This document shows, in pieces, positions 1 to 64,000 of a stretch of DNA of 64,000 bases. This DNA comes from an uncultured Pelagibacteraceae bacterium (lineage in GTDB: Bacteria; Pseudomonadota; Alphaproteobacteria; Pelagibacterales; Pelagibacteraceae). The notes beneath the pieces were generated by a model. That model did no database searches. It was not told where the DNA came from and worked only from the letters and a program-made list of their open reading frames with translations. A program made the translations under genes and the position numbers. Numbering within the stretch: position 1 is the stretch's first letter; every line of letters begins with the position of its first letter. The stretch is from contig CACKMS010000006.1 in the NCBI GenBank assembly GCA_902601315.1, forward strand, positions 1 to 64,000, in the 5' to 3' direction.

Positions 1-818
1 GTAAAACACTAAAACTTTTAGGCACAGTTGGGGAACCAATTAATCCTGAGGCATGGATGTGGTATTATAAAACTGTTGGAAATTCTAAATGCCCAATTGT
101 TGATACATGGTGGCAAACTGAAACAGGTGGAATTATGATTGCTCCTCAAACTGGTGCTATTCCACTTAAGCCAGGTTCAGCAACAAAACCTTTTTATGGA
201 ATTAAACCTGTTCTCGTTGATAAAAATGGAGCTGAAATTAAAGGCGCTGGAGAGGGAAGACTTTGCATTGGTCAATCATGGCCCGGTCAAATGAGAACAG
301 TTTATGGGGATCATCAAAGGTTTATTGATACTTACTTCTCTCAGTTCAATGGAAAATATTTTACAGGAGATGGATGTAGAAGAGATAAAGATGGTTATTA
401 TTGGATAACAGGTAGAGTGGATGATGTAATTATAGTGTCAGGACATAACTTGGGAACTGCAGAAATTGAAAGTGCATTTGTCGCTCATCCAAAAGTAGCG
501 GAGGCAGCAGTAGTTGGGTATCCACATGATATAAAGGGGAATGGTCTCTACTGTTATGTAACTTTAAATGCTGGTGAAACAGAAACAGGAGAACTTGAAA
601 GAGATTTAAAACTTTGGGTAAGAAAACAAATTGGACCTTTAGCAACCCCAGACCTTATTCATTTTACTCCAGGTCTACCAAAAACAAGATCTGGTAAAAT
701 TATGAGGAGAATTTTGAGAAAGATTGCTGCTAATGAACATGAGCAATTAGGTGATACTACCACTTTAGCAGACCCTAGTGTTGTAAACAGTTTAGTTGAA
801 AATAGAAAAAATATTTAA
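1..818 (+). CDS. acs: Acetyl-CoA synthetase, C-terminal part (5' end outside window)
   Basis: This is the C-terminal ~270 residues of an AMP-forming acetyl-CoA synthetase, which activates acetate to acetyl-CoA via acetyl-AMP in the cytoplasm. The reading frame is open to the window edge, so the gene is cut by the window and not broken. Adenylate-forming family motifs are visible in order: [17 protein letters not shown], the hinge [18 protein letters not shown] and, near the end, [11 protein letters not shown], whose Lys is the catalytic residue regulated by acetylation in this family. Its stop overlaps the stop of the opposite-strand gene by 4 nt. An acetate-type symporter lies just downstream, which supports acetate as substrate. 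Propionyl-CoA synthetase is a less likely alternative. Confidence 0.95.
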
Positions 819-1438
819 AATTGAATTAAACTTACAAATTCTTTTTTTATAATATCCCATTTTAAAATCATTGAATTAAGTACAATTTGTCGATCTAATG
901 TTTTTAACTCTTCTGCTATTGGAGCCCATTTATATAATGACAGGGCGCTAGGGTTGAATGGCAAATCCTGATAATATTCATTCCAGTTAATTTTCTCTAA
1001 TCTTTCATCAAAACTTTTTCTAGCAGTCTCTATAATCTCAAGCGGCATCTTGTTTGAAATTTCATCATCTAAAATTTTATTGAATATTTCTTTTGCTTTA
1101 CTTATTTCTTGAAAATTAAAATTTACATTTAAATATGAGAAAGTATAAAAAGTTAAATCCTGCAAGGATACAGAATATATATTCCATTTTGCAAGGTTTA
1201 CTGATCCCATAAAAACATCATTTTCAAAATGAAGCACATATCTTGTTCCCATTCTAGTTTTTAAATAATTATACAAAGTTACTTGGGTTACCCATGCTGA
1301 TTTTGTTTGAATAAACTCCTCCAAATGATCTAAATTTTTAATTTTTTTCTTTGGAATAAAAGCTTTAAACATAGCGAATAAATATATTTTGAAATCTCTG
1401 AGTGTCAGATCCTTCCAAGTTAACTTATATTTTCCCAT
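815..1438 (-). CDS. Conserved hypothetical protein (alphaproteobacterial type)
   Basis: A 207-residue protein of unknown function. The frame can be extended to a TTG at 1459, but the ATG at 1438 ([10 protein letters not shown]) is the more natural start. No signal peptide or convincing membrane segment is seen. The middle block, with [19 protein letters not shown] and [16 protein letters not shown], resembles as I remember it a conserved alphaproteobacterial family of unknown role. That resemblance is from memory and unverified. It sits on the opposite strand between acs and the acetate-type symporter, and its stop overlaps that of acs by 4 nt. A link to acetate use is only suggested by position. 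Confidence 0.7.
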
Positions 1439-1573
1439 AATTATTGTGAGGTAAGTCAATTATACCCTAAAAAGGTAAGTAAATAAGTACTTTATATGTA
1501 CAATTTTTAGTCTTTTCAAAGCTCTCATAATGGTTATGGTTTTATTAAGTTATAACTTAATAGAGAGGTAAAA

Positions 1574-1834
1574 ATGTCAAATCAAACAAAACATTGGGAA
1601 AAATCCCGTGGCTTGTTATTAATAACACTTGCTATCTGGTTTGTTTTCTCAATCGGCATCTTTCTCTTTGGAGCTGAAATGAACGAGGTCACTGGACCTT
1701 TTGGATATCCATGGACATATTGGTTTACATGTCAAGGATCTCTTGGAATCTTTGTAATTTTAATTTTCTGGTTTGCAAATAGGCAAGAAAAAATTGATGA
1801 AGAGTTCGGCTTTAGCGAAAGAGAGGACGAATAA
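1574..1834 (+). CDS. DUF4212 small membrane subunit of sodium:solute symporter
   Basis: An 86-residue inner-membrane protein with two hydrophobic helices (about residues 13-33 and 51-68) and a charged C-terminal tail. The loop GPFGYPWTYWFTCQGSLG is typical of the DUF4212 family, small proteins encoded directly before acetate/pyruvate-type sodium symporters and thought to be their partner subunit. A purine-rich ribosome site, gagagg, lies at 1563-1568, six bases before the ATG. The stop overlaps the start of the next gene (taATG), so the two are translationally coupled. Substrate is not readable from this subunit. Confidence 0.88.
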   Translation: MSNQTKHWEKSRGLLLITLAIWFVFSIGIFLFGAEMNEVTGPFGYPWTYWFTCQGSLGIFVILIFWFANRQEKIDEEFGFSEREDE

Positions 1835-3645
1835 TGAAAGGTAGTTTTATAGATAATTTGCCAAGAATTTATGGAATCTATACTGGAGGATTTGTAGGTT
1901 TCATAGTCATCATGGCAATTGCTGAACAGATGGGTATGTCTGCTAAAGCGATAGGTATCGCTTTTGTTGCATTTACAGTATTCATCTATGCATTAATTGG
2001 TTATCTATCACGAACAGCCCAAGCAGATGCTTATTACGTAGCTGGAAGGCAAGTACCAACGGTATTCAATGGAATGGCCACAGCAGCAGACTGGATGTCT
2101 GGTGCTTCATTCGTTGCAATGGCAGGTGGTATTTACTTTAAAGGTTATGGTTATATGGCTCTACTTGTAGGTTGGACTGGTGGTTACGTGCTTGTTGCAT
2201 CCTTGTTAGCACCATACTTAAGAAAATTTGGCTGTTACACAGTCCCAGATTTTATAGGTACAAGATACGGTGGTAATTTAGCTAGGTTCTGTGCAGTGGT
2301 TGTTTTAACTGTTGCTTCATTTACTTATGTAACAGCTCAAATTAACGCTACAGGTACTATTGCATCTGTTGCACTTGATATTCCATTTCAGTACGCTGTT
2401 TATATTGGATTAATAAGTATTTTATTATGTTCAATGTTAGGTGGTATGAGAGGAGTAACTTGGACACAGGTTGCACAATATATCGTACTAATTATAGCTT
2501 ACCTACTTCCAGTATTCTGGATCAGTAACAAAATGGGTGCAGGGTTCTTCCCTCACTTTATGTTAGCTGATGAGGTTGCTAGAATTGGTGAACTTGAACA
2601 ACAATTTGGTTTCATCGCAAATTCTAAGGAAGATCTTGCTTTGGTACCAAAAGGTTTAGCTGGTATAACTAAAGCTCACTCTGCGGTTAACGCTACACCT
2701 TGGGCATTTATTTCATTAGCACTGGCGATGATGATGGGAACAGCTTCATTACCACACGTTATGATGAGATACTTCACTACTCCAAGTGTAAAAGCAGCTA
2801 GAAAATCAGTAGGTTGGTCATTATTCTTTATCTTCTTACTTTATTCTTCTGCTCCGATGTTAGCTACACTATCTAAGTTGTCATTGATTGATCCTACTTT
2901 ATCAACTGGTATAATCGGTAAATCAATAGCAGAAGTTCAAGCTATAGATTGGTATCAAAACTGGAACCAAGCTAATCTGATGTTTGTTAGCGACTTTAAC
3001 GGAAATGGAACTCTTGAATTAAATGAGTTTTTCATGGGTGGTAAAGCCGTAGTATTAGCAACACCAGAAATAGCAGGATTACCTTATGTAATCTCAGGTC
3101 TTGTTGCTGCTGGAGGTATGGCTGCTGCCATGTCAACAGCTGATGGTTTAATTCTAGCGATTGCAAACGCAATCTCACACGATGTTTACTATAAAATCAT
3201 CGATCCAAAAGCTGAGACTGCAAAAAGACTGACTGTTGCAAGGGTATTACTTGTAGTAATTGGTTTTGCTGGAGCAACTATCGCAGCGATGGAGATACAA
3301 GGTATCTTAGGTTCAGTTATTTGGGCATTTGACTTTGCGATGTCTGGATTGTTCTTCCCACTTGTACTAGGTGTATGGTGGAAGAGAGCTAACAGACAAG
3401 GTGCAATTGCCGGAATGATCTTAGGTTTAGTTTCTGGTGCTTGGTACTTAGTTTGGGTACGAAGTGGTGGAAGTGGTTTCCTAGGTATTACACAATTGAC
3501 ATTTGGTATCTTTGGATCAGCTGTAAGTTTAGTTTCTATGGTTATTGTAAGTTTAATGACACAAGAGCCAGATAAAGCTACTCAAAAAATGGTTGATAAT
3601 GTACGTGTACCGAGTGGTAAAACAATTCTTGGTAAACAACACTAA
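1834..3645 (+). CDS. actP: Sodium:solute symporter, acetate permease (ActP/VC_2705) type
   Basis: A 603-residue polytopic inner-membrane transporter of the SSS family, with about 13 hydrophobic segments. The blocks YYVAGRQVPTVFNGMATAAD and VAAGGMAAAMSTADGLILAI are typical of cation/acetate symporters, which bring in acetate or related short monocarboxylates with Na+. Residues 387-398 (DFNGNGTLELNE) form a textbook EF-hand calcium loop in the region between helices; this is discussed as a finding. The gene is coupled to the DUF4212 subunit by a one-base overlap and ends in a hairpin terminator. Nearby acs supports acetate, but pyruvate or propionate cannot be excluded. Confidence 0.9.
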   Translation: MKGSFIDNLPRIYGIYTGGFVGFIVIMAIAEQMGMSAKAIGIAFVAFTVFIYALIGYLSRTAQADAYYVAGRQVPTVFNGMATAADWMSGASFVAMAGGIYFKGYGYMALLVGWTGGYVLVASLLAPYLRKFGCYTVPDFIGTRYGGNLARFCAVVVLTVASFTYVTAQINATGTIASVALDIPFQYAVYIGLISILLCSMLGGMRGVTWTQVAQYIVLIIAYLLPVFWISNKMGAGFFPHFMLADEVARIGELEQQFGFIANSKEDLALVPKGLAGITKAHSAVNATPWAFISLALAMMMGTASLPHVMMRYFTTPSVKAARKSVGWSLFFIFLLYSSAPMLATLSKLSLIDPTLSTGIIGKSIAEVQAIDWYQNWNQANLMFVSDFNGNGTLELNEFFMGGKAVVLATPEIAGLPYVISGLVAAGGMAAAMSTADGLILAIANAISHDVYYKIIDPKAETAKRLTVARVLLVVIGFAGATIAAMEIQGILGSVIWAFDFAMSGLFFPLVLGVWWKRANRQGAIAGMILGLVSGAWYLVWVRSGGSGFLGITQLTFGIFGSAVSLVSMVIVSLMTQEPDKATQKMVDNVRVPSGKTILGKQH

Positions 3646-3657
3646 ATAAACTCTTTT

Positions 3658-3690
3658 AAGGGGCGATTAATTTCGCCCCTTTAATTTCAA
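3658..3690 (+). terminator. Hairpin terminator after the symporter operon
   Basis: A perfect 9-bp inverted repeat (AAGGGGCGA at 3658-3666, TCGCCCCTT at 3673-3681) with a 6-base loop starts 12 bases after the symporter stop. The following tract is only partly T-rich, so it may be a moderate terminator or a 3' stabilising hairpin. It is one of only two GC-rich hairpins I see between genes. Confidence 0.75.
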
Positions 3691-3714
3691 CTATTTTTCC
3701 AATATAAATTTTAG

Positions 3715-4071
3715 ATGTCAGCAAACTTTCATCCTTTAATCTATTTTATAGATTATTTACTTGGAATAATTATGTGGACCTTGATTGGAAGAGTTGCAAT
3801 GAATATTTTCCAGCGTGAAGACTCTGAGTTTTTTTTCATGAAAGTTTTTGTTAAATATACAAATCCTTTGATTAATGTATTTAAACCAATAACTCCTTCT
3901 TTTATTATTGGGCCTCTGGTGCCATTATATGTCGCTTGGTTTTTTTATATGATTAGATTTTATTTAATGCCTTGGATATTGGGTTATTCTGTAATGGGAA
4001 TGTTGTCTTTTCCTCTTGAGAGTGAAATTTCAAGACAAATCTACCAATTTTTTAATTCATTTAAATTTTAA
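3715..4071 (+). CDS. Small integral membrane protein, possibly YggT-like
   Basis: A 118-residue protein with hydrophobic segments near residues 8-28 and 62-96 and almost no soluble part. The stretch NPLINVFKPITPSF followed by a hydrophobic helix faintly recalls the YggT family (NP..rP.r...P), whose members are small membrane proteins linked to cell shape or ion homeostasis. I am not sure of this match. It lies alone after the terminator and only a few bases ahead of rpe, so it is probably co-transcribed with rpe, the heparinase-like gene and purH. Confidence 0.7.
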   Translation: MSANFHPLIYFIDYLLGIIMWTLIGRVAMNIFQREDSEFFFMKVFVKYTNPLINVFKPITPSFIIGPLVPLYVAWFFYMIRFYLMPWILGYSVMGMLSFPLESEISRQIYQFFNSFKF

Positions 4072-4098
4072 AAATTGGTACTAGTAAATCTAGCACTA

Positions 4099-4758
4099 AT
4101 GAAAAAAATTCAAATTTCACCATCAATTTTATCAGCAGATTTTAGTCAATTGGCAAATGAAATAAAACGGCTTGAAGAAGGTGGGGCAGACATGATCCAC
4201 GTTGATGTGATGGATGGACATTTCGTTCCTAATCTCACAATTGGTCCACCAGTCATTAAGTCACTTAGAAAACATTGTTCATTGAAGTTTGATGTACACT
4301 TAATGATATCCCCGGTGCATAAATATATAAAAGACTTTTCAGATGCTGGAGCTGATATTATTACATTTCATCCAGAAGCAACAGAAAATATGAAAGAAAC
4401 AATATCATTAGTTAAAAGTTTGAATAAAAAAGTAGGTGTTTCATTAAATCCTGATACAGAAATTAAAATAATATCCGACTACTTAGACAATATTGACTTA
4501 GTATTAATAATGAGCGTATTTCCTGGTTTTGGAGGCCAAAAATTTATGCCAGAGGTATTGAATAAAATAAAATCACTCAAAGAAATAAAAGACAAAAATA
4601 ATTATAATTTTGATATTGAAGTTGATGGTGGGGTTAATTTTTCAAACTCTAAAGATATTCTAAATGCTGGAGCAAATATATTAGTCTCTGGTACTACAAT
4701 TTTTAAAGAAAATAGAGGGGACATTAAAAAAAATATTGAGACACTAAGATTAGTGTAA
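4099..4758 (+). CDS. rpe: Ribulose-phosphate 3-epimerase
   Basis: Interconverts ribulose 5-phosphate and xylulose 5-phosphate in the non-oxidative pentose phosphate pathway. The protein has 219 residues when begun at the ATG at 4099 (MKKIQISPSILSADFSQL), which fits the family N-terminus. An upstream in-frame TTG at 4075 would add 8 poorly matching residues. Family motifs seen are HVDVMDGHFVPN, FDVHLMI, MSVFPGFGGQKF and DIEVDGGVN, including the catalytic Asp residues and metal-binding His positions of the TIM barrel. It is followed after one base by the heparinase-like gene, suggesting one operon. Confidence 0.96.
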   Translation: MKKIQISPSILSADFSQLANEIKRLEEGGADMIHVDVMDGHFVPNLTIGPPVIKSLRKHCSLKFDVHLMISPVHKYIKDFSDAGADIITFHPEATENMKETISLVKSLNKKVGVSLNPDTEIKIISDYLDNIDLVLIMSVFPGFGGQKFMPEVLNKIKSLKEIKDKNNYNFDIEVDGGVNFSNSKDILNAGANILVSGTTIFKENRGDIKKNIETLRLV

Positions 4759-4759
4759 A

Positions 4760-6391
4760 ATGAAATTGAATAATTTCACGCTGATTATAAATCGATCACT
4801 TTATATATTTTTAAAAAAAATAAGAAAAATTTACTTAGGTTCCTCGATTTACGACAAGAGAATCTCATCAAAAAATCTTAAAGCATTAACTTATAAACCT
4901 TCCTTAAAAATTTTTGGTTCTATCGCAAAATATGAAAAAACAAAAAATAAAATTGAAGATTTTGAAACAGACAAAATTTGGGAAGTAAATAAACTTTCTT
5001 ATAAGGACTATAAAAAATTAAATAATTTTTTTTGGCTATTTTCAGTTGACTTAAAGTCTTCTAAAAAAATTTGTATATCAATAATTAATAAATGGATTGA
5101 GAGTAATCAAAAATACAATGATGATTTGTGGGAAATCGATACATTGTCGAGAAGAATTATTTCATGGATCACGAACTCACAATTAACATACGAGGAGGGA
5201 GATAAGATATATAAAGAGAAATTTAGTAAGATAATTTTTAAACAAACAAATCATTTAATTAATGAAATAAAAAGATCGGACAATTACCATGATAAATTAA
5301 TAGGATGTTCTGCAATTATTTTAACAGGAATATCTTATAATGAAGAAGAATATTTAGATTTTGGACTAGAACTATTAAAAAAAATAATCACGTCCTGCTT
5401 CGATACAGAATATTTTCCAAAATCTAGAAATATTAGACAACTAGTATTCTACTTAAAATATTTTATTATTTTAAGAGAGTTTTTAAAAGAGTCATCCAAT
5501 GAAATCCCTGAATATCTTGATGAGATAATTTTTCACTTGGGCAAGGGATATAACTTTGTTTGGGGTTCAGTTAAACAAAGCTTATTATTTAATGGTAATC
5601 ATAATAGCAATTTAGAAGATTTTGATGTTTATCTGGATTATCAAAAATACTCTTTTAAAAGCGACAAAAGAGATCTAGGTGGATACAGCATTTTAAAAAA
5701 TAAAAATATAATTTTAGGAATGGATATTGGATCTTCTCCAGAAAGTAAATTTTCTGAAAATTACCAAAGTGGACCTCTTTCGTTTGAAGCGATATATAAA
5801 GGAACAAAAATAATTTGTAATTCAGGGTATTATCAAAACACAAAAAACAAATTGAATTTAATTTCAAGATCAACAGCGGCACACTCTACTTTGATATTAA
5901 ATAATAACTCTATAGTTACTTTTGAGAAAAATTTTAAAGGTAAAATATTAAATAAATTAAATTTTAATATTTTAAACAAAAATATTGTATGTGAAAATAA
6001 CTATTGGCTAATTAAAAGTTCCCATGATGGATATTTAAAAAATTATGGAACTATTCATGAAAGGTTATTGGAATTTTACCCAGAAAAAAATAAATTTGTA
6101 GGTACAGATAAGCTTATCAAAAATAAAAATTTCATACCTACAAGTTTTGATATTAGATTCCATTTGATGCCAACAACGAAAGTAACGAAAACTCAGGATA
6201 AAAATACAATACTAATAGAACTTGAAAATTCTGCTTGGAAATTTTATTCAGCAAACGGATCTATTGATGTTGAAACTGGATTATATTTTGGTAATAAAAA
6301 TAATTATTTAGAAAATCAAAATATATTTATCTCTGGTTTGACTGAAAAAAATGATCAAGTAATAAAATGGGAAATAACTAAGATTGAATGA
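4760..6391 (+). CDS. Heparinase II/III-family protein
   Basis: A 543-residue protein resembling the heparinase II/III family, whose members are polysaccharide lyases acting on uronic-acid polymers. The first ~260 residues look alpha-helical (WEIDTLSRRIISWI; SCFDTEYFPKSRNIRQLVFYL), as in the toroid domain. The C-terminal half contains GGYSILKNKNIILGMDIG, GPLSFEAIYKG and the stretch around STAAHSTLILNNNS, typical of the beta-sandwich domain. No clear signal peptide is seen, although the N-terminus is basic and partly hydrophobic. Alphaproteobacteria often carry such a gene just before purH, and the same is seen here with an ATGA overlap. Substrate is unknown; a role in envelope polysaccharide turnover is as likely as degradation of external sugar. 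Confidence 0.85.
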   Translation: MKLNNFTLIINRSLYIFLKKIRKIYLGSSIYDKRISSKNLKALTYKPSLKIFGSIAKYEKTKNKIEDFETDKIWEVNKLSYKDYKKLNNFFWLFSVDLKSSKKICISIINKWIESNQKYNDDLWEIDTLSRRIISWITNSQLTYEEGDKIYKEKFSKIIFKQTNHLINEIKRSDNYHDKLIGCSAIILTGISYNEEEYLDFGLELLKKIITSCFDTEYFPKSRNIRQLVFYLKYFIILREFLKESSNEIPEYLDEIIFHLGKGYNFVWGSVKQSLLFNGNHNSNLEDFDVYLDYQKYSFKSDKRDLGGYSILKNKNIILGMDIGSSPESKFSENYQSGPLSFEAIYKGTKIICNSGYYQNTKNKLNLISRSTAAHSTLILNNNSIVTFEKNFKGKILNKLNFNILNKNIVCENNYWLIKSSHDGYLKNYGTIHERLLEFYPEKNKFVGTDKLIKNKNFIPTSFDIRFHLMPTTKVTKTQDKNTILIELENSAWKFYSANGSIDVETGLYFGNKNNYLENQNIFISGLTEKNDQVIKWEITKIE

Positions 6392-7929
6392 AAAAAATTT
6401 CACAGGCTCTAATTTCAGTTTCGGATAAACATAACTTAAAAAAAATCTTAAAAGTCCTTAAAAAATTTAGGATCAAAATTATAAGCTCTGGCGGAACATT
6501 TAAAGAAATAAAAAATCATGGTTTTAAATGTAATGAGGTTTCAAATTTTACAAAGTTTCCAGAAATTCTTGATGGAAGAGTGAAAACCTTGCACCCAAAA
6601 ATTCATGCTGGAATTTTAAATGAAAGAAATAAAAAATCTCACAAACTTGCAATGAAATCTTATAATTTTGAAAATATAGATTTAGTAATAGTAAATTTTT
6701 ACCCATTCGAGAAAGCCGTTAATGAAAATACAAATCACAATAAAATTATAGAAAATATTGATATTGGTGGACCAACAATGGTCAGAGCGGCAGCAAAAAA
6801 TTATAAAGATGTCACAATTATCACAAAATTGGGTCAATACGAAAAATTAATATCGGAATTAAATGAAAATAAAGGATCAACTTCATTATCTTTTAGACGA
6901 CAAATGTCTGAGGAAGCTTTTACTGAAACAGCATCATACGATGCAATGATTTCAAATTACTTTTTAGAAAAAAATAAGACAAGTTTCCCAATTAAAAAAG
7001 TAATATCAACAAATCTAGTTGAAAAACTTAGATATGGAGAAAACCCACATCAGATTGCTTCAATATATAGCTATTCCTTGTCAACAAATTTAGATCAGTT
7101 ACATGGAAAAAAACTCAGTTATAATAATTATAACGATATATATGCAGCACTTAACGCGTCGAAATCATTACCTGCTGGAGTTGGTACAGTAATTGTTAAA
7201 CATGCAAATCCTTGTGGTGTATCAATTAATAAAAACAAAGTTAGTAGTTTTAAGGAAGCGCTAACTGCAGATCCTATAAGTGCTTTTGGTGGAATTGTTT
7301 CATGTAATTTTAAAATTAATACCAAAATAGCAGTTGAATTATCTAAAACTTATTTTGAAGTAGTAATTGGAAATGGTTATGAGAAAGATGCTATTAGAAT
7401 CTTAAAAAAAAGGAAAAATTTAAGAATAATAGATTCTTCAAAAATTAAATTAGAAAACATAAATAGTATCGTATCAAATTTTAACTCTCTACTCATACAA
7501 TCACCTGATAATAAAAAGTTTGAGAGTAATAATTTTCAAGTAGTTTCTAAAAAAAAACCTTCGTCTAAAATATTTAGAGAGCTAATGTTTGCCCTAAATG
7601 TTTGCAGATATGTAAAATCTAATGCAATTGTACTTACTTCTAACACTAGAACAGTTGGAATAGGATCAGGTCAACCTAGCCGCCTAGATAGCTGTAAAAT
7701 TGCAATTGATAAAATGCATAACTTTCAAAAAATTAAAGAGAGTGATGAAGTAGTTGCTGCTTCTGATGCTTTTTTTCCTTTTGTAGATGGAATTGAAACT
7801 TTGATTCAAGCAGGTGTAAGTGCTGTTATTCAACCCTCTGGTTCAATTAGGGATAAAGAAATTATAAAATTTGCTGATGAAACAGAGACTGTACTTGTAT
7901 TTTCAAAAACACGTCACTTTAAACATTAG
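6388..7929 (+). CDS. purH: Bifunctional AICAR transformylase/IMP cyclohydrolase
   Basis: Catalyses the last two steps of IMP synthesis. The 513-residue length matches the family. The N-terminal IMP cyclohydrolase (MGS-like) domain shows ISSGGTFKEIKNHG, DGRVKTLHPKIHAG and DIGGPTMVRAAAKN. The C-terminal transformylase domain shows LRYGENPHQIA, VKHANPCGVS, DPISAFGGIVSCN and IGSGQPSRLDS. The start ATG overlaps the heparinase-like stop (ATGA). The 3' end overlaps phhB on the other strand by 11 nt, so no terminator fits between them. Confidence 0.98.
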   Translation: MKKISQALISVSDKHNLKKILKVLKKFRIKIISSGGTFKEIKNHGFKCNEVSNFTKFPEILDGRVKTLHPKIHAGILNERNKKSHKLAMKSYNFENIDLVIVNFYPFEKAVNENTNHNKIIENIDIGGPTMVRAAAKNYKDVTIITKLGQYEKLISELNENKGSTSLSFRRQMSEEAFTETASYDAMISNYFLEKNKTSFPIKKVISTNLVEKLRYGENPHQIASIYSYSLSTNLDQLHGKKLSYNNYNDIYAALNASKSLPAGVGTVIVKHANPCGVSINKNKVSSFKEALTADPISAFGGIVSCNFKINTKIAVELSKTYFEVVIGNGYEKDAIRILKKRKNLRIIDSSKIKLENINSIVSNFNSLLIQSPDNKKFESNNFQVVSKKKPSSKIFRELMFALNVCRYVKSNAIVLTSNTRTVGIGSGQPSRLDSCKIAIDKMHNFQKIKESDEVVAASDAFFPFVDGIETLIQAGVSAVIQPSGSIRDKEIIKFADETETVLVFSKTRHFKH

Positions 7930-8263
7930 TAAGTTTATCAATTTTTGCGGCTAGTATAAAATCACTTTCAGCCAAGCCTTTTATCGCATGAGTATAGATT
8001 TTTATTTTAGCATATCCCCATCCAAACCATATATCTGGGTGATGACCTTCGCTCTCTGCAATTTCTCCAACTTTATTTACAAATTCTTGACTTTTTAAAA
8101 AATTTTCAAATTTATAATCTTTTGTTAAGTGATATCCATCAAGACCATCTTCTTTAACTGACCAACCATCAACTTTTTTTAAAAAGTTATGGATTTCCTC
8201 TATTTTAAAAGGAGGGATGTTTCCCTCACAAGGAACACATTTTTTACTAGCTAAATCACTCAT
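7919..8263 (-). CDS. phhB: Pterin-4a-carbinolamine dehydratase
   Basis: A 114-residue protein of the PCD/DCoH family, which dehydrates 4a-hydroxytetrahydrobiopterin formed by aromatic amino acid hydroxylases. The signature ESEGHHPDIWFGWGYAKI followed by YTHAIKGLAESDFILA holds the conserved His-His-Pro, the later His and the Asp of the active site. The N-terminal CVPCEG is common in bacterial members. No hydroxylase is seen nearby, so the partner may lie elsewhere or the protein may act in another pterin process. It lies 7 bases downstream of the tRNA-Gly on the same strand and could share its transcript. Confidence 0.93.
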   Translation of the reverse strand: MSDLASKKCVPCEGNIPPFKIEEIHNFLKKVDGWSVKEDGLDGYHLTKDYKFENFLKSQEFVNKVGEIAESEGHHPDIWFGWGYAKIKIYTHAIKGLAESDFILAAKIDKLTNV

Positions 8264-8270
8264 AGTTTTT

Positions 8271-8345
8271 TGGAGCGGGCAATGGGACTCGAACCCACGA
8301 CCTTCTCGTTGGCAACGAGACGCTCTACCACTGAGCTATGCCCGC
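8271..8345 (-). tRNA. tRNA-Gly (anticodon GCC)
   Basis: Read on the minus strand, the gene starts GCGGGCA and ends TGCCCGC-T-CCA, giving a perfect 7-bp acceptor stem with an encoded CCA. The D arm (TAGCTCAGTGGTAGAGC), the anticodon loop TTGCCAA closed by TCTCG/CGAGA, and the T loop TTCGAGT are all present. The anticodon GCC reads GGC and GGU glycine codons. It is the only tRNA I see in the window. Confidence 0.97.
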
Positions 8346-8418
8346 TTATTATATTATCTCTAAAATTAATGGCTTTTTTAAAATTAAGCAAGAGGCAAAA
8401 TTAGTTTTAAATAATTTC

Positions 8419-9270
8419 TTATAGATAATACAATTCTTCTAAATTCTTTTTAAAAACCTCATTTACCTTAATTTGAAAATCTTTATCCAACTTATTTTTC
8501 CAATTATTTTCTGGTCCTAAATGAAAAAAAGGTATCTTTGCATTTTTCATTTTTGAGTCTAGTGACTCAGAAAAACCCTTTGTGTTCTCGATTTTTTTTA
8601 AGTTAGAAAAACTTGTACTCGACAAAGCATTAAGTGCTTTATTTTTGTTAAATTCATTATCTTTTTCCATTAGATTATCTATAAATTTTACAATTTTTTT
8701 AAATTCTTCGTAAGTTTGTTTAATTAAATCTTCATATTTGATTACTAATGTTGGAAAAATTTTATTATTAATCCAAGTTTGATAATTCTTTTCCCATGAA
8801 CTTAAAAACTGAAAATCACTATAATCATTTTTTTTAAAATAATCGTATGTAAATTTTCTTTCATTAAGCATAAATTCTAATGATTCTTCATAACTCATTT
8901 CAAAATGATTTTTTATTGAGGTAATGACATTCCGTGGATCTCTTAGAATATAAATTGCACCTACAGTATTTTTTTCGTTTGTGAATTGTGTGTTACCAAT
9001 TTTCCCTAAAAAGTTATGTGTTTTAAAAAATTTAAATTTTTTGTCTTGATTAATTGTGTCTTGCGCTTTAATCCAGTGTTGAGCTGTATCTCCAGGCACT
9101 AAAATATTGTAATCAAATTTTTCAAAGTGCTTTTTTTCAGGAAATTGTCCGATATTTTTTAATAATGAATCATCAGTAAATATACCATCCTCAGAGAAGT
9201 AATAGGAACAAAGAAGTGATCTTATCCATGTGTTTCCACTTTTGGGGTAGGATGCTATCCATAAAATCAT
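8419..9270 (-). CDS. Single-domain sulfotransferase
   Basis: A 283-residue cytosolic-type sulfotransferase, expected to move a sulfuryl group from PAPS to an unknown acceptor. The 5'-phosphosulfate loop is near the N-terminus (ASYPKSGNTWIRSLL, residues ~7-21). The 3'-phosphate motif is YILRDPRNVITSIKNH around residue 110. A late FHLGPENNWKNKLD resembles the C-terminal GxxxxWK region of the family. It begins 3 bases after the TPR-sulfotransferase stop, so the two form an operon. The acceptor could be a lipid, a sugar or a small metabolite; nothing here decides. Confidence 0.9.
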   Translation of the reverse strand: MILWIASYPKSGNTWIRSLLCSYYFSEDGIFTDDSLLKNIGQFPEKKHFEKFDYNILVPGDTAQHWIKAQDTINQDKKFKFFKTHNFLGKIGNTQFTNEKNTVGAIYILRDPRNVITSIKNHFEMSYEESLEFMLNERKFTYDYFKKNDYSDFQFLSSWEKNYQTWINNKIFPTLVIKYEDLIKQTYEEFKKIVKFIDNLMEKDNEFNKNKALNALSSTSFSNLKKIENTKGFSESLDSKMKNAKIPFFHLGPENNWKNKLDKDFQIKVNEVFKKNLEELYYL

Positions 9271-9273
9271 TAT

Positions 9274-10926
9274 TTAAAATTCTATATTGTTTTTTTTAAG
9301 TATTTCCATGATAGGTAATAAGTGTTTCTCATATTTCTTCCAATTTTTAGAACTACCTTGGTACACTTTGCTTCTAACTTGTAACAATGAGTTTGTCTCT
9401 ACTGCTCTATTATTCTCATAAAATCTTAAGATCTTATCTTCCCAACTTAAACCTAGTTTTTTGATCAGTAATTTTGAATTTTTTTCGTAATCTAATACGA
9501 ATTTGTCATAGTCAATCTCTATAAGGCTCATGGGATATTTTTTTTTCCAAAAATTCATCATTTCATTATAAATCGTATAATATTCAGCTATGCTCTCTAA
9601 CTTGTGAGCATAATCCATACCAATATTGTCAAAAAAATTAGACTTATAATTTGACCAACAAACAGCCATCGGATTTCTTGACATATGAATAATTTTTGCC
9701 TCCGGGATTGCATTTAAAATAAAACCTACAGAAAAAAAGTTAAATGGCATTTTATCTACAATGAAATTTTTTGTAGTTCTAATATTGCCTATTTTTGATA
9801 AATATTCTTTTCTAACAAATTTGAAAAGCTCGTCTGGATTTGATTTTTCATTCCAATTCTTACCATAGAAAATTTTGGGCATAGTCTTTAATTCTCCTGC
9901 ACCAAAAACCTTGGAGTGTGTCGAGAGTATTTGTTCTATCAAACTTGTACCTGATCTAGGCATTCCCAATATAAAAATAGGATAAGTTTTATAAGTATCT
10001 GTAAATTTTATTTTATTAAATTTATTTATTGAAAAGTATGTTTTAATTTTTTTAAATGCAACTTTTTCTTTATCAATTGAGAAATCAATTTTTTTTAAAT
10101 ACAATTTTTTTGCATTTTTTAAATATTTAAATCCAAGATCTATATTATCTATGTCAAAATAAACTTTACTTAAAGCAAATGAGATATCCTGTTCATATTT
10201 TGGATGAAGATCCTCAGTACTTATTATTTCTTCCAGAATTTTAATTATTTTGTCGTTTTTTAGTATTTTTCTTGTACTTACATAGTAAACATAAGCTTCA
10301 GTCAAAAACTTATCTTTGTCTATAGCTTCTAAAAAATAATTTTTAGCATCATCAAACTTTCCTTGAACAGACTTAATTAAACCAATTAGTAAATATGATT
10401 GTGGAAAGGTTTTATCAATTTGAATTACTTTCTCATAGTTTTCAAGAGCTTCGTCAAACTTTTTTTCATCATATAAAAGATTTGCTAAATTGTAATGTGC
10501 CTCTAAGTTATTTTGTTTAACATTAATTGCTTGGTTATAATTTTTTAGTGCTTCATCTTTTAAACCAATATTTTTTTGTGAGGTAGCAAGATTGTTGTAA
10601 GCCTCAAAATAATCCTCTTTATACTGTATTGCCTTTTTGTAATAATATATTGCCTCCTTAAATTTATTTTGCAGTTTTAAAACATTTCCATGTATATAAT
10701 TAGTCTCAGCATCGCCAATTAAATTAAGAAGTTTTTCAGAAACTATATTGGCTTTATTAAAGTTTTTTATGTTTAACTCACTAAATATAACAATTTTATG
10801 AATCTCTTTATCATTACTAAAAGTTTTTAGAATTGATTTTGAAATTTTTGATATTTTAGCAAATTTTTTATCTTGAAAGAGTTTGAATATCTTTGGTTTA
10901 TCAAAATTTAAATTTTTTTGTCTCAT
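9274..10926 (-). CDS. TPR-repeat protein with C-terminal sulfotransferase domain
   Basis: A 550-residue two-part protein. Residues ~50-220 hold tandem tetratricopeptide repeats (for example AYNNLATSQKNIGLKDEALK, AHYNLANLLYDEKKFDEALE). Residues ~315-545 form a sulfotransferase domain with the PAPS loop FILGMPRSGTSLIEQIL and the 3'-phosphate motif IIHMSRNPMAVCWSNY. The TPRs probably hold a partner or substrate protein. The fused architecture is recurrent in SAR11 as I recall, with a second copy at 47114-48826. The neighbouring single-domain sulfotransferase is co-oriented 3 bases away. The acceptor is unknown. Confidence 0.9.
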   Translation of the reverse strand: MRQKNLNFDKPKIFKLFQDKKFAKISKISKSILKTFSNDKEIHKIVIFSELNIKNFNKANIVSEKLLNLIGDAETNYIHGNVLKLQNKFKEAIYYYKKAIQYKEDYFEAYNNLATSQKNIGLKDEALKNYNQAINVKQNNLEAHYNLANLLYDEKKFDEALENYEKVIQIDKTFPQSYLLIGLIKSVQGKFDDAKNYFLEAIDKDKFLTEAYVYYVSTRKILKNDKIIKILEEIISTEDLHPKYEQDISFALSKVYFDIDNIDLGFKYLKNAKKLYLKKIDFSIDKEKVAFKKIKTYFSINKFNKIKFTDTYKTYPIFILGMPRSGTSLIEQILSTHSKVFGAGELKTMPKIFYGKNWNEKSNPDELFKFVRKEYLSKIGNIRTTKNFIVDKMPFNFFSVGFILNAIPEAKIIHMSRNPMAVCWSNYKSNFFDNIGMDYAHKLESIAEYYTIYNEMMNFWKKKYPMSLIEIDYDKFVLDYEKNSKLLIKKLGLSWEDKILRFYENNRAVETNSLLQVRSKVYQGSSKNWKKYEKHLLPIMEILKKNNIEF

Positions 10927-10969
10927 TGAATTATAATGAATTAATACTATATATTTACTTTTAAATTAA

Positions 10970-11620
10970 ATGACTAATATGATAAATGTAGATTTACCAA
11001 AAAAAATTCCTGTTTTCCCACTTTCTAATTTTATAATTTTTCCTAAAACTACAGTTCCATTAAATATTTTTGAGCCAAGATATATACAAATGATAGACGA
11101 TAGTATGAAAAACAACAGATATATTGGAATGATACAACCTAAGAAAACTGGAGATTTAAAAAAACCTGATCTTCATAAAATCGGTTGTGTTGGAAAGATT
11201 ACAAGTTTTAATGAAACAGAAGATGGAAGGTATCTTATAGTTTTAAATGGAATATGTAGATATGAAAATATTAGTGAAGTAAATTCGGATAAACTTTATA
11301 GAGAATGTGAGGTAAATTTTGAAAAATTCTCTAATGACTTAATTGAAAAAAAAGAACAAGTAAGGTTTTCTGATTTGAAACAAATCTTTAATGACCTTAA
11401 GAAATTATTTGAACAACAAGGCTATCGAATTAATTGGAAAGATCTTGAGAAACAAAATGTTGAGCAAACAATAAATACTTTATCTATGGCTTCACCATTT
11501 ACATTAGAGGAAAAACAGATTTTATTAGAAACGAAGAACTTAGTTGATAGAAAAAAGAAGTTAGAAGAAATATTAGTGACTTACGCTAATTTTGGTTTTA
11601 CAAACAAAACTATTCAGTAG
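10970..11620 (+). CDS. Lon N-domain (LON substrate-binding) protein
   Basis: A 216-residue protein comprising only the substrate-binding domain found at the N-terminus of Lon protease. The block IPVFPLSNFIIFPKTTVPLN, the following IFEPRYIQMIDDSM and YLIVLNGICRYE are typical. The AAA+ and protease domains are absent, which is the normal form of this stand-alone family and not truncation. Its cellular role is not established. In alphaproteobacteria it often neighbours ubiquinone and thioredoxin-like genes. A second in-frame ATG lies three codons in. Its 3' end overlaps the opposite-strand hydroxylase by 11 nt. Confidence 0.9.
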   Translation: MTNMINVDLPKKIPVFPLSNFIIFPKTTVPLNIFEPRYIQMIDDSMKNNRYIGMIQPKKTGDLKKPDLHKIGCVGKITSFNETEDGRYLIVLNGICRYENISEVNSDKLYRECEVNFEKFSNDLIEKKEQVRFSDLKQIFNDLKKLFEQQGYRINWKDLEKQNVEQTINTLSMASPFTLEEKQILLETKNLVDRKKKLEEILVTYANFGFTNKTIQ

Positions 11621-12707
11621 CAAAGTTTATACCCTCATCAGCAATTAAAATTGAATTTTTTTTAAATAATTCATTTGTATCTAAAAAACTAAAAATATTG
11701 TCTGATAATTTACCATTAAATCTACTATCTAATTTAAAAAATTCATTAATAAGATTTATTCCAATACCAAAAATATAATTAAAATGTTTGCTTCTATCTT
11801 TAAACTCTATTAGTGTTGATCTATCAATTTCTAAGCCATAATTAATTTTATTTTCAATTATATTCAAAAGTAATTTTAAATCTCTTAATGTCATATTAAA
11901 TCCTTGACCAGCTAAAGGATGAATTTTATGCAAAGCATCACCAAAACAGACAATATTTTTATGAATAAATTTTCTAGAGAAGTGGTATTTAAGTTCAAAT
12001 TTTTCTAGATTATTCAATTTTTTTAAATCATATTTTTGTGAGTACTTTAATATTTCATTTTTTATCTGATCTAAATTAAGTCTAAACTTTTTTTGGACAG
12101 AGTAGACTATTGACGTTTTGTCTCTTGATAATGGCAGGAAAGCTAGTGGTCCATATTTTGTAAAAACTTGAATAGCTTTATGATTATCAAATTTTTTGTG
12201 GTTTATTATCGAAGTAAAAGCAGAACTCTCATAATCTTTTTTAATACTATTTGAAAAAAACTTTTTCATAAGAATATTGTTTGACTGAGAATTAATAATT
12301 AAATTATAACTGTTATTTTTTTCTAATTTTAAAATTTCGTTTTCTTTATATTTTTTAAAATAAACATTTTTTAACTTTCTACATTTTCTTTCAGTTAGAT
12401 TGTTAAAATAATCTTGCTTTATAATAAAAAAATTCTCATTTTTATTATCTTTAAATTTAATTTTTTTGGATGGGTTATTATTTAAATTAAAAATTTCAAT
12501 TTCCTTAATTGGCCAAAGATATTGCTTAGGAATTTGTAAAAAAGATTTGATAAATTCAACATTTTTTTTGGATACACCTATTGTTCTATTTGTAAATTTG
12601 TATGTGTTTTTTTCTTCAAAAATTATATCTACTTTAAAACCTTTTTTACTGAGCAATATTGCTAGTAAAAAATTTGTAAGATTAAAGCCTATTAGACATG
12701 CATTCAT
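11610..12707 (-). CDS. UbiH/COQ6-type FAD hydroxylase with degenerate N-terminal loop
   Basis: A 365-residue member of the ubiquinone biosynthesis flavin hydroxylase family. The diagnostic FAD-contact motif is intact: VCFGDALHKIHPLAGQGFNM followed by TLRDL. The N-terminus (MNACLIGFNLTNFLLAILLS) occupies the place of the dinucleotide-binding GxGxxG loop but keeps only the first Gly, which is unusual. A later GPLAFLPLSRDKTSIVYSV matches the family core. Which ring position it hydroxylates cannot be told. It is divergent from ftsK with a 62-bp gap, and its tail overlaps that of the Lon-like gene. Confidence 0.82.
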   Translation of the reverse strand: MNACLIGFNLTNFLLAILLSKKGFKVDIIFEEKNTYKFTNRTIGVSKKNVEFIKSFLQIPKQYLWPIKEIEIFNLNNNPSKKIKFKDNKNENFFIIKQDYFNNLTERKCRKLKNVYFKKYKENEILKLEKNNSYNLIINSQSNNILMKKFFSNSIKKDYESSAFTSIINHKKFDNHKAIQVFTKYGPLAFLPLSRDKTSIVYSVQKKFRLNLDQIKNEILKYSQKYDLKKLNNLEKFELKYHFSRKFIHKNIVCFGDALHKIHPLAGQGFNMTLRDLKLLLNIIENKINYGLEIDRSTLIEFKDRSKHFNYIFGIGINLINEFFKLDSRFNGKLSDNIFSFLDTNELFKKNSILIADEGINFATE

Positions 12708-12769
12708 TTATTATTTAATTTTAACAATAATAGTATAATGGTAAAAGTGGCAAATCTGATTTGCGTAAT

Positions 12770-14851
12770 ATGAGAGAATTGATTAATAAAATTGGCACTT
12801 TTTGTATTAATAGATTGGCAGAATTAGTTGGCTTTTTGATAATTTTAGTATCTATTTTTATTTTTATATCCTTAGTGACTTATTCCCCAGAGGATCCTAA
12901 TTTTATTTTTCCAGAAAATACCCCAATTAAAAATTTAATGGGCTCTAAAGGAAGTTTTTTATCCGATCTATTGTTCCAAAGTTTTGGTTTAGTTTCTTTG
13001 CTTATACCGTTCACATTTTTTTTTACAGGTTTGGGTATTGCTATATCAAAAAAATTTTTATCAATAATTGAAAATTCATTTTTTATAATTCTTTATATTG
13101 TATTAGCTTCATTGTTTTTTTCTGTGTTTTATGAAAATTCTTATTGGTTAATAATAAATGGTAATAATGGTTTTTTAGGTAATCTATTTAAAGAAACTTT
13201 CATAGTAAAACTAATTAAAAGTTCAGAAAAAATTTCATATTACTTATTAATTGTTTTTATATTATTATTTTTTTTAAAAAGTATAAATTTTAAAATTTCA
13301 TACATATTAGATGTCATTAAAAAAATATCTTTATTATTAAAAAGAAAAGATAAAGTTGAAAATGTTACAATAAATGCAGAAATAGATGGAAATGTAGAAC
13401 CTGAGGTAAGCCAAGTACCAATTCAAGAAAACTTCTCTTTTGATAAAAAACCTGAGACAGAAATCAAACTAGCTAAATTCAAGCTTCCTATATTGGAATT
13501 TTTGAAACAACCAACAAAAAAAGAAAGGGATAATTCATCAGAATTTAAGGTTGATGAGGAGACACTTGAAAAAATTTTATTAGATTTTGGCGTAGAAGGA
13601 AAAATAAATAAAATTAGTAATGGCCCAGTAGTTACATTAAATGAATTTGAGCCCGCACCAGGTGTAAAGGTATCTAAAATAATTAATTTATCAGAAGATA
13701 TTGCAAGAAATACGAGTTCTGAGTCAGCAAGAATATCTACCATGCCAGGAAGTAGTTCTATAGGAATAGAATTACCAAAATCTTCGAGAGAGAACGTTTA
13801 TTTAAGTGAAATAATATCTAGTAATGAATTTTCAAAAAAAAATATAAAGTTACCTATTGCTCTTGGAAAAAGTATTTCTGGTATGCCTATTACAGGCGAT
13901 CTAAGTTCTATGCCACATTTACTGATTGCTGGTACTACAGGATCTGGAAAATCGGTTTGTATAAATACTATTATACTTTCTCTTCTTTACAGGCACACTC
14001 CTGAAAAATGCAAGTTTATTTTGATCGATCCAAAAATGCTTGAACTATCTACTTATGAAGGAATTCCACACTTATTATGTCCTGTAATTACCGAGGCAAA
14101 AAGAGCTGCATCTGTATTAGGATGGGTCGTCAAAGAAATGGAAAGCAGATATAGACTAATGACAAGAGTTGGGGTTAGAAACATAGATGGTTATAACGAG
14201 AAACATAAATTGTCGATGCCATATATTGTTGTAATTGTTGATGAAATGTCTGACCTTATGTTGGTCGCTGGTAAAGAAATTGAGAATTATATTCAAAAGT
14301 TATCTCAAATGGCAAGAGCTGCTGGAATTCATATTATTATGGCAACTCAAAGACCTAGCGTAGATGTGATTACAGGGACTATAAAAGCTAATTTTCCAAC
14401 AAGAATATCTTTCCAAGTCACATCTAAAATAGACAGTAGAACAATACTTGGTGAGCAAGGTGCTGAACAATTACTTGGAAAAGGTGATATGCTTTACATG
14501 TCCGCTGCGAATAAAATTGTAAGAATTCATGCTCCATTTGTATCTGAAAACGAAATTGAAAAGATAAATAATTTTTTAAGAAATCAAGCTGAACCAAATT
14601 ACGTTGACGAGATTTTAAATTTTGCAGATGAAAAAGATGCAAAATCATCTAGCAAAGAGGATGAAAATTTAGATGAGTTATATGAAACTGCTCTTGAGAT
14701 CATCAAAAGTGAGCGAAAAGCTTCTACATCTTTCTTACAGAGAAAACTACAAATTGGATATAACCGTGCAGCAAGAATAATTGATCAGATGGAATTAAAT
14801 GGAGAAGTGAGTAAAGCCAATCATGTAGGCAAAAGGGAAGTTCTTAAATGA
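12770..14851 (+). CDS. ftsK: DNA translocase FtsK
   Basis: Septum-anchored DNA pump that clears chromosome dimers and drives XerCD recombination at dif. The protein has 693 residues from the ATG at 12770; an in-frame TTG at 12761 is less likely. The N-terminal ~190 residues hold four hydrophobic helices, followed by a short linker and then the motor with Walker A GTTGSGKS (around residue 388) and the Walker B-type stretch YIVVIVDEMSDLM. The C-terminal gamma winged helix is visible as SFLQRKLQIGYNRAARIIDQ. The linker is short compared with enterobacterial FtsK, as in many alphaproteobacteria. The gene overlaps lolA by 4 nt. Confidence 0.97.
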   Translation: MRELINKIGTFCINRLAELVGFLIILVSIFIFISLVTYSPEDPNFIFPENTPIKNLMGSKGSFLSDLLFQSFGLVSLLIPFTFFFTGLGIAISKKFLSIIENSFFIILYIVLASLFFSVFYENSYWLIINGNNGFLGNLFKETFIVKLIKSSEKISYYLLIVFILLFFLKSINFKISYILDVIKKISLLLKRKDKVENVTINAEIDGNVEPEVSQVPIQENFSFDKKPETEIKLAKFKLPILEFLKQPTKKERDNSSEFKVDEETLEKILLDFGVEGKINKISNGPVVTLNEFEPAPGVKVSKIINLSEDIARNTSSESARISTMPGSSSIGIELPKSSRENVYLSEIISSNEFSKKNIKLPIALGKSISGMPITGDLSSMPHLLIAGTTGSGKSVCINTIILSLLYRHTPEKCKFILIDPKMLELSTYEGIPHLLCPVITEAKRAASVLGWVVKEMESRYRLMTRVGVRNIDGYNEKHKLSMPYIVVIVDEMSDLMLVAGKEIENYIQKLSQMARAAGIHIIMATQRPSVDVITGTIKANFPTRISFQVTSKIDSRTILGEQGAEQLLGKGDMLYMSAANKIVRIHAPFVSENEIEKINNFLRNQAEPNYVDEILNFADEKDAKSSSKEDENLDELYETALEIIKSERKASTSFLQRKLQIGYNRAARIIDQMELNGEVSKANHVGKREVLK

Positions 14852-15402
14852 AAAAATTAATTATTATATTTTTTTTTTTATCAACCACAATCGTTCATGG
14901 ATCTATTAAATCCCAAATAATATCAAATCTTATTTCAACAGATAGTCTGAAGTTTAAATTTGAACAAAAAATTGGTGAAAAAATCGAAACTGGAAGCTGC
15001 ATCATTCATTACCCAAAAAAGATTTTTTGTGAATACGATGACTTCTATAAAAAAGTTTTAGTTTCTAACGGGAAATCATTGTTGATAAATTCTAACAAAA
15101 ATAATCAATATTTTAGATATTCTTTAGATAAAACTCCCCTTAATCTGATTTTGGATAAAGAGTTTATCATTAATAAAATTGGAGAGCTCGGAGACGAGAT
15201 TTCTATAGATGAGTATTATAAATTTGAATTATATTATGAAAATTTAGAAGTAATTATTTACTTCGACAGTCTCGATCTTAACCTGATAGGTTGGTCAACA
15301 ATTGATATTTACCAAAATAAAGTTGAAACAAAACTATCAATTGTTCAAAAAAATATTCAAGTTGATGAAAATATTTTTGATATTAGAAATTATACTAATT
15401 AA
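14848..15402 (+). CDS. lolA: Outer-membrane lipoprotein carrier LolA-like
   Basis: A 184-residue periplasmic protein with an N-terminal signal peptide (MKKLIIIFFFLSTTIVHG). LolA binds lipoproteins released by LolCDE and hands them to the outer membrane. The pattern LKFKFEQKIGEKIETGSC, IHYPKKIFCEYDD and KVLVSNGKSLLI fits the alphaproteobacterial LolA fold. Placement straight after ftsK with an ATGA overlap is the usual alphaproteobacterial arrangement and supports the call, since sequence similarity within this family is low. Its stop region overlaps the opposite GNAT gene by 8 nt. Confidence 0.87.
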   Translation: MKKLIIIFFFLSTTIVHGSIKSQIISNLISTDSLKFKFEQKIGEKIETGSCIIHYPKKIFCEYDDFYKKVLVSNGKSLLINSNKNNQYFRYSLDKTPLNLILDKEFIINKIGELGDEISIDEYYKFELYYENLEVIIYFDSLDLNLIGWSTIDIYQNKVETKLSIVQKNIQVDENIFDIRNYTN

Positions 15403-15907
15403 TATCCAAATTTATTGTCTCTGACTTAAATATTTTCATTCCACGGGCTAAATAATTTTTAAGTGCATTTTCATGATCTAGGGAACAAGTATGAAGCCAT
15501 ATCTTATTAATTTTTTGCTCAAAACACTTTGTTATTGCTAAGGACAAAAGATAGGCTCCATATTTTTTGCCATAGAACTCTTTTAAAATTCCGAAGTAAG
15601 CAATTTCACAGTCATTTTTTTCTGTGTTTGTTATTTGCTCAAAATATCCAACTAAATCATCGTTCTCTTTCAACACATATGTTTTAACATTTGGATTATT
15701 CACGTAAGATATCCATTTTTGATCATCCCAAACTAAACGGTCAATCCATCTGTGATCACTACCAATTTGTTTATAAAAAAATTTATTTATTTCAAAATCT
15801 GGTGGATTTATCTCAAACAATTCACATTTAATATTTGGACTTTGAGAATAATTTAATTCTTCAATAGAGTTAATCTCTAAATAATTTCGATTTACTTTTG
15901 TTATCAC
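15395..15907 (-). CDS. GNAT-family acetyltransferase
   Basis: A 170-residue GCN5-type N-acetyltransferase, expected to use acetyl-CoA. The fold's core is visible as YFEQITNTEKNDCEIAYFGI followed by KEFYGKKYGAYLLSLAI, the latter being the acetyl-CoA pyrophosphate loop region, and then WLHTCSLDHENALKNYLARG. The start codon is GTG, overlapping the stop of the HIT gene (GTGA), so the pair is translationally coupled. The substrate is unknown. Confidence 0.87.
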   Translation of the reverse strand: MITKVNRNYLEINSIEELNYSQSPNIKCELFEINPPDFEINKFFYKQIGSDHRWIDRLVWDDQKWISYVNNPNVKTYVLKENDDLVGYFEQITNTEKNDCEIAYFGILKEFYGKKYGAYLLSLAITKCFEQKINKIWLHTCSLDHENALKNYLARGMKIFKSETINLDIN

Positions 15908-16269
15908 GAAATCATTTTACCCACTTTTTCACCACCGAATAGGTGGAAATGTAAGTGTGGAACTTCTTGTCCCCCATCTTCATTGATGTTCGCTAAAGTT
16001 CTATACCCATTACCTTCTTCAGAAGAAATACCTAGTTTATCAGCAACAGTAGATATTCCTTTAATAAGTCCTATTATTTCATCCTTAGATGCGTTTTTAT
16101 TAAAATGATCTAAGTTAATATATTTTCCTTTAGGAATTACTAATGCGTGAACTTTTTTTTGTGGATTTATGTCATAAAAAGATAATACAAAATCATCTTC
16201 GTAAATTTTTTTACAAGGAATTTCACCTCTTAGAATTTTTGCAAATATATTTTGATCATCGTAAGACAT
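15904..16269 (-). CDS. HIT-family nucleotide-binding hydrolase
   Basis: A 121-residue histidine-triad protein of the HinT type, which hydrolyses purine nucleoside phosphoramidates. The triad HLHFHLFGG lies near residues 105-113. The N-terminus FAKILRGEIPCKKIYEDDFV and the block FYDINPQKKVHALVIPKG are typical of this group. It starts directly beside the mtkB stop and couples to the GNAT gene downstream, so all of these genes may be read on one transcript. The physiological substrate is not known. Confidence 0.95.
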   Translation of the reverse strand: MSYDDQNIFAKILRGEIPCKKIYEDDFVLSFYDINPQKKVHALVIPKGKYINLDHFNKNASKDEIIGLIKGISTVADKLGISSEEGNGYRTLANINEDGGQEVPHLHFHLFGGEKVGKMIS

Positions 16270-17157
16270 TTACATTTTTTCCAAGACAGATTTTACAGTA
16301 TCACCCATAACAGAAGGGTTTTTTGATATGGTAACACCACAATCTTTTAAAATTTCAACCTTTTCAATTGCACTTTCTCCATAAGCTGAGACTATTGCTC
16401 CAGCGTGACCCATAACTCTTCCTTTTGGGGCTGTTAAACCAGCAATATATCCTATAACAGGTTTTTTCATGTTTTCTTTTGCAAATTCCCCAGCTGCAAC
16501 TTCTTGAGGTCCGCCTATTTCACCAATCATTAAAACTGCATCAGTCTCATCATCTACTTCAAACTTTTCAATTATATCTCTAAATGAACTTCCATTAATA
16601 GGATCACCACCAATACCAACACTTGTTGAAATTCCTATATCTAAATTTTTCATCTGTTGAGCAGCTTCATAACCTAATGTACCTGATCTGCTTATAATTC
16701 CAACTCTACCCTCTTTGTAAATATGTCCAGGCATTATTCCTAACATTGATTTTCCTGGGCTGATTATTCCAGCACAATTAGGTCCAACTAAAGTCATTTT
16801 TTCTGTTTTAGAATATCGTCTCATATATCTTTTAATTCTAATCATATCGTGTGATGGAATTCCATCTACAATAGCTACACAAGTTTTTATTCCGGCATCA
16901 GCTGCCTCCATCGCGGAGTCTGCCGCAAAGGCTGGGGGTACAAATAATATTGATGCTGTAGCACCTGTATGTTTAACAGCATCTTTTACAGTGTTAAAAA
17001 CTGGCTTATTTAAATGCTTTTGACCTCCTTTGCCTGGAGTAACACCTCCAACGATGTTCGATCCATATTTAATCATTTCCTCAGCATGAAAAGTACCCAT
17101 CTTTCCAGTAAAACCCTGGATAATAATTTTTGTTTCTTTATGAATTATAACTGACAT
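16270..17157 (-). CDS. mtkB: Malate-CoA ligase alpha subunit (SucD-like; MtkB type)
   Basis: A 295-residue ATP-citrate/succinyl-CoA ligase alpha-subunit fold: CoA-binding Rossmann domain with IIQGFTGKMGTFHAEEM, VGPNCAGIISPGKSMLGIMP, and the phospho-histidine region MGHAGAIVSAYG. A generic reading would be SucD. The block IKRYMRRYSKTEKM and the way GIMPGHIYKEGRVGIISRSG runs are closer to what I remember of malate thiokinase MtkB. The operon partner is an L-malyl-CoA lyase gene, which strongly favours malate (to malyl-CoA) as substrate. Succinate use cannot be excluded from sequence alone. Confidence 0.82.
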   Translation of the reverse strand: MSVIIHKETKIIIQGFTGKMGTFHAEEMIKYGSNIVGGVTPGKGGQKHLNKPVFNTVKDAVKHTGATASILFVPPAFAADSAMEAADAGIKTCVAIVDGIPSHDMIRIKRYMRRYSKTEKMTLVGPNCAGIISPGKSMLGIMPGHIYKEGRVGIISRSGTLGYEAAQQMKNLDIGISTSVGIGGDPINGSSFRDIIEKFEVDDETDAVLMIGEIGGPQEVAAGEFAKENMKKPVIGYIAGLTAPKGRVMGHAGAIVSAYGESAIEKVEILKDCGVTISKNPSVMGDTVKSVLEKM

Positions 17158-18318
17158 TTATTTTAGTGCCGCCACAGCTTTATTAGCAGCTTCATCTAGA
17201 GTACTTGCCTCAATATAATTTATTTTACTGTCCTTTAAAATTTTGTTTCCTTTTTCAACATTTGTCCCAGCTAGTCTAATAACTAATGGAACCTTTACCT
17301 CTATTTTCTCAATTGCCTGGACTATACCTTCTGCAACCCAATCGCATCTATTTATACCTGCAAAAATATTTACTAAAATTACTTTTACTTTTTTATCCAT
17401 TGTAATTAACCTAAATGCTTTTACGATTTTTTCTGGTGTTGCTCCACCACCAACATCTAAAAAGTTTGCAGGTTCTCCTCCAGCTAATTTAATCATGTCC
17501 ATCGAGGCCATAGCAAGTCCAGCTCCATTAATAATATTACCAATGTTTCCTTCTAGACTTACATAATTTAAGCCTCTATCTGATGCATATACTTCTTTCT
17601 CATCTTCTTGAGATTTGTCTCTTAACTCTGATACCTTATTTCTTCTAAACATAGCATTGTTATCAAAACTCATTTTACAATCTAAAGCTAATATTTGTTT
17701 TTGTTTTGAAATGACTAATGGATTAACTTCAACCATTGTAGCATCTAACTCGCTAAACGCTTTAGCACATCCAATAATTGTATCAGATGCTCTAGCAATT
17801 AAATCAGGATCTATTCCTAATCCAAATGCGAGCTCTCTTGCTTGAAAACTTTGAATTCCAACTGCTACTTCAATTTTGGATCTTATAATTGTTTCAGGTT
17901 TTTCTTTAGCAATTTCTTCAACACTCATTCCTCCTTCTGTTGAAGCTACAACCATTATGCTCTCTGAGCTTCTATCAAACACTAAACCCAAATAAAGTTC
18001 CTTTTCTATATCGGTTGCTTCCTCGATATAAATTCTATTTACAATTTTTCCCTCTGGTCCTGTTTGATTTGTAACTAATTTTTTTCCTAATAATTTGTCT
18101 GTCGCCTTTGCAACTTCTAAAGGTGAATTACACACTATTATTCCTCCAGCCTTTCCTCTAGCACCAGAGTGAATTTGTGCTTTTACAACCCATCTTGATC
18201 CACCTATTTCTCTAGCTTTATTTTCTGCATTCTCTGGACTGTAAACAATTCCTCCTCTTGGAATTGTCACTCCAAAACTAGATAAAATTTCTTTTGCCTG
18301 ATATTCGTGTATGTCCAT
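17158..18318 (-). CDS. mtkA: Malate-CoA ligase beta subunit (SucC-like; MtkA type)
   Basis: A 386-residue ATP-grasp CoA-ligase beta subunit. It begins MDIHEYQAKEILSSFGV, has the ATP-grasp pieces VVKAQIHSGARGKAGGI and MVEVNPLVI, and the ligase core GEPANFLDVGGGATPEKI followed by LVNIFAGINRCDWVAEGIV. The NRCDWVAEG block and SFDNNAMFRRN match my memory of Methylobacterium MtkA better than typical SucC, which reads more like GGI-RCD with different flanks. With mtkB it would make malyl-CoA from malate, CoA and ATP. It lies 2 bases downstream of mcl and abuts mtkB. Confidence 0.82.
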   Translation of the reverse strand: MDIHEYQAKEILSSFGVTIPRGGIVYSPENAENKAREIGGSRWVVKAQIHSGARGKAGGIIVCNSPLEVAKATDKLLGKKLVTNQTGPEGKIVNRIYIEEATDIEKELYLGLVFDRSSESIMVVASTEGGMSVEEIAKEKPETIIRSKIEVAVGIQSFQARELAFGLGIDPDLIARASDTIIGCAKAFSELDATMVEVNPLVISKQKQILALDCKMSFDNNAMFRRNKVSELRDKSQEDEKEVYASDRGLNYVSLEGNIGNIINGAGLAMASMDMIKLAGGEPANFLDVGGGATPEKIVKAFRLITMDKKVKVILVNIFAGINRCDWVAEGIVQAIEKIEVKVPLVIRLAGTNVEKGNKILKDSKINYIEASTLDEAANKAVAALK

Positions 18319-18320
18319 AA

Positions 18321-19256
18321 TTAGTTGTTTATTAATTTATCTATATTGACAATATTTTCTGCCATTTTAGCAGATGCAGCATCAATCATTCGACCATCCA
18401 GCTGAGCCGCACCTTTGCCCTCCAATGCTGCTTTCTCAAGTTCTTCTAGAATTCTTTTCGCTTTGTTCACCTCTGCTTCTGGAGGTGAAAATACTTTATT
18501 TGCTAACTCTATTTGAGAGGGGTGTATTGCCCATTTTCCCTCTATTCCGATAGCTGCCCCTCTTTTTGCAGCAGCAATATATGCATCTGGATCATTAAAA
18601 TCCCCGAAGGGACCATCAATCGCCCTTAATCCATAGGCTCTACAGGTCATTACTAATTCTGATAAACCATGATGCCATTGATCACCAGGATAATCAGGAT
18701 TTAATCCACCTATAACAACTGTTCTTGCTCTAAGACTTGCTGCATAATCTGCTACCCCAAAATGTAAAGCCTCAAGTCTTTCGCTTGATGTTGCAATTTC
18801 TTTAATGTTGGACATTCCAAGTGCAGTTTCAATTAAACATTCAATTCCAATTTTGTTCTTGATTTTTTTATTTGTTTCAATTTGTGTAAGCAAGCAATCT
18901 ACCATATAAACATCACTAGCTGTTCCTGCTTTTGGGACTAAAATTGTGTCAACATTTTCTCCAGCTTGTTCAACAATTTCAACTAAATCGCTATACATAT
19001 AATGTGTATCTAAACTGTTAATCCTTACGGATATTGTTTTTCTTTTTTCTCTCCAATTAATTTCTTTTAAAGCTTTAATAACATTTGCTCTTGCAGTGAT
19101 CTTATCATTTGGAGAAACAGCATCTTCTAAATCTAAAAAGATATAATCGGCTTCAGAATTCAATGCTTTTTCAAACATTTTTGGAGATGAGCCTGGAACC
19201 GCTAGTTCACTTCTTTGAAGTCTTGATCTTGCAGGTTTATAAAATTTATGGCTCAT
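18321..19256 (-). CDS. mcl: L-malyl-CoA / beta-methylmalyl-CoA lyase
   Basis: A 311-residue member of the CitE/HpcH lyase superfamily. The opening RSELAVPGSSPKMFEKAL, the metal site region YIFLDLEDAVSPNDK, the block THYMYSDLVEIVEQAG, FGVADYAASLRARTVVIGG and the tail GIEGKWAIHPSQIELANKVF are as in serine-cycle malyl-CoA lyases. The enzyme cleaves malyl-CoA to glyoxylate and acetyl-CoA. It is the first gene of the mcl-mtkA-mtkB set, with 2-base and 0-base gaps. A citramalyl-CoA or beta-methylmalyl-CoA lyase activity is a possible alternative or additional role. Confidence 0.9.
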   Translation of the reverse strand: MSHKFYKPARSRLQRSELAVPGSSPKMFEKALNSEADYIFLDLEDAVSPNDKITARANVIKALKEINWREKRKTISVRINSLDTHYMYSDLVEIVEQAGENVDTILVPKAGTASDVYMVDCLLTQIETNKKIKNKIGIECLIETALGMSNIKEIATSSERLEALHFGVADYAASLRARTVVIGGLNPDYPGDQWHHGLSELVMTCRAYGLRAIDGPFGDFNDPDAYIAAAKRGAAIGIEGKWAIHPSQIELANKVFSPPEAEVNKAKRILEELEKAALEGKGAAQLDGRMIDAASAKMAENIVNIDKLINN

Positions 19257-19304
19257 TTTTATAAAAAAAGTATATCTGGATTTAATTAATGTGAATACTT
19301 AATT

Positions 19305-19715
19305 CTACTTCAGAGATAAATTAAATTTAGATGGCTTCCAATCTTTTGGTGCAAGTTCTAAATCTTCAAACTCAAAAGCCGGAGCAACTGTGCAACCGAT
19401 TAGGCTATATTTGCCTTTGGGTTTCATTGCAAACCATGTATTTTTTTCAATACTATAAATAAAATTGTTATTTGACCCAATTTGGTTAGTTTCAAACTCT
19501 TCTCCATCTTTGGAAGTGTATATTTCTAAAGGATCTCCAGAATAAAAGTGTACTGTTTCATTCTTAGTTATTCTATGCCAATGAGAATGTTCATGGCCTT
19601 CCAATAAAAAATAAATGTGGCTCACATCTTTGTTTTTATATATCTCAACGTAATGTCCACCTTCGGGGTGAGGTATCATTTTGTGATATTCTATTAATGA
19701 TTTTACAATGTCCAT
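19305..19715 (-). CDS. Cupin_5 (DUF985) domain protein
   Basis: A 136-residue single-domain cupin. The motifs IPHPEGGHYVEIYK, HIYFLLEGHEHSHWHRI and GCTVAPAFEFEDLELAP define the DUF985 branch, whose beta-barrel resembles epimerase-type cupins. The function of this branch is unknown. The His-rich strand (HEHSHWHR) could bind a metal. It is divergent from the lipoprotein gene at 19750, with a 34-bp gap that must hold both promoters, and is followed 48 bases later by mcl. Confidence 0.9.
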   Translation of the reverse strand: MDIVKSLIEYHKMIPHPEGGHYVEIYKNKDVSHIYFLLEGHEHSHWHRITKNETVHFYSGDPLEIYTSKDGEEFETNQIGSNNNFIYSIEKNTWFAMKPKGKYSLIGCTVAPAFEFEDLELAPKDWKPSKFNLSLK

Positions 19716-19749
19716 ATGCAGCTTACATATAATATTTAATGCCTAATTT

Positions 19750-20247
19750 ATGGCTAATTTTAAATCTAATCAAATAAATGTGAAATATATATTTATTTTA
19801 TTTTTATCTCTATTTTTAGCTTCGTGTAACACGACTAATCCATCTGACGTTAAAAAATCAGATACTCAAAGAATTAAATCGATTAAATACGGAAATATTG
19901 TTTCATCTTTACCAGTAAAAGTTAAAGGTGAAGGAAGTTTAATTGGTGCTACTACGGGAGCAATGATCGGCGGTCTTTTGGGTACACAGGTTTGTGGTAA
20001 AGAACTAATTGCAGGGGCAAAGTGTGAGGAAATTGCAGTTGTTTATGCAACAATAGGTGGGGCTGCACTTGGTTATGTCACAGAAGCCTTTTTAGGAAAC
20101 CATGATGGACATCAATATATTATTAACATTGATGACAGCGAAGATGATGTTGCCATTGTCCAAGGCAGTGAAACAAAATTAAGTAATAATGATAGAGTTG
20201 TAATAATATTTGGCAAAACTATAAGAGTATTGCCTTATGATGGTTAA
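19750..20247 (+). CDS. Lipoprotein with glycine-zipper segment
   Basis: A 165-residue predicted lipoprotein. The signal ends in the lipobox LASC (about residues 23-26), giving a lipidated Cys. The mature part contains a glycine-zipper region (GATTGAMIGGLLGTQVCG, and ATIGGAALGYVTEAFLG), as in 17-kDa surface antigen/SlyB-type outer-membrane lipoproteins. The tail GSETKLSNNDRVVIIFGKTI resembles the SH3-like end of that group. Function is not known. Its stop is one base from the convergent hisE stop. Confidence 0.86.
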   Translation: MANFKSNQINVKYIFILFLSLFLASCNTTNPSDVKKSDTQRIKSIKYGNIVSSLPVKVKGEGSLIGATTGAMIGGLLGTQVCGKELIAGAKCEEIAVVYATIGGAALGYVTEAFLGNHDGHQYIINIDDSEDDVAIVQGSETKLSNNDRVVIIFGKTIRVLPYDG

Positions 20248-20248
20248 A

Positions 20249-20521
20249 CTACTTTTTTCTAGAATTTAATTCTTTCATCACGTCTTCGATTTTTATACCA
20301 CTTTTCTCTAGATATATTATCAAGTGATAAAAAACGTCTGCAGCTTCATGAATTTTGTTGGTATTTTTATCTACAGATTCAATTAATTCGCCTATTTCTT
20401 CTAGAACTTTTTCTTTTGATAAAGTTTCATCTTCTAAGAGTTTGTTCGTATAAGATCCCTCAACTGGTTTCTTTTTTCTCTCTCTTGCAAGAATAACAAG
20501 ATCTTCTAAAATTTTAAGCAT
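20249..20521 (-). CDS. hisE: Phosphoribosyl-ATP pyrophosphatase
   Basis: Removes pyrophosphate from phosphoribosyl-ATP, the second step of histidine synthesis. The frame can be extended upstream, but the ATG at 20521 immediately after the hisF stop gives a normal 90-residue HisE. The MazG-like helical core is visible: GSYTNKLLEDETLSKEKVLE, EEIGELIESV and HEAADVFYHLIIYLE, with the metal-binding acidic pattern ExxE...D. HisI is not fused or adjacent, so it must lie elsewhere. Confidence 0.94.
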   Translation of the reverse strand: MLKILEDLVILARERKKKPVEGSYTNKLLEDETLSKEKVLEEIGELIESVDKNTNKIHEAADVFYHLIIYLEKSGIKIEDVMKELNSRKK

Positions 20522-20522
20522 G

Positions 20523-21275
20523 CTAAATCCTAACAGGTATATCTTTTGAAGCCAAATACTGCTTTGCTTCATTAACTGAGTATGTACCATAATGAAATAT
20601 TGATGCAGCTAAAACTGCGCTAGCACCTGATTTTATTCCATCAACCAAATGATCTAAAGTTCCAACTCCACCAGATGCAATGACAGGAATATTAACACTT
20701 TCAGAAATAGTTTTCATTAATTCAATATCATATCCGGATTGAGTACCATCTTTATCCATTGAGGTAACAAGTAGTTCCCCTGCTCCACTTTTTTCCATTT
20801 TAAGTGCAAATTCTATTGCATTAATTCCTGTTTCTTTTCTACCACCATGAGTAAATATTTCCCACCCATCTCCATTTTTTTTGGCATCTATTGCAACAAC
20901 AATACATTGTGAACCAAATTTTTTAGAACTTTCTTCAACAACACTTGGGTTTTGAACTGCAGCTGTATTTATAGAAACTTTGTCTGCACCACTGTTTAAA
21001 AGTTTGTTTATATCATCAACACTTCTCACTCCTCCACCAACTGTCAAAGGCACAAAACATTTTTTTGAGGTTTCCTTAACCACATCGTAAATAGTATCTC
21101 TATTTTCGTTTGATGCTGTAATATCTAAAAAGCATATTTCATCAGCACCGCCATCACTATAAATCTTTGCTTGTTCAACTGGGTCTCCAGCATCTTTTAG
21201 ATCAACAAAATTTATACCTTTTACAACTCTTCCATTTTTAACATCTAGACAAGGGATAATTCTATTTTTAAGCAT
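20523..21275 (-). CDS. hisF: Imidazole glycerol phosphate synthase, cyclase subunit
   Basis: The TIM-barrel subunit that uses ammonia from HisH to make IGP and AICAR from PRFAR. It has 250 residues from the ATG at 21275 ([20 protein letters not shown]); five extra upstream codons are unlikely. Key features are the catalytic Asp in [48 protein letters not shown] and IASGGVG. The start lies inside the end of hisA (8-nt overlap), so the two are coupled. Confidence 0.98.
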
Positions 21276-21993
21276 CAATTTCTTTTGCAAGTTCTTCTAA
21301 CTTAATATCTCCATCATATATAGCTTTGCCAACTATAATACCTTCAATATTTTTGTTATTTAATTCTTTTGCTTTTTTAATATCATCTATATTTGATACC
21401 CCTCCAGATATTATTACTGGGCAATTTGAAGTATGGGCCACTCTTTCGGTTTCCTGAAAATTAGGGCTTTGCTTCATTCCGTCTTTATTGATGTCTGTAT
21501 ATATTAGTCTGCTAGCTCCAAAGTTATTCACCTCTTTTAAATAATCCAACGTCAACTGTTTAGAGTTTTCCTTCCATCCTGAAACTGACAAATATCCATC
21601 TTTTGCATCTAAGCCTAATGCAATTTTATTAGGGAACTTTTCACAAGCACTCTTTAAAAAGTTTTTATCTTTGATAGCCGCACTTCCTAAAATAACTTTT
21701 TCAACACCCGCATCAGCATATTTTTTGATGCTCTCAAAATTTCTAATTCCACCACCAATTTCAATTTTAATATCGCACTTCTTCACTATTTCTTGAATAA
21801 TATCCAAATTAACAGTCTCCCCTGTTAAGGCTCCATCTAAATCTACAATGTGTAAATTTTTAAATCCATAATCTGTATACTTTGAAGCTTGTTCAACTGG
21901 GGAGATTTCATATTCAGTTTTTTTGTCAAAGTCTCCTTTGACTAACCTCACACATTTTTTTTCTTTAATATCTATTGCTGGAAAAATTTTCAT
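21268..21993 (-). CDS. hisA: ProFAR isomerase
   Basis: A 241-residue (beta/alpha)8 isomerase, N-(5-phosphoribosylformimino)-AICAR ribotide isomerase of histidine synthesis. It opens [20 protein letters not shown] with the catalytic Asp, and shows [38 protein letters not shown] and [13 protein letters not shown]. The paralogy with HisF is evident in the doubled phosphate-binding loops. The start directly abuts the hisH stop. Confidence 0.98.
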
Positions 21994-22620
21994 TTATAAA
22001 TTTATAAAATTATTAATAATTTTTAGTCCAACCTTATCACTCTTTTCAGGATGAAATTGGGTTCCAAAGATATTTTCTTTTTCAACCGAGCAAACAATGT
22101 TTGAAGAATAATCTGTTATTGCTGAAATCACATCTTTATCCTCAGGTATAAATTCATAACTATGTACAAAATACATATGTGAATTATTTTCTACGTCTTT
22201 AAAAATTTTGCTGTCTTTAACTATATTTATTTGGTTCCAGCCAATATGTGGAAGTTTATATTTTCCATTTTTGTTATCGATTTTTGATACTTTTCCAGGT
22301 AACCACCCTAATCCTTTTGTCTCGGTTTCTTCATAACCTACATCTGCAAACATCTGTAATCCCACACATATCCCAAAAAGTGGTTTTTTATCAATCATCA
22401 CAAATTCGCTAAGAATATCAGTTAGTCCATTTATGCTATTTAAAGCATCTATACAGCTCTTAAATGAACCTTGTCCTGGTAACACGACTTTATCACTTGA
22501 TTTTATTTTATTTAAATCTGATGTTACTTCTAAATTAACTTTCCCTTTTGCAACCTCAGTGAAAGAATTAATTACTGAGCTTATATTGCCTGAGTTATAG
22601 TCAACAATTGTGACATTCAT
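21994..22620 (-). CDS. hisH: Imidazole glycerol phosphate synthase, glutaminase subunit
   Basis: A 208-residue class I glutamine amidotransferase that feeds ammonia to HisF. The nucleophile elbow is PLFGICVGLQMFAD with the catalytic Cys; the His-Glu pair appears in NIFGTQFHPEKS. The oxyanion strand VVLPGQGSF is also intact. It sits 5 bases after hisB in a tight hisB-H-A-F-E operon. Confidence 0.98.
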   Translation of the reverse strand: MNVTIVDYNSGNISSVINSFTEVAKGKVNLEVTSDLNKIKSSDKVVLPGQGSFKSCIDALNSINGLTDILSEFVMIDKKPLFGICVGLQMFADVGYEETETKGLGWLPGKVSKIDNKNGKYKLPHIGWNQINIVKDSKIFKDVENNSHMYFVHSYEFIPEDKDVISAITDYSSNIVCSVEKENIFGTQFHPEKSDKVGLKIINNFINL

Positions 22621-22625
22621 TAATT

Positions 22626-23216
22626 TTATAAAGAGCCTTTAGTGGATGGAATAGTAGTTTTGTTCCTTGGGTCCATTTCCAATGCAGCTCTTAAAGATCT
22701 TGCTAAGCCTTTAAAACAAGATTCTATTATGTGGTGACTATTATCACCATAAATATTTTCAACGTGTAAAGTAATTCCAGCTGCTTGCGAAAAAGCTTGA
22801 AACCACTCTTTAAAAAGCTCTGTATCCATTTCTCCAAGCTTTTCGACCTTTAATTTCACTTTCCAAATTAAGTAAGGTCTATTTGATACATCGATTGCAA
22901 CACGAGTAAGAGTTTCATCCATTGGTATCATTGCGTGCGCATATCTTTTGATACCAACAAACTTTTTAGAAGCTTTTTTTAAACATTCGCCGATTGCAAT
23001 ACCTGTGTCTTCTGTAGTGTGATGAAGATCAATGTGTGTATCACCTTTGGCTTTTATATTCATGTCCATTGAAGAATGCTTTGATAGTTGTTCAAGCATG
23101 TGATCTAAAAATCCTATGCCTGTGTCAACTTTGTATTTACCTTTTCCATCTATGTTAAGTTCAACATTGATGTTGGTTTCTTTTGTCTTTCTGCTTATTT
23201 TTGCTTTACGCATCAT
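22626..23216 (-). CDS. hisB: Imidazoleglycerol-phosphate dehydratase
   Basis: A 196-residue monofunctional dehydratase (no HisN-type phosphatase domain, as usual outside enterobacteria). The Mn-binding His/Glu clusters are visible in [29 protein letters not shown] and [18 protein letters not shown]. Two adjacent ATGs (23216 and 23213) could serve as start. It is the first gene of the histidine operon and divergent from hslV, a standard alphaproteobacterial layout. Confidence 0.97.
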
Positions 23217-23272
23217 AATTTAAAAGAGGTATATATATATAATTCAATTATGGCAATAATACTTAACCTGGG

Positions 23273-23301
23273 CTTGAACTATCAAATTTAGTATCCATTT
23301 A
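23273..23301 (+). promoter_or_regulatory. Candidate sigma-32 promoter for hslVU
   Basis: CTTGAA at 23273-23278 and CCATTTA at 23295-23301, 18 bases between CTTG and CCATTTA, resemble an alphaproteobacterial RpoH promoter (CTTG-N17/18-CYTATNT), with imperfect -10. HslUV is a classic heat-shock operon. The -10 ends only 6 bases before the hslV ATG, so a transcript from here would be leaderless or nearly so, in line with the lack of a ribosome-binding site. Confidence 0.35.
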
Positions 23302-23307
23302 TAGTGC

Positions 23308-23823
23308 ATGACAACAATAGTTTTAGTTAGAAAAGACAATGATGTAGTAGTAGCAAGTGACGGACAGGTAAGTATGGGAAATACTGTAATTAAAAAAACT
23401 GCTATCAAAGTCAGAAAAATTGAGAAAAGAAATGTGATCGCTGGATTTGCTGGATCAACAGCTGATGCATTAACATTATTTGAAAGATTAGAGTCTAAGT
23501 TAGAAAAACATGCAGGCAATTTAACAAGAGCTGCTGTCGAACTCGCTAAAGATTGGAGAACTGATAAATATTTAAGAAGACTCGAAGCACTAATGGCTAT
23601 AGCTGATAAGGAAAAAAGCTTTATAATTTCTGGTACTGGAGATGTTTTAGAGCCAGAAGGAGATGTCATTGGGATTGGTTCAGGTGGAAATTATGCTTTA
23701 GCAGCTGCAAAAGTATTAATGGATGGTGATAAATCTGCTGAGGATATAGCAAAAAAAGCTATTAAAGTTGCATCTGAAATATGTGTTTTTACAAATGACA
23801 ACTTTAGTATGGAGAAAATATAA
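23308..23823 (+). CDS. hslV: HslV, protease subunit of the HslUV protease
   Basis: A 171-residue proteasome-like threonine peptidase that degrades proteins unfolded by HslU. It starts [20 protein letters not shown], so removal of Met exposes the catalytic Thr, which fixes the start codon. [15 protein letters not shown] and [19 protein letters not shown] are strongly conserved. It is followed directly by hslU with no spacer. Confidence 0.98.
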
Positions 23824-25191
23824 ATGGAAAAAACTAACGTAACTACGTTTCCAAAAGGAAAGGTTGCAAAAGAAAATTCAACTATTGAAAATTCACTTTC
23901 CCCAAGAGAAATTGTTTCAGAGCTAGATAGATTTGTTGTTGGACAGAACAAAGCAAAAAGAGCGGTAGCTATAGCATTAAGAAATAGATGGAGAAGACAG
24001 GCTTTATCTGGAGATATGAAAGATGAGGTTCTTCCCAAAAATATACTTATGATTGGTCCAACAGGAGTTGGTAAAACAGAAATATCAAGAAGACTATCAA
24101 AACTTGCTGAAGCGCCCTTTGTAAAAGTTGAAGCGACAAGATTTACAGAAGTAGGTTACGTTGGAAGAGATGTTGAACAAATTGTAAGGGATTTGTTAGA
24201 GATTGCCATTTCAATGGAAAAGGTAAAAAAGAGAAAAGAAGTATATGCACAAGCCCAAAAATTAGCTGAGGAGAGAGTTTTAGACGCATTAGTCGGCAAC
24301 AAAGCAAGTGTTGCTACGAGAGAAAGCTTTAGAAAAAGGTTGAGGGATGGAGATTTAGATGACAATGAAATCGAAATCGCTGTTGCAGAAAGTAATCAAA
24401 TGCCATCTTTCGAAATACCGGGAATGCCAGGTGCAAACGTTGGAATGATAAATATTTCAGATGTTTTGGGTAAATCAATGGGCCAAAAACCAAAAAAGAA
24501 AAAAATGAGTGTAAAAGAATCTCATGAAATTTTAATAAACGAAGAATCAGATAAGTTAATTGAACAAGATAAAATTATTAAAGCTGCAAAAAATTCAACA
24601 GAAAATAATGGTATCGTTTTTTTAGATGAGATAGATAAGATCTCAGCTAGGACCGATCGTGTTGGAGGTGATGTTTCAAGAGAAGGAGTTCAAAGAGATC
24701 TATTGCCTTTAATTGAAGGTACAACAGTGAGCACAAAATATGGTCCTATTAAAACTGATCATATTTTATTTATTGCATCGGGAGCATTCCAACTAGCAAA
24801 ACCATCTGACCTTTTACCAGAACTTCAAGGGAGACTTCCAATTAGAGTTGAGCTTGATGCGTTAAACAGTGATGATTTTAAAAGAATTTTGAAAGAACCA
24901 GATAACAGCTTGATAAAACAATACAAAGCACTTTTAAAAACTGAAAATGTAGACCTTGAATTCACAGATGACGGAATTGATACTATTGCTAATATTGCAA
25001 GTGAAGTAAATACAACTGTTGAGAATATTGGTGCAAGACGTCTTCATACTATTATCGAAAGAGTACTTGATGAAATTAGTTTTACAGCTACAGATAGAGC
25101 TGGTGAAAAAATAACAGTGGACTCTGAATATATTAAGAAAAATATTGGTGAACTAGTAAAAGATACCGATCTTTCTAAGTTTATTCTATAA
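23824..25191 (+). CDS. hslU: HslU, ATPase subunit of the HslUV protease
   Basis: A 455-residue AAA+ unfoldase forming hexamers on HslV. Visible are [20 protein letters not shown], Walker A GPTGVGKT (residues 78-85), the pore motif [10 protein letters not shown], an inserted I domain with a coiled part, Walker [11 protein letters not shown], and the sensor-2 region [17 protein letters not shown]. The C-terminal tail LSKFIL docks in HslV. The stop overlaps smr on the other strand by 6 nt. Confidence 0.98.
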
Positions 25192-25608
25192 TTTCTTTTT
25201 TAAATAAATCTCAAAACTTCCTTTTGATGGACTGTCAATAGCTTGCTGATCAATTTTGATAATTTTTGACATTAGGTGAGGGTTATCTTTAATGTAGTTA
25301 GGTACAGAATGCTTTAGTATACTTAGATCTTTAGATTGATATGGATCATCTAAATTTTTTGATCTAAGTCCCTTGCCAGTTATTATATTTATTTTTATTA
25401 CATTTTGATCATAACAATCTTGGATAAATTCAGAAACTTTTTGATTTGCCTCCTCAAGAGTAAATCCATGAAGATCTATAACTTTCTCTCCACTTCTATT
25501 CTGGTGTTCTAAAGTTTCTTTATCTTTATCTTTGTTGTCTAACTTTTCTGGGCTTTCTAGAAAATTTTGCCAGTCCTTTTTATCTTTATCTGAAAGTTTT
25601 TTTGTCAA
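25186..25608 (-). CDS. Smr-domain protein
   Basis: A 140-residue protein with a charged N-terminal part and a C-terminal Smr (small MutS-related) domain: [19 protein letters not shown] and [12 protein letters not shown] are the DLHG and TGxG signatures. Smr domains can have nicking or RNA-cleaving activity. The first codon is TTG at 25608, one base away from the stop of the Tim44-like gene; no ATG is available near the N-terminus. Confidence 0.93.
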
Positions 25609-26196
25609 TTAAGCTTGGGTATCAATTAGTACCCAATTTGGATTTACAGATCTACTATCTTTAGAAAATTTCCAAATATCATGAACTTTTTTTATTTTTT
25701 CCGGATCTCCTGAAACTGTTTTATTTTCTTTGTCCTTAATATGTGAAATGATTTCACTTACAAACTCTACGGTTACCTCTAGCATGTTTTTATTTTGCTC
25801 ATGATTTTTAATTTCTGCAGAATTAATTCCTATAAAAGTAGTGTTAGAAGATAAATGTTTAGATTTTCTGTCCTTTACTGCTTGATCGAATTGATCATAA
25901 ACCTCTTTACCTAACAATGATTTGATATCTTTCAACTTTCCTTCAGAAAAACTTGTGACAATCGTTTCGTAAGCAATTTGCGCACCTTTTAAAAATTCTT
26001 TTTTAGCATTATCATCAAATGTATCAGCGTTTAACTTTACATCTGTTTTGACTATTGGCTTCTCATGAGGAAAGCTTTGATTAATATCCTCTTCAAAGCC
26101 TGATTTTTTTCCTAAAATTCCTCTTAATCTTAGAAATATAAACCCTGCAATCATTGCAAGAAGGATGATATCAATATATTCAAAGCTATAACTCAT
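25609..26196 (-). CDS. Tim44-like membrane-anchored protein
   Basis: A 195-residue protein with one N-terminal membrane helix (IDIILLAMIAGFIFLRLRGI) and a C-terminal Tim44-like domain (FLKGAQIAYETIVTSFSEGK, LKDIKSLLGKEVYDQFDQAV). Alphaproteobacterial TimA proteins of this kind are relatives of mitochondrial Tim44; their job is not settled. An upstream TTG/GTG-type extension to 26238 exists but the ATG at 26196 starts cleanly before the helix. It is divergent from fxsA, the usual alphaproteobacterial layout. Confidence 0.9.
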   Translation of the reverse strand: MSYSFEYIDIILLAMIAGFIFLRLRGILGKKSGFEEDINQSFPHEKPIVKTDVKLNADTFDDNAKKEFLKGAQIAYETIVTSFSEGKLKDIKSLLGKEVYDQFDQAVKDRKSKHLSSNTTFIGINSAEIKNHEQNKNMLEVTVEFVSEIISHIKDKENKTVSGDPEKIKKVHDIWKFSKDSRSVNPNWVLIDTQA

Positions 26197-26254
26197 ATGA
26201 TGATAATATTTACTATGTTGCCTAATTTCAACTGGCAATTTACATTGTAGACAA

Positions 26255-26671
26255 ATGAACTCAGTATTAATTCTAATTTTATCTATTCCTTTAATTGAAA
26301 TTTACTTATTTATTAAAATTGGATCCTCTATTGGAGCATTTAATACAATTGGTTTAATATTGCTAACAGCGATTGTAGGGGTTGCTTATGCAAGATACGA
26401 GGGATTTAATACCTTGAGATCTGGGATGACCCAATTAGTTAAAAATGAAGTTCCAATTTATGAAATTGTGTCAGGCGCTGCACTGACATTTGCTGCTATT
26501 CTCTTAATTATTCCTGGTTTCGCCACTGATAGTTTGGGGTTACTTTTAATTGTTCCAATTACAAGAAAACTTATCTTTAATGCTTTTTCTAAAAAATTTA
26601 ATAAAAAAAATAATACCTACGAAAAAAAGGATTTTATTGAAGGTGAATATAAAGATATGGATGAAAAATAA
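26255..26671 (+). CDS. fxsA: FxsA-family membrane protein
   Basis: A 138-residue inner-membrane protein of the FxsA family with three or four hydrophobic stretches: VLILILSIPLIEIYLFIKIG, GAFNTIGLILLTAIVGVAYA, and ALTFAAILLIIPGFATDSLG leading to LLLIVPITRK. The family was found through its effect on F-plasmid phage exclusion in E. coli; its general role is unclear. It overlaps secB by one base (taATG). Confidence 0.92.
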   Translation: MNSVLILILSIPLIEIYLFIKIGSSIGAFNTIGLILLTAIVGVAYARYEGFNTLRSGMTQLVKNEVPIYEIVSGAALTFAAILLIIPGFATDSLGLLLIVPITRKLIFNAFSKKFNKKNNTYEKKDFIEGEYKDMDEK

Positions 26672-27096
26672 TGCCTGTTAAACACAAAATCATAGTTACT
26701 TACACAAAAGACTTATCTGTTGAAATACCAGATGTTCAAACCCTTCTTTTGGCAAGAGAAAGAATATCAAAATATAAGATCACTTTAGATATAACGTCAA
26801 AACCATTAAAAAATAAAATGATAGAAGTTTTTACTAAACTTAAATACACAGATATAGAAGAAAGTAAAAAAAAAGCACTCTTTGAACTTCTCCATTCAAC
26901 AGTTGTTGAAATAGAAGACACAAAAATAGAAAAAAATGAAATGAAAAAATTTGTACTTTGTGATTTACAAATAGAAGTTTTTCCAAAAATACGTGAAGCT
27001 TTTGTTCAAATACTCAGACACTCTGGATTTCCAGAGACCAATTTTTCAGGTGAAATTGATTTTAATAAATTGTACCAACAAAGATCAAATCAATAA
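26671..27096 (+). CDS. secB: SecB-like export chaperone
   Basis: A 141-residue protein in the standard alphaproteobacterial SecB position between fxsA and dnaQ. SecB holds preproteins unfolded and hands them to SecA. Sequence support is modest: YTKDLSVEIPD near the N-terminus, the run FVLCDLQIEVFPKIREAFVQ, and HSGFPETNFSGEIDFNKLYQ, which mirrors the family's GGFP...IDF..LY end. It is shorter than typical SecB (about 155-165 residues). The 3' end overlaps dnaQ by 7 nt. Confidence 0.82.
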   Translation: MPVKHKIIVTYTKDLSVEIPDVQTLLLARERISKYKITLDITSKPLKNKMIEVFTKLKYTDIEESKKKALFELLHSTVVEIEDTKIEKNEMKKFVLCDLQIEVFPKIREAFVQILRHSGFPETNFSGEIDFNKLYQQRSNQ

Positions 27097-27758
27097 AAAT
27101 TTTTTTTAAAATCTCTCTTCAAAAATTCCTTATGCTGTTGAAGCTCTTCTGATGTGGGATAAACAATTTTTTTTGAATAAGCAATATTTTTATTTTGAGT
27201 TTCGAAAGAATTAATATCAACAGAGTTTGAAAAATTTAATTTTGGCTCTTTTTGATCTAGTAGATTTATATAAACTTTTGCAAGGAGTTCACAATCAATT
27301 AATGCTGTGTGTTTTTCTCTTTTTGAGTTATCTATTCTAAATCTTTTACAGAGAGCATCCAAACTTATACCTGAACCTGGAAATTTATTCCTAGCAAGGT
27401 CTAGTGTATCTACAGTACTTTCTTTATTTATTTCTGGTCTTCCAGCTATAGATAATTCGTTGTTTAAATGTGAAATATCAAATTCTGCATTATGTATTAT
27501 TATTTTTTTATCTTTAATAAAATCTAAAAATTCATCTGCAATTTCAAAAAACTTTTTTTTGTCAGATAAAAATTGGTCGGAGTAACCATGAACTTCAAAT
27601 GCTTTTTTGGATACTTTTCTTTGTGGATTTAAATAGCAGTGAAAAATATTTTTTGTAGGTACTAAGTTATCAAGCTCTATACAACCAATTTCAACAATAC
27701 GGTGACCATCTTTAACAGATAATCCAGTTGTTTCAGTATCTAAAATTATTTCTTTCAT
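27090..27758 (-). CDS. dnaQ: DNA polymerase III epsilon subunit (proofreading exonuclease)
   Basis: A 222-residue DEDDh 3'-5' exonuclease. ExoI is EIILDTETTGL with the catalytic Asp and Glu, ExoII is IIIHNAEFDISHLNNEL, and ExoIII is KREKHTALIDCELLAKVY with the His and Asp. It corrects replication errors as part of the core polymerase. The ATG overlaps the coaE stop by 4 nt. Confidence 0.97.
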   Translation of the reverse strand: MKEIILDTETTGLSVKDGHRIVEIGCIELDNLVPTKNIFHCYLNPQRKVSKKAFEVHGYSDQFLSDKKKFFEIADEFLDFIKDKKIIIHNAEFDISHLNNELSIAGRPEINKESTVDTLDLARNKFPGSGISLDALCKRFRIDNSKREKHTALIDCELLAKVYINLLDQKEPKLNFSNSVDINSFETQNKNIAYSKKIVYPTSEELQQHKEFLKRDFKKNFY

Positions 27759-28330
27759 ATATTTAAGATTTCAGTTTTTATATTTTTAACATCTTTTTTT
27801 ATTTTTGTTGCGTTAAATGTATTCTTAATAATGAAATTAGATAATTTTTTCTTTTTTATTAACGGTAACTGAAAACTTTTCAAATTTTTGTTCAGTTTTT
27901 CATTAAAATATTCCCTCTTTTTTAATCTTTTTTGAATATCCTTTTTTTTTGCTTCTACAAAAATTAACACATCTCCCTTTTTATTTAGTTTATTTTCTAA
28001 ATATAAAGGAATGTCTAGTATTACTAATTTCTTAGAACTATTCTTTATTAAAAATTTATTCATCCTAGTCCTAACAATTGGATGAACAATTTTTGAAATC
28101 TTTTTAAGATTATTTTTACTATCCAATACAGCTTTCAGTAAAAATTTTTTATCTAAGTAATCTGAAATAATATATTTAGGCAAGGCTTTTTTAATTTTTT
28201 TGAAGCAAGATCTGTCATTTTTATAAATTTCAGCAACTTCTTTATCAGCATTAAAGAGTGGACAATTAAATTGTTTAGAAACAAAACTTTTGCCAGCACC
28301 TATGTCTCCTAATATTGCTATTCTAATCAT
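27755..28330 (-). CDS. coaE: Dephospho-CoA kinase
   Basis: A 191-residue P-loop kinase for the last step of CoA synthesis. The Walker A GDIGAGKS is at residues 8-15, and LFNADKEVAEIYKND is the conserved substrate-site Asp block. KIVHPIVRTRMNKF and LDIPLYLENKLNKK are also family motifs. It is rich in Lys, as expected for this AT-rich genome. It overlaps aroE by 8 nt. Confidence 0.95.
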   Translation of the reverse strand: MIRIAILGDIGAGKSFVSKQFNCPLFNADKEVAEIYKNDRSCFKKIKKALPKYIISDYLDKKFLLKAVLDSKNNLKKISKIVHPIVRTRMNKFLIKNSSKKLVILDIPLYLENKLNKKGDVLIFVEAKKKDIQKRLKKREYFNEKLNKNLKSFQLPLIKKKKLSNFIIKNTFNATKIKKDVKNIKTEILNI

Positions 28331-29117
28331 CTAAAAGATTTAAAACCTGTTCATTAATTTCTGGCTTTATATTATTCCACAATTCAAATGCTTTTTGTGC
28401 TTGATAAGCAAACATCATTTTACCGTTTTCAATTAAATTGCCTCTTTTTTTTGCTTCATCTAAAAATAATGTTTTTGATGGTTTGTATATAACATCATAA
28501 AAAAATTTACCCTTGCCTATTTTTTCATAATCTATATCAATTTTATCATTAGGATTTAGACCTAAGCTAGTTACATTTATTATAACATCGGCAGCTGGTG
28601 TCTCTCCCCAATCAACTAAATTGATATTTCTGAATTTAGTTTTCAAATTTTCTGATTTGATCTTTGTTCTATTTGTAATTAAAATTTTTAATGGTTTAAT
28701 TTTTTTTAAAACATAAATTATAGATGGAGCAACACCTCCAGCTCCTAGAATTAGGACAGTTTTATTTCTGATTTTATCAATATACTTTGACAAGGATAAT
28801 TCAAAACCATCTACATCTGTATTTAATCCTAAAATTTTGTTCTCTTTTTTAAGTATTGTATTTACAGATTGAGTAGCGTTAGCATCATCGCTTAGTAAGT
28901 CTAAGTATTTAATTATTTTTGATTTATAAGGGACAGTTACATTCACTCCAAAAATTTCATTTTTTCTAATTTTAGATACAATATCCTGTAGTTCTGCTTC
29001 ATTAATTTTTTTTTTTTGATAAACCGCGTCAACATTATTCCGTTTGAACCAATAATTATGTAATTTTGGAGAAAGAGAATGCTCTATCGGATCACCAATC
29101 ACTAAAAATTTTTTCAT
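28323..29117 (-). CDS. aroE: Shikimate dehydrogenase
   Basis: A 264-residue NADP-dependent enzyme of aromatic amino acid synthesis. The substrate site shows GDPIEHSLSPKLHNYWF and FGVNVTVPYKSKI with the catalytic Lys. The NADP loop is LILGAGGVAPSI. The C-terminal NGKMMFAYQAQKAFELW matches the family. Overlaps with maf (4 nt) and coaE (8 nt) suggest one transcript maf-aroE-coaE-dnaQ. Confidence 0.96.
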   Translation of the reverse strand: MKKFLVIGDPIEHSLSPKLHNYWFKRNNVDAVYQKKKINEAELQDIVSKIRKNEIFGVNVTVPYKSKIIKYLDLLSDDANATQSVNTILKKENKILGLNTDVDGFELSLSKYIDKIRNKTVLILGAGGVAPSIIYVLKKIKPLKILITNRTKIKSENLKTKFRNINLVDWGETPAADVIINVTSLGLNPNDKIDIDYEKIGKGKFFYDVIYKPSKTLFLDEAKKRGNLIENGKMMFAYQAQKAFELWNNIKPEINEQVLNLLDD

Positions 29118-29695
29118 TTGTAATTTTCCATGTATGTTTTTATCTGTGTAATTGGTAAGCCCATTATTGTATCTTTATCACCTTCAATTTTCTCAAATAA
29201 ATTTTTTCCCTCTCCTTCTATTTGATAAACATTATAAGTATATAATGCTTCATCTGAGATTTTGTTTAAATAATCTCTTAACTCTGCATCTGAAAAATTT
29301 TTCATAGTTAGTTTTGCTTTATCAGTATGATTCCAAATCATTGAATTGTTCTTTGAAATACAAACAGAACTTATTAGATAATGTGGTTTGCCATTTAATT
29401 TTTTTAATATATTCATCGCCTCCTCTCTCGAAGAAGGTTTTGAAATTAATTCACCATCTAAATCTATTACACTATCAGCGCCTAGTACTAATGCATCATA
29501 TACATTAGAACTAACTTTGTTTGCTTTTAGCTCGGCTAAATTTTTAGAAATAATTTCAGGTGTTGCACCTTCCGCAATCAAACTATCTTTAATTGGATCC
29601 TCATCGACGTTTGATTGAATAACTTCACAATCTATATTGTGTTTAGTTAATATATCTTTCCTAACCTTGCTTTTTGAAGCTAATACAATTTTCAT
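29114..29695 (-). CDS. maf: Maf-family nucleotide pyrophosphatase
   Basis: A 193-residue Maf protein, which hydrolyses non-canonical or specific NTPs (septum-related phenotypes are known for the family). The opening KIVLASKSKVRKDIL, the acidic catalytic stretch VLGADSVIDLDGELISKP and LISSVCISKNN are typical. The late YNVYQIEGEGKNLFEKIEG matches the YnYQIEG-like block. It overlaps the PPDK regulator by one base. Confidence 0.95.
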   Translation of the reverse strand: MKIVLASKSKVRKDILTKHNIDCEVIQSNVDEDPIKDSLIAEGATPEIISKNLAELKANKVSSNVYDALVLGADSVIDLDGELISKPSSREEAMNILKKLNGKPHYLISSVCISKNNSMIWNHTDKAKLTMKNFSDAELRDYLNKISDEALYTYNVYQIEGEGKNLFEKIEGDKDTIMGLPITQIKTYMENYK

Positions 29696-30513
29696 TACTT
29701 ATTTTTTATCTCATAAATTTTAATGATTGAAGCAGCTGTTTCTTCAACGGATTTTCTAGTAACATCTATTGTCGGCCATTGGTTTTTTCTGAAAATTTTT
29801 TTTGAGTTTTCAACCTCTTCTTTAATTTTTTCTAAGTTGGTGTATTCAGTGCTTTCATTTTCCTTTAAACTATTCAGTCTATTCTTTCTTATATCAAATA
29901 ATCTTTCAGCTTCAGTTATTAAACCAACGATACAAGGTTTAAAATTCTTTCCTGTTATTCTTGTAGGTATTGATTTTTCACTAACTAGTGGAATATTTGA
30001 AGTTTTATAGCCTTTGTTAGCCAAATAAATTGATGTTGGGGTTTTGCTTGTTCTGCTGACCCCTAACAAAATAATATCGGATTTCTCCAAATCATCAGTC
30101 TGATTTCCATCATCATGGTTCATTGTAAATTGGATGGCTTCTATTCTTTGATAATATTCTTCATTGAGTGCGTGTTGACCACTTGGTTCGTGCGATGCTC
30201 GTTGATTTAATATTTTAGAAAAACTTTGTATTAAATCACCTAAAACACCAAAACAGGGAATTTGTTTTGATTGAGCTTGATCTGCTAAATACTTGGCAAG
30301 CTTACTATTAACGATTGTATAAAGTATAATTGGGTTTTCTCTTTTTTTTGCCTTTTCTAAAATCTGCTGAATTTGACTTTCTGTTCTTGTGAAAGAAAAA
30401 TTGTTAAGTTCGTATTCAAAGTTTATAAACTGCGCTTTTAAAGCTAAAAAAATTCTATCCAGGGTTTCCCCGGTTGAGTCTGAGATTAGGTAAATTTGAT
30501 GTTCGTTTTTCAT
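29695..30513 (-). CDS. PPDK/PEP synthase regulatory kinase-pyrophosphorylase (DUF299)
   Basis: A 272-residue DUF299 protein, bifunctional serine/threonine kinase and phosphorylase that switches pyruvate, phosphate dikinase or PEP synthase off and on. The N-terminus has LISDSTGETLDRIFLALKAQ, and the key loop is ILLGVSRTSKTPTSIYLA. In Caulobacter and Rickettsia the equivalent gene flanks the replication origin on the side opposite hemE, and here it again faces hemE across an AT-rich gap. It is the first gene of the leftward maf-aroE-coaE-dnaQ set. Confidence 0.93.
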   Translation of the reverse strand: MKNEHQIYLISDSTGETLDRIFLALKAQFINFEYELNNFSFTRTESQIQQILEKAKKRENPIILYTIVNSKLAKYLADQAQSKQIPCFGVLGDLIQSFSKILNQRASHEPSGQHALNEEYYQRIEAIQFTMNHDDGNQTDDLEKSDIILLGVSRTSKTPTSIYLANKGYKTSNIPLVSEKSIPTRITGKNFKPCIVGLITEAERLFDIRKNRLNSLKENESTEYTNLEKIKEEVENSKKIFRKNQWPTIDVTRKSVEETAASIIKIYEIKNK

Positions 30514-30799
30514 GTATAAAATGTCAATAAGATTCTACTAATTTTTAATAATTAATGATTAGTAAACATCTGTAATTAATATTATAAATGATTACTGATA
30601 TTAAACATTTTTTTACATGTTAATTAATTAAAGACCAGAAATCTATAATTGGTAAAAATTACTAACTTGCATTGATAAATAAACGTAAAATTAGTGATTA
30701 AATGTTAATAAATTGTATATAAAGTGTGTAAATTAGATAATTTACGTAATTCACATATCATAATACTAATACAATAAATATTAATTGATCTATTTATAA
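30514..30799. other. Putative chromosomal origin of replication (oriC)
   Basis: A 286-bp gap, the largest non-coding stretch in the window, between hemE and the DUF299 gene, the known site of oriC in Caulobacter and Rickettsia. It is extremely AT-rich, with many TTAA runs such as TTAATTAATTAA (near 30620-30631). Three DnaA-box-like 9-mers each differ at one position from TTWTNCACA: 30714-30722 and 30725-30733 (minus strand), and TAATTCACA at 30747-30755 (plus). One CcrM-type GANTC site, GATTC, is at 30531-30535. Genes diverge from it on both sides and parAB/parS lie 7-9 kb away. No exact consensus DnaA box is present. It must also hold promoters for both flanking genes. Confidence 0.65.
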
Positions 30800-31801
30800 A
30801 TGACTCCAATTCAAAGATGTATTGTTGAGAAAAAGAGCAATCTAAATCCTATATGGTTGATGAGACAAGCTGGAAGATATTTGCCTGAATTTCGTGAAAT
30901 AAGAAGCAAAAATCAAGATTTTATAAAACTGTGCCTGAGTGAAAATTTAGCATCTGAAATTACTTTACAACCTGTAGACAGATTTAATTTAGATGCTGCA
31001 ATTATCTTCTCAGATATTTTAATGTTACCATATGGTTTAAACCAAAGAGTTGAGTTTGAGAAAAATTTTGGTCCAAAGTTAGGTGATTTGAATTTAGATG
31101 AATTAAAAAATGTTGATGAAGTAGATTTTTCTTTTAAACTAAATCCTGTCTATAAGGCAATTAGCATAACATCTAATAAAATTAATAAAAATGAAAAAGA
31201 TTTAATTGGATTTGTTGGTGCTCCATGGACAATTTTAGTATATATGATCAATAAAATTTCTCCCAAAAAAAAACTTAGAGAAGATTTTTTTAAGAATGAA
31301 TTTTTAATCAATAGACTATTATCAATTATTGACAAGTTTCTTAAAATTCACATTAAAAATCAAGTTGAGGCAGGTGCTACGATTATACAAATATTCGATA
31401 GTTGGGCTGGACTGCTTGAAAAAAATATTCCTGAATACATTTACATACCAACTTTAAGCGTTGTAGAATATACAAAAAGCCTTGGTGTGCCAGTTATATG
31501 TTTTCCTAGGGGTATAAAAGATTATAAGAACTTTTGTGATATTGTTAAACCAAGTGCTGTAAATATCGATTATGAGATAGATCCAAAGGATATTGTTAAA
31601 AATATAGATATTCCCATTCAAGGAGGCTTAGACCCAAAGATACTTTTACAAGACGAAGATGTTTTAGAAAAGGAAACTAAAAAATATTTAAGTATATTTA
31701 AAGACCATCCTTACATATTTAATTTAGGACATGGAATTCAACCTCAAACAAAAATTGAGATGGTTGAAAAATTAGTAAAAATTGTAAGATCATTTAATTA
31801 A
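30800..31801 (+). CDS. hemE: Uroporphyrinogen decarboxylase
   Basis: A 333-residue enzyme converting uroporphyrinogen III to coproporphyrinogen III in heme synthesis. The N-terminal signature NPIWLMRQAGRYLPEFREIR is nearly perfect, with IIFSDILMLPYGL, GFVGAPWTILVYMI, IQIFDSWAGLLE and FNLGHGIQPQTKIEMV following. It overlaps hemH by one base, giving a hemE-hemH-hemJ run. It is the first rightward gene from the putative origin. Confidence 0.98.
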   Translation: MTPIQRCIVEKKSNLNPIWLMRQAGRYLPEFREIRSKNQDFIKLCLSENLASEITLQPVDRFNLDAAIIFSDILMLPYGLNQRVEFEKNFGPKLGDLNLDELKNVDEVDFSFKLNPVYKAISITSNKINKNEKDLIGFVGAPWTILVYMINKISPKKKLREDFFKNEFLINRLLSIIDKFLKIHIKNQVEAGATIIQIFDSWAGLLEKNIPEYIYIPTLSVVEYTKSLGVPVICFPRGIKDYKNFCDIVKPSAVNIDYEIDPKDIVKNIDIPIQGGLDPKILLQDEDVLEKETKKYLSIFKDHPYIFNLGHGIQPQTKIEMVEKLVKIVRSFN

Positions 31802-32790
31802 TGAAAGAGCACCCAAAAATTAATTTCGGAAAAACTGGAGTTTTATTGATTAATCTTGGAACTCCAGAATCCACAAGTTGGTTTGATATAAGAAAGTATC
31901 TAAAAGAATTTCTTTCTGATAGAAGAGTTATAGAAGTAAATCCTATACTGTGGAAATTCATACTAAATGTTTTCATATTAACATTTAGACCTTCTAAAAC
32001 TGCAAAAGCATATAAAGAAATTTGGATGGAAAAAGAAAATATGTCTCCTCTAAGATACTACACAAAATTACAGGCTGAAAAAATTGACAAACTAATTAAA
32101 AATGAAAACATTATTATTGATTATGCAATGAGATATGGAATCCCAAGTATAAAAAGTAAAATAAATAAACTTCACAAAGCTGGTTGCGAGCATCTTTTAA
32201 TTATTCCTTTATACCCGCAATATGCTGCAGCAACAACAGCAACAGTATGTGATGAGGTATATAGAACTCTTATGAATATGAGATGGCAACCAAGTTTAAA
32301 GATAGTTCCACATTACGAGTCAGAGGAACTCTACATTGATGCACTTGTAAATTCTTTAAATAAAAAAATTTCTGAAATTAATTGGAAACCAGACCTTATC
32401 ATTGCTTCTTACCATGGAATTCCACAAAAATATTTTGATAAAGGTGATCCTTATCATTGCTACTGTCATAAAACAACTAGGCTAATTTCAGAAAAATTCA
32501 AAGATGTTAAAATAAGGACAACTTTTCAATCAAGATTTGGTCCTGAACAATGGTTAAAACCTTATACCGATAAAACATTAGAAGAATTACCGAGCAACAA
32601 TATAAATAATATCTTAGTAATTTGTCCTGGTTTTGCATCAGATTGTGTCGAGACTTTAGAGGAAATTGCAATTCAAGGTAAAGAGAGTTTTATGAAATCT
32701 GGGGGAAAAAACTTTGATATGATACCGTGTTTGAATGACACCGAAGATCATATTAAGCTCCTAAAATTTCTTGTAAATAAAAATTTATAA
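31801..32790 (+). CDS. hemH: Ferrochelatase
   Basis: A 329-residue enzyme inserting Fe(II) into protoporphyrin IX. Family blocks are GVLLINLGTPES, YAMRYGIPSIKSKI, IIPLYPQYAAATTA, IASYHGIPQKYFDKGDPY with the catalytic His, TTFQSRFGPEQWLKPY, and LVICPGFASDCVETLEEI with the catalytic Glu. It lies between hemE and hemJ in the same direction with almost no spacers. Confidence 0.98.
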   Translation: MKEHPKINFGKTGVLLINLGTPESTSWFDIRKYLKEFLSDRRVIEVNPILWKFILNVFILTFRPSKTAKAYKEIWMEKENMSPLRYYTKLQAEKIDKLIKNENIIIDYAMRYGIPSIKSKINKLHKAGCEHLLIIPLYPQYAAATTATVCDEVYRTLMNMRWQPSLKIVPHYESEELYIDALVNSLNKKISEINWKPDLIIASYHGIPQKYFDKGDPYHCYCHKTTRLISEKFKDVKIRTTFQSRFGPEQWLKPYTDKTLEELPSNNINNILVICPGFASDCVETLEEIAIQGKESFMKSGGKNFDMIPCLNDTEDHIKLLKFLVNKNL

Positions 32791-32794
32791 ATTT

Positions 32795-33229
32795 ATGAAC
32801 TATTATTTGTTATTTAAGTCATTACATTTAATAGCAGTTATATCTTGGATGGCTGGATTGTTGTATTTGCCAAGAATTTTTGTTTACCATGTTGAAAATT
32901 ATCAAAAAAAAGAAGCCACTGAAATTTTTGAGACTATGGAGAGAAAGCTTTATTACTATATTATGAGGCCAGCAATGCTAATATCTTGGCTCTTTGGTAT
33001 AGTCTTAATTTATCAAATAGGTTTTGAGTCTTTCTCGCAACTTTGGCTTCAAATAAAAATTTTTTTAGTAATAATTTTGACTGCTTATCACGAGTATTTG
33101 GGAAAATGCCTGATTTCTCTAAGAGATGGTCTAAACACAAAATCCTCTAGATTTTTTAGAATAATTAATGAAATTCCAACTGTACTGTTAATTTTAACAG
33201 TATTTATAGTAATTTTTAAACCCATCTAG
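32795..33229 (+). CDS. hemJ: Protoporphyrinogen oxidase HemJ
   Basis: A 144-residue four-helix membrane protein of the HemJ (UPF0093) family, which oxidises protoporphyrinogen IX in many alphaproteobacteria lacking HemY/HemG. Seen are the conserved opening KSLHLIAVISWMAGLLYLPR with its His, ERKLYYYIMRPAMLISWLFG, and KIFLVIILTAYHEYLGKCL with a second His. Its position right after hemH supports the role. Confidence 0.94.
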   Translation: MNYYLLFKSLHLIAVISWMAGLLYLPRIFVYHVENYQKKEATEIFETMERKLYYYIMRPAMLISWLFGIVLIYQIGFESFSQLWLQIKIFLVIILTAYHEYLGKCLISLRDGLNTKSSRFFRIINEIPTVLLILTVFIVIFKPI

Positions 33230-33291
33230 TCTTGTAATTTGAGACTTAATATATATATTTATCCTATCTAATAAATAACTCCCCACAAACT

Positions 33292-34563
33292 ATGAACATT
33301 CAAGAATTAAAAGAAAAGAGCTCAGAAAAACTAATCACCGAAGCCGAAAAGCTTGGTATTGAAAATGCAAGCACTCTAAGAAGACAAGAGATTTACTTTG
33401 CTATATTAAAAAAATTGGCTGAAAAAGGAGAAGAAATTACTGGCGGTGGTGTTTTGCAGCTTTTACAGGATGGTTTTGGTTTTCTAAGAGCAATGGAGTC
33501 CAATTATCTCCCAGGTGCAGATGATATATATGTAAGTCCTAGCCAAATTAGAAGGTTTGGTCTTAGAACTGGAGATACTGTTGAAGGTCCTATAAGATCA
33601 CCAAAAGAAGGTGAGAGATATTTTGCTTTATTACAAGTTTCCAAAATAAATTTTGAGGAACCCGATAAGTTTAAACACAAAATAGCTTTTGATAATTTAA
33701 CGCCACTTTATCCTAATAAGCAGTTTAGGATGGAAGTCGAAACTACAAAAATTGAAAAGAAACCTGATTTAACTCCAAGATTAATCGATCTTGTTAGTCC
33801 TATTGGAAAGGGTCAAAGATCATTAATTATATCACCACCAAAAGCTGGCAAAACAATGATTTTGCAAAGCATAGCAAATTCAATAACTGCCAATCATCCA
33901 GAATGCTATCTAATGGTTTTATTAATTGATGAAAGACCTGAAGAGGTAACGGATATGCAACGAACAGTAAACGGAGAGGTAATAAGTTCAACATTTGATG
34001 AACCTGCACAAAGACACGTTGCAGTTGCTGAAATGGTTATTGAAAAAGCTAAAAGACTAACCGAGCACAAAAAAGATGTTGTAATTTTATTAGATTCCAT
34101 AACGAGGCTTGGACGTGCTTATAACGCTGTAGTTCCAAGTTCAGGAAAAGTTTTAACTGGAGGTGTAGATGCCAATGCACTTCAAAGGCCAAAAAGATTT
34201 TTTGGTGCTGCAAGAAATATTGAAGAAGGTGGATCATTAACAATTATTGCTACAGCGCTAATTGATACTGGAAGTAGAATGGATGAAGTTATATTTGAAG
34301 AGTTTAAAGGTACTGGTAACAGCGAAACAATATTAGATAGAAAGATATCTGAAAAGAGAATATTCCCAGCAATAGATATAACTAAATCTGGCACAAGAAG
34401 AGAAGAGCTATTGTTTGATAAAAGTGATCTTCAAAAAATGAATGTGCTAAGAAGAATTATAGCTCCAATGGGATCAATGGATGCAATAGAGTTTATAAAT
34501 TCTAAATTAAAAGATACTAAAAATAATGCAGAATTTTTTAATTCTATGAATAAGCCATCTTAA
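33292..34563 (+). CDS. rho: Transcription termination factor Rho
   Basis: A 423-residue hexameric RNA helicase that ends transcripts lacking hairpins, which matters in a window with only two clear hairpin terminators. The N-terminal RNA-binding region reads [20 protein letters not shown]. The P-loop is [17 protein letters not shown] (near residues 181-197). The Q loop [20 protein letters not shown] and R loop [20 protein letters not shown] are intact. The order hemJ-rho-mnmE-mnmG-rsmG-parAB is standard near alphaproteobacterial origins. Confidence 0.98.
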
Positions 34564-34599
34564 AGATTTATTTTTCCAAAATACTGATATAATTTTCTG

Positions 34600-35928
34600 A
34601 TGACATTTTATGCTCTATCTTCAGGGCCGGGTTTATCCGGTGTAGCTGTTATTAGAGTTTCTGGATCTAAAACCGTAAACGTTATTAAACATCTCACAAA
34701 TTCTAGTTTGCCAAAACCTAAAGAGGCAACTTTAAGAAAATTCATTAATAAAAATAATCAATTGATTGATGAAGGTATACTTTTATGGTTCCCTGGACCA
34801 AATAGTTACACAGGTGAAGATATGGCCGAATTTCATGTTCATGGTAGTAGAGCAGTTATTGAGGCAATACAAAGTTCAATTTCGGAAGTATCAAATTGTA
34901 GACTTGCATCTCCAGGAGAGTTTACAAAGACTGCTTTTCAAAATGGAAAAATAGATTTACTGAAAGCAGAAGGTATTTCAGATTTAATTTCATCAGAAAC
35001 AGAAATTCAGAGATTACAAGCTATAAAAATTATGGAGGGTGAAAGTTCTAAAATATTTGAAACTCTCAGGTATACACTGATTAAAGTATTATCTAAGATA
35101 GAAGCTAAAATTGACTTTCCAGATGAAGATTTGCCAATTGAAATCTTAAATGGAATAAAAGCAGATACAGCTAAAGCATTGGCTGATCTAGAGAAATTAT
35201 TGAATGATCAAAGAGTTGGAGAAAGAATAAGAGAAGGATATAAAATATCCATAATTGGACCTACAAATGTAGGAAAATCTTCTCTCCTCAATCATCTAGC
35301 AAACCGTGAAGTAGCAATTGTGTCCGAAATAGCTGGGACAACAAGAGATGTTATAGAAACACATCTTAATTTGGATGGATATCCAGTCATTTTATCTGAC
35401 ACAGCTGGCATCAGAGACTCTAAAGATGAAATAGAAAGAAAAGGGATAAAGTTAAGTCTAAAAAATGCAAATGATGCAGATTTAAATATCATAGTCCTAG
35501 AGCCAAAAAGTGTTGATTTTCAAAGCTTTTTGAGTACTTTAAGCCAGGACAAGAATATTATTGTTATTAATAAATTGGATAATATTGATGATAAAATAAA
35601 TGAAGAAATTAGAAAATTAAATCCAATATTTATATCGGTTAAAGAAAACAAAAATATAGATTTACTTATTAATGAAATAAAAAAAAAATTAGAAAATAAA
35701 TTTATATCATCAAACGATATTATAATCACAAGAAGCAGGCATAGAGACAATATTGAGAAATGCATTTATCATTTAAAAACCTTTCAAAACAAAAATTCAG
35801 AAGAGGAATTTGATAAAGCTGCAGAAGATTTAAGATTAGCAGTTAGACATTTAGGATTAATAGTTGGAAAAGTTGACGTTGAAGAAATACTCGGATCAAT
35901 CTTTAACGATTTCTGTATAGGTAAATAA
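34600..35928 (+). CDS. mnmE: tRNA modification GTPase MnmE
   Basis: A 442-residue GTPase that, with MnmG, adds the carboxymethylaminomethyl group to U34 of certain tRNAs. The N-terminal tetrahydrofolate-binding domain shows SSGPGLSGVAVIRVSG and PNSYTGEDMAEFHVHG. The G domain has GPTNVGKSSLLN (near residue 220), the switch TTRDV, DTAGIRD and NKLD. The protein ends in CIGK, with the essential Cys. Length is normal. Confidence 0.98.
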   Translation: MTFYALSSGPGLSGVAVIRVSGSKTVNVIKHLTNSSLPKPKEATLRKFINKNNQLIDEGILLWFPGPNSYTGEDMAEFHVHGSRAVIEAIQSSISEVSNCRLASPGEFTKTAFQNGKIDLLKAEGISDLISSETEIQRLQAIKIMEGESSKIFETLRYTLIKVLSKIEAKIDFPDEDLPIEILNGIKADTAKALADLEKLLNDQRVGERIREGYKISIIGPTNVGKSSLLNHLANREVAIVSEIAGTTRDVIETHLNLDGYPVILSDTAGIRDSKDEIERKGIKLSLKNANDADLNIIVLEPKSVDFQSFLSTLSQDKNIIVINKLDNIDDKINEEIRKLNPIFISVKENKNIDLLINEIKKKLENKFISSNDIIITRSRHRDNIEKCIYHLKTFQNKNSEEEFDKAAEDLRLAVRHLGLIVGKVDVEEILGSIFNDFCIGK

Positions 35929-36004
35929 TTATCAACTAAAAAAACCGCAGAATGTGTAATAACTAGTATCTTGTAAAATCTAATAACGATAATAAATTAA
36001 AGGC

Positions 36005-37876
36005 ATGAAAAATGAGTTATCGTTTGATGTAGTGGTTATCGGGGGTGGGCATGCTGGTTGTGAGGCAGCAGCAGCATCTGCAAGATTGGGAGTTAACACT
36101 GCCTTATTCACACATAAGTTTGAAACTATAGGGGAAATGTCCTGCAACCCTGCAATAGGTGGACTCGGCAAAGGTCATTTGGTCAGAGAAATAGATGCAT
36201 TAGACGGCGTTATGGGAGAAGTTGCGGACAAATCAGGAATACAATTTAGGCTTTTAAATAGAAGTAGAGGTCCTGCGGTTAGAGGACCCAGAACACAAAG
36301 TGATCGATCATTATACAAAAAATATATGCAAGAAAAACTTGTAAACTACTGTAATTTAAGCATTTATTCTGATCCTGTAATTAGCTTTATATTTAAAAAT
36401 AATGCTATAATTGGCTTTAATACTCAATCAGGTAAAGAAATCAGATCATCTAAGATAATTCTAACAACTGGCACATTTTTAAATGGGCTTATGCATATTG
36501 GGGAGAAAAAAACTCCAGCGGGGAGATATGATGAAAAACCATCAACAGGTTTAAGTGAACAACTAGAAAAGTTTAATTTTAAAGTTGGTAGATTAAAAAC
36601 TGGAACTCCACCAAGATTAGATGCACGAACAATTAACTTTGAAAATTTGGAGGCTCAACATGCAGACGAAGATCCATATTTTTTTTCTTTCTTAACCGAA
36701 AAAAATTTAAACAAACAAATCTCTTGCAGAATGACTTATACCAATGAGGAAGTTCATAAAATCATTTCCAAAAATATTAGGCGAAGCGCTATGTATTCTG
36801 GTAGCATCCAAGGAGTAGGCCCAAGATATTGTCCATCTATAGAGGATAAAATAAAAAAATTCGCTGATAAAAAGCGACACCAAATTTTTTTGGAGCCAGA
36901 AGGTTTAAATGATAATACTATATACCCAAATGGCATTTCAACATCATTACCATCACAGATACAGCAAGAAATATGTAGTAAAATCAATGGTTTAGAGAAT
37001 GTAAAAATATTAAGGCCAGGGTATGCTATTGAATACGATTATATTGATCCAAGAGAGCTATTCTTAACTTTAGAGACTAAAAAAATCAAAAATCTCTATC
37101 TTGCTGGTCAAATAAATGGAACAACTGGATATGAAGAGGCTGCGGCCCAAGGCTTAATCGCTGGAATTAATTCTGCTCTATCTATTAAAGGTGAAGAACC
37201 TTTTATACTTGATAGATCGGATGCTTATATTGGAGTGATGATAGATGATTTGGTTACAAAAGGTGTAGCAGAGCCATATAGAATGTTTACCTCACGAGCT
37301 GAGTATAGATTATCATTAAGGTCAGATAACGCTGATGTTAGATTAACTCAAAAAGGAATTAATTTGGGAGTAGTACTTAATGAGAGAGCTCAGATATTTA
37401 AAGAAAAGCATTTTCAATTAACAAAAATTGAAAATCAAATGTCAAAATTAAAAATTACTCCTTCAAAAGTTGAAAAGTATGGAATTAATATTGCAAAAGA
37501 CGGGATTAGTAGAACTGCTTTCCATATATTAGGTCAAAAATCTGTTAATATGAGTAAAATAAGGGAAATTTGGCCAGAAATACCTTATGTTTCACGTGAA
37601 ATAGATGAGCAAGTAGAAATAAACTCTCATTATAAAGGTTATTTGAAGAAGCAAAAAGCTGACATTTTAGCTTTCAAAAGAGATGAAAATTTAATAATTC
37701 CAGAAAACATTAATTATGATAAATTTTCAGGCCTATCAAATGAAGTCAAGTCGAAATTTAAGAAAATAAAGCCTAAAACTATGGGCCAAGCCCTTAGGAT
37801 AGATGGAATAACACCTGCAGCCGTATATATTTTATTGTCTCATCTTAAAAGAAAGTCTATTAAGCATATAGCTTGA
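36005..37876 (+). CDS. mnmG: tRNA uridine modification enzyme MnmG
   Basis: A 623-residue FAD enzyme working with MnmE on tRNA wobble uridine. It starts with the FAD loop [20 protein letters not shown]. Then come [32 protein letters not shown] and [20 protein letters not shown]. The C-terminal helical domain ends [21 protein letters not shown] near-perfect ParB site lies inside the gene at 37588-37603. The stop TGA overlaps the TTG start of rsmG (TTGA). Confidence 0.98.
37588..37603. other. parS-like ParB binding site inside mnmG
   Basis: TGTTTCACGTGAAATA matches the universal parS palindrome TGTTTCACGTGAAACA at 15 of 16 positions, with one change in the right arm. It is read in frame as part of mnmG. 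ParB dimers load on such sites and spread. It sits about 920 bp before parA. Confidence 0.88.
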
Positions 37877-38511
37877 TTGATTCGTATTTTTTAAAAACAG
37901 TTCCAAAATTTAATTTAGATGTTTCACGTGAAACACTCGAAAGGTTAGATGAGTATTCAAAAGACATAATTTTAAAAAATAAAGAAATAAATTTAATTAG
38001 CAAAAGCACAGAAAGCTCAATAAAATCAAGGCATATTGCTGATAGCATGCAAACCATTGATTTTATTGATAAAAATGACATTAAAACGTGTACCGACTTA
38101 GGTTCGGGGGCAGGTTTACCAGGAATTGTCCTAGGTATTATCATGAGTTCGAAAAATCCTACATTTAAAGTGATTTTTTATGAAAAAAGTTATCATAAAA
38201 GTAATTTCTTAAGAGAAATGTCCAAAAAATTTAAACTGGATGCGGAAATTTATCAAAAAAATATTTTTAACGAAAAAAATTTAATTACAGACGTCATAAT
38301 TTCACGTGCCTTTAAACCTTTGCCAGTAATTTTTCAAATTGCGAAAACAAATTTTAAAAATTTTAAATACATAATTTTATTTTTAGGAAAAAATGGAAAA
38401 AAGATTTTAAAAGATGCAATGAAAAATTGGAAATTTGATTATGAAGAGAGAAAAAGTGTAACCAGCGACGAGTCAATCATTGTGAAAATATCTAATCTTA
38501 AAAAAATATGA
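37873..38511 (+). CDS. rsmG: 16S rRNA (guanine-527 N7) methyltransferase
   Basis: A 212-residue SAM-dependent methyltransferase (GidB). The SAM loop [16 protein letters not shown] is clear, and [14 protein letters not shown] matches a family block. The only plausible start is TTG at 37873, which overlaps the mnmG stop; the next Met is far inside. A perfect parS site lies in its 5' part, encoding the VSRET stretch near residues 17-21. It overlaps parA by 4 nt. Confidence 0.96.
37920..37935. other. Perfect parS site inside rsmG
   Basis: TGTTTCACGTGAAACA is an exact copy of the consensus 16-bp chromosomal parS palindrome. It lies within the rsmG coding sequence, 573 bp before parA and 332 bp after the first site. 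It marks the centromere-like region where ParB loads. Confidence 0.95.
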
Positions 38512-39308
38512 ATAGAAAAATTATTTCAGTGATAAATCAGAAAGGTGGAGTGGGGAAGACAACAACAATAATTAATTTGGCTGCTGGTTTGTCTCTTAAA
38601 GAAAAAAAAATTCTTGTGATTGACCTTGACCCACAAGGAAATGCCACAACTGGTCTTGGATTATCCAACTCAGGTACATCTGATAATACAATTTATAGTG
38701 TTTTAAATGGAAACAAAAAAATATCCGACGTGATACAAAAAACTGAATTTAAAAACTTAGATATTATTACCTCTAACGTAGATTTATCAGGACTCGAGGT
38801 TGAAACTGCTGGTGACAGCCGAAGAGCATTTAAATTAAAAGATGAATTATCCTCTATTTTAAATGATTCTAGAACATCCTATCATTATATACTAATTGAC
38901 TGCCCTCCATCTCTTAGTCTTCTCACAATTATGGCCTTAGTTGCCTCTGATGCTTTGGTAGTCCCACTTCAAACTGAGTTTTTCGCTTTAGAGGGCTTAA
39001 CCCAATTAATGAAAACTATTGAAAGGATTAAATCGAATTTAAATCCTATCCTAGAGATAAGAGGGATCCTCCTTACGATGTATGATAAGAGAAATAAGTT
39101 GTCCAGTCAGGTGGAGATGGAAGCTAGAAATTTTTTTAAAGAAAAAGTTTATAACACAGCAGTGCCGAGAAATGTACGGTTATCCGAAGCGCCCTCTCAT
39201 GGAGTTCCAGTATTAATTTACGATAAGCTTTGTCCAGGTAGTAAAGCGTATTTTAGTTTCACTGAAGAATTTTTAGAACAAGAAAAAGAAATTGAGACTG
39301 CTGCATGA
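38508..39308 (+). CDS. parA: Chromosome partitioning ATPase ParA
   Basis: A 266-residue deviant Walker-A ATPase that moves ParB-parS complexes over the nucleoid. The opening VINQKGGVGKTTTIINLAAG has the signature Lys, and LVIDLDPQGNATTGLGL and ILIDCPPSLSLLTIMAL are the other nucleotide motifs. No N-terminal DNA-binding domain is present, as in chromosomal (Soj-type) ParA. It overlaps parB by 4 nt (ATGA). Confidence 0.98.
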   Translation: MNRKIISVINQKGGVGKTTTIINLAAGLSLKEKKILVIDLDPQGNATTGLGLSNSGTSDNTIYSVLNGNKKISDVIQKTEFKNLDIITSNVDLSGLEVETAGDSRRAFKLKDELSSILNDSRTSYHYILIDCPPSLSLLTIMALVASDALVVPLQTEFFALEGLTQLMKTIERIKSNLNPILEIRGILLTMYDKRNKLSSQVEMEARNFFKEKVYNTAVPRNVRLSEAPSHGVPVLIYDKLCPGSKAYFSFTEEFLEQEKEIETAA

Positions 39309-40153
39309 TAAATCCGTTTAAAAATAAAAAAGGATTAGGAAGAGGTTTGTCATCCCTGATCGGAGATAGTGATGTAAAGATTACAAACAATAAAATATCG
39401 ATTAGTTCTATTATTCCAAATAAATATCAACCAAGAAAAAACTTTGATAAAAATAGCTTAGAAGAACTCACAGCATCAATTCGTGAAAGAGGAATTATTC
39501 AGCCAATAATTGTTAGAGCATCAGAAGATAGCAATGACAAATATGAATTGATAGCAGGAGAAAGAAGATGGCAAGCAGCACAAAATGCTGGCTTGCACGA
39601 AGTTCCAGCAGTAATTCTTAATGTAGACAATCTTATGTCCCTTGAATTTGCAATTGTTGAAAATGTTCAAAGAAAGGATCTTAACCCTATCGAGGAAGCA
39701 GAGGGATATCAAAGATTAATTAACGAATTTAATTATGATCAAGACAAAGTTGCGAAATTTATTGGTAAGAGCAGAGCACATATATCTAACTGCATAAGAT
39801 TATTAAGTCTTCCAGCTAAGGTAATTGAGCACATTATCAATGACAAATTATCTCCAGGCCATGCCAAGATTTTAGTTGGTTTAGATAACTCTGAGTTATT
39901 GGCTGAGAAAATAATCAAAAAAAAATTATCGGTTAGACAAGCAGAAGCACTTGTCAGATTGGTAAAGAGCAATAAAAGTCCAAATAAATCAAAAGATCCA
40001 AATTCAACAGATATTGAGAACCAACTCAGTTCCAAAATTGGTATGAAGGTATTTTTAAATAATAAAAAAAATAATACCGGCACATTAATTTTTGAGTATA
40101 AAGGTGTTGATCAACTAGATCGTTTAATCAAAATAATTAAGGAAAATTATTAA
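39305..40153 (+). CDS. parB: Chromosome partitioning protein ParB
   Basis: A 282-residue CTP-dependent DNA clamp. It starts with GLGRGLSSLIGD, followed by the CTPase domain with AGERRWQAAQNAGLHEVPA and ENVQRKDLNPIEEAEGYQRL, and a helix-turn-helix (DQDKVAKFIGKSRAHISNCI) that reads parS. The C-terminal dimer region ends LDRLIKIIKENY. Its own parS sites are within 2.6 kb. The stop overlaps holA by 4 nt. Confidence 0.98.
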   Translation: MINPFKNKKGLGRGLSSLIGDSDVKITNNKISISSIIPNKYQPRKNFDKNSLEELTASIRERGIIQPIIVRASEDSNDKYELIAGERRWQAAQNAGLHEVPAVILNVDNLMSLEFAIVENVQRKDLNPIEEAEGYQRLINEFNYDQDKVAKFIGKSRAHISNCIRLLSLPAKVIEHIINDKLSPGHAKILVGLDNSELLAEKIIKKKLSVRQAEALVRLVKSNKSPNKSKDPNSTDIENQLSSKIGMKVFLNNKKNNTGTLIFEYKGVDQLDRLIKIIKENY

Positions 40154-41124
40154 TAATTGCTAATTAAATCTGATACAATATTAACGGAAGATGTATTTTT
40201 CTTGGTTAAAATCTCCAAATTTGATATTTGATAAATTTTTCCTCTAATCTCTTTTTCAGACCAATTTTTAATTTGTTGTTTAACTAAATCTTTTTCTTTC
40301 CAAAATATTGAGGGTTTATAAGATGAAATTACTTCATCAATATTATTTTTTTCTTTTTGAATATTCTTTAATTTTAAAAGCCTTTTTGATCTATTGAGCA
40401 ATGTTCTTAGTATTAAAATGCAATCATCATTTACAAAATTATTTTCATTTAGAATTTTCGAAACCTTTACCTTATTTTTTGCTAAATAATTGTCTACGAG
40501 TTCAAATATTCCATAATCTTCTGCAAGATTGGTTAAATTAAATACATCTTCTTGCGAGATTTTTTTCCTAGTTAGAGAGAGAGCTTCCAACTTTTTGAGT
40601 TCATTATTTAAATTACCTCTATCTCCTCGTGCTCTTTCAACAATTAAATTTATAGTTTCTTGTGAAATTTTTATATTTTTTTCTTTTATAAATTTAATTG
40701 CAAAAATATTTAGACTTTGATTGTTGTCTTCATAAAATGGTATGCAGGCTAATTCTTTATCTTTCTCAAATAAAGCTCTTAATTTTGATCTTTTATCTAA
40801 GTTTTCAGAGTTTATTACTATTTGTACGTTTGATATATCTCTCTCTAAAAAATCCTCTATAAAATTTAGTATCTTATTAGATGATCTTGAAATTATAATC
40901 ATTTTCATCTCACTAAATAACGAACCATTCATAAAATCTTCAAGTATGGACTCTTTATTTTCTAAAACTTCTGACTCCTCATAACGTAATGTTTCTCCAG
41001 TAAAACCTAATGAAATATTGGATTTGATAACTTCTTCTTTAAAACCTTTATTGAGACCGTACAAAAGAATTGATTTATATTTAGAAAATTTAGTTTTGAT
41101 TACTTCGAAAGATTTAATTATCAT
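40150..41124 (-). CDS. holA: DNA polymerase III delta subunit
   Basis: A 324-residue clamp-loader subunit that opens the beta clamp. Sequence conservation is low in this family. The pieces ILLYGLNKGFKEEVI, SLFSEMKMIIIS, RGDRGNLNNELKKLEALSL and DYGIFELVDNYLAKN fit HolA. The context lptE-holA downstream of leuS is the usual alphaproteobacterial arrangement and supports the call. It overlaps lptE by 11 nt. Confidence 0.9.
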   Translation of the reverse strand: MIIKSFEVIKTKFSKYKSILLYGLNKGFKEEVIKSNISLGFTGETLRYEESEVLENKESILEDFMNGSLFSEMKMIIISRSSNKILNFIEDFLERDISNVQIVINSENLDKRSKLRALFEKDKELACIPFYEDNNQSLNIFAIKFIKEKNIKISQETINLIVERARGDRGNLNNELKKLEALSLTRKKISQEDVFNLTNLAEDYGIFELVDNYLAKNKVKVSKILNENNFVNDDCILILRTLLNRSKRLLKLKNIQKEKNNIDEVISSYKPSIFWKEKDLVKQQIKNWSEKEIRGKIYQISNLEILTKKNTSSVNIVSDLISNY

Positions 41125-41596
41125 TAATCATTGGATTAAGTATTAAATTTGATGCAGAATTGATTATATCTGAAACCAAATTTTCAATAAGATTGTCTGT
41201 AAGGATTTCTTCTGATTTACTAAGTTCAAATTTGTCCGATATGTTATTGTAAGTTGATCTTTGAGTTAAACTTCGATTAACCAAAACTTTACTATTTTCA
41301 ATTAATTTATAATTTAAAGTAATTACAATTTCTAAAATAGATGGATCTCCTTTTGAATCTTTTGAGAGTATATTTTTAGTTTCATTTGAAGTAAAATCTA
41401 ATTTAAAGGTTCTTTTAATGCCCTTTAGTGCTTGTAGTTTATTCTCAATCTTGGAATTTATATCTTCTTTGCCAGAACTGCTTTTAACTTTTATAGAAAA
41501 GTCATAGTCAGACCCAATCAAAATTGGTTTATACCCACATCCATTCACAGATAGTAAAACTAGTAAAAAGCATAAATATAAAGTTTTTTTGATCAT
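41114..41596 (-). CDS. lptE: LPS assembly lipoprotein LptE
   Basis: A 160-residue lipoprotein with signal [15 protein letters not shown] and lipidated Cys followed by GYKPI, the usual start of LptE. With LptD it forms the outer-membrane LPS translocon. The pattern [21 protein letters not shown] is typical of the alphaproteobacterial group. It overlaps leuS by 4 nt (ATGA) and holA by 11 nt. Confidence 0.9.
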
Positions 41597-44136
41597 ACTA
41601 AAATATTCATTAATCTATTTTTAACAAAGATTACTTTTTTTATAGACAGGTCCTTAAAATATTTATCTAATAATTTATCTTTTTTAACAAGCTCAAATAA
41701 TAATTCTTGTCTTAGACCTATTTCAGCGTTTATTATTGATCTCTTTTTTCCATTTATTTGGATTACATAGTCAATTGTTGTATTTTCAAGGTATTTTTTT
41801 TCAACTGTAGGCCACAAATTATTGTTTTTATACCCCATTTCTTCCTGACATTCATTTATAATATGAGGTAAAATTGGAGAAAATATAATTAAAATTTTTT
41901 CGTAGCACTCATTAAGATTTTTTGAGTTTATTTTATTATCAAGGTGTTTTAAGAGAAAGTTATAAGTTTGATGCATATTTGCAATAATGACATTATAACT
42001 AAAATTATTTAAATTTTGAGTTATTTTGTGAATTAATTGGTTTGTAAATTTTTTTAAAATTGTATCTTCCTGATTTTCGTTTTTAAGTTTTATTTTGTTT
42101 TTAATCTTTAGATGTAAATTCCAAAATTTCTGTACAAATTTATATGCCGATAACATTCCTTGCTCAGACCATTGTACATCTTTTTCTGGGGGACTATCTG
42201 AAAGAATAAAAAATCTTACAGCATCAGCACCATAATTGTTAATTATATTTTCCGGATCAATTACATTTTTTTTTGACTTTGACATCGATTCTGATGGACC
42301 AACTGTAACTTTTAACAATGGATTTTTTTTAATAAAATAATTTTCTCCCTTTGAGTCAACTTCATCAGGACTTAGCCAATTATTATTTTCATCTTTGTAT
42401 GTTTCATGGCAAACCATTCCTTGCGTGAAAAGACCTTCAAATGGTTCTTTAAATGTAAATTTATCATTTTCATAAGCTATAGATCTCATAAAAAATCTCG
42501 AGTATAATAAGTGAAGTATTGCGTGCTCTACACCTCCAATATATTGATCAACTGGCATCCAATAATTAATTTCATCTAAATCGAAACCATATTTAATATT
42601 ATTTGGTGAGCAAAATCTCAAAAAATACCATGAAGAATCTACAAAAGTGTCCAGAGTATCTGTTTCTCTAAAATATTTTTTTCCATTTATATTAATTGTC
42701 TTCCAATTTTTATCGTTGTCTAAAGGATTTCCTTTGCAATTCAGATTTATATTTTCAGGAAGTTTTACCGGTAGATTGTCTTTTGGAATCGTCTTAATTT
42801 CTCCATTTTCATCATAAGCTATAGGTATTGGGCATCCCCAGTATCTTTGTCTTGATACACCCCAGTCTTTTAATCTAAAATTAATTTTTTCTTTTCCAAT
42901 CCCTCTATCTTGTAAAATCTCTATAGCTTTTAATACTGATTGACCTGGTGCCTCTAAACCATCAAGGAATTCCGAATTAATAATAATTCCTTCTCCAGAA
43001 AATGCTTCATTAGTTACTTCAAATTTTTCAACATTTTTTGGTTGGACTACTGTTTTTATAGAGAGATTGTATTTTTTAGCAAAATCAAAATCTCTTTGGT
43101 CATGTCCAGGACAACCAAAAACTGCACCAAAACCATAGTCCATTAGCACAAAATTTGCGAAGTAAACTGGGACTTTTTCATCTTCTTTAAAAGGATTTAT
43201 TGCTTTTAAATTAGTTTTAAAACCAATCTTTTCAGCTAAGGCTAAAGATTCCTCTGTAGTACCAGTCTTAGAACATTCTTCTTTAAACTTTAAAAATTTA
43301 GGATCATTTTCATAATGCTTAGATACTGGATGGTCAGGTGAAATAGCTAAAAAAGAAAATCCAAATAATGTATCTGGTCTAGTTGTAAAACATTTTATGT
43401 TTTCAACCGGTAAATCGCCTTCTATTTTAAAATTTAATTCACATCCGAACGATTTTCCAATCCAATTTCGCTGCATAACCTTAACTTTGTTAGGCCAATT
43501 TTTTAGCTTATCAAGATCAGCTAATAATTCTTCTGAAAATTTTGAAATATTAAAAAACCATTGATTTAGTTTTTTTCTTTGTACATTAGCTCCTGATCTC
43601 CAGCCCTTACCATCTATAACTTGTTCATTTGCCAAAACAGTTTCATCAACAGGGTCCCAATTTACAAAATTTTCTTTTCTGTAAACTAAACCTTTTTCAA
43701 ACAACTCCAAAAAAAATATCTGTTGATGTTTAAAATAATCTTCATTACACGTAGAAATTTCTCGATCCCAATCTATAGAAAGACCTAATTTTTTTAATTG
43801 AGATTTCATAATCGAAATATTTTTTTCAGTCCAATCTTTTGGATTTAAATTATTTTGTTTTGCAGCATTTTCTGCTGGTAAACCAAAAGAATCCCAGCCC
43901 ATAGGATGCAAGACGTTATATCCCTCGAGTGACTTGTATCTTGAAAGAACATCTCCAATTGTATAATTTCTAACATGGCCCATGTGTATTTTACCTGATG
44001 GGTAAGGAAACATTTCAAGGCAATAAAATTTTTTTTTGTCTTTTCTAATATCTGTTTTAAAGGATTTATTATCTTCCCAGAATTTTTGCCACTTATTTTC
44101 TACTATTTTGAAATTATATCTGTTGTTTTGTTCCAC
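41593..44136 (-). CDS. leuS: Leucyl-tRNA synthetase
   Basis: An 847-residue class I synthetase. The HIGH motif appears as HMGH at residues 51-54 in [19 protein letters not shown], and KMSKS as [13 protein letters not shown]. The editing domain has [31 protein letters not shown] is the usual leucine-specific block. The start codon is GTG at 44136. Length is normal for bacteria. Confidence 0.98.
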
Positions 44137-44175
44137 TTATTGTCTAGTTTTAAAATTTGAATAGGTTACTAAATT

Positions 44176-44721
44176 TTACTTAACAGTTCCTTTTCCCCTA
44201 TATGGTTTAAAGTTTTTCACTTTTGTTTCTTTTTCGTAAACTGCAGCTTTCATTAAAATTTTTTTACTCAATTCTTTTTTAATATTTTCAGATTTTTCTA
44301 TGATTTTACAATTTTCATTCGAAGCACATTTTTTATAAAATACTTTTATATCTAAAGCATCGGATCTGATTTCATTCGTTAAAAATCTAATAGAAATTTT
44401 GATTGCTTCAGAGGAATTTGTATTACTAGAGTACCAGTCTGTTATTATTATTCCACCACTATAATTTGCTGATACCAAAGGCATGAAATCTATTGTATCA
44501 AGCGAAGCCCTCCACAAACTGTTTGAGCTTGCAAAATCAAAATTTCCTGAGCCACCATTATTCTGATCAGAAAATCTAAATCCTCTACCCTCCTCTATAT
44601 TTTTTTTAACTCTGGACTCAGCATCAGGTGGAAACTGACGTGCGTCGGCACCCATCCCGCAGGAATAAAGAAAAATTATTAAAGAGCTTAAAATTGCTAA
44701 ATTTCTAAGATTTTTATTCAT
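44176..44721 (-). CDS. DUF3576 lipoprotein
   Basis: A 181-residue predicted lipoprotein with signal LAILSSLIIFLYSC and lipidated Cys. The mature protein begins GMGADARQFPPDAESRVKKN, then GNFDFASSNSLWRASLDTID and IIITDWYS, which define DUF3576. Function is unknown, but the family regularly precedes leuS-lptE-holA in alphaproteobacteria, hinting at an envelope role. It is divergent from the porin across a 194-bp gap. Confidence 0.92.
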   Translation of the reverse strand: MNKNLRNLAILSSLIIFLYSCGMGADARQFPPDAESRVKKNIEEGRGFRFSDQNNGGSGNFDFASSNSLWRASLDTIDFMPLVSANYSGGIIITDWYSSNTNSSEAIKISIRFLTNEIRSDALDIKVFYKKCASNENCKIIEKSENIKKELSKKILMKAAVYEKETKVKNFKPYRGKGTVK

Positions 44722-44777
44722 TTTTAAATTTTACGTTTTATTTAATATTAATGCAAAATAGTCAATTTCCTGAATAA

Positions 44778-44808
44778 AACAGTATAGGTGCAAAAATGCA
44801 ACAGTATA
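44778..44808. promoter_or_regulatory. Direct repeats in the porin upstream region
   Basis: AACAGTATA occurs at 44778-44786 and again at 44800-44808, 22 bp apart (about two helical turns), with a TGCAAAAATGCA dyad overlapping the spacer. Such phased repeats often bind OmpR-like activators. The 194-bp gap is large for this window and must serve both the porin and the DUF3576 gene. No factor can be named from sequence. Confidence 0.35.
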
Positions 44809-44900
44809 AAAAATAACAACTCATTATTGAGATATATGGGATTTAAAACAGATAAAACTGCTAAAAGGCTGATGTTTAATATTAATATTAACAATTAAAT

Positions 44901-44907
44901 AAAGGAG
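44901..44907 (+). promoter_or_regulatory. Strong Shine-Dalgarno site of the porin gene
   Basis: AAAGGAG, 8 bases before the porin ATG, is a near-consensus ribosome-binding site. Most genes in the window lack such a site, so this one stands out and fits very high expression. Confidence 0.8.
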
Positions 44908-44915
44908 TAATTAAT

Positions 44916-45863
44916 ATGAACAATCTTAAAAAAGTAGGATTGACTGCATTAGGTACTGCTCTTGTATCATCGTCAGCTTTTGCTGGTGCTTTAGATGTTA
45001 CAGGTACTGCTGGTATTACATATGTAGGAAATTCTTCATTTGACAACGGTGATAGTAAGTTAGAGCAAAAAACTACAATCTCTTTCACAGGTTCTGCTGA
45101 TTTAGATAACGGTTTTACAGTAAGCTACTATAACAACGTTTCAGGTGATGCTATGACATCTGGAAATGCTCACTTCGATGTAGACATGGGAGATATGGGT
45201 AAACTTAGATTCGCAGGTAACGGTGTATCAGGAAATGGTGCAGTCGGTTCTTGGGATGATAAAACTCCAGCTGCTAACGAAGAGTCATGGGACATTAAAG
45301 GTGGCGGTGGAGAAACTGGTCCGATCGCTCAACAAACTGGAGATGATTCTCTTATCTACACAAATAGTTCAGCTATAGATGGTGTAACTATAATGTTAAA
45401 CTATAAGCCAAGTGAAAGTGGTGCAAATGACAGCACAACAGGTGCAGGTATTGCATTTACTGGTGTTGAAGGTTTAAACATTGGTGCTGCAATGGAAGAT
45501 AACAACACAACTAAAGATGCAACAGTAGAAAACACTGTTTTCTATGCAACATATGCAATGGATGCATTTACAGTTGGTTTCCAATCAAACGAAACTGATA
45601 GCCAAGCAGCTAATGCAGATACAGAGTTTGAAGCTTGGGGTGTTTCTTATGCAGTAAGCGAAGACCTTTCAATTTCATACGGTTCTTCAACTGTTGAATT
45701 TGAAAATACAAGCTTATCCGACCAAGAAGCAGATGCAATTGGTATATCTTGGACAAATGGTTCAATGTCAGTTACAGCTTCAAGACATGATATGTCAAAT
45801 TTAAAAGGTGATGCAACTGATGACAGAGACGTCACAGAACTTAACTTAACTTTTGCATTCTAA
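44916..45863 (+). CDS. Outer-membrane porin
   Basis: A 315-residue secreted beta-barrel. The signal peptide is MNNLKKVGLTALGTALVSSS followed by AFA. Mature sequence alternates short strands and Gly/Asn/Asp-rich turns and ends in an aromatic residue (LNLTFAF), the sorting signal for outer-membrane barrels. Base composition is less AT-extreme and codon choice more regular than in neighbours. With its strong ribosome site and terminator, this suggests a major expressed porin. Substrate range is unknown. Confidence 0.93.
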   Translation: MNNLKKVGLTALGTALVSSSAFAGALDVTGTAGITYVGNSSFDNGDSKLEQKTTISFTGSADLDNGFTVSYYNNVSGDAMTSGNAHFDVDMGDMGKLRFAGNGVSGNGAVGSWDDKTPAANEESWDIKGGGGETGPIAQQTGDDSLIYTNSSAIDGVTIMLNYKPSESGANDSTTGAGIAFTGVEGLNIGAAMEDNNTTKDATVENTVFYATYAMDAFTVGFQSNETDSQAANADTEFEAWGVSYAVSEDLSISYGSSTVEFENTSLSDQEADAIGISWTNGSMSVTASRHDMSNLKGDATDDRDVTELNLTFAF

Positions 45864-45883
45864 TTATTTAATATAATTAAATT

Positions 45884-45913
45884 AAAGGCCCCTTTTTAGG
45901 GGCCTTTTTTTTT
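45884..45913 (+). terminator. Strong rho-independent terminator after the porin
   Basis: AAAGGCCCCT and AGGGGCCTTT form a perfect 10-bp stem with a TTTT loop, running into a nine-base T tract (45905-45913). It begins 20 bases after the porin stop. It is the best intrinsic terminator in the window, and the only hairpin at a convergent gene junction. Confidence 0.95.
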
Positions 45914-45922
45914 GGACTAAAT

Positions 45923-46447
45923 CTAATTGAAATAACTAATTCCAGCAAAACCAACACAATTTGATAAAGAAAGTATTTTAAGATTTTTTCTATTAATACC
46001 TCCAAGAGCAATTATGCTAGTTTCGGTTACCTTTTCTAAATTTCTAAATCTGTAGAGACCTAGGTAATTTTTATTTTTCTTAAATATTGATGAAATAAAA
46101 ATGAAATCAACTTTTTGTTTCTCTTTCAATCGTATTTCTTTGATGTTGTGCGCTGATCCTAAAACTATAAATTTTTTTTTTAAACTGTAATTTAAATGTT
46201 TAAGGCTCTTATTAAATGAGGGAATATAAGCACCATCATAACCGAGTCTAAGAGCAAGCCTAAAGTTATTTGCCAAACAAACCTTGATATTTTTCTTTTT
46301 ACAGAATTCTTTAATCTGTAAAAGTTCAATTATATTGGGCTTTTTTGCATAGTTTCTAAAAATAACAGTTGTATTTGAGTTTAAATTTTTGAGTTCTGTA
46401 GTATTAAATCTTTTTATAAAGTAGTAATTTTTTAATAATCTATGCAT
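45923..46447 (-). CDS. Thiamine phosphate synthase-family protein (ThiE/TenI-like)
   Basis: A 174-residue TIM-barrel protein of the ThiE/TenI family. Matching pieces are YYFIKRF, TVIFRNYAKKPN, LANNFRLALRLGYDGAYIPS (the INDR..A..GADGVHLG position), LGSAHNIKEI, VDFIFISSIFKK and IALGGINRKNLKIL. ThiE joins the pyrimidine and thiazole halves of thiamine; TenI-type relatives do thiazole aromatisation. Several catalytic positions differ from ThiE, so activity is uncertain. The ATG at 46447 shares the hexamer ATGCAT with the yggS start on the other strand; an in-frame TTG is one codon upstream. Confidence 0.8.
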   Translation of the reverse strand: MHRLLKNYYFIKRFNTTELKNLNSNTTVIFRNYAKKPNIIELLQIKEFCKKKNIKVCLANNFRLALRLGYDGAYIPSFNKSLKHLNYSLKKKFIVLGSAHNIKEIRLKEKQKVDFIFISSIFKKNKNYLGLYRFRNLEKVTETSIIALGGINRKNLKILSLSNCVGFAGISYFN

Positions 46448-47110
46448 CAATTAGTTACAAATTTTAACAATATACAAACCTCAATAAAATCAAATCAAGA
46501 AAAAACAAACAACAAAAATAATATCAAAATTATTGCTGTTTCAAAAACTTTTGAAATTAGTCATATAAATCCTTTAATTGATTATGGTCACACAGACTAC
46601 GGTGAAAATAAGGTTCAAGAGGCTATTGAAAAATGGACAGATATTAAGAAAAAAAATGATAAAATTTCACTTCATCTAGTTGGAAAACTGCAATCAAACA
46701 AGATAAAATTAGCATTAAAAATATTTGATTATATCCACTCCCTCGATAGTGAAAAACTTGCAAATAAAATATCTGAGGAGCAAAAAAAAATTGGAAAAAA
46801 ACCTAAATTATTTATTCAAGTAAATATTGGAAATGAAGACCAAAAAAGCGGGATTGATCCTAATAAGTTAGTGTCTTTTCACAAATATTGCTTAGATAAA
46901 GATCTAGATGTCATTGGCACTATGTGTTTACCGCCTATGTCAGAAGATCCAGAAAAATATTTCATGAGGATGAATTATTTAAATAAAAAATTGGGCTTAA
47001 GAGAACTTAGCATGGGTATGTCAGCTGACTATATCACTGCAATCGAGAACAATGCTACTTTTATCAGAGTAGGTTCTAAAATATTTGGGGAAAGGAAAAA
47101 GAAACTATAA
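46442..47110 (+). CDS. YggS-family PLP homeostasis protein
   Basis: A 222-residue pyridoxal-phosphate-binding barrel of the YggS/PROSC family, involved in vitamin B6 balance. IKIIAVSKTFEISHI carries the PLP Lys. TDYGENKVQEAIEKW, SLHLVGKLQSNKIKLALKI, VNIGNEDQKSGIDPN, LSMGMSADYITAIENNATFI and RVGSKIFGERK are all typical. No other Met is near the N-terminus, so the start inside ATGCAT is well supported. A TPR-sulfotransferase gene follows after 3 bases. Confidence 0.95.
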   Translation: MHQLVTNFNNIQTSIKSNQEKTNNKNNIKIIAVSKTFEISHINPLIDYGHTDYGENKVQEAIEKWTDIKKKNDKISLHLVGKLQSNKIKLALKIFDYIHSLDSEKLANKISEEQKKIGKKPKLFIQVNIGNEDQKSGIDPNKLVSFHKYCLDKDLDVIGTMCLPPMSEDPEKYFMRMNYLNKKLGLRELSMGMSADYITAIENNATFIRVGSKIFGERKKKL

Positions 47111-47113
47111 CTA

Positions 47114-48826
47114 ATGAAAAGTAATAATGACTTACGAGAAAATTTAGAATTCGCTAACAAATTTTTCAGAAATAAAAATTTTGATAAAGCAGAAAAATTA
47201 TATAAAAAAATAATCAAGAAATTTCCAAACAATTTCGATGCAAATTATTTTATGGCCTCAATCAAGGCTCAAAAAAATAATTATAATGAAGCCAAAGATT
47301 ACATGGAGAAAGCTAATTCCATAAATCCAAATCTTCCAGAATTAAATAATAACTTAGGATTGGTTTATTTAAATTTAAATGAAGTAGAGAAGTCTATAAT
47401 TTATTTTCAAAAAGCAATTAGTTTAAACAAAAACTATCTACTTGCTTATACTAATCTTGGTATGGCTTATGTTAATTTAAAAAAAGTTTCAGAAGCTAAA
47501 GAAAATTATCTTAAAGCACTAAAAATTGATCCTAATAATCTTCTTGCAAACTATAATTTTGCTAATCTTCTTAAAAGACTGGGTGATCACAAAAATTCTG
47601 AAAATTATTATAAAAAAGCAATCGAGATCAATCCAAATTATCTACCTTCTTATAATAATGTTATGGATTTGTATGATAAATCAAATCAAAATGAAAAACT
47701 TCATAATCTAATCAATACAGCAGAAAAAATATTTAAAAATCACCAAGTAATAAAATCATTTAAAGCTAAGTTGCTTTATAAAAATAAGAATTATAAAGAA
47801 GTAGTAAGTTTATTAGAAGATACAGAATTTTTACCAGAGCAAACAGTTCAAAAACTGGCTAGCTATGAAGTTTTAGCTAAAAGTTATGACAAATTAGGAG
47901 ATTATTCTAGGGCTTTTGAGATATTTCAAATGTTGAATGACATAATGGATCGAGGCAAAGATCAAACTGTCGATAAAAATATATATGTTAAGACTACTGA
48001 AGATAGACTGAATTTTTTTAATAATCCAAAAATATCCACTTGGAGCCTACCAAAAATATTAGATGATAGGAAAGATCCATATTTTTTAATCGGTTTTCCA
48101 AGATCTGGTACAACTTTGTTAGATACAATTTTAAGAAGTCATCCATCCATTGAGGTTTTGGAGGAAATACCAATAATAAATAGATTTATAGATCATCTTT
48201 TTATAAACAAAGGATTTACTCTTGAAAATCTGGAAACTATTAATCCCAAACTAATTAAAGAGATGAGAGATTACTATTTTAATCAAATTGAAAATTATAA
48301 AAAAAATAAAGATAAACATATCACTATAGATAAAATGCCTTTAAATATTGTGCACGTAGGTGAAATTTTAAGATTTTTTCCGAATGCAAAATTTATATTA
48401 TCTTTAAGACACCCATATGATTGCGTTTTGAGCTGTTTCATGCAAAATTTCATGCTGAATCATGCTATGGCTAACTTTTTAAATTTAGATGATTCTTTAA
48501 AATTATACGATCTAACTATGTTGCTATGGAAAAAATATACTAATGTTTTTAAAATTGATCACCACATAATAAGGTATGAAGATGTAATCTCTAACTTTGA
48601 AAAATCCATTAGAGGTCTTTTAAAATTTTTAAACGTTAGATGGTCTGATAATGTAACGGAATTTTACAAAACAGCTGAAACAAGAGGGATAATTAACACT
48701 CCTAGTTATAATCAAGTAAGCCAACCCATATACACTAATTCTATGTATAGATGGAAAAATTATGAAAAGGAGTTTGCAAAATCAAATATCTCATTAGAAA
48801 ACTGGGTTAAGGAATTTAATTATTAA
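47114..48826 (+). CDS. TPR-repeat protein with C-terminal sulfotransferase domain
   Basis: A 570-residue relative of the protein at 9274-10926. Residues ~10-280 contain tandem TPRs (NNNLGLVYLNLNEVEKSIIY, AYTNLGMAYVNLKKVSEAKE, ANYNFANLLKRLGDHKNSEN). The sulfotransferase domain starts with the PAPS loop FLIGFPRSGTTLLDTIL near residue 323 and has the 3'-phosphate motif FILSLRHPYDCVLSCFMQNF. It is transcribed right behind yggS, with no metabolic clue to its acceptor. Divergence from the first copy is high, so it is not a recent duplicate. Confidence 0.92.
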   Translation: MKSNNDLRENLEFANKFFRNKNFDKAEKLYKKIIKKFPNNFDANYFMASIKAQKNNYNEAKDYMEKANSINPNLPELNNNLGLVYLNLNEVEKSIIYFQKAISLNKNYLLAYTNLGMAYVNLKKVSEAKENYLKALKIDPNNLLANYNFANLLKRLGDHKNSENYYKKAIEINPNYLPSYNNVMDLYDKSNQNEKLHNLINTAEKIFKNHQVIKSFKAKLLYKNKNYKEVVSLLEDTEFLPEQTVQKLASYEVLAKSYDKLGDYSRAFEIFQMLNDIMDRGKDQTVDKNIYVKTTEDRLNFFNNPKISTWSLPKILDDRKDPYFLIGFPRSGTTLLDTILRSHPSIEVLEEIPIINRFIDHLFINKGFTLENLETINPKLIKEMRDYYFNQIENYKKNKDKHITIDKMPLNIVHVGEILRFFPNAKFILSLRHPYDCVLSCFMQNFMLNHAMANFLNLDDSLKLYDLTMLLWKKYTNVFKIDHHIIRYEDVISNFEKSIRGLLKFLNVRWSDNVTEFYKTAETRGIINTPSYNQVSQPIYTNSMYRWKNYEKEFAKSNISLENWVKEFNY

Positions 48827-48833
48827 ACAAAAT

Positions 48834-49328
48834 TTATCTTAATATTCTTATTTTTGTTTTTCTATTAATTAGCTTAATTAAAATTAAAAAATCTTTTTTC
48901 GATAAAGCAATACATCCTGCAGTAGGTTTGTATTTTTTTGATAAATGAATAAATATTGCACTCCCTTTCTTGGGTACAACTTTATGATAATTATATTTAA
49001 TTGGTAAAAAAAAGTCGTATTTATAGTCCTTTCTAAATAATTTCTCATGTCTTATATTTTTATTTATTTTAATTAATTTATTGTATTTTTTGTGGTTAAT
49101 ATCATTACACCACGCCATATTCTTATTTATCTTATGAGTCTTTAGACTTGTAAATGGCTCTTTAAATCTGTCAGCTCTATAATAGAGATCTCCAAGGTCA
49201 AATATTCCAATTGGAGTTTTTTTATCTCCTTCAGTTTTTTTTTCTGAAAATTTATTTTTACCAACGCAGCACCTAAATTGAAAATCTTTAAATAAAAGAG
49301 TATGTTTATTTTTGACAATAATTGTCAT
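48834..49328 (-). CDS. L,D-transpeptidase (YkuD) family protein
   Basis: A 164-residue protein of the COG3786-like YkuD group. Visible are KTEGDKKTPIGIFDLGDLYY, MAWCNDINHKKYNKLI and the catalytic region GSAIFIHLSKKYKPTAGCIA followed by LSKKDF, with the His and Cys in the usual spacing. L,D-transpeptidases make 3-3 peptidoglycan cross-links or attach proteins. No signal peptide is seen from either start; the ATG at 49328 is preferred over the extended frame at 49352. Only 16 bp separate it from the divergent regulator gene. Confidence 0.9.
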   Translation of the reverse strand: MTIIVKNKHTLLFKDFQFRCCVGKNKFSEKKTEGDKKTPIGIFDLGDLYYRADRFKEPFTSLKTHKINKNMAWCNDINHKKYNKLIKINKNIRHEKLFRKDYKYDFFLPIKYNYHKVVPKKGSAIFIHLSKKYKPTAGCIALSKKDFLILIKLINRKTKIRILR

Positions 49329-49344
49329 AAATACAATATATACT

Positions 49345-49920
49345 ATGAGCAAGAAATTGATAATCTTTCAAAATAAAGAATTATTTAATATCCTTTATGA
49401 AATTAATGAAAATTTTGAGTTTAAATTAGAATTTTGTAACAAAGTAAAGGATCTTAAAAGCTTAGATTACGAAAATTCAACAGATTATTTAGTAATCAGT
49501 AAAAAAAAAATATTAAATTTAAACAACCAGATTATAATTGAAAAATATCCTATAAATATCAAAGAATTTAATCAGATTTTAAATGTTAATTTTTTGAAAT
49601 CAAAATTTACTGAACAATCTAAAATAAGTTTAGGAAATTATGATTTAGATCTTAATTCAAGAATATTAAATAAAGATTCAAAAAAACTTGAGCTCACAGA
49701 AAAAGAATGCTCTATACTAGTTTTTTTGAGGCAATCCAATCAGCCAGTTAATATTAATGTTCTTCAAGAAAAGGTTTGGGGTTATAATTCTGATTTAGAA
49801 ACACATACAGTTGAAACGCATATTTATCGTCTTAGGAAAAAAATAAGTGATAAATTTTCTGACAATGAAATTATCATAAGTGATAAAAAAGGTTACTTTT
49901 TAAATGAAAAAAAAAAATAA
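49345..49920 (+). CDS. Orphan OmpR-type winged-helix regulator with pseudo-receiver
   Basis: A 191-residue protein. Residues ~95-190 are an OmpR/PhoB winged helix: LDLNSRILNKDSKKLELTEK, ECSILVFLRQ, VNVLQEKVWGY-like NINVLQEKVWGYNSDLETHT and VETHIYRLRKKISDKF. The first ~90 residues look like a receiver fold (KLIIFQNKEL, DYLVISKKKIL) but lack the Asp expected at the phosphorylation strand and other acidic residues. No sensor kinase is nearby. Control is therefore probably phosphorylation-independent. The ATG at 49345 (MSKKLIIF) is favoured over the upstream in-frame codon at 49312. The 3' end overlaps a tiny ArfA-like gene by 17 nt. Confidence 0.85.
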   Translation: MSKKLIIFQNKELFNILYEINENFEFKLEFCNKVKDLKSLDYENSTDYLVISKKKILNLNNQIIIEKYPINIKEFNQILNVNFLKSKFTEQSKISLGNYDLDLNSRILNKDSKKLELTEKECSILVFLRQSNQPVNINVLQEKVWGYNSDLETHTVETHIYRLRKKISDKFSDNEIIISDKKGYFLNEKKK

Positions 49921-50008
49921 TTTTGCAAAAGAACTTTTTTCCCGAAAGTACAAGCCGCGAATTGTTAAACCTAAAAAAGGAAAAGGTAGTTTTAAAAGAA
50001 AGAAATAA
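49904..50008 (+). CDS. arfA: ArfA-like ribosome rescue microprotein (34 aa)
   Basis: A very short gene, ATG at 49904 and TAA at 50006-50008. It encodes a Lys/Arg-rich protein with KELFSRKYKPRIVKPKKGKG and then SFKRKK. This matches the ribosome-binding core of ArfA (pattern xLFRxRVVxxKKGKGSYxRK), which recruits RF2 to ribosomes stalled without a stop codon. E. coli ArfA is longer (about 55-72 residues) with a hydrophobic tail that this one lacks. It overlaps the regulator gene in another frame across an 11-A run. It could be expressed by coupled re-initiation. The call rests on the motif alone. Confidence 0.72.
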   Translation: MKKKNNFAKELFSRKYKPRIVKPKKGKGSFKRKK

Positions 50009-50011
50009 TAA

Positions 50012-50941
50012 TTAAAGTCTAGCACCAATTTGTTGAATGACTTGAGATGACATTTCAGTTCCTTTTTCTAAACTCTCCTTCAATGACATATTATTTACTT
50101 GTCCATGTAAAAAACCTCCTGCGAAAAGGTCTCCAGCACCTGTTAAATCAACAATTTTAAGACCCCCTTTTACGCCGCATTCAATAACTTCATCACCTTT
50201 AATTGCTACAGCTCCATTTTCTCCTCGTGTTACTACGATTATTTTTTCAAGAGACTTAGAAAATGTTATTACTTCATCAAAATTTTTTGCATCAATAAGA
50301 GAAGTCATTTCCTGTTCATTTGCAAATGTAATATCTAGCTTGCTCTTAACTAATTCTAAAAAGTGTGGTTTGTGTCTATCCACACAAAATTGATCGGATA
50401 GAGACATCGCAACCTTGTTTGCATTTTGAATAGCTTTTTCAAATGCTTTTTTTGGATCTCCCTCATCCCAAAGATAGCCTTCAAGAAGAATAATTTCACT
50501 TTTTTTTATTGCTTCTAAACTTACATCATTCTCATTGACTTTTCCAGCAGTTCCTAAAAACGTGCACATTGTTCTTTCCGAGTCTGGTGTTACTAAAATT
50601 AAACAAGTTCCTGTAGGTAACTCTTCTTTTTTTTTATTATAAAAGTATTCAACATTTTCTTTTTTCAAACCTTCCTCATATTTACCACCTAATTCATCAT
50701 CACTTACCTTTCCTATAAATCCCACTTTATTTCCAAGTTGTGATAAACCAACAATAGAATTTGCTACAGAACCACCAGAGACAGTCTTTTCAATTTTAAG
50801 ATTTTTTAATAAGCTTTGAAATTCACTTTCCTCAAAAATTAATTTCATTGTACTTTTCGTTAAGTTATTGTTTGATATAAATTCATCATCCACCTTGCAA
50901 ATAACGTCTACTATTGCGTTTCCAATTCCTAATATTTTCAT
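50012..50941 (-). CDS. PfkB-family carbohydrate/nucleoside kinase (adenosine kinase-like)
   Basis: A 309-residue ribokinase-fold enzyme. The ATG at 50941 gives MKILGIGNAIVDVICKVDDE, the normal start; an extension to 51049 runs into nth and is spurious. Seen are SGGSVANSIVGLSQLGNKVG FIG-type substrate block, PTGTCLILVTPDSERTM and the catalytic VDLTGAGDLFAGGFLHG with the GAGD motif. In alphaproteobacteria this type is usually called adenosine kinase, but sugar kinases share the motifs. It follows nth by one base. Confidence 0.9.
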   Translation of the reverse strand: MKILGIGNAIVDVICKVDDEFISNNNLTKSTMKLIFEESEFQSLLKNLKIEKTVSGGSVANSIVGLSQLGNKVGFIGKVSDDELGGKYEEGLKKENVEYFYNKKKEELPTGTCLILVTPDSERTMCTFLGTAGKVNENDVSLEAIKKSEIILLEGYLWDEGDPKKAFEKAIQNANKVAMSLSDQFCVDRHKPHFLELVKSKLDITFANEQEMTSLIDAKNFDEVITFSKSLEKIIVVTRGENGAVAIKGDEVIECGVKGGLKIVDLTGAGDLFAGGFLHGQVNNMSLKESLEKGTEMSSQVIQQIGARL

Positions 50942-50942
50942 T

Positions 50943-51596
50943 TTATGCTTTCTTTGTTTTAAGAGGTTTTTTTCTATTAGGATAGCAAGTAGTGCAAATT
51001 TTACAAGAAATTCCGTAACATTCTCTAGCCTTACAATATTCACGACCATAATAAATTATTTGAAGATGTAATTTGTTCCAATGTTTTTTAGGAAATAATC
51101 TTTTCAGGTCCTTTTCAGTTTGCACAACGTTTTTTCCGTTGGTGAGCCCCCATCTTTGAGCCAATCTATGTATATGGGTATCTATTGGGAAAGCAGGAAA
51201 TCCAAATCCTTGTGACATGACTACGCTTGCTGTTTTATGTCCAACGCCAGGTAGTTTTTCGAGATCTTCGAAAGATCTTGGTACTTTTCCTTTGTAATTT
51301 TTTACCAATATTTGTGATAGAATATAAATACTTTTTGCTTTAATTCTAAAAATTCCAATTTTTTGTATTAGTTTTTCTATTTTTTTCCTACCAAGTTTGA
51401 CAAAATGTTCAGGTTTATAATATTTTGGATAAATATCTTTAGTTACATTATTTACATTTTTGTCGGTACACTGAGCAGACAAAAGAACAGAGATGAGAAG
51501 TGTAAAAATATTTTTATGTTTTAATGGAATTTGCGTTTTAGGATAAAATTTATTAAGTTGTATTAAAACTATTTTAGCCCTTTGGACTTCATTCAT
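50943..51596 (-). CDS. nth: Endonuclease III
   Basis: A 217-residue DNA glycosylase/AP lyase for oxidised pyrimidines. The helix-hairpin-helix LEKLPGVGHKTASVVMSQGF with the catalytic Lys and the following FPIDTHIHRLAQRWGL with its Asp are intact. The C-terminal iron-sulfur loop is odd: its cysteines read C-x4-C-x4-C-x2-C-x2-C and not the usual C-x6-C-x2-C-x5-C. The gene overlaps dapB by one base. Confidence 0.95.
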   Translation of the reverse strand: MNEVQRAKIVLIQLNKFYPKTQIPLKHKNIFTLLISVLLSAQCTDKNVNNVTKDIYPKYYKPEHFVKLGRKKIEKLIQKIGIFRIKAKSIYILSQILVKNYKGKVPRSFEDLEKLPGVGHKTASVVMSQGFGFPAFPIDTHIHRLAQRWGLTNGKNVVQTEKDLKRLFPKKHWNKLHLQIIYYGREYCKARECYGISCKICTTCYPNRKKPLKTKKA

Positions 51597-52372
51597 TATT
51601 CAAAATTTAATACATCTCTCATTGAATAAAGACCTGGTTTTTTTGATTTTATCCACTTTGCAGCCGTAATTGCTCCTTCTGAATAAAGAGCTCTATCAAA
51701 AGCCTCATGGTTTAGAGTGATTATCTCTTTACCACTAGAAAATTTAACTTCATGTTCACCGATAATTTCACCTTTCCTTATCGAATTAAAATTTATCTTT
51801 TTGTTATATGGAAATTTTTTCTTATTTAGTAATTTTTTTCCAAGTAATTTATAAAAATCTTTATTTTTACCAACAGCTATACCTTTCCCAAGCATTAAAG
51901 CGGTTCCAGATGGAAAATCTTTTTTATGTTTGTGATGAACTTCAAAAATTTTACTTAAATATTTATCCCCAAGTGCTTTTGATGTTATTTCAGTTAAATA
52001 CATTAGGAGATTTATTCCAAGACTCATATTACCAGCCTTTAAAATAGGAATTTTTTTTGAAATTTTTTTAATCTTATCCTCTTCGGATTTAGTAAAACCA
52101 GTGGTTCCAATAACAACTCTTTTCTTTAATTTTGAAGCTATTTTCAAAACTTCAAAGGTGCATTTAGGCACTGTGAAATCTATTATTACATCTGTTTTTT
52201 TAAACAGATTATCATTATTTAATTGTGGTTTAATCCCACCTATCTTTCTTTTTATTAATATATTTTCAGTTAAACCAATAAGTTTTATAGCTCTGTCAGT
52301 CTTTATGGATTTTATCAGCTGTTGACCCATTCTCCCCATGCACCCAGTTATTACTAAATTTATTTTTTTCAT
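51596..52372 (-). CDS. dapB: 4-Hydroxy-tetrahydrodipicolinate reductase
   Basis: A 258-residue NAD(P)H enzyme of lysine and diaminopimelate synthesis. The dinucleotide loop is VITGCMGRMGQQLIKSI, and DVIIDFTVPKCTFEVLKIAS, VVIGTTGFTKSEEDKI, ILKAGNMSLGINLLMYL and EVHHKHKKDFPSGTALML with the catalytic His and Lys follow. It lies between dnaJ and nth in one co-directional set. Confidence 0.97.
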   Translation of the reverse strand: MKKINLVITGCMGRMGQQLIKSIKTDRAIKLIGLTENILIKRKIGGIKPQLNNDNLFKKTDVIIDFTVPKCTFEVLKIASKLKKRVVIGTTGFTKSEEDKIKKISKKIPILKAGNMSLGINLLMYLTEITSKALGDKYLSKIFEVHHKHKKDFPSGTALMLGKGIAVGKNKDFYKLLGKKLLNKKKFPYNKKINFNSIRKGEIIGEHEVKFSSGKEIITLNHEAFDRALYSEGAITAAKWIKSKKPGLYSMRDVLNFE

Positions 52373-52409
52373 TTAAAAATTTAAAGATAACTTAGATTAG
52401 CATTAACCT

Positions 52410-53537
52410 TTAGTTTTGCCAGAAACTTTTAGCCTTTTGAAAGAATTTTTTAATACTTGGGTTTGATTTCTCGTTTTCAATTTCTCTAAATTTTTCCAGT
52501 AGTTCTTTTTGCTCCTTATTTAATGAAACAGGTACTTCAGTATTTACTTGTACATAAAGATCACCATAATCCCCACCTCTCATATAAGGCATCCCTTTTG
52601 CTCTTAACCTGAATTGTTTACCACTTTGTGTTCCTGCTGGAATTTTAATTTTAGCTTTTCCTCCATCAATAGTTGGAATCTCGATAGAGGTCCCTAATGC
52701 TGCATCAGCAATAGAAATTGGACACTCAAAAAATAAGTTTTCGTCTGAGCGTTTAAATAATTCATGAGAATGAACGTTTATAAATAAATATAAGTCTCCA
52801 TTACTTCCACCTCTAGATCCTGCTTCGCCTTTGCCAGATAATCTAATTCTTGTTCCATCATCGACACCTTTTGGAATTGTAACTGATAGTCTTTTTGATG
52901 CTTGTTTTTTTCCTTGTCCACTACAACTTCCACACGGATGAGTAATCATCTCACCAGAGCCAGAGCACTGTGGGCAGGTTTGTTGAACAGTAAAAAATCC
53001 CTGACTAGATCTTACTTGACCATGACCTCCGCACATATTACACGCACCAGCATTATGACCTGGTTTAGAACCTGAGCCAATACATGTGCCACATTTTTCT
53101 GTTGTTGAAAACTTAATATCTTGTTTTTTTCCTGAAAAAGCCTCTTCTAAAGTTATGGATAAATCATACCTTAAGTCTGAACCTCTATTATTAGATCTTC
53201 TTGATCTTCTTCCACCTCCACCAAAACCTTCACCAAAAAAGTCCTCAAAGATGTCTGAAAAAGAGCCAGAAAAGTCAAAGTTTCCAAAACCACCTCTTGC
53301 CCCTCCGCCATTTTCAAAAGCTGCATGTCCAAAATTATCGTAGTTTTGTTTTCTCTCTGAATTCGATAAGACATGGTAAGCCTCTGAAGCCTCTTTAAAT
53401 TTTTCCTCAGCTGCTTTATCGCCTTTATTTTTATCTGGATGAAATTTTACCGCTAATTTTCTGTAGGCTGACTTAATTTGATCGGCTGAAGCACCTTTGT
53501 TAACACCCAAGACATCATAATAATCTCTTTTTGCCAT
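52410..53537 (-). CDS. dnaJ: Chaperone DnaJ
   Basis: A 375-residue type I Hsp40. The J domain has YRKLAVKFHPDKNKGDKAAE with HPD. A Gly/Phe-rich stretch (~residues 70-110) and four zinc repeats follow: CGTCIGSG, CNMCGGHG, CPQCSGSG, CGSCSGQG. The C-terminal substrate domains are complete. It follows dnaK by 28 bases on the same strand. The G/F region produces long but spurious frames on both strands. Confidence 0.98.
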   Translation of the reverse strand: MAKRDYYDVLGVNKGASADQIKSAYRKLAVKFHPDKNKGDKAAEEKFKEASEAYHVLSNSERKQNYDNFGHAAFENGGGARGGFGNFDFSGSFSDIFEDFFGEGFGGGGRRSRRSNNRGSDLRYDLSITLEEAFSGKKQDIKFSTTEKCGTCIGSGSKPGHNAGACNMCGGHGQVRSSQGFFTVQQTCPQCSGSGEMITHPCGSCSGQGKKQASKRLSVTIPKGVDDGTRIRLSGKGEAGSRGGSNGDLYLFINVHSHELFKRSDENLFFECPISIADAALGTSIEIPTIDGGKAKIKIPAGTQSGKQFRLRAKGMPYMRGGDYGDLYVQVNTEVPVSLNKEQKELLEKFREIENEKSNPSIKKFFQKAKSFWQN

Positions 53538-53565
53538 AACTAATTATAGACAAATAGTTGTTAGT

Positions 53566-55491
53566 CTAGGCGCTTTTTTCTTTATTTTCGTCTTTTACTT
53601 CTTCAAAGTCAGCATCAACAACATTGTCGTCTTTTTTATCTTCTCCTTTAGAGTCATCTTTTGGAGCATCACCTGGCTTCGCACCTTGTTGTGATTTGTA
53701 AATTGCTTCACCAAGTTTCATGGATGCTTGAACTAGGTCTTGAGTTTTCTTTTTTATTTCTTCTAAATCAGTTCCTTTAAGTGCGTTCCTTAGATTTGCA
53801 GATGCATCTTCTATAGCTTTTTTATCTGCATCAGAAACTTTATTTCCATGCTCTTTTAAATTTTTTTCAGTTGAATGTAATAAAGTATCAGCTTGGTTTC
53901 TTGCATCAACGGCTTCTCTTTTTTTCTTATCAGCCTCCTTATTGCTCTCTGCATCCTTAACCATTTGGCTAATTTCTTCCTCACTCAAACCACCAGAAGC
54001 TTGAATTTGAATTTTTTGCTCTTTGCCAGTTCCTTTATCCTTAGCTGAAACGTTAACTATACCATTAGCATCAATATCGAATGTTACTTCAATTTGAGGA
54101 ACCCCTCTTGGAGCTGGTGCGATTCCAACTAGCTCAAAATTTCCTAGAACTTTATTGTCTGTTGCCATCTCTCTTTCACCTTGTAAAACTCTTATGGAAA
54201 CTGCTGGCTGATTATCTTCTGCAGTCGAAAAAACTTGGCTTTTCTTTGTAGGAATAGTCGTATTCTTTTCAATTAATTTTGTTGATACACCACCTAATGT
54301 TTCAATTCCAAGTGATAATGGAGTTACATCTAACAATAATACATCTTTAACATCACCCTGTAATACACCTGCTTGAATAGCAGCACCCATTGCAACAACC
54401 TCATCTGGGTTCACAGATTTATTTGGATCTTTACCGAAAAAGTTTTTAACTTCCTCAACTACTTTAGGCATTCTTGTCATACCACCAACTAAAACAATCT
54501 CATCTATTTCACTTGCTGAAAGACCAGCATCTTTTAATGCAGTTTGACAAGGCGGTATTGTTCTTGAAATTAAATCTTCAACAAGAGCCTCCAATTTTGC
54601 TCTAGTCATTTTTAAGTTTATATGTTTTGGGCCTGTTTTGTCAGCTGTTATAAAAGGTAAATTTATCTCGGTTTGCGCGGCAGATGATAATTCAATCTTT
54701 GCTTTTTCTGCAGCTTCTTTGAGTCTTTGGAGCGCAAGCTTGTCTGACTTTAAATCTATACCATTTTCTTTTTTAAATTCTGAGAGAAGATACTCTACAA
54801 TTGCATTATCAAAATCTTCACCACCTAAGAATGTATCTCCATTAGTAGATTTTACTTCGAAGACACCGTCACCTAATTCAAGAATTGAAACATCGAATGT
54901 TCCACCTCCTAAATCATAAACTGCAATTTTTTTGTTTGTTTTTTTATCTAAACCATATGCAAGCGACGCTGCAGTTGGCTCATTTATAATTCTCAAGACT
55001 TCAAGGCCGGCTATTTTCCCTGCATCCTTTGTTGCTTGTCTTTGTGCATCATTAAAATATGCTGGAACAGTTATTACTGCTTGTTTTACCTCTTGGCCTA
55101 AATATTTTTCTGCTGTCTCTTTCATTTTTTGAAGTGTGAATGCTGATATTTGAGATGGTGAATATTTTGTGCTTTTTGCTTCTATCCAAGCATCACCTTT
55201 GTCCGAATTAACTATTTTAAATGGAGCTGTCTCAACATCTTTTTTAACAGTTGGATCTTCAAAATTTCTACCAATTAATCTTTTAACAGCAAATATAGTA
55301 TTTTCAGGATTTGTTACCGCTTGTCTTTTTGCCGGCTGTCCAACTAATTTTTCATCTCCATCAGTAAACGCAACAACAGATGGAGTAGTTCTCGCACCTT
55401 CCGCGTTTTCTAAAACTTTCGCCTGTGTACCTTCCATTACGGCGACACAAGAATTAGTTGTTCCTAAATCAATTCCAATTACTTTGCTCAT
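53566..55491 (-). CDS. dnaK: Chaperone DnaK (Hsp70)
   Basis: A 641-residue Hsp70. It starts [20 protein letters not shown], with [32 protein letters not shown] and [20 protein letters not shown] in the ATPase domain, and the linker-proximal [20 protein letters not shown] before the peptide-binding domain. The acidic tail contains [16 protein letters not shown] candidate sigma-32 promoter lies upstream. Codon use is smoother than in most neighbours, as expected of a highly expressed gene. Confidence 0.99.
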
Positions 55492-55509
55492 ATTAATTAC
55501 CTTAGCTTC

Positions 55510-55537
55510 ATATAAGTGTTAATTTTACAACTACAAG
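55510..55537 (-). promoter_or_regulatory. Candidate sigma-32 (RpoH) promoter of dnaK
   Basis: On the minus strand CTTG (55537-55534), 17 bases, then CTTATAT (55516-55510) match the alphaproteobacterial RpoH pattern CTTG-N17/18-CYTATNT. It sits in the 58-bp grpE-dnaK gap, placing the transcript start about 12 bases before the dnaK ATG. Separate heat-shock control of dnaKJ from within the grpE-dnaK-dnaJ set is implied. Confidence 0.62.
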
Positions 55538-55549
55538 CATCCACCAAGA

Positions 55550-56191
55550 TTAATTTTTATCCATTTCTGATTGATTTTCTTGAGTTTTTTGCTCATCTTT
55601 TGATTGCTCTTCTGTCTTTCTTTTTGCTACCCCAACTAACGCTGGTCTTAATAATCTATCTTTCATCATAAATCCTTTTTGAATTTCCTGAACTATTGTT
55701 CCTGGTTCTTTAGAGTCATCCTCTATTTCCATCATTGCTTGATGAAGATTTGGGTCCAGCTTCTCATTTATAGACTTAATTGGCTCTATATTATTTTTCT
55801 TAAATATTGATAGCAAATCTTTATTAATAATTTTAAAATGTTCTAGAACTTTTTTTAAAGTGTCAGTATTTTTAATAGTCTCATCATTTTCTAATGAAAT
55901 CTTTGATCTTTCAAGATTATCTAAAAGATTTAATGCTTCTCTTGCAAAAGAAATACCGCCATATTCAAAAGCATCTTCTTTTTCTTTTTCATACCTTCTT
56001 CTTTGGTTTTCCATCTCAGCAAAAGTTCTTGCAAGCTTATCTTTAATGTTAACTAATTCTTCTTCAGGTGTTAATTTTTCCTCAGTTTTTTCCTCTACAT
56101 CTTTAATATCCTCAGTCTTCTCTGATTTTGATTCTTCACTTCCTGTTTGATCTTTTTTAATATTATTTTCTATTGATTCTTCTTTTTCCAT
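55550..56191 (-). CDS. grpE: Nucleotide exchange factor GrpE
   Basis: A 213-residue DnaK partner. The ATG at 56191 (MEKEESIENNIKKDQTGSEE) is the natural start; the longer frame to 56338 runs over rdgB and has no support. A long charged N-terminal coiled coil leads to FAEMENQRRRYEKEKEDAFE, and the beta domain has NEKLDPNLHQAMMEIEDDSK and EIQKGFMMKDRLLRPALVGV. It is divergent from rdgB with 36 bp between starts. Confidence 0.97.
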   Translation of the reverse strand: MEKEESIENNIKKDQTGSEESKSEKTEDIKDVEEKTEEKLTPEEELVNIKDKLARTFAEMENQRRRYEKEKEDAFEYGGISFAREALNLLDNLERSKISLENDETIKNTDTLKKVLEHFKIINKDLLSIFKKNNIEPIKSINEKLDPNLHQAMMEIEDDSKEPGTIVQEIQKGFMMKDRLLRPALVGVAKRKTEEQSKDEQKTQENQSEMDKN

Positions 56192-56227
56192 TAAGACGTA
56201 TATGGTAAGTAAAACTAATTTTTCTAG

Positions 56228-56830
56228 ATGCTTAAAAAAAAAATCAAAAAAATTGTTATAGGTTCTAATAATAAGGGTAAAATCAAAGAAATTAGGGATT
56301 TGATCCCAAAAAAGTATAGAATTTTCACCCCTAGTCAATTTAAATTAAAGAGTCCCGTCGAAAAAGGAAAGTCTTTTAAAGAAAATTCTCTAATTAAAGC
56401 AAAAAATTTTTCACTAAAAACTAATATGGTTTGCATAGCTGATGACTCTGGTCTTGAAATTGACTTATTAAATAAAAAACCAGGCATTTATTCAGCAAGA
56501 TGGGGAGGTCCAAAAGGAGACTTTAATTTAGCAATTAAAAAAGTGTTTAAAGCTTTAGATAAAAAAAAAAAAAATTGGAGAGAAAAAAAAATCTCAGCAA
56601 GGTTTGTTTGTGCATTGACAATTTTTGGTCTTAAAAATAAACCTATTTTTTCAGTTGGTAAAATTGAAGGATATATATCTAATGAGCAGAGGGGTTTAAA
56701 AGGCTTTGGTTATGATCCTATATTTATACCCAAAGGAAAAAGAAAAACTTTTGGAGAGATGGATCCTAAAAAAAAATATAAAATTGATCACAGATACAAA
56801 GCATTTTTAAAAATTAGAAAATTTTTGTAA
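56228..56830 (+). CDS. rdgB: Non-canonical purine NTP pyrophosphatase RdgB/HAM1
   Basis: A 200-residue house-cleaning enzyme for dITP/XTP. VIGSNNKGKIKEIRDLIP, KGKSFKENSLIKAKNF, ADDSGLEIDLLNKKPGIYSA, RWGG and KGFGYDPIFIPKGKRKTFGE, MDPKKKYKIDHR fit the family. The coding sequence holds a run of 14 A at 56561-56574, unusual inside a gene. Its last 17 nt overlap the opposite LpoA-like gene. It is conventionally near the heat-shock genes hrcA/grpE. Confidence 0.95.
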   Translation: MLKKKIKKIVIGSNNKGKIKEIRDLIPKKYRIFTPSQFKLKSPVEKGKSFKENSLIKAKNFSLKTNMVCIADDSGLEIDLLNKKPGIYSARWGGPKGDFNLAIKKVFKALDKKKKNWREKKISARFVCALTIFGLKNKPIFSVGKIEGYISNEQRGLKGFGYDPIFIPKGKRKTFGEMDPKKKYKIDHRYKAFLKIRKFL

Positions 56831-57965
56831 ACGCTCCATTATCTATACTGTAAAAATTTAATTGGTGTGTAATTGTATTCTTATCAATCTCAAAAATACC
56901 TATTTTTCCTTTGAATTTATTTTTTTCATAAAATATTTTTTTGTCATGATTAAAATTATTACTAAAAATTAAAAAGTAAACTAAACCGACAAGGTCATAA
57001 CTTAAAAAGGAAAGTTGATTTGCTTTTTTTTTGTATGCATTATCGTATTCTAATTTAAATAATTCGAAGTTTTCCTTATTGATCGAGGGAAAATAAATTG
57101 GTTGAAGCGAAGTTTCTTTTAAAAGTGAATTATCAAACCACTGATTCAATGCAATGTAAGAAATTCTTTTTGAAGATACATCGGTATATAAAAGAGATGT
57201 AGCTACACTTTTTAAACTCTCACCGAAATCAGCAATAATCACTGAATCAAAGTTTATCCCTCCAAGTGTATCTTTTTTATTCAGTTCCTCTATTTTTCTT
57301 TCTTTATTTATCAAAGAAGAATTTTCTATTCTTTCAATTTCATTTAACAAATTTTGCTTTCTTTCAGGGTATCTTGTAATTTTTTCAATTTGTGCAGTAA
57401 GCAATGTTGGATCTACATCATAAAAAAATTTATCTTTTAATTTTAACTTTGTTATTTTAATAGCTTGATCAATTTCATTTCTATAGTCACTTTTAGGAAT
57501 TAAAATAATACTTCTTTGTATGTCATTCAAATTCCTAAACTTATCAATTGTCTGAAGTTGAGAAATTGCATTAACTCCCGCACTTATAACATTAGGGGGA
57601 TTTCCATAAATTTTATTTGTAAATGATATGAAGGTTACATCTTTTAATTCGTCAAGGTATTTTGTACTTTCATTAAATACCGGACCTATAATAATTTTAA
57701 TACCTTGATCATTGAGAGTTTTAGATGCTTTTAATGCATCAATTGGATTAGCTTTTGTATCTTCCGGCACAATTTCAAATTTTTCATCATTAATTTTGTT
57801 AAGTGCTAGTCTTGTTGATTTAATAATAGAGTCCCCAATAGCTGAATATTCTCCACTTAAAGGCACTACAAGACCTATTCTAATTTTACCTTCTGCAAAT
57901 ACTTTGCTTAAAGGTAATAAGCATAAAAAGATTATTATAATTATTTTTTTTAATAAAGTTTTCAT
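56814..57965 (-). CDS. LpoA-like penicillin-binding protein activator (periplasmic-binding fold)
   Basis: A 383-residue exported protein with signal peptide MKTLLKKIIIIIFLCLLPLS ending near VFA. The mature part is a Leu/Ile/Val-binding-protein fold: IRIGLVVPLSGEYSAIGDSI, KIIIGPVFNESTKYL. No lipobox Cys is present. The gene is divergent from rsmI, as are alphaproteobacterial LpoA-like proteins next to rsmI, and in E. coli lpoA neighbours rsmI too. It may therefore activate peptidoglycan synthases. A solute-binding role for an ABC transporter is the alternative, though no transporter genes are present. Confidence 0.82.
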   Translation of the reverse strand: MKTLLKKIIIIIFLCLLPLSKVFAEGKIRIGLVVPLSGEYSAIGDSIIKSTRLALNKINDEKFEIVPEDTKANPIDALKASKTLNDQGIKIIIGPVFNESTKYLDELKDVTFISFTNKIYGNPPNVISAGVNAISQLQTIDKFRNLNDIQRSIILIPKSDYRNEIDQAIKITKLKLKDKFFYDVDPTLLTAQIEKITRYPERKQNLLNEIERIENSSLINKERKIEELNKKDTLGGINFDSVIIADFGESLKSVATSLLYTDVSSKRISYIALNQWFDNSLLKETSLQPIYFPSINKENFELFKLEYDNAYKKKANQLSFLSYDLVGLVYFLIFSNNFNHDKKIFYEKNKFKGKIGIFEIDKNTITHQLNFYSIDNGAFTKIF

Positions 57966-57993
57966 TTAACTATTAATAATATATTTTTAAATT

Positions 57994-58854
57994 ATGCATC
58001 ATGATAAAATGTCAAATAAATTAAAACCTGGGCTATATTGTGTTGCAACACCAATCGGAAATCTTGGGGATATTACTTTTAGAGCTTTAGAGGTACTTAA
58101 AAAATGTGATTTGATTTTGTGTGAAGATACCCGTGTTTCTAAAAAGTTATTAAATCATTTTAATATAAAAAAACATGTTATTTCCTTCCATAAATTTAAT
58201 GAAAGAGAAAAAATTAAAGAAATAATAGAAAATCTTAAACAAGATAAAATCATCTCTTTGATATCTGATGCTGGTACCCCTGCTATATCAGATCCTGGAA
58301 AATTACTAATTAAAGAATGTGTGAATAATTCAATTGATATTTTTCCTGTTCCTGGTGCATCATCAGTCAGTGCAGGGATTTCCATAAGTGGTTTTTCAGA
58401 TAAATACTTATTTCTTGGTTTTTTGCCTGAAAAAAAAAAAGATCTAAATTTAAACCTTGAAAAAGCATCAAGCTATGGATGTACAGTTATATTTTTTATA
58501 TCTCCAAAAAAACTATATAAAATAGTTAAAGAATTAAGACTACATTTTCCACAAAGAGATATATTACTTTGTAGAGAAATTACAAAGTTCCATGAAGAGT
58601 ATATAAGAATTACCTCTGATAATTTGGATAATTTGAACATATCTAAAAAAGGTGAATTAACCGTAATAGTTTCTGAGAACAAAAATATTCAAAAAAAGTT
58701 AATTGAATTAGAAGAATCAGATAAAAGAGAGATCAGAAAATTATTAAAAACCAAAACAGTTAAAAATGTAGTGAAATTAATTAGTAGTAAAAAAAATTTT
58801 CAAAAAAAAATTATATATAATTACTGCATAGAGATTAAGAATGATAAAAAATAA
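57994..58854 (+). CDS. rsmI: 16S rRNA 2'-O-methyltransferase RsmI
   Basis: A 286-residue SAM-dependent enzyme methylating C1402 of 16S rRNA. LYCVATPIGNLGDITFRALE, CEDTRVSKKLLNHF, ISLISDAGTPAISDPGKLL and PVPGASSVSAGISISGF are diagnostic. The start could be the ATG at 58009 (MSNKLKPGLY), which looks more family-like than the first ATG at 57994. Within the gene there is an 11-A run at 58430-58440. It overlaps the BON gene by 14 nt. Confidence 0.96.
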   Translation: MHHDKMSNKLKPGLYCVATPIGNLGDITFRALEVLKKCDLILCEDTRVSKKLLNHFNIKKHVISFHKFNEREKIKEIIENLKQDKIISLISDAGTPAISDPGKLLIKECVNNSIDIFPVPGASSVSAGISISGFSDKYLFLGFLPEKKKDLNLNLEKASSYGCTVIFFISPKKLYKIVKELRLHFPQRDILLCREITKFHEEYIRITSDNLDNLNISKKGELTVIVSENKNIQKKLIELEESDKREIRKLLKTKTVKNVVKLISSKKNFQKKIIYNYCIEIKNDKK

Positions 58855-59434
58855 AATTTATCTTTTTATATTATTAATGATTTTAAACGGGTGTGTTGGT
58901 GCATCATCTACAGGGATCCTAGGCACTGGGGTATCAATTGCAACAGACCCGAGAACCATAGGAACTCAGATAGATGATAATATAATGCAAAAAAATCTAA
59001 GTGCTAAAATTATAAATATGGATGGAAAGTATTTTTTATCTGTTAAGCCGAAAGTTATAGATGGAAGAATTTTTATAACTGGCAAAGTCGAAACAATTGA
59101 GGAAAAATTAAAAATTACAAAATTAGCTTGGGAAATCAAAGGTGCAAGATCAGTTAAAAATGATCTTAAGATAAAAGAGGAGTTTAATTTTCAACAATCT
59201 GCAAAAGATCTTTTGATTACCTCACAATTACGTACAGCAATGATCGCTAGTAAAATTATAAAGTCTTCTAATTACAATATAGATACTCATAAAAAAAAAA
59301 TTTATATTTATGGTATTGCTGAAAGTAAAGAAGAGAGAGCAGAAGTTATCAACGAAGCGAAACAAATTCTTGATGTAGAAGATGTAATTTCAAGTATATT
59401 ACTTGTGGAAGATCTTAGAATAGTAAAAAATTAA
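58841..59434 (+). CDS. BON-domain lipoprotein (DolP-like)
   Basis: A 197-residue predicted lipoprotein with signal YLFILLMILNGC and lipidated Cys. Two BON domains follow: KPKVIDGRIFITGKVETIEE through GARSVKNDLKI, and IDTHKKKIYIYGIAESKEER through VEDVISSILLV. BON lipoproteins such as E. coli DolP guard outer-membrane integrity. Its start lies within the end of rsmI, and the trio with the LpoA-like gene recalls the E. coli rsmI-lpoA-dolP region. The stop overlaps maeB by 4 nt. Confidence 0.92.
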   Translation: MIKNKIYLFILLMILNGCVGASSTGILGTGVSIATDPRTIGTQIDDNIMQKNLSAKIINMDGKYFLSVKPKVIDGRIFITGKVETIEEKLKITKLAWEIKGARSVKNDLKIKEEFNFQQSAKDLLITSQLRTAMIASKIIKSSNYNIDTHKKKIYIYGIAESKEERAEVINEAKQILDVEDVISSILLVEDLRIVKN

Positions 59435-61719
59435 TTTGGTTTTTGATAATTAATTACTCCCGCGGAATACGCCGCAACAGAAGCTAAATTTAATATATCA
59501 GAAGTAGAGGATCTTAAAGGAGCAATTTCAATTGGTTGCCCCAAACCAATTAACAAAGGACCAATCACCTTAGCGCCACTCAAAGACTTCATCATTTTAT
59601 GAGAAATAGTTGCACTATGTTGTCCTGGCATAATTAATATATTAGCTTTACCGACAATTTCTGAAAAAGGATAAAGATCTGCATATTCGTTATTTAAAGC
59701 TACATCTGGCTGCATGTCTCCATCAAATTTAAAATCAACTTTTTTATTTTTTAAAATTTCAACTGCATCTCTAATGTGTTTTGTTCTACTAGTTAATGGT
59801 TGGCCAAAAGTTGAATGAGAAAGAAAGGCAACTTTAGGATCGAAACCAAAAAGTCTTACTACCCTTGCAGCTGAAATCGCTATTTCAGCCAATTGTTCCG
59901 ATGTCGGATATTCATGTACGCTAGTATCTCCAATAAACACAGTTTTCCCTTTATTTACAACCATATTTAACCCAAACATTATTTCACCAGGCCTTGGTTC
60001 AACAACTTTTTTAATCTTTTGAAGAGACTGGGCATATCTTCTTGTATTTCCAGTTACCATTGCATCTGCATCTCCACATGCCACCATACAAGAACCCCAT
60101 ATTACTCTATCATTTCTTACCAATCGATCACAATCTCTCTCTAATAAACCTTCTTCTCTTTGCAATTTTTTAAATAAAAAGTTTACATATTTTTCTCTTT
60201 TGTCTTTTTTAGTTGAATTGACAATTTCAATGTCAAAATTTTCTCCATATCCAATTTCTTTTAACCTCTCTTTGACAACTTTTTCTTTCGCAACGATGAT
60301 TGGTGTTCCTAGATTACTATTTTTAAAAGCTATTGCAGCTTTAAGTGTATTTTCATCTTCCCCATCTGCAAATACAACTCTTTTTTTATTTTTTTTAATT
60401 TTTGAGTTAATTCCTTGCATAATAGTTACAGATGGATCCAATCTTTGTTTTAGTTGTTCTGAATATATATCAAAATTTTCAATATTCTTTCTTGCAACTC
60501 CACTTGACATCGCAGCTCTTGCTACTGCAACTGGAATAACACTAATTAAACGTGGATCAAATGTAGAAGGAATAATGTATTCTTTCCCATAAGAAGGTGT
60601 TTCTCCTCCCATAGCTGCAGCCACTTCCTCAGGCACAATTTCTCTTGCAAGTTTTGCAATTGCGTCTGCTGCAGCAGTTTTCATTTCCTCATTAATTGTC
60701 TTCGCTCTCACATCTAATGCACCCCTAAATATATAAGGAAAACCTATTAAGTTGTTTACTTGGTTGGGATAATCTGATCTACCTGTAGCAATTATTGCAT
60801 CACTTCTAACTTCTTCCACTTGTTCTGGGGTAATTTCTGGATCTGGGTTAGCGCACGCAAAAATTATTGGGTTTTTTGCCATTTTTTTAACCATCTCTTT
60901 TTTAAGAGCGCCTGCAGCAGATAATCCTAAAAAAACATCGGCACTATCAATTGCGTCAGACAATGTTCTATTTTTTGTTTCAACTGCATGAGCTGATTTC
61001 CATTGATTTAGATTATCTCTTCCTCTGTAAATTACTCCTTTTCTGTCTAACATAGTAATATTTTTTTGAGGAACACCTGAGCTTTTAAATAAATTAGCAC
61101 AAGCCATAGCTGCAGCACCTGCTCCATTGATTACAATTTTAATTTTTTTTAAATTCTTTTTTGCAATGTCTACTGCATTTATTAGTGCTGCAGTTGTAAT
61201 AATTGCAGTGCCATGTTGATCATCATGAAAAACAGGAATATCTAAAATTTCTTTTAGTTTTTCTTCTATGACGAAACAGTCTGGAGCAGCAATATCTTCT
61301 AAGTTAATGCCTCCAAAACTTTTTGAAAAGTTCTTAATTGAATTTATAATTTCGTTAGTATCGTTTGAGTCTATTTCTAAATCTATAGAATCAATATCTG
61401 CAAATCTTTTAAATAAAACTGCTTTTCCCTCCATAACTGGTTTAGAAGCAACAGCTCCTAAATTACCAAGACCTAGAATTGCAGATCCATTGCTAATTAC
61501 AGCAACCAAATTACCTTTAGTAGTATATTCATAGGCAAGATCAGGATTTTCTGCGATAGCTTTAACTGGAGCAGCAACACCTGGAGAGTAAGCTAGAGCC
61601 AAATCTCTTTTAGTAGTCATCGGCTTCGATGAATTTATTTCAATTTTTCCTGATTTTTCATTTGTATGAAAATCAAGAGCCTCTTTATCAGAATAATGTT
61701 CTATTTTAACTTTCTTCAT
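59431..61719 (-). CDS. maeB: NADP-dependent malic enzyme with phosphotransacetylase-like domain
   Basis: A 762-residue MaeB. The N-terminal malic enzyme domain (to ~residue 430) has LALAYSPGVAAPVKAIAENP, VISNGSAILGLGNLGAVASK, FHDDQHGTAIITTAALINAV and IVINGAGAAAMACANLFKSS. The C-terminal ~330 residues resemble phosphate acetyltransferase (TDAMVTG-like DADAMVTGNTRRYAQSL, KTVFIGDTSVHEYPTSEQLA), which in this family regulates activity by acetyl-CoA and does not catalyse. It decarboxylates malate to pyruvate with NADPH formation. Confidence 0.97.
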   Translation of the reverse strand: MKKVKIEHYSDKEALDFHTNEKSGKIEINSSKPMTTKRDLALAYSPGVAAPVKAIAENPDLAYEYTTKGNLVAVISNGSAILGLGNLGAVASKPVMEGKAVLFKRFADIDSIDLEIDSNDTNEIINSIKNFSKSFGGINLEDIAAPDCFVIEEKLKEILDIPVFHDDQHGTAIITTAALINAVDIAKKNLKKIKIVINGAGAAAMACANLFKSSGVPQKNITMLDRKGVIYRGRDNLNQWKSAHAVETKNRTLSDAIDSADVFLGLSAAGALKKEMVKKMAKNPIIFACANPDPEITPEQVEEVRSDAIIATGRSDYPNQVNNLIGFPYIFRGALDVRAKTINEEMKTAAADAIAKLAREIVPEEVAAAMGGETPSYGKEYIIPSTFDPRLISVIPVAVARAAMSSGVARKNIENFDIYSEQLKQRLDPSVTIMQGINSKIKKNKKRVVFADGEDENTLKAAIAFKNSNLGTPIIVAKEKVVKERLKEIGYGENFDIEIVNSTKKDKREKYVNFLFKKLQREEGLLERDCDRLVRNDRVIWGSCMVACGDADAMVTGNTRRYAQSLQKIKKVVEPRPGEIMFGLNMVVNKGKTVFIGDTSVHEYPTSEQLAEIAISAARVVRLFGFDPKVAFLSHSTFGQPLTSRTKHIRDAVEILKNKKVDFKFDGDMQPDVALNNEYADLYPFSEIVGKANILIMPGQHSATISHKMMKSLSGAKVIGPLLIGLGQPIEIAPLRSSTSDILNLASVAAYSAGVINYQKPN

Positions 61720-61769
61720 TTTGGATATTTAAATATACAATTAGATCTAAATTAAGACTAATATGATTT

Positions 61770-63299
61770 ATGAACATAATTAAGTCAACTGGCACATTTA
61801 GTTTTTTTGTTTTGATAAGTAGAGTGCTTGGTTATGTCAGAGATTTTTTTATCGCTCTTTATTTAGGTTCTGGGCCATTAGCTGATGCTTTTTTTGTAGC
61901 ATTTAGGATTCCAAACACTTTTAGAAGGTTATTTTCCGAAGGAACATTTAATGCAGCCTTTGTTCCATCTTATTCTAGCGAACTTATCAAAGGAAATGAT
62001 AAAGCCAAAGAGTTCGCTAATTCAGTTTTTAATTTATTAGTTTTCTTTCTTTTAGTTACTACCATTTTAATTGAAATTTTCATGCCAGGATTTGTGAAAA
62101 TTATAGCTCCTGGTTTTAGTGATGATACAGAAAAAATGCAATTAGCAATAAATTTAACAAGACTTACTTTTCCTTTTTTACTTTTCATTTGCCTTGCTTC
62201 TTTTTTATCAGCAATTTTGAACTCTCATAACAAATTTGCAGCTGCAGCAGCTGCGCCAATAATTTTAAATATTTTATTAATTTTGTGTTTAATGTTTGCA
62301 AATAAGTTTGGAGATACATTAGTTTATTATTTATCATACACGGTATCTATAGCTGGGTTAGTACAGTTTATATTTCTTATTTTTTTTGTAAGAAAATTTT
62401 ATTTACCTAATTTTAAATTAAAATTTAAAATTCATGAAAATATAAAAATTTTCTTTAAAAAGCTTCTACCAAGTATTTTTGCTTCAGGCGTAACTCAAAT
62501 AAATATTTTAGTTGGTACTATTATTGCTTCATTCCAAGCAAGTGCAGTATCTTACTTATATTATGCAGATAGAATTTATCAGATTAATCTTGCAATAGCA
62601 GGAATAGCAATAGGTACAATCATACTTCCAAATTTAAGCAAATATGTACAGACAGAAGATAAATTAAAAATTTCAGAAATACAAAATAGGGCTTTAGAAT
62701 TAAGTTTATTTCTAAGTTTACCAGCATCATTTGCATTGATTATTGCATCAGAGGAAATAACTTCCTCTTTATTTGGATATGGATCATTTGATATTGAAAG
62801 TGTAAAAAATTCAGCCAAAGCGTTATTTTATTTTTCTCTTGGCTTACCTGCATTTTCATTAATAAAGATATTCTCCAGTTTTTTGTTTGCTAGAAATGAC
62901 ACCAATACTCCATTTAAAATTTCTTTGTTATCAGTAGCAATTAATATTTTTATTAGTGTTATTTTCTTTAACGAAATTGGGTTTATAATTATTCCAATTG
63001 CAACAACAATATCTTCTTGGTTAAATGGTATAATTTTGATGATTATAGTCATCAACAAAAGTTATTTTAAATTTTCAAGTAATTTCCATTTTTCGATGCT
63101 GAAAATACTTTTTTCTAATTTTATTACTTTGAGTATATTTATATATTTAATTAAGTTCTTTTCCGAATATTTGACTTATGAGAATAATTATAAATTTTTA
63201 TGCATTATTATTTTAGTAATCATAACTTTTGTAATATATATTTTAATATCTATCGTCACTAAAGCTTTCAAATTATCAGATATTAAAATAAAATATTAA
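61770..63299 (+). CDS. murJ: Lipid II flippase MurJ
   Basis: A 509-residue MOP-superfamily membrane protein with about 14 hydrophobic helices. It shows the family opening [20 protein letters not shown] and [20 protein letters not shown], then [12 protein letters not shown] and [20 protein letters not shown]. It moves lipid II across the inner membrane for cell-wall synthesis. trpS begins 4 bases after its stop, a common alphaproteobacterial pairing. Confidence 0.97.
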
Positions 63300-63303
63300 C
63301 TTT

Positions 63304-64000
63304 ATGGCTAAAAAAATTTTTTCAGGAGTCCAACCGACAGGAAATCTACATTTAGGAAATTATTTAGGTGCAATAAAAAATTTTGTAGAACTGCAGAATG
63401 AAAAGGATAATAATTGCATATATTGTGTTGTTGACTTGCATGCAATTACTTTGAAACAGGATCCAAAAGAACTAAAAAATAATATTAGAGAAACTGCTGC
63501 AACATTTATTGCAAGTGGACTTAATCCAAACAAAAGCATTTTGTTCAATCAATCTTTAGTTCCCGCACACTCAGAGGGTTCTTGGATATTGAGTTGTATT
63601 GCCAGAATGGGTTGGCTTAACAGGATGACACAGTTTAAAGAAAAAGCAGGAAAAGATAAGGAGAAAGCAAGCGTAGGCCTTTACATCTATCCTATTCTTA
63701 TGGCTGCAGATATTATGTTGTATGATGCAACACATGTTCCAGTTGGCGATGATCAGAAGCAACACTTAGAACTTTGTCGCGATATAGCTCAAAAATTCAA
63801 TAATGATTATAATGTTCAAGATTTCCTAGTTCCTCCTGAACCATTAATACAAAAACAATTTTCCAGAATTATGAGCTTAAAGGATGGTTCAAAAAAAATG
63901 AGTAAATCAGAAATTTCAGATTTAAGTAGAATAAACTTAAAAGACAGTAAAGATTTAATAATTAATAAAATTAAAAAAGCAAAAACAGATCCACATCCTA
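63304..64000 (+). CDS. trpS: Tryptophanyl-tRNA synthetase, N-terminal part (runs off window)
   Basis: The first 232 codons of a class I tryptophanyl-tRNA synthetase, beginning at the ATG at 63304. The opening [17 protein letters not shown] carries the HIGH-type motif, followed by [46 protein letters not shown] and the KMSKS loop KKMSKSE near residue 198. The gene continues past the window end, so its length cannot be judged. Confidence 0.97.

Follow-up and report, generated by a model that had tools for sequence, protein, structure and literature searches.

The window analysed here is a stretch of 64,000 nucleotides (C6:1-64000) from a genome of 1.2 Mb in 31 contigs, 85.8% complete. Its closest named relatives are uncultured Pelagibacteraceae of the SAR11 group. 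A gap of 286 bp in this window separates two ORFs that border it at positions 30513 and 30800 (Table 1). As an earlier note on this DNA had stated, the flanking genes diverge, with DUF299 on the minus and hemE on the plus strand, and the gap is the largest between genes: it is the longest ORF-free stretch of the window when ORFs of at least 60 aa are counted (a cut-off of 100 aa leaves two longer uncovered stretches, 63300-64000 at the window edge and 1460-1833). The order maf-aroE-coaE-dnaQ that the note gave past DUF299 is matched by the Pfam names, which are Maf, shikimate dehydrogenase (AroE), CoaE, and a dnaQ-like exonuclease. On the other side, HemE (URO-D) is followed by ferrochelatase, Rho, a ParA-type ATPase, and ParB, and the parAB genes with two nearby parS sites are also where the note had placed them.

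Table 1. Features of the DUF299/hemE locus, in window positions.
Feature	Position	Strand	Basis or remark
DUF299/Kinase-PPPase (COG1806) gene, left flank	29695..30513	-	Pfam PF03618, E 1.8e-92
Predicted oriC: divergent intergenic gap DUF299 (COG1806)/hemE	30514..30799		Gap conserved in loci; pooled skew contrast
DnaA-box-like site TTATTGACA, DUF299 edge	30522..30530	-	One mismatch to TTATNCACA
GANTC site	30531..30535		Not recurrent in relatives
Highly conserved hemE-side part of predicted origin	30701..30799		1-4 differences in 99 bp to 8 close relatives
DnaA-box-like site TTATTAACA	30703..30711	-	Recurs as ATGTTAATAA in relatives
DnaA-box-like site TTATATACA	30714..30722	-	Aligned with box-like sites of relatives
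DnaA-box-like site ATTTACACA	30725..30733	-	One mismatch to TTWTNCACA, more to TTATNCACA; aligned with TGTTTATAA-type sites
Weak 9-mer TAATTTACG, adjoins next box; possible second box of tandem pair	30738..30746	+	3 mismatches
DnaA-box-like site TAATTCACA (TTATTCACA in several relatives)	30747..30755	+	Alignment and mismatch count
Four trinucleotide repeats ATA ATA CTA ATA, DnaA-trio-like	30760..30771	+	Opposite strand 3'-TAT TAT GAT TAT-5'; 4 bp after box
hemE, right flank	30800..31801	+	Pfam PF01208, E 1.2e-80
parS-like site, 1 mismatch	37588..37603		6.8 kb from gap
Perfect parS palindrome	37920..37935		7.1 kb from gap
parA and parB	38508..40153	+	ORFs and Pfam

The locus is widespread in the family. 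Probes for hemE and DUF299 matched 166 and 162 of its 197 genomes, respectively, and incomplete genomes and distant relatives would account for at least part of the misses. We collected 131 loci (the window, L002-L111, and L154-L173), among which L002 duplicates the window itself and several other contigs, judged by their length, are present twice (L004/L075, L005/L080, L006/L086); 20 of the cut-out regions were picked by hand to span genera. DUF299 and hemE diverge from one gap of 255-297 bp in 130 of these loci. The exception, L039, is interrupted by a contig end and was dropped. The genomes handled that have the syntenic gap cover 11 of the 14 genera sampled in the family. Adding L174-L181 gave 138 gaps (133 distinct, 132 without N), from which we drew 45 representatives with less than 75% gap identity. 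The description of the gap as AT-rich with TTAA clusters stands (78-87% AT in the loci); TTAA itself is slightly enriched, with 894 strand matches over the 45 gaps versus a shuffle mean of 803 and a maximum of 888 (60 rounds).

Divergent flanking genes would also suit a gap that serves only as a two-way promoter for DUF299 and hemE and is kept for regulation, the origin lying elsewhere, e.g., near dnaA. We regard this as very improbable. In all seven loci of genus g9 (L175-L181), a rho-like gene, whose N-terminus resembles that of the window's Rho, stands in the place of hemE, yet a gap of 346-353 bp is kept beside DUF299. The gap is thus independent of hemE. The hemE probe matches the seven g9 genomes weakly, with E 1e-20 to 6e-24 for six of them and 2.5e-55 for G066.

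The GC skew was expected to switch at the gap. As the window's own genome is in 31 contigs, we used sampled stretches of six single-contig relatives, and the change of base skew at the site is found there. In all six, stretches right of the gap have positive skew and those left of it have negative skew, and the leading strand carries 61-68% of the coding length in each. The pooled arm-to-arm contrast, oriented by hemE and with G043 weighing about twice as much as each other genome, peaks at the gap, at an offset of 0.000 in units of chromosome length (5-95% bootstrap interval -0.025 to +0.020). All skew tests assume an exactly opposite terminus; HTCC1062 is listed among chromosomes with possibly unequal arms (PMC2099444, in part). 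Single genomes, whose genes were called with a crude ORF caller here and in the synonymous-site analyses, have their best offsets 9-128 kb away on one or the other side of the gap, which 2-13% of the positions tried equal or beat.

These data also bear on an origin at dnaA. This gene is just 61-64 kb from the gap in six genomes of the genus, and origins were put at dnaA if the skew agreed within 7% of the length in an earlier survey (PMC2031905, in part). However, dnaA (+0.042 to +0.053) falls outside the pooled skew interval, the pooled contrast is lower there (0.0888 versus 0.1019 at the gap), and the box-like sites at three dnaA loci are scattered, with 4, 4, and 1 per 3.5 kb. We therefore rejected this location. 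The gene lies 61-64 kb away on the hemE side in seven g1 genomes and one g12 genome, and 70-73 kb away on the DUF299 side in one g5 and two g9 genomes (contigs taken as circular). Such a swap of sides at similar distance is expected of inversions symmetric about an origin, and it argues against an origin at dnaA that parS switches side between genera as well, its distance from the gap again being similar. By genome, dnaA and parS are on opposite sides at similar distance in G005, G009, and G022 versus G040 and the seven g1 genomes. Each of 12 genomes examined has a parS match with 0-1 mismatches no more than 20 kb from the gap; two-mismatch matches distant from the gap number six, in five of the 12.

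The arm-to-arm contrast in skew at synonymous (4-fold) sites, which in G043 speaks against the origin, has opposite signs in G043 and G026, two species that share a genus (stretches L114-L152 and L202-L221). The contrast is -0.101 (CI -0.134 to -0.070) in G043, which is near the window's species and has an intergenic contrast near zero (0.005), and +0.126 (CI 0.079 to 0.169) in G026. Within G043, and likewise within G026, all seven codon families point the same way. The remaining four genomes have a CI that spans zero and mixed codon families. Codon selection on leading-strand genes could mimic such a difference in synonymous skew.

We then consider the DnaA-box-like sites. TTATCCACA has no match in the gap at 0 or 1 mismatch. 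TTATNCACA has four one-mismatch sites (30522, 30703, 30714, 30747) versus 1.08 in dinucleotide shuffles, and four or more occur in a fraction of 0.013 of 400 shuffles of the gap. The three one-mismatch 9-mers reported in 30714-30755 were recovered at 30714, 30725, and 30747 with TTWTNCACA, which has three more such sites in the gap (30522, 30609, 30703). In an alignment of 43 gaps, the 9-mers listed in the note align with box-like sites of relatives, as it had predicted. The box count in the window's gap alone is modestly above chance; it is convincing by recurrence in relatives. In the 45 diverged representatives, box-like 9-mers (TTATNCACA, at most one mismatch) number 164 versus 36.1 in dinucleotide shuffles (maximum 52), a 4.5-fold excess, and 35 of the 45 are above 95% of their own shuffles. 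The reversed-pattern control gives 46 versus 40.6. The sites recur in certain places: on the minus strand at the DUF299 edge, where one 10-bp bin on the strand of the 30522 site holds 29 of the 164, on both strands mid-gap, and on the minus and then the plus strand near hemE. Strict TTATNCACA is present in 19 of the 45 representatives and absent in 26. The 'unusually weak DnaA-box set' of the earlier note is therefore an apt description of the window's clade (0 of 9 gaps with strict TTATNCACA) and does not set it apart within SAR11.

Box density as stand-alone evidence for an origin was rejected because other places are denser: a stretch of the window at 51.4 kb has five sites in 286 bp versus four in the gap, and the gap falls outside the eight densest places of G043. 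The former (51401-51706) is coding sequence read as nth/dapB, and its five sites are probably due to chance. We take the RDHTTVIH stretch of domain IV to be the part of DnaA that reads the box. The genome's own DnaA keeps this stretch, identical in the aligned DnaA chain 8btg, and recognition of TTATNCACA-like sites is thus expected.

The hemE-side part of the gap is conserved beyond its surroundings (Table 1). Against the same eight close relatives, the left part of the gap differs by 11-17%, hemE by 10-14% overall and by 20-29% at third codon positions, and the 58-bp core 30714-30771 has 0-2 differing positions. This part is directly before hemE, which would suit the two-way promoter, as would the second hexamers of two promoter-like matches, which coincide with or adjoin the beginning of the repeats; but two such matches are fewer than in shuffles (5.2). 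A structured RNA of unknown type encoded in the conserved part is less probable still, even if conservation exceeds that of the coding flanks and an imperfect inverted repeat is present (30716-30735/30738-30757), because Rfam (E up to 1, region 29500-31800) has no match within the gap and a sole sub-threshold match outside it (30191-30239), the recurrent columns are box- and repeat-shaped, and oppositely oriented boxes alone would yield such an inverted repeat.

We return to the gap as an origin, in which these columns form a module. In the window it comprises the box TAATTCACA (two mismatches to TTATCCACA), a 4-bp spacer, and four NTA repeats, and falls within the published definition of the basal unwinding system, or BUS (box with at most two mismatches to TTATCCACA, spacer of 0-16 bp, at least three trios). 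A strict module (box with at most one mismatch, spacer of at most 8, at least four NTA) is found in 14 of the 45 representatives, in none of 40 shuffle rounds, and the other strand has it in 0 of 45. Scans of 780 kb of G043 and of 84 kb of the window's own contig each gave a single occurrence, in the gap both times. A lax module with a TTATNCACA box is found in 34 of the 45, in some of them away from the conserved place; shuffling gives 11.0 gaps and the other strand 13 of 45. Over the 133 distinct gaps the figures are 118, 29.9, and 66. With a spacer of 3-7 and at least three repeats, the module is found in 24 of the 45 (in L011 and L162 elsewhere in the gap), and 17 of these 24 have an upstream 9-mer with at most three mismatches versus 29% at random positions. 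A fixed-spacing pattern has three perfect matches in 12 assemblies, one each in the gap of the own genome, G043, and G063, and the one in the window's gap is the sole perfect match of its assembly. At up to one mismatch there are 24 matches in the 12 genomes, 16 outside the gap and eight within it (G000, G017, G022, G026, G035, G043, G063, G078), with no in-gap match in G003, G005, G009, and G040. Since the reversed control (50) exceeds these 24, we give weight only to the perfect matches and to where they lie.

Other control signals were considered. The GANTC site singled out earlier is present, but it fails as a signal: the 45 gaps have 6 strand matches (3 sites), fewer than shuffles (14.3), and control of the origin by CcrM/GANTC was rejected for this reason. 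SAR11 has a CcrM homolog (PMC3973325, in part). Exact TTAA-N7-TTAA is absent from the window's gap and has 38 matches in the 45 gaps (shuffle mean 24, maximum 40). TTAA-N7-TTAAC with one mismatch has 2 and 100 (52.1, maximum 74), an excess that perhaps comes from TTAAC within box-like sites. CtrA-type sites are thus not clearly above shuffles, and CtrA control of the Caulobacter type is not supported. This is in line with Pelagibacter having no ctrA ortholog (PMC2877005, in part); CtrA sites are a feature of ctrA-bearing groups. The IHF pattern has 8 exact matches in the 45 gaps versus 3.6 in shuffles (maximum 9), and 171 versus 89.9 (maximum 112) at one mismatch, with none in the window's gap in either case. 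A dif site as terminus marker was discarded, since matches to a dif pattern are at the level of its reversed control; P. ubique is described as without dif/Xer (PMC2731167, in part).

In summary, synteny, the pooled skew at the gap in relatives, and the recurrent 9-mers, all observed directly, as are the place, the conservation, and the rarity of the module, back the earlier proposal of a replication origin. We are highly confident that the gap is the oriC of a SAR11 (Pelagibacteraceae) genome, of the Caulobacter/Rickettsia hemE-COG1806 type. It has the hemE/COG1806 gap of alphaproteobacterial origins and a cluster of DnaA boxes, in the window with one-mismatch boxes only. DnaA binding, opening at the repeats, and bidirectional initiation are what we infer from this arrangement. 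DnaA would load on boxes that are mostly of low affinity, namely a single one at the DUF299 edge and the group at 30703-30755 on the hemE side. A filament would then extend from the box at 30747-30755, possibly together with the abutting weak box, onto the repeats at 30760-30771, where the AT-rich DNA would open. Helicases would load, forks would depart both ways, and ParB on parS 7 kb away would segregate the new origins. As the mechanism, we favour opening at the trinucleotide repeats as the likeliest and think it probable. More tentatively, the SAR11 origin might be minimal and CtrA-free, its working part being the hemE-side ~99 bp, with low-affinity boxes that feed a DnaA-trio element; initiation might then be set by the level of active DnaA alone, without a high-affinity anchor in lineages like the window's.

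A located SAR11 origin is not new, because the oriC of HTCC1062 is already marked in print as 'manually identified' (PMC4033161, in part). A Fonsibacter genome has an ordinary cumulative GC skew (PMC6811365, in part), and SAR11 coverage is reported as V-shaped with one origin, at a place not stated (PMC9589681, in part). A literature search, covering the accessible parts of papers, returned neither a SAR11 origin sequence nor a description of the conserved module. The place of the origin is thus not new in kind, and the conserved module is the addition. SAR11 rank among the most abundant marine bacteria, and estimates of growth rate from metagenomic data rely on origin and terminus. With a defined 99-bp element, this origin could be tested in vitro, and its lack of ctrA and of strict boxes would show with how few parts an alphaproteobacterial origin can manage.

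In Caulobacter and Rickettsia, the gene order beyond COG1806 presumably continues to dnaQ too. The origins of Caulobacter crescentus (Cori) and Rickettsia prowazekii share with the window the same two flanking genes, an AT-rich gap, and DnaA-box-like sites (PMC1914354, in part), and the same source bears out the earlier statement that oriC lies between hemE and COG1806 in these bacteria. Unlike this type, the window's gap is without a strict DnaA box and without an IHF pattern match at 0 or 1 mismatch, and SAR11 gaps differ from it in their CtrA sites, which do not stand out from shuffles. The origins of Wolbachia and Ehrlichia also have hemE as one border, lie in AT-rich genomes, and were predicted, as here, from border genes and sites (PMC1914354, in part). 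The other border is COG1253 in Wolbachia (same source) and COG1806 in the window, and the g9 gaps depart from the hemE border of both groups by their rho-like gene. A published BUS is made up of a DnaA-box and at least three trinucleotides with a central A on the other strand, set apart by a spacer of up to 16 bp (PMC8287927, in part). The BUS of Bacillus subtilis and many bacteria has a DnaA-box, a short spacer, and central-A repeats on the opposite strand, as in the window (PMC8287927 and PMC6669920, in part). Unlike in those systems, the module is here a predicted one, the window's box is weaker, the repeats are ATA/CTA and only four, and dnaA is 62 kb away. The order of the elements is that of the Clostridioides difficile example, 5'-CACCTACTACTA... 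(PMC7561715, in part).
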